Source: Rubrobacter sp. (lineage in GTDB: Bacteria > Actinomycetota > Rubrobacteria > Rubrobacterales > Rubrobacteraceae). From it: 10,195 nucleotides of DNA. The notes beneath the pieces were generated by a model, which saw only the letters and a program-made list of their open reading frames with translations, searched no databases and had not been told where the DNA came from. The first letter of the stretch is position 1, and each line of letters starts with the position of its first letter. The stretch lies in the NCBI GenBank assembly GCA_019247245.1, contig JAFAPF010000043.1:1-10195 (forward strand), in the 5' to 3' direction. This document shows, in pieces, positions 1 to 10,195 of this stretch. Made by a program: the position numbers and the translations under genes.

Positions 1-472
1 CACTTATAAAGAAGTATTCTCTGGACATTACGCCGTGCGTCCCTTCGCAATTCTCTCGAATTAGAAGTCCTAAGCCAAGAGCTTCGTCAGTATCACTATA
101 GAAAGGTGTCATGCAGGGGGCTGCGGAGAAGACAGTATAGCAGCCTCAATTTCGCTTTGCCTCGTGCGACGATAAGCTAGCAGTTCGGTCACTACTATCC
201 GAATGATCTATTGTCTGTACTCTAAGACACTTAGTACTTTAAAGCACAGAAAATTCCATCTATCATCCTTCGATGCTCTAGACATCCCAGTCGATGCTGC
301 TTCAGTCATGAGTAACACTATTAATGGCTGCGAGAATAAGGCCTCGGCGTTGGCGGCGGGTCCGCCGACCGATCTGACCCGATTTAATGGTGGCCTATAA
401 GAGTGCCTTGACCTCAACCAGTCGATCGGTTTAGCAGCCCGCCACAGCGCCCAACTCGGGACCGCGTGGCCT
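1..472. other. Gene-free left flank, no feature recognised
   Basis: No reading frame here resembles a protein family I know. The two longest frames (203-400 plus, 208-417 minus) overlap each other, lack a convincing ribosome binding site and have low-complexity or unnatural compositions. If the IS110 element to the right has a longer left end than I mark, its non-coding left end, where IS110-group elements encode their bridge RNA, would extend into the last 100-200 bases of this stretch. I cannot fold it here, so this is inference from the family. Confidence 0.4.
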
Positions 473-577
473 CATAGGAGCACGCCCTACCCAAGGACCT
501 CGTCACAGTCTTGCCGAATCTCGAGCGCTAGGACAAATATGGAAAGCGTTGGCGACCATAGAAGAAGTGGAGGAGCT

Positions 578-1657
578 ATGCAAAGGGGAGCAGATGATCG
601 GGGTACACCGGTTTTCGTGGGCGTAGACACGCACTCGGACGTGCACCTCTGCGTGGCCCTAGATCGGGCCAGCGCCTGGACATGCTGGCTGGTCTCCAAC
701 GATCAATCCGGCTACGCACACCTCTTGGAGTGGGCCCTGGGATTCGGCACCTCGGTTGTGGCCGGGATCGAAGACACAGGCAGCTATGGCGCCGGGCTCT
801 CACGCTTTGTGAGGAGCAGGGATATGCGCGTGGTGGAGCTCAACCGCACGAGCTGCCACACCGCCAGCACCGCCGCCACGGTAAGTATGACGCCGCTGAT
901 GCCGAGGCCGCTGCTCGTGCGGTCATGGCCGGAACCGCTGTGGGCGAGCCCAAGAGCGCCGACGGAGCAGCGGAAATGGTACGCGCCCTCAGGACCACCC
1001 GACGATCGGCAGTCAAGGCCAAGACCCAGACGGCCAACCAGCTCTGCACGCGCTGATGTCCACCGCCCTGTAGCAGCTCAAGGAGAGCCTCCGAGGGTTC
1101 GCAACCAAGGGGCTCGTCGAGAAGGCCTCGCGCTTCCGCTACGACGCGGAAGCAAGCGACCCGGTCGCAGCTACCAAGTTTGTCCTACGCTCCGGGGCCC
1201 GCCGTTACCGTGCGCTTTCCGAAGAGATAGCTGAGCTTGACGTGCAAATCGAGCGGCTGATGAGACAGAGGGCCCCGGAGCTGGTAGCGCTCGACGGCAT
1301 GGGGCCGGACACAGAGCAGCGACCCTGCTCATCGCCGCCGGCGATAATCCCGAACGTCCTGGGAGCAAGGCTGCCTTCGCCCACCTGTGCGGGGCAGCAC
1401 CCGTGCCGACCTCCTCCGGAAAGGTAGTCAGACACCGCCCCAACCCCGGCGGCAACCGCGACGCCAACCGAGCGCTGCACGTGGTGACGCTCAACCGCAT
1501 GAGGTGCGACCCTGGCATCCGACGAGCATACGTCGCTCGACGCACCGCTGAGGGCAAGTCCAAGAAGGAGGTCATGCGCTGTCTCAAGCGTTACATCGCC
1601 CGTGAGACCTACCGCGCTATCCTAGCTAGTACGCCTCCTTGCATTCGGCCGGGCTGA
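578..1657 (+). pseudogene. IS110-family transposase (DEDD RuvC-like plus serine domain), frameshifted
   Basis: The N-terminal RuvC-like DEDD domain starts with VFVGVDTHSDVH and continues with an IEDTGSYG acidic motif and KYDAADAEAAARA. The C-terminal Tnp domain has the catalytic-serine region PVPTSSGK followed by RHRPNPGGNRDANRAL. These parts lie in different frames. There is a frameshift near 845-885, another near 1040-1052, an in-frame TAG at 1071-1073 (a Glu is usual there), and a third frameshift near 1313-1318. Spliced together they give about 360 codons, normal for the family (roughly 340-410). The start ATG at 578 is preceded by GGAGGAG, although the spacing is short; an in-frame ATG at 539 is the alternative. 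The enzyme is known in the family to recombine DNA guided by a bridge RNA. This copy cannot make a full protein, so it could move only in trans. Confidence 0.9.
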
Positions 1658-1673
1658 TCTCCGACTACGAAGG

Positions 1674-1690
1674 TTGACTAACATAGGAGC
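1674..1690 (+). promoter_or_regulatory. IS110 right-end outward -35 box and core
   Basis: TTGACT at 1674-1679 is a near-consensus -35 hexamer pointing out of the element, followed by the putative core CATAGGAGC. In IS110-family circles this half-promoter is completed by a -10 box in the left end. No good -10 is seen 17 bases downstream in the present linear context, so I expect it to be silent here. This is inference from the family. Confidence 0.4.
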
Positions 1691-1749
1691 GTCGAGGTTT
1701 GACCGCTTCTTTATGGCAGACTAATTGTCGTGGGTACCAAAAAGGGTCG

Positions 1750-1897
1750 AGCCTGTTGAAAAAGTGGTTGTCGTACTAGTCGATGCTCCAAAGCAAGACC
1801 AAAACATCTAAAACCCGAGCCAAGACCCTCCAAAACCGAGATTTCAAGGCCCCTGAGCGGGATCAGAAACGGACATGAAGGAGTTTTTCAACAAGCT
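1750..1897. mobile_element. Short non-coding element with terminal inverted repeats, copy A (MITE-like)
   Basis: The left end AGCCTGTTGAAAAAGT (1750-1765) is matched in inverse by AGTTTTTCAACAAGCT (1882-1897) with 2 mismatches in 16. The 148-bp interior has no ORF. A diverged second copy lies at 6811-6950 and shares internal blocks such as GCTCCAAA-CAAG, an AAAACCC block, AAG-CCCCTGA and GAAG just before the right end. Two copies with conserved inverted ends and no gene fit a miniature transposable element or the fused ends of an insertion sequence. I cannot assign the parent family. No target duplication is obvious at this copy. Confidence 0.65.
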
Positions 1898-1944
1898 GGG
1901 TGATTTATGACACACGTAGCAAACGTTATGGCTGAGGCTTATTA

Positions 1945-2292
1945 CTACGCCCTTTGCCGCAGGCTTATGAACAATCCTAAGTAAATTAGCCCTACGCCAA
2001 CCACACTAAGCGCTAGCCATAAAGGTGTAGATATCGTGGTCTCGATAAGGCTCCTGAGAATGTACATCGAATCAAAAGGTGGTCCCGCTTGCCCGCCAGA
2101 GGATGCGTTTTCTGGTCTAAGTATTGCGGGCAGTTGTTCAAGGATCGTAGAAAGCCGTTGTTGGACCACCGCAGACAGTAATTGCACTAATAATTCTATA
2201 CTTGTCCCTACCACTCCTACTACCAAGAGTAGTATCCCGAAGGTAGTAATACCGGCTCCAATGACTAAAGAGCCTCCTGTATGTCTTTGCAT
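1945..2292 (-). CDS. Small integral membrane protein, unknown function (115 aa)
   Basis: I do not recognise the family. The protein starts MQRHTGGSLVIGAG and has a long hydrophobic stretch at about residues 9-42, probably one long or two short membrane helices. A polar middle follows at about 43-85, with the low-complexity patch ASSGGQAGPP, and then a second hydrophobic segment at about 92-110 ending in LRQRA. It is intact, unlike most of its neighbours. The ATG at 2292 has only a weak upstream GAGGG. A good AGGAGG lies just inside the frame, but no standard start codon follows it at the right distance, so the exact start is uncertain. It is the last gene of the minus-strand run that begins near 3565. 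The overlapping plus-strand frame at 2036-2347 looks like its shadow. Confidence 0.6.
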   Translation of the reverse strand: MQRHTGGSLVIGAGITTFGILLLVVGVVGTSIELLVQLLSAVVQQRLSTILEQLPAILRPENASSGGQAGPPFDSMYILRSLIETTISTPLWLALSVVGVGLIYLGLFISLRQRA

Positions 2293-2383
2293 CCGACATT
2301 CATACCCTCATAAGCAGAAAATCTATCTTCTACAGCACTCGTCATAACCGGACTTCTGGGTTTCTGAGAATTGCTGCTGGTTG

Positions 2384-2615
2384 CTAGCAGAACACCCACC
2401 AACGCTTGGATAAGGAGGGTGACTCCTTTGCCTCCTCTAGTTGGTGGTCCCAGAATAGCTCCTTTCGCCCGTCGGGGAACAAAACCTCAAACGCTGTGTA
2501 CTCAGGGGCTCCGTAGTGCTTCTGTATCGTACCGATCAACCCTTGCTAGGTCGGCTTTTCTGTAGTCCAAGTTCACCCGCACCATCGTGCTGACCCGCGC
2601 GTCCTCTAACTCCAT
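2384..2615 (-). pseudogene. Small hypothetical protein with one frameshift (about 75 aa when joined)
   Basis: From ATG 2615 the minus strand reads MELEDARVSTMVRVNLDYRK and then ADLAR before ending in an unrelated tail. In the next frame the sequence picks up as GLIGTIQKHYGAPEYTAFEV followed by LFPDGRKELFWDHQLEEAKE, and ends at TAG 2384-2386. The second part reads like a real conserved small beta-rich domain (FPDG, ELFW, QLE), and the join at about 2540-2550 needs a single indel. I think this was one gene of unknown function that took a frameshift. ATG 2585 is an alternative start. It lies 5 nt downstream of the stop of the 23-codon ORF at 2621-2692, which suggests coupled translation. Confidence 0.5.
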
Positions 2616-2620
2616 CGACT

Positions 2621-2692
2621 TCACCCCATATCAAAGGTCACATCGCCGTCTGTGTCTGTAGGGGATAGTGTCCCCGAAATATCCGTCGTCAT
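2621..2692 (-). CDS. Tiny ORF (23 aa) behind a very strong Shine-Dalgarno
   Basis: This minus-strand ORF starts MTTDISGTLSPTDTDGDVTF and stops at TGA 2621-2623. A double ribosome-binding motif, reading TAGGAGGTAGGAGG on the minus strand (within 2703-2717), lies 10 nt before its ATG. It ends 5 nt before the ATG of the next small gene (2615). It could be a leader peptide, or the true N-terminus of that gene split off by another frameshift. It has no recognisable domain and is acidic and Thr/Asp-rich. Confidence 0.3.
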   Translation of the reverse strand: MTTDISGTLSPTDTDGDVTFDMG

Positions 2693-2721
2693 TAGTGTGT
2701 GGCCTCCTACCTCCTAGTTAG

Positions 2722-2758
2722 AAAAAAGAGGGCCGAAGCTCTTAAGAGCCCCGCCCTC
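2722..2758 (-). terminator. Intrinsic terminator after the antiporter fragment
   Basis: On the minus strand the outer stem GAGGGC/GCCCTC (2753-2758 with 2728-2733) encloses the perfect 12-bp palindrome GCTCTTAAGAGC (2738-2749) and is followed at once by six T residues (2727-2722). This is the classic GC stem plus U-run. It ends transcription coming from the antiporter remnant at 3331-2923 and separates it from the small ORFs at 2692-1945, which then need their own promoter or read-through. Confidence 0.75.
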
Positions 2759-2922
2759 CAGATCCCTTTCCCACCAAGGGGTATGTCACAAAAGTGAGGA
2801 TGATTCAGTACCCTGGAGCACCATGATGTGCCGTAGAACACCAAAACCTTCTCTTGGGATAGTCATATGATGGGGATACGCGCCTATCATAAAACCACCC
2901 TCTTTACACCACAGAGCTATTA

Positions 2923-3331
2923 CTAAGGCACCCCTGATCTTCTCGGGGGTGCCGATGAGGTAAGGAAGCGTAGCAAAGGCTTTGGGTCCAACACCAAGTC
3001 GAGGGAGGCCGCCTGATACGTCAACGGGTACCTTCCCTTTACTCCGACTACATCGAGGACGACGAGCACGACAGTCTGGATAGCTATTCCACCTAGGATG
3101 TTGCCGATCGCGATGCCAAGGTTCTGACTCAGAGCGGCACTTGAGATTATGGCAATCTCGGGGAGGTTCGTGGCGATCGCCAGGAAGATCACGCCTCCGA
3201 GCGCCTGTCCAAGACCGAAGTGCTCGGAGAGAACGTCTGTGGTATCGGAGAGCTTTATGCCCGCGAACCATACGGCTGTCGCGGCTGCTAATGAAAACGA
3301 ATAGCAAGCCTGGCAGAGATAATGAGCTCAA
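2923..3331 (-). pseudogene. Sodium:calcium antiporter (CaCA family), N-terminal fragment, frameshifted
   Basis: The start is TTG at 3331, with AAAGGAG five bases upstream, giving SSLSLPGLLFVFI. A frameshift near 3296-3310 then moves the reading into SLAAATAVWFAGIKLSD, DVLSEHFGLGQALGG and IFLAIATNLPEIAIISSAAL. Next come GIAIGNILGGIAIQTVVLVV and PLTYQAASLDLVL. ATNLPE and GNILGG are the alpha-1 repeat signatures of the CaCA cation/Ca2+ exchangers, where the acidic residue coordinates the ion. Family members usually have two such repeats and 300 or more residues. Here only the first is present and the frame runs into unrelated residues and a stop, so this is a truncated remnant. The TTG overlaps the TGA stop of the upstream reading frame (TTGA), a sign of former translational coupling. 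Confidence 0.75.
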
Positions 3332-3565
3332 GATGGCTCCTTTCTACAGTACCGGCCTTCGATTTGTTGGGAGAGACTGCGAATCAGATAGATACCCACA
3401 TTCATGCCGTGCTTACCACGTCGACGATCAACCGTAGCGACGCGTCTATGTCACTGAGCAATGAGCCACCACTCAACGGAGCACAGGCAAGTGGATCGTT
3501 TCGGAGCGACCCGTTAGCCCTGCCGCTCGTCGACCCTGCCCGAGCCATCGGCTCTTGGTCTTCAT
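3328..3565 (-). pseudogene. Degraded small gene upstream of the antiporter, unknown
   Basis: An excellent Shine-Dalgarno, AGGAGG six bases before ATG 3565, begins MKTKSRWLGQGRRAAG, which stops after 30 codons at 3473. A second frame carries SLLSDIDASLRLIVDVVSTA, and a third gives MNVGIYLIRSLSQQIEGRY, whose TGA overlaps the TTG start of the antiporter. Together the pieces suggest an ~80-residue protein broken by two frameshifts. The function is unknown. The opposite strand is open for 82 codons (3322-3570), so the direction is not certain, but the ribosome site and the TTGA overlap favour minus. Confidence 0.35.
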
Positions 3566-3623
3566 CGTAAACCTCCTCTCCTTTACGTTACCGGGTTTCC
3601 TGAAAAACACCTTTTAGAAGGGT

Positions 3624-3645
3624 CTGCCTCCTGAGAACGAGGCAG
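3624..3645. other. Hairpin in the divergent intergenic region
   Basis: CTGCCTC (3624-3630) and GAGGCAG (3639-3645) form a perfect 7-bp stem with an 8-base loop, between the minus-strand run starting at 3565 and the plus-strand gene at 3797. No U-run follows directly on either strand, so it is either an operator-like site or a leader structure. The function is unknown. Confidence 0.4.
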
Positions 3646-3708
3646 TGTCATGGATTCTGGGGTGATGACTTCCTTTCTTTGTCACGTGGGTGCTCTAGGT
3701 TGTCATAA

Positions 3709-3724
3709 AGGCAACGGGGCAGCC
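3709..3724 (+). repeat. Left copy of 16-bp direct repeat bracketing the orphan gene
   Basis: AGGCAACGGGGCAGCC is identical to 4234-4249. It lies 72 bases before the preferred start of the gene at 3797. A short palindrome follows each copy (GAGCTC here, 3737-3742), and both then carry GCTCTT, so a weaker similarity extends for about 44 bases. Confidence 0.7.
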
Positions 3725-3796
3725 CCCTACAGACGCGAGCTCTTTAGTTGCAGCAGAGTAACCTGATAAGCTACGGGTGTGAGCGAAGGAAAAGAT

Positions 3797-4228
3797 ATGC
3801 GCGTTGCGCCTCTCTATTGGGCTAAACACACGGACGGCTTCCCCATAGATCCAGGGTACGCACTGGGAGACGTAAAAGCTTTCTGTTTTTTTAGCTCAGA
3901 GGATTGGGCGTGGACTTTCGTCAAATGTGTGAGGCAGTACCATCAAGCAACGGACCAGGTAGTGATATTGGATACTCACGAGCCCGCGACGCAGAGCGAT
4001 TGGGAAGTGGATCACACCGCCGACGTAGGCCGTCTACTCGCCCTGTGCGATAAAGTAGCTCGAGCTGCGAGCGAGAAGATCGAACCAGAAGGACTGTTTA
4101 TAACCGCTCCTTATGAACGATTTATCATAGACCCACCTACGCATCTTTCTGACATACCTCCGTTGATGACCCTTGAGGATATAAAAGCTGAGATCTGGCG
4201 CAGGGCTGAAGAAGGGGTCTCCTGGTAA
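3797..4228 (+). CDS. Orphan hypothetical protein (143 aa), intact
   Basis: I recognise no family. The start ATG 3797 is preceded by GAAGGA six bases away; an in-frame GTG at 3779 would add six residues but has no ribosome site of its own. The protein starts MRVAPLYWAKHTDGFPIDPG and is aromatic-rich early on (FCFFSSEDWAWTFVKCVRQY). It has an acidic middle with ILDTHEPATQSDWEVDHTAD, and ends in the helical tail LEDIKAEIWRRAEEGVSW. It has no signal peptide or membrane segment, so it is probably cytosolic. The size is that of an IS200-type TnpA, but the HUH motif and catalytic context are absent, so I reject that reading. It sits alone between two copies of a 16-bp direct repeat and is intact among pseudogenes. 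Confidence 0.65.
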   Translation: MRVAPLYWAKHTDGFPIDPGYALGDVKAFCFFSSEDWAWTFVKCVRQYHQATDQVVILDTHEPATQSDWEVDHTADVGRLLALCDKVARAASEKIEPEGLFITAPYERFIIDPPTHLSDIPPLMTLEDIKAEIWRRAEEGVSW

Positions 4229-4230
4229 TT

Positions 4231-4253
4231 TAGAGGCAACGGGGCAGCCTCTA
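4231..4253 (+). terminator. Stem-loop just after the orphan gene
   Basis: TAGAGGC (4231-4237) pairs perfectly with GCCTCTA (4247-4253) around a 9-base loop, two bases after the TAA of the gene. The loop and inner stem are the right copy of the 16-bp repeat. No U-run follows, so intrinsic termination is doubtful; it may act as an mRNA 3' stabiliser or as a recombination hairpin. Confidence 0.4.
4234..4249 (+). repeat. Right copy of 16-bp direct repeat
   Basis: This copy is identical to 3709-3724. It starts six bases after the stop codon at 4228, so the repeat unit brackets exactly one gene. Confidence 0.7.
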
Positions 4254-4266
4254 GAGCACGTGCTCT
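4253..4266. other. Perfect 14-bp palindrome
   Basis: AGAGCACGTGCTCT is fully self-complementary and abuts the stem-loop at 4231-4253. A dyad this long with no spacer fits a dimeric regulator site or a recombination site. About 190 bases separate it from the HTH gene at 4447. The stretch 4267-4434 otherwise shows nothing I can name. Confidence 0.45.
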
Positions 4267-4434
4267 TCCGGGATGCAACTAGACCGTGTACGGTGGCAGT
4301 ATTCGACGCCGTGAGGCCCGCCCCCCTCCTCCCCAGCCTTACACTACTTGAGGGGCACATTCTTCGTCCCACTTCCTTACGTAACTGAAGACTTCCGCAC
4401 ATCCTTAATTTACCGATATTACTCCGGATTCATC

Positions 4435-4440
4435 TATAAT
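4435..4440 (+). promoter_or_regulatory. -10 box of a probable leaderless promoter
   Basis: A perfect TATAAT is followed six bases later by ATG 4447, which puts the usual transcription start on the A of that ATG. The -35 is weak (TTTACC at 4409-4414, spacer too long). Leaderless transcripts are common in actinobacteria, and no ribosome site precedes either candidate start of the HTH gene. Confidence 0.5.
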
Positions 4441-4446
4441 TTCTGT

Positions 4447-4683
4447 ATGATATGGGTCATGGTTAAGGAGGCTGATCTAAACCGGCTAGACGTGCCGGAG
4501 GATTACCAGGTACTAGACGCAACGGCTTTGGGTAGGCGGTTGGGATTCAAGCGGGACACGGTGCTTGCGTACTCATCTAGGAGAAACTTCCGACGCATAC
4601 CTCGCCCCAACCGCCTGCTTGCTGTGGGACCTATCTAGTACGAGAGGAGCGTTAAAGAATGGGAAACCCAAGAGGAGGATTAG
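4447..4683 (+). pseudogene. Excisionase/AlpA-like helix-turn-helix protein with in-frame stop
   Basis: Starting from ATG 4447 (or 4459), the core LDATALGRRLGFKRDTVLAY is a MerR/AlpA-type helix-turn-helix. It is followed by RRIPRPNRLLAVGPI, the beta-wing stretch seen in small actinobacterial DNA-binding proteins. The family continues GPxWYE, but here TAG (4636-4638) replaces the Trp codon. Reading through gives YERSVKEWETQEED, ending at TAG 4681-4683, so the original protein was about 77 residues. The wing is cut, but the helix-turn-helix survives in the 63-residue truncated form, which might still bind DNA. Such genes normally control excision or the early genes of integrative elements. This fits the integrase remnant in the same window. 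Confidence 0.65.
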
Positions 4684-4728
4684 AAGCATGGTGGGTAGGC
4701 TATAAGAACCGGGGGAGGGTAAGTACCA

Positions 4729-4821
4729 ATGAGTATGTGTGCTGCTATTAAGCTGGATGGAGCCAGATGTAACTACCAAGCAACGCCTCTCACGCCGGCC
4801 GCTTTGCCGGTTGCCACGTGA
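4729..4821 (+). pseudogene. Truncated Cys-motif (zinc-binding-like) small protein
   Basis: ATG 4729, behind GGGAGGG, gives MSMCAAIKLDGARCNYQATP and then LTPAALPVAT. The C-AAIK-DG-RC start matches a small family I know from mobile elements in actinobacteria, which continues to a second Cys-x2-His pair and a basic tail. Here the homology stops at about 4783 and the frame enters the 3' end of the opposite-strand propeller gene. So the second half, including the other metal ligands, is lost. The junction marks where the propeller segment was joined. Confidence 0.5.
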
Positions 4822-6736
4822 GGCCTTCGTCGGCTGAGTGGATGATGTCATCCGCGCCGGAAACAGCGACTGGTCCGGCGATGCCATCAGTGACAGCGAA
4901 CAGCTCGTTGGTCGTGTTGCTCGTCGCTCTCGTCCAGGTGATCTCGTCTGCCGAGGTGAGCACAACCCCCCCGCCACCAACCACTATCCATCCTTGAGGC
5001 GTTGCCGAGACGCCGCGCAACGTCACGTTGACGCCAGAGTCCGCCTCTCGCCAGTCGGTGGCATTCTCCGAGCGGAGAATGGTCCCGCCTACTCCCACCG
5101 CTACGTACTCCGAGGGGCTCGCTGTTACCGCCCGGAGCGTGAAGTTCGTGGCGGGGTCTGCCACCTTGGACCACCTCTTGCCGTCGGGCGACGTAATGAT
5201 GACGCCATCCATACCGACGGCAACGAAGCCAGCGGGCCCATACACGATGGTAAAGAGCAAGTCCTTCGTGGGGCTCGCCACCTGGGTCCACGTCGAACCA
5301 TCAGAAGAATTGAGGATCGTTCCACCCGCACCTACCACAACATGGAGACCGTTGGCGGCAGCACTAGACCATAGCTCCTGCCCAGTTCCGGAGACCTGCT
5401 TCGTGAACGATGTACCGTCGGCGGAGGTGAGTATGGTGCCGCCGGCCCCGGTCACGACCCAGAGGCCCTCGCCATACTGCGCGCTGCGCAGTTCGCGATC
5501 GGTCAATGCAGGCGTCGTGCTCCAGCTGGTTCCGTCAGTTGAAGCTAGGACCGTGCCGGCGTTGCCGACCGCCACGTAACTGTCACTCGATGCTCCAACA
5601 CCGTAGAGCGCCGCTACCTGTTCGTGCTCACCAGTGAATGTGGCGCCGTCAGGCGAAGCCAGCAACGTACCGCCTGATCCCGTGACGACCCACGTTCCAT
5701 CGCCGTAGGCCGTGCGCCACAGTTCTGTTCCGGGCACACCTGGGTTGCGAGCTGACCACGTGATGCCATCAGGAGAAGCGATCACGGTGTTGTTCGAACC
5801 GACCGCGAGGAACATTCCCGAACCGAAGCCGACACCGCGCAAGGCGTTCGTGGTGCCGCTCTCGCGCTTGGTCCAGGTCACGCCATCCGGAGACGTAAGC
5901 ACGACGCCCCCGCCCCCGGTGACGACGAACGTGTTGTTACCATATGCGACATCCCACAGCCAGTCACCGTTGTTCTGACGCACCGTCCATGCCGAACCAT
6001 CAGTTGATGTCGTTATGGCGCCTTGATCAGTAACTGCCACGAAGACGCCGTTGGCGTACGCAACATCGAAGAAATCGCCGGTCACCTGAGCGGCAACGGG
6101 AGTCCATTGCACGAGGTCGGTCGAGCGAAGGATGGTGCCGCTCTCGCCGACCACGACCCATACACCATCACCAAATGCCGCTCCTGAGAGCATATGATTG
6201 GTCTTGGTTTCGCGCTTTGTCCAAGTCCAGGTGTCTTCCGACGAAAGGATCGTGCCGCCTGTCCCTACCGCTAGATAGGTCTTATCATCAGTCGCAGCGC
6301 CACGCAATGTCTCGTCCGTCGGGGAGGGTACACGCTGCCAACTCTTCCCGTCGGTAGAATTTGCAATCACCCCACTGTTACCGACGACGACGAAGCCCTT
6401 ACTTCCATATGTGGAAGCCCACAGCAGGTTCGAGCCGATACCGGCTCCCGCCGATGACAGGGAGGTGGTGCCCCTGTCCGCGGTCGTGCCAGTCGACGGC
6501 GATGAGTTACTCGCCTCGTTGCTGCTGGCACACGCGGAGACGATCGCTGTGAAGACGACCAGGCCCAGCACGAACAACCAGTACCGCGAGGGCGAACGTT
6601 GGTCAGCCGCGTCGCGGTTGTCCGTCAACGGCCAACGCTCAGTCGTTCGACTGCTCTCGTTCGGCATGCTGGCCGCTGTAGACGACGCCCTGGGATAGTC
6701 CGGTGGCAGGTTCACCTTCTGGTTGACCTGCTTCAT
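4790..6736 (-). CDS. Lipoprotein-like surface protein with fourteen beta-propeller repeats (648 aa)
   Basis: ATG 6736 has GAGGAG six bases upstream. The N-terminus is a 50-residue polar tail, then a hydrophobic helix (about 52-67) ending in the lipobox V-S-A-C with Cys69. A Ser/Thr-rich linker (70-103) follows. The rest is fourteen units of 37-40 residues with the pattern L-(W/R)-x5-(Y/F)G-x4-VVVG-x-GG-T-ILxS-xDG-x-xWT. This resembles the Ycf48/BNR-like or sialidase-type propeller families. Fourteen equals two seven-bladed propellers. Units 5-9 alternate between VVTG-type and AVG-type blades, suggesting growth by two-blade duplication. The protein is likely exported and membrane-anchored, with a binding role; the ligand is unknown. 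The long tail before the lipobox is odd for a lipoprotein and may mean a type II anchor. The gene looks GC-richer than its neighbours and has no frameshift. Confidence 0.85.
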   Translation of the reverse strand: MKQVNQKVNLPPDYPRASSTAASMPNESSRTTERWPLTDNRDAADQRSPSRYWLFVLGLVVFTAIVSACASSNEASNSSPSTGTTADRGTTSLSSAGAGIGSNLLWASTYGSKGFVVVGNSGVIANSTDGKSWQRVPSPTDETLRGAATDDKTYLAVGTGGTILSSEDTWTWTKRETKTNHMLSGAAFGDGVWVVVGESGTILRSTDLVQWTPVAAQVTGDFFDVAYANGVFVAVTDQGAITTSTDGSAWTVRQNNGDWLWDVAYGNNTFVVTGGGGVVLTSPDGVTWTKRESGTTNALRGVGFGSGMFLAVGSNNTVIASPDGITWSARNPGVPGTELWRTAYGDGTWVVTGSGGTLLASPDGATFTGEHEQVAALYGVGASSDSYVAVGNAGTVLASTDGTSWSTTPALTDRELRSAQYGEGLWVVTGAGGTILTSADGTSFTKQVSGTGQELWSSAAANGLHVVVGAGGTILNSSDGSTWTQVASPTKDLLFTIVYGPAGFVAVGMDGVIITSPDGKRWSKVADPATNFTLRAVTASPSEYVAVGVGGTILRSENATDWREADSGVNVTLRGVSATPQGWIVVGGGGVVLTSADEITWTRATSNTTNELFAVTDGIAGPVAVSGADDIIHSADEGLTWQPAKRPA

Positions 6737-6810
6737 CTCTTACTCCTCGCACTGTGCCAACCCAATATCGGTCGTTTTTGAAACACACTGCAGGATATCG
6801 AAAACGAACC

Positions 6811-6950
6811 AGGTTGTTGAAAAAGTCGTTATCGGATCGGTCGGGGCTCCAAAACAAGTACTAAATAGGCTCAAAACCCCACAAAGGCAGGGACTTAAGC
6901 CCCTGAATGGGTCTCAGAGAGGGGGGCACGAAGAAGTTTTTCAACAGGCT
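6811..6950. mobile_element. Short element with terminal inverted repeats, copy B
   Basis: The ends are AGGTTGTTGAAAAAGT (6811-6826) and AGTTTTTCAACAGGCT (6935-6950), inverted copies with 3 mismatches in 16. The interior is a diverged version of 1750-1897, 8 bases shorter. It lies 74 bases upstream of the propeller gene start and ends five bases before the 91-bp attachment repeat begins. It may therefore have replaced the integrase end expected there, or may supply promoter sequence to the propeller gene. Confidence 0.65.
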
Positions 6951-6955
6951 CGGCG

Positions 6956-7046
6956 CTCACGTCGGATCTCTTTGATTTCTCCTGTTTTGCAGGTATTTAT
7001 GTGGCGCGCCCGGCAGGATTCGAACCTGCGACCCGCGGATTAGAAG
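6956..7046 (-). repeat. Attachment-site repeat A with tRNA-Arg(UCU) 3' half
   Basis: It aligns without gaps to 9521-9611; 63 of the 69 bases in 6978-7046 are identical, and the first 22 are weaker. Read on the minus strand, 7046-7002 is an exact tRNA 3' half. It has an anticodon loop CTTCTAA (anticodon TCT, Arg), stem TCCGC, variable GGGTC, T-arm GCAGG-TTCGAAT-CCTGC, acceptor CGGGCGC, G and CCA. No D-arm or 5' acceptor is present, and the similarity to the other copy stops at the anticodon loop, where tyrosine integrases commonly cross over. A conserved hairpin (CCTG-CAGG, 6981-6993) follows the tRNA end. Confidence 0.8.
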
Positions 7047-7141
7047 AGCGAGGCGACATGTTCACTGGGATTAGTCGGAGTTAGAGATCCTCCTACCTAA
7101 GCCTTTTGGTGTTCGCCTCGGTTCACCAGCGTTAACCGGCT

Positions 7142-7160
7142 CTACTGTAAAACTACTGTA
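7142..7160 (+). repeat. Paired direct repeat, candidate integrase arm site
   Basis: CTACTGTA occurs at 7142-7149 and 7153-7160, one helical turn apart (11 bp). The pair begins 96 bases to the right of the end of attachment repeat A. A comparable pair (TTGGTGTA twice) begins 97 bases right of repeat B. The matched geometry suggests arm-type binding sites for the integrase. Confidence 0.45.
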
Positions 7161-7453
7161 TTAGAGGAAAGGGGTCTGAGTCACATAAAGAGATATCCGG
7201 CCCTTGTATACAAATGTAAGAGCGGATAAAGGGACAAATCGATGAAAAACAGGTCTCTCGTTAGGGTGCCGTTCGGAAAAGAGGTATCCAACGAGGCTAC
7301 CAGCTGATACTGTCATAGGGTACTTATTTCTACATCCACAACCTTTAGAGTTTATCTACGTACGCCCCCCAACCTCTTGGCGGTGTACTGGCGTGAGTAA
7401 CAGCTTGTCTACCACTCCGAAATACCGAAAGGAGCTGAGTAAAGGTTAGAATG

Positions 7454-7488
7454 CCCCCCGAGCTGCAGAAATAAGCGCATGAGGGGGG
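7454..7488 (+). promoter_or_regulatory. Hairpin that could mask the acyltransferase ribosome site
   Basis: Six C residues (7454-7459) face six G residues (7483-7488) across a 23-base loop. The G-run is the only Shine-Dalgarno candidate for ATG 7496, seven bases away. Pairing would hide it, giving a translational off state. No aptamer is evident, so what would open it (a protein, RNA or temperature) is unknown. Confidence 0.4.
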
Positions 7489-7495
7489 AATAGAC

Positions 7496-9010
7496 ATGAG
7501 CGCAAGCGGCTTACTCTCGAGGCTACTCGGGAGAGATGCGGACGAGGACGACTCTAGACCCTATTCGGCCGAGGAGATCGAGACGAGGGGCTCCTGGAAA
7601 AAGAAGGAGCCTGAAGAGGTGCGACAGCTACGAGCCTTGAGCATTCAGCGTAGCACTGGGACGATCGCCAGCCTGCCACCTACCGTCTCGCAGGGACATG
7701 CGGAAACAAGTGTAGAGCTCACTCATGAAAAGCCTGCGCGTGAAGGAAAGCAAACCTCTGACCTAGACACTCGCAACGTGGTGATAGATGCTCTACGGGG
7801 CCTCGCCATCTTGAGTGTCGTGGGAACCCACATTGCCGGACAATGGAAGTATACTCCGACCGACTTCGGAGGTTCACTGCCGCAGCTAACCCTCCCTTTT
7901 TTGAATGTAGACGCCATAGACTTGGTTTTTTTGGGTACTTTAGGGCGTCCCGCCTTGTCAACCTTAGGAGTTTATCTATTCTTCCTCCTGAGCGGCTACC
8001 TGCTTCTCGGGTTAGAGGATGAGAGAAAGCGTAGGGGCACCTACAGCGTGCGCTCCTACGCCCTACGACGAGCGCTGCGCATCTTGCCCGCCTATTACGT
8101 CGCGATAGCGATCGTCGTGGTCATTGCATCGCTCATATTTTCCTCTGCCATCTCTCATGAATACATGGTCAAGTGGGGAGTTTTGCATCTCTTGTTTCTA
8201 TACGCAATTTTGGAACCCGTCAACGGGGCTGTATTGCATACCTACTGGTATTTGAATGTCGAGATGTTTAATTATTTATTGCTACCGTTCGTCGTTGCTT
8301 TGTTGCCGCGGCTGCGGCAACGTCTTGCACTCTCGGGGCTGCTATTCGTCCTTTCTTTAGGTGTACAGGTGTATATAGGCCAGAACGGTCTTCGCAGCGT
8401 AGAGGCTCTCGAAGCGGGTGCGCTCAACCTCTGGTTTCTATCCGAATTACCGGTTGTGATGTTCCTCTTTATGGTAGGGGGATTGCTGCGGATGACGATT
8501 GAGCGCTTGGGTAATCAGAAGCAGTCGCGGTGGCTTCCTTTGGTCAGCTCGGTTTTGCTCCTAGCGTCGTTGTCATTGTACGCGCTGCAGCCGTTGTTTG
8601 TTGCTAACCCTTTTATAGAGGAAATTCTGGGCAACGGGCAGATAGCGGTAATTGCTTTCTTTGCCTCAGCTGTGCTTGGTGCGCCGCTCTTGTCTAAGCT
8701 GTTGCGTTGGAGACTTCTAGCCTCCATAGGTCTGATCAGCTACTCGATGTATCTCTTAAACGACATAATTTATGCGGTAGCAGGAGCGGCCGGTGTTCTA
8801 GACCTCGTACGAGACTGGGCGGTGAGCGGAGGGTCCTCCTTAACGATGTGGATTGCCTTCTTTGCCTATATGGTAGGCCTCTTGGAGGTATGTATTATCG
8901 TTTCGCACCTCAGCTACCGTTATGTAGAGAGACCATTTCTGCGCAGCAAAACCTATTTGACCGCTGCGCCAAGCACTGCGGACTGCGCGAAGGCGAATTG
9001 TTGGAGTTGA
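7496..9010 (+). CDS. Acyltransferase-3 (OafA-like) membrane acetyl/acyltransferase
   Basis: The first ~93 residues are a polar, charged cytosolic extension. The Acyl_transf_3 domain begins with VIDALRGLAILSVVGTH (96-112), which contains the conserved His112. It continues with a GVYLFFLLSGYLL helix (158-170), YALRRALRILPAYY (188-201), and the TYWYLNVEMFNYLLLP segment (249-264). About ten membrane helices in all end in SYRYVERPF (473-481). Such enzymes move acetyl or other acyl groups onto surface polysaccharide, peptidoglycan or glycolipids; the substrate here is unknown. The family usually ends just after the ERPF motif. Here the last ~20 residues read out-of-frame integrase DNA, so the original C-terminus has been replaced. 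The start ATG 7496 has GGGGGGA upstream. It is the only intact cargo between the two attachment repeats. Confidence 0.85.
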   Translation: MSASGLLSRLLGRDADEDDSRPYSAEEIETRGSWKKKEPEEVRQLRALSIQRSTGTIASLPPTVSQGHAETSVELTHEKPAREGKQTSDLDTRNVVIDALRGLAILSVVGTHIAGQWKYTPTDFGGSLPQLTLPFLNVDAIDLVFLGTLGRPALSTLGVYLFFLLSGYLLLGLEDERKRRGTYSVRSYALRRALRILPAYYVAIAIVVVIASLIFSSAISHEYMVKWGVLHLLFLYAILEPVNGAVLHTYWYLNVEMFNYLLLPFVVALLPRLRQRLALSGLLFVLSLGVQVYIGQNGLRSVEALEAGALNLWFLSELPVVMFLFMVGGLLRMTIERLGNQKQSRWLPLVSSVLLLASLSLYALQPLFVANPFIEEILGNGQIAVIAFFASAVLGAPLLSKLLRWRLLASIGLISYSMYLLNDIIYAVAGAAGVLDLVRDWAVSGGSSLTMWIAFFAYMVGLLEVCIIVSHLSYRYVERPFLRSKTYLTAAPSTADCAKANCWS

Positions 9011-9493
9011 AGTGGTAAGACATAGATTTGGATGCGGGCAAACTCTCCGTGTGGCGCACGCTATCGGAGACTCGTACAGGACCTAAATTCGAGCGTCCGA
9101 AGAACGATAAGGGTTGCTCTAAACGCTTACCCAAAAATCCATAGAAGCCCTCAGAAGCCACAGTACGCCAGAACGAGGAGCGTCTAACGTTAGGCTCCGA
9201 GTAGGAAGACCACGGTCTAGTATCTCCCTCCCAGAGAGGTACCGCGATGAACTCAAAGAATCTAATCGCTCGCAGCTTCAAGCCTATCCTTGTAAAGGTC
9301 GGGCTACCCAAAACGGAACGTTTGCATGACCTACGCCATACGTGCGCCACACTTCTACTTTCCAGAGGCGTGCCCCAGAAATTCGTGCACGAACTTCTGG
9401 GGCACGCCAACATCTCGATAACCCTTCACCTACACTCACGTGCTACCAGGTATGGGTGATGCTGCCGGAGCGATGGACGAAGCACTAGGCTGA
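8941..9493 (+). pseudogene. Tyrosine integrase, C-terminal catalytic domain, decayed
   Basis: The catalytic domain is readable in pieces: CGLREGELLELKW (Arg I), then TAA 9016-9018, then DIDLDAGKLSVWRTLSETRT and GPKFERPKNDKG. A short frame slip follows near 9140-9165, then a TAG where Trp is expected before EDHGL. The next part is NSKNLIARSFKPILVKVGLP, LHDLRHTCATLLLSRGV (His-x-x-Arg) and ELLGHANISITLH. One more frameshift at about 9427-9430 puts the nucleophile Tyr in the next frame (YTHVLPGMGDAAGAMDEALG, stop 9491-9493). All active-site residues survive in the DNA, but no single frame contains them. The N-terminal arm and core-binding domains are gone, cut off where the acyltransferase reading frame enters. 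It would have catalysed integration at the tRNA-Arg site right next to it. Confidence 0.85.
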
Positions 9494-9497
9494 ACAG

Positions 9498-9538
9498 GTT
9501 AGAGTCAAAAAGACTCAACACTCGCGTCGGGCCTTTTT
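9498..9538 (+). terminator. Weak terminator-like structure after the integrase
   Basis: GTT-A-GAGTC (9498-9506) pairs with GACTC-AAC (9512-9519), with one bulge and an AAAAA loop. A run of five T residues follows only 14 bases later (9534-9538). The gap makes efficient termination doubtful. Confidence 0.3.
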
Positions 9539-9611
9539 ATCTTCTCCTGTTTTGCAGGTATTTATGTAGCGCGTCCGGCAGGATTCGAACCTACGATCTG
9601 CGGACTAGAAG
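9521..9611 (-). repeat. Attachment-site repeat B with mutated tRNA-Arg 3' half
   Basis: This is the second copy of the 91-bp repeat, 28 bases after the integrase stop. The tRNA 3' half (9611-9567, minus) has changed bases relative to copy A. CCA has become CTA, the variable region reads AGATC and the T-stem GTAGG, with the acceptor CGGACGC. It also lacks a 5' half, so it cannot be a working tRNA. The sequences right of copies A and B diverge at the anticodon loop. This is the expected place of an integrase crossover next to its own gene. Confidence 0.8.
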
Positions 9612-9707
9612 TTCTAGCCCACACGTTTCTGGAAGTATCAGAAACGGCTTGTTCAGGCCGGATTCTCTCGCCATGCGTTGCCTGATGTTTTTGGTCGTGT
9701 ACATGGG

Positions 9708-9797
9708 TTGGTGTAACAATTGGTGTAGAAAACCTCTACAGGTCACGTTAGCACCGTAGCCAGGCTAATCAATATTCGCCTTGGACCACTACACCGA
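9708..9797 (+). repeat. Candidate integrase arm sites right of repeat B
   Basis: TTGGTGTA occurs at 9708-9715 and 9720-9727 (12 bp apart), and an inverted near-copy, TACACCGA, at 9790-9797. The first pair begins 97 bases from the end of repeat B, matching the 96-base offset of the pair at 7142-7160. The rest of 9612-9929 has no gene or site I can support. Confidence 0.45.
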
Positions 9798-9929
9798 TTT
9801 GCACTATTATTGGCTCACTCGCCCCTTCAGTAATGCTTCTTTGAGAAGACCTCGTACCTGAGCACTACTGTGTCTATGGCGTTGCGGTCCAACTTGCTTA
9901 CAAACCGCTGTAGGTCCTATATTCTCAGG

Positions 9930-10195
9930 TTACCCGGACACGTTCGCTTCGAAAACACGTGGACTCACCCCAATGAGTTGTCGAAACGCCTCTAATGAGG
10001 CCACCAACTCCTCGGAGCGAACATCCCTCGTGATGAAGACGACGCGCGAACGGTGATCCTCGTCGGGCCACCCTTCGAGGTGATTAGGCGGGTGTATGAC
10101 GTGCTGGACACCGTTGAGCAAGATGGGTCCTGCCTCACCGACATCGAGAAGACCCTTCACACGCAAGACGGACTCACCCCGCGCATGAAGGAGCA
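9930..10195 (-). CDS. CobW/COG0523-family GTPase, C-terminal domain (partial at window edge)
   Basis: The frame is open to the right edge and reads LLHARGESVLRVKGLLDVGE, then PILLNGVQHVIHPPNHLEGW, PDEDHRSRVVFITRDV and a final helix, stopping at TAA 9930-9932. RVKG, LNGVQH and the RSRxVFI strand are hallmarks of the CobW C-terminal domain, which partners the P-loop GTPase domain of these metal chaperones. The GTPase part lies outside the window. The family's role is delivery of metal (often zinc, or cobalt for CobW itself); which metal cannot be read from this half. No frame damage is seen. Confidence 0.85.
   Translation of the reverse strand, partial: LLHARGESVLRVKGLLDVGEAGPILLNGVQHVIHPPNHLEGWPDEDHRSRVVFITRDVRSEELVASLEAFRQLIGVSPRVFEANVSG

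What the first reader, a model, noticed from the sequence alone, without database searches (positions are those of the whole stretch)
6956..9727. Tandem integrative-element unit at tRNA-Arg(UCU) with matched arm sites
Two 91-bp repeats each carry only the 3' half of the same tRNA. Each is followed 96-97 bp later by a pair of 8-bp direct repeats. A decayed integrase ends 28 bp before the second copy. Neither copy has a tRNA 5' half on its right, so the structure is not a simple attL/attR pair. It looks like core-arm-cargo-integrase-core with further elements on both sides, i.e. a tandem array of about 2.57-kb units carrying an acyltransferase.
Basis: partly seen in the sequence, partly recalled or inferred. 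Interest (0 to 1): 0.7.

Follow-up and report, generated by a model that had tools for sequence, protein, structure and literature searches.

The report
Two-sided island hotspot at tRNA-Arg(UCU)
The window holds decayed mobile elements that inserted one beside another into the same arginine tRNA gene of an uncultured bacterium of the Rubrobacter family, and related genomes show that this gene is invaded from its other end as well.

Summary
Two 91-bp repeats (78/91 identical) each hold the 3' half of tRNA-Arg(UCU); an exact 8-bp pair starts 96 or 97 bp after each; a decayed tyrosine integrase ends just before copy 2; no intact tRNA is in the window. Copy 2 is best read as a junction of two integrated elements: integrase end, 3' half, non-integrase arm of the next element. 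Relatives (Rubrobacteraceae) show full islands of 43 and 28 kb at this gene, similar junctions, and integrases largely sorted by tRNA target. The '2.57-kb repeating unit' is not supported: its two ends carry unmatched arm sites (13/19, against 15-19/19 in seven elements with both ends known), while the copy-1 arm is 19/19 identical to an integrase end in another genome of the genus. The stretch is most likely a deletion remnant of two neighbours. Beyond the finding, the same tRNA is also entered from its 5' side in this family, and the window's own genome carries a 5'-half remnant. Tandem islands are known; 5'-side ones are known but rare.

The parts
6956..7003 (.). Flank of copy 1 on the tRNA 3'-end side, with TTTTGCAGG motif; resembles the integrase side (P') of Arg(UCU) elements
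   Evidence: 40/48 identical to 9521-9568; motif 10 bp from the 3' half as at copy 2, L065 and L055:10945
7004..7046 (-). Copy 1: 3' half of tRNA-Arg(UCU) from the anticodon loop (presumed crossover region)
   Evidence: 43/43 identical to the intact gene of G008; no 5' half
7047..7165 (.). Non-integrase arm (P arm) of an element, arm-type pair CTACTGTA at 7142 and 7153
   Evidence: the 19-mer recurs exactly in G014 (L059), with one change in G038 (L058), and after the integrase of G003:C133 (L148)
7496..9010 (+). Acyltransferase (cargo), Pfam domain at residues 97-470; its last residues run into the integrase remnant in another frame
   Evidence: PF01757 E 5.5e-33; PHROG O-acetyltransferase E 3.5e-37 for 7496-8950; residues 1-92 61% identical to a protein on own contig C363
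8968..9493 (+). Decayed tyrosine integrase: C-terminal part only, 3 in-frame stops, stop codon at 9491-9493
   Evidence: tree places it in an 11-row, mainly Arg(UCU) integrase clade, support 98/94
9521..9568 (.). Integrase-side (P') flank of copy 2
   Evidence: TTTTGCAGG motif; a worn TAGAGTCA-like pair follows the integrase stop just before it
9569..9611 (-). Copy 2: 3' half of tRNA-Arg(UCU), 38/43; junction of two elements
9612..9730 (.). P arm of the next element, arm-type pair TTGGTGTA at 9708 and 9720
   Evidence: own C311:4963-5135 is 75% alike over core and arm
9930..10193 (-). CobW C-terminal domain, possible cargo of the right-hand element, cut by the contig end
   Evidence: PF07683 E 3.9e-13

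Best explanation
The window is part of a serial (accretive) insertion locus at tRNA-Arg(UCU). Small islands with a phage-type tyrosine integrase recombine at the anticodon loop. Each leaves the displaced 3' half beside its non-integrase arm and rebuilds the tRNA at its integrase end. A later element inserting at the rebuilt gene turns that end into an integrase - 3' half - arm junction without a 5' half; copy 2 is such a junction. The stretch between the copies is not one transposable unit but most likely a deletion remnant of two neighbouring elements: the arm of a CTACTGTA-type element, an acyltransferase cargo gene, and the C-terminal part of an Arg(UCU)-clade integrase from another element. 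Shown: anatomy, arm pairs, clade of the integrase, same architecture in relatives. Inferred: crossover point, order of events, the deletion fusion, loss of mobility, an element left of copy 1.
For: Full islands with this anatomy: G016 43.1 kb and G018 27.6 kb, 3' half plus arm pair at one end, integrase ending 98 bp before intact tRNA-Arg(UCU) at the other. 12 Arg(UCU) 3'-half-only sites among the 38 rows (a 13th, L150, is Arg(ACG)-like by eye); 3 of the 12 have an integrase directly on the left (window copy 2, L065, L148) and 4 more the integrase-side motif (window copy 1, L055 twice, L145). Arm pairs exact in 12 of 17 flanks against 1.2% of random stretches. Of 83 integrase ends, 44 have an intact antisense tRNA within 150 bp, of 17 isoacceptor types, and 6 only a 3' half. 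Integrases cluster largely by target. Arms at the two ends agree at 15-19 of 19 positions in 7 elements (three near-identical; in three the ends lie on different contigs), at 13 in the window stretch; the copy-1 arm against the G003 integrase end is 19/19, and that integrase groups with Arg(ACG) and Arg(CCT) ones, 99/99. An acyltransferase 36% identical lies about 600 bp from intact tRNA-Arg(UCU) in G002, same orientation.
Against: The intact tRNA-Arg(UCU) gene was not found in this 83.8%-complete assembly, so the far end of the right-hand element is unseen. The arm after the window's integrase is worn, so its mismatch to the copy-1 arm could be drift. Copy 1 is pristine and copy 2 decayed, the reverse of what stepwise insertion at the right-hand gene predicts. 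A similar GCAGGTATTT flank occurs at intact tRNAs without a detected integrase in L063 and L137, so the left element is not proven. G003's integrase is at an Arg(UCU) 3' half yet lies outside the Arg(UCU) clade, and that clade holds one Arg(CCT) integrase, so clade and target do not map one to one. 30 of 83 integrase ends had no tRNA signal.
Confidence: 0.78

Rival explanations
1. The stretch 7004-9611 is one small element (about 2.57 kb: arm, acyltransferase, integrase) that decayed in place, a cis-mobilizable element between two att sites.
For: Both ends are att-like and in the right orientation, with the integrase at the correct end. The arm at the integrase end may simply have decayed.
Against: Arms agree at 13/19 against 15-19/19 in elements with both ends known; the copy-1 arm type is found after an integrase of a different clade; the integrase lacks its N-terminal part and directly abuts the acyltransferase.
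Confidence: 0.2
2. Simple segmental duplication of a tRNA fragment, no integration.
For: 80% identical 120-nt repeat.
Against: Right flanks unrelated (35/120) yet both carry arm pairs at the same offset; integrase at the junction; same architecture in several genera.
Confidence: 0.03
3. Assembly artefact: a repeat-driven chimera in a 548-contig assembly.
For: G009:C577 ends exactly at the core, so assemblies do break here.
Against: The copies differ at 13 of 91 bases; comparable 3'-half-only sites exist in independent assemblies (L055, L145, L148).
Confidence: 0.05

Closest known systems
tDNA genomic islands of the Islander database, incl. tandem arrays (PMC4383910)
   Same: Tyrosine integrase, anticodon-centred crossover as one of its classes, intact tRNA plus displaced fragment; tandems are recorded (125 of two or more, 4 of three or more; section 5 read)
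   Different: Here the window's integrase is broken and the ends of the unit do not match; the locus is also loaded from the 5' side
CIMEs and site-specific accretion (reviewed in PMC5704250; passages seen)
   Same: Decayed att-flanked stretch lying in tandem with another element
   Different: No ICE parent identified and no conjugation gene among the window's Pfam matches (ten ORFs); the unit looks fused from two elements rather than one decayed element
5'-side tRNA integration: pTN3-like archaeal integrases (PMC8371274, section 18 read); 159 of 3919 Islander islands with a 5' fragment
   Same: Element rebuilds the 5' half, so the tRNA would be driven from the element side
   Different: In Rubrobacteraceae the 5'-side integrases lie inside the clade that otherwise works on the 3' side of the same tRNA, with similar arm sites

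Membership tests
tRNA-targeted tyrosine-integrase genomic island (3'-side) | 3' tRNA fragment at one end and intact tRNA next to the integrase at the other | tested here: inconclusive
   Met in G016 and G018; for the window the intact gene was not found in the assembly
tRNA-targeted tyrosine-integrase genomic island (3'-side) | Integrase of the phage-integrase family at the tRNA end | tested here: met
   PF00589 and clade placement, decayed
tRNA-targeted tyrosine-integrase genomic island (3'-side) | Arm-type sites of the same kind at both ends of one element | tested here: not met
   13/19 in the window unit, 15-19/19 in 7 elements with both ends known; so the unit is not filed as one island
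Tandem (accretive) island array | Junction integrase end - tRNA fragment - arm of next element, no 5' half | tested here: met
   Window copy 2; the same at own C295 with a tRNA-Val 3' half
Tandem (accretive) island array | Each member has its own integrase and tRNA fragment (Islander's rule) | tested here: not met
   Only one integrase remnant in the window; the right element is cut by the contig end
CIME | att sites kept, recombination and transfer genes lost, relation to an ICE | tested here: inconclusive
   att sites kept and integrase broken; no ICE parent sought or identified
Mobility (any of the above) | Excision and circular form | not testable with these tools
   No reads held

The most novel reading that the evidence does not exclude
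Within the integrase clade of Rubrobacteraceae that targets tRNA-Arg(UCU), a lineage reversed its polarity at the same anticodon-loop crossover (the palindromic stem makes both orientations bindable). One tRNA gene is therefore loaded from both sides: 3'-side islands rebuild the 3' half, 5'-side islands rebuild the 5' half and cut the gene off from its tRNA-Gly and tRNA-Pro neighbours, so that AGA decoding comes to depend on a promoter inside the mobile element. The window's genome shows both kinds of scar.
Probability: 0.6. Interest if true: 0.6.

Novelty: new variant of a known kind. Interest (0 to 1): 0.45.

Why it matters
It gives a series of insertions at one gene, with arm sites that tell which end belongs to which integrase, and a natural case of an integrase lineage apparently flipping its orientation on a symmetric tRNA site. 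That makes the old question of why islands nearly always take the 3' half of a tRNA gene testable by comparing sister integrases.

Tried and rejected
Considered and set aside: simple attL/attR pair (no intact tRNA in the window); segmental duplication (unrelated right flanks); a functional split tRNA (own C437 holds a 5' half, but it is 34/40 to G008, with changes that by eye fall in the acceptor and D stems, and five relatives show such a remnant); a known structured RNA (no Rfam hit at gathering score in the window). Searching named genomes with the acyltransferase gave nothing (the own genome may be left out there); the second scan, allowed because the first found nothing, was made with the G016 integrase. 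The acyltransferase search of 39 family genomes gave 3 with a match, the own genome included. Own contig C355 was first read as another tandem; it is one 2.43-kb stretch between a 3' half and the intact tRNA-Arg(CCT), no integrase found in it. L150:6275 was first counted as an Arg(UCU) site and then dropped because its anticodon loop looks like Arg(ACG). Rows dropped before the tree: pieces under 140 residues and identical sequences, and 3 of the remaining 46 (two partial, one distant). Label shuffles do not by themselves show that the 5'-side integrases cluster (as low in 108 of 500 shuffles, three rows only). The full text of Williams 2002 is not held; it is known here only as cited in PMC8371274.
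Full report
What is there. The two repeats, the 3' halves, the arm pairs, the decayed integrase and the acyltransferase are at the stated places. The repeats agree at 78 of 91 bases; left parts 40/48, tRNA parts 38/43; the 120 bp to the right agree at only 35, the level of unrelated DNA. Exact 8-bp pairs start 96 bp (period 11) and 97 bp (period 12) after the core. Shuffling gives such a pair in about 1 per 1000 tries per site.

Where it comes from. The genome (G000, 3.11 Mb, 548 contigs, 83.8% complete) belongs with the Rubrobacteraceae: the integrase of its family relative G016 is found, at 100%, in Rubrobacter taiwanensis strain Yellowstone, on a contig of 99,476 bp, the length of G018:C56, and in a Rubrobacter MAG; the next best matches are Rubrobacter and Rubrobacteraceae MAGs.

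The intact locus. In many relatives tRNA-Arg(UCU) lies beside tRNA-Gly(UCC) and tRNA-Pro(UGG), on one strand. G016 and G018 show complete islands: a 3' half with an arm pair at one end and, 43.1 and 27.6 kb away, an integrase ending 98 bp before the intact tRNA. The same arm type stands at both ends (18/19 and 19/19). Of the G016 island I scanned 7 proteins against Pfam and 5 of them against PHROGs: four P-type ATPases, a sulfatase, a transposase and a primase-like protein.

Serial insertion. The site table has 38 rows from regions that I picked from the hit list, so it is not a full census. 25 rows are intact genes and 13 are 3' halves only; one of the 13 (L150) is Arg(ACG)-like by eye, leaving 12. 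Three of the 12 have an integrase directly on the left (window copy 2, G009 L065, G003 L148) and four the integrase-side motif without an integrase (window copy 1, two sites in G033, G009 L145). L065 ends at the core and L148 43 bp beyond it, so their right sides are unseen or short. L013, L056 and L061 lack the motif and look like outer, chromosome-side ends; so does L066, where the pattern matched CCAGCAAA but tRNA-His is the neighbour; L069:6033 has only ACTGCAAA, seen by eye. Four intact rows have an integrase on the 3' side: L057, L060, L067, and L139, whose integrase ends at tRNA-His. In the own genome other tRNAs look alike: an integrase and then only a 3' half at C295 (Val by eye) and C317 (Phe by eye), the first with a TTGGTGTA pair on its right.

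A family of integrases sorted by tRNA. I examined 83 integrase ends (60 fetched for this from the list, 23 from earlier loci). 44 have an intact antisense tRNA within 150 bp, 6 only a 3' half, 3 an intact sense tRNA, 30 neither. The antisense ones cover 17 isoacceptor types. An exact arm pair follows the integrase in 39 of the 44, 2 of 6, 2 of 3 and 3 of 30. A tree of 43 integrase sequences groups them largely, not strictly, by target; the window's fragment falls in an 11-row clade (98/94) of integrases at or near tRNA-Arg(UCU) plus one at Arg(CCT).

Not one unit. In seven elements with both ends known (G016, G018 and G022 are near-identical; the two ends in G022, G009 and G035 lie on different contigs, so their pairing is assumed) the arms match at 15-19 of 19 positions. 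The two ends of the window stretch match at 13, within the 10-13 of the window arm against the other elements. The arm of copy 1 is 19/19 identical to the arm after the integrase of G003:C133, and that integrase groups with Arg(ACG) and Arg(CCT) ones (99/99), not with the window's fragment. The same arm also occurs in G014 (exact) and G038 (one change) at a 3' half of tRNA-Lys(CUU) (anticodon read by eye). The integrase lacks its N-terminal part and starts where the acyltransferase domain ends. The simplest account is a deletion that fused two neighbours. The other view, one element with a worn-out arm, remains possible.

Cargo. The acyltransferase resembles phage-borne O-acetyltransferases (PHROG 3333, and O-antigen acetylase 6705), which suggests surface modification; this is inference from family names. 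Its first 92 residues are 61% identical to a protein on own contig C363, so the gene itself looks fused. A 36% identical acyltransferase lies about 600 bp from the intact tRNA-Arg(UCU) of G002 in the same orientation, with no integrase detected between but an AGTGGTAA pair, seen by eye.

The other side. Six of the 25 intact rows have an integrase piece on the 5' side, reading towards the tRNA in its sense (L062, L064, L069, L071, L072, L142; the first three are partial). Six loci hold a 5' half without a 3' half: G024, G027, G035, G001, G025 and the window's own genome at C437:8762-8800. Five of these six stand next to tRNA-Gly (in G035 it is 3.4 kb away). Arm pairs stand beside the remnant: exact in four, one mismatch in one (G001), none convincing in the own genome (4 mismatches). 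In G024 (3 contigs) and G027 (1 contig) remnant and intact gene lie 8.7 and 8.9 kb apart with the integrase between. All 3 sense cases are Arg(UCU). Their integrases fall in a clade of four (99/97) with one G034 integrase that is near but not adjacent to the tRNA, inside the Arg(UCU) clade; the step that joins them to the 3'-side G016 integrase has weaker support (83/86), and label shuffles are as low in 108 of 500. One reversal of polarity is the simplest reading, on few sequences. That the tRNA is then driven from the element is inference; no transcript was seen.

What is known. Islander lists 3919 islands, 125 tandems of two or more, 159 with a 5' and 3760 with a 3' fragment (PMC4383910, section 5 read). 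[quoted passage not shown] Accretion with decayed elements is described in PMC5704250 (passages). One four-term search for Rubrobacter gave 3 papers, none with such islands in title or abstract start; searches listed nothing whose title or abstract start describes two-sided loading of one tRNA. That is no proof of absence.

Limits. No intact tRNA-Arg(UCU) was found: not by DNA search nor among the 30 typed of 35 tRNA matches (one above the cut-off and four below it were not typed). The same 30 also lack tRNAs for Phe, Trp, Tyr, His, Ile and Asn, so the assembly is incomplete and loss cannot be claimed. Copy 1 is better kept than copy 2, which does not fit plain stepwise insertion at the right-hand gene; an element inserted at copy 1 would explain it, unproven.

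Noticed in passing
window 1755-1900 and 6813-6953: Two related stretches of about 140 bp with ends like CCTGTTGAAAAA / TTTTTCAACAGG; the second abuts copy 1. Matches to its end on own contigs C226, C408, C473, C329, C127: probably a MITE that displaced the sequence left of copy 1.
   Followed up: partly
window 539-1660: IS110-type transposase in pieces (PF01548, PF02371).
   Followed up: no
window 4790-6736, minus strand: Open 648-aa repeat protein with weak beta-propeller and DUF6242 matches.
   Followed up: no
G000:C437:8757-8805 (L087): Decaying 5' half of tRNA-Arg(UCU) before tRNA-Gly and tRNA-Pro: probable scar of a 5'-side insertion in the window's own genome.
   Followed up: yes
G000:C355:2725-5229 (L014): 2.43-kb stretch between a 3' half and the intact tRNA-Arg(CCT), no integrase found in it.
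   Followed up: no
L071:12126-17386 (G024): The 8.7-kb 5'-side island carries an MmeI-like restriction-methylation protein and a primase/helicase-like AAA protein.
   Followed up: partly
L013:2915-2960 (G000:C311): A 3' half that looks like tRNA-Leu(UAA), without 5' half, about 2 kb left of the Arg(UCU) 3' half (by eye).
   Followed up: no
L121:1254 and 7761 (G033:C82): Intact tRNA-His and a 3' half of it 6.5 kb away, on the contig that also holds two Arg(UCU) 3' halves.
   Followed up: no
window 7320-7770 and L088:1897-2350 (G000:C363): The start of the acyltransferase gene and some sequence before it resemble a gene on own contig C363, as if a promoter and leader had been borrowed (the upstream part by eye).
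   Followed up: no
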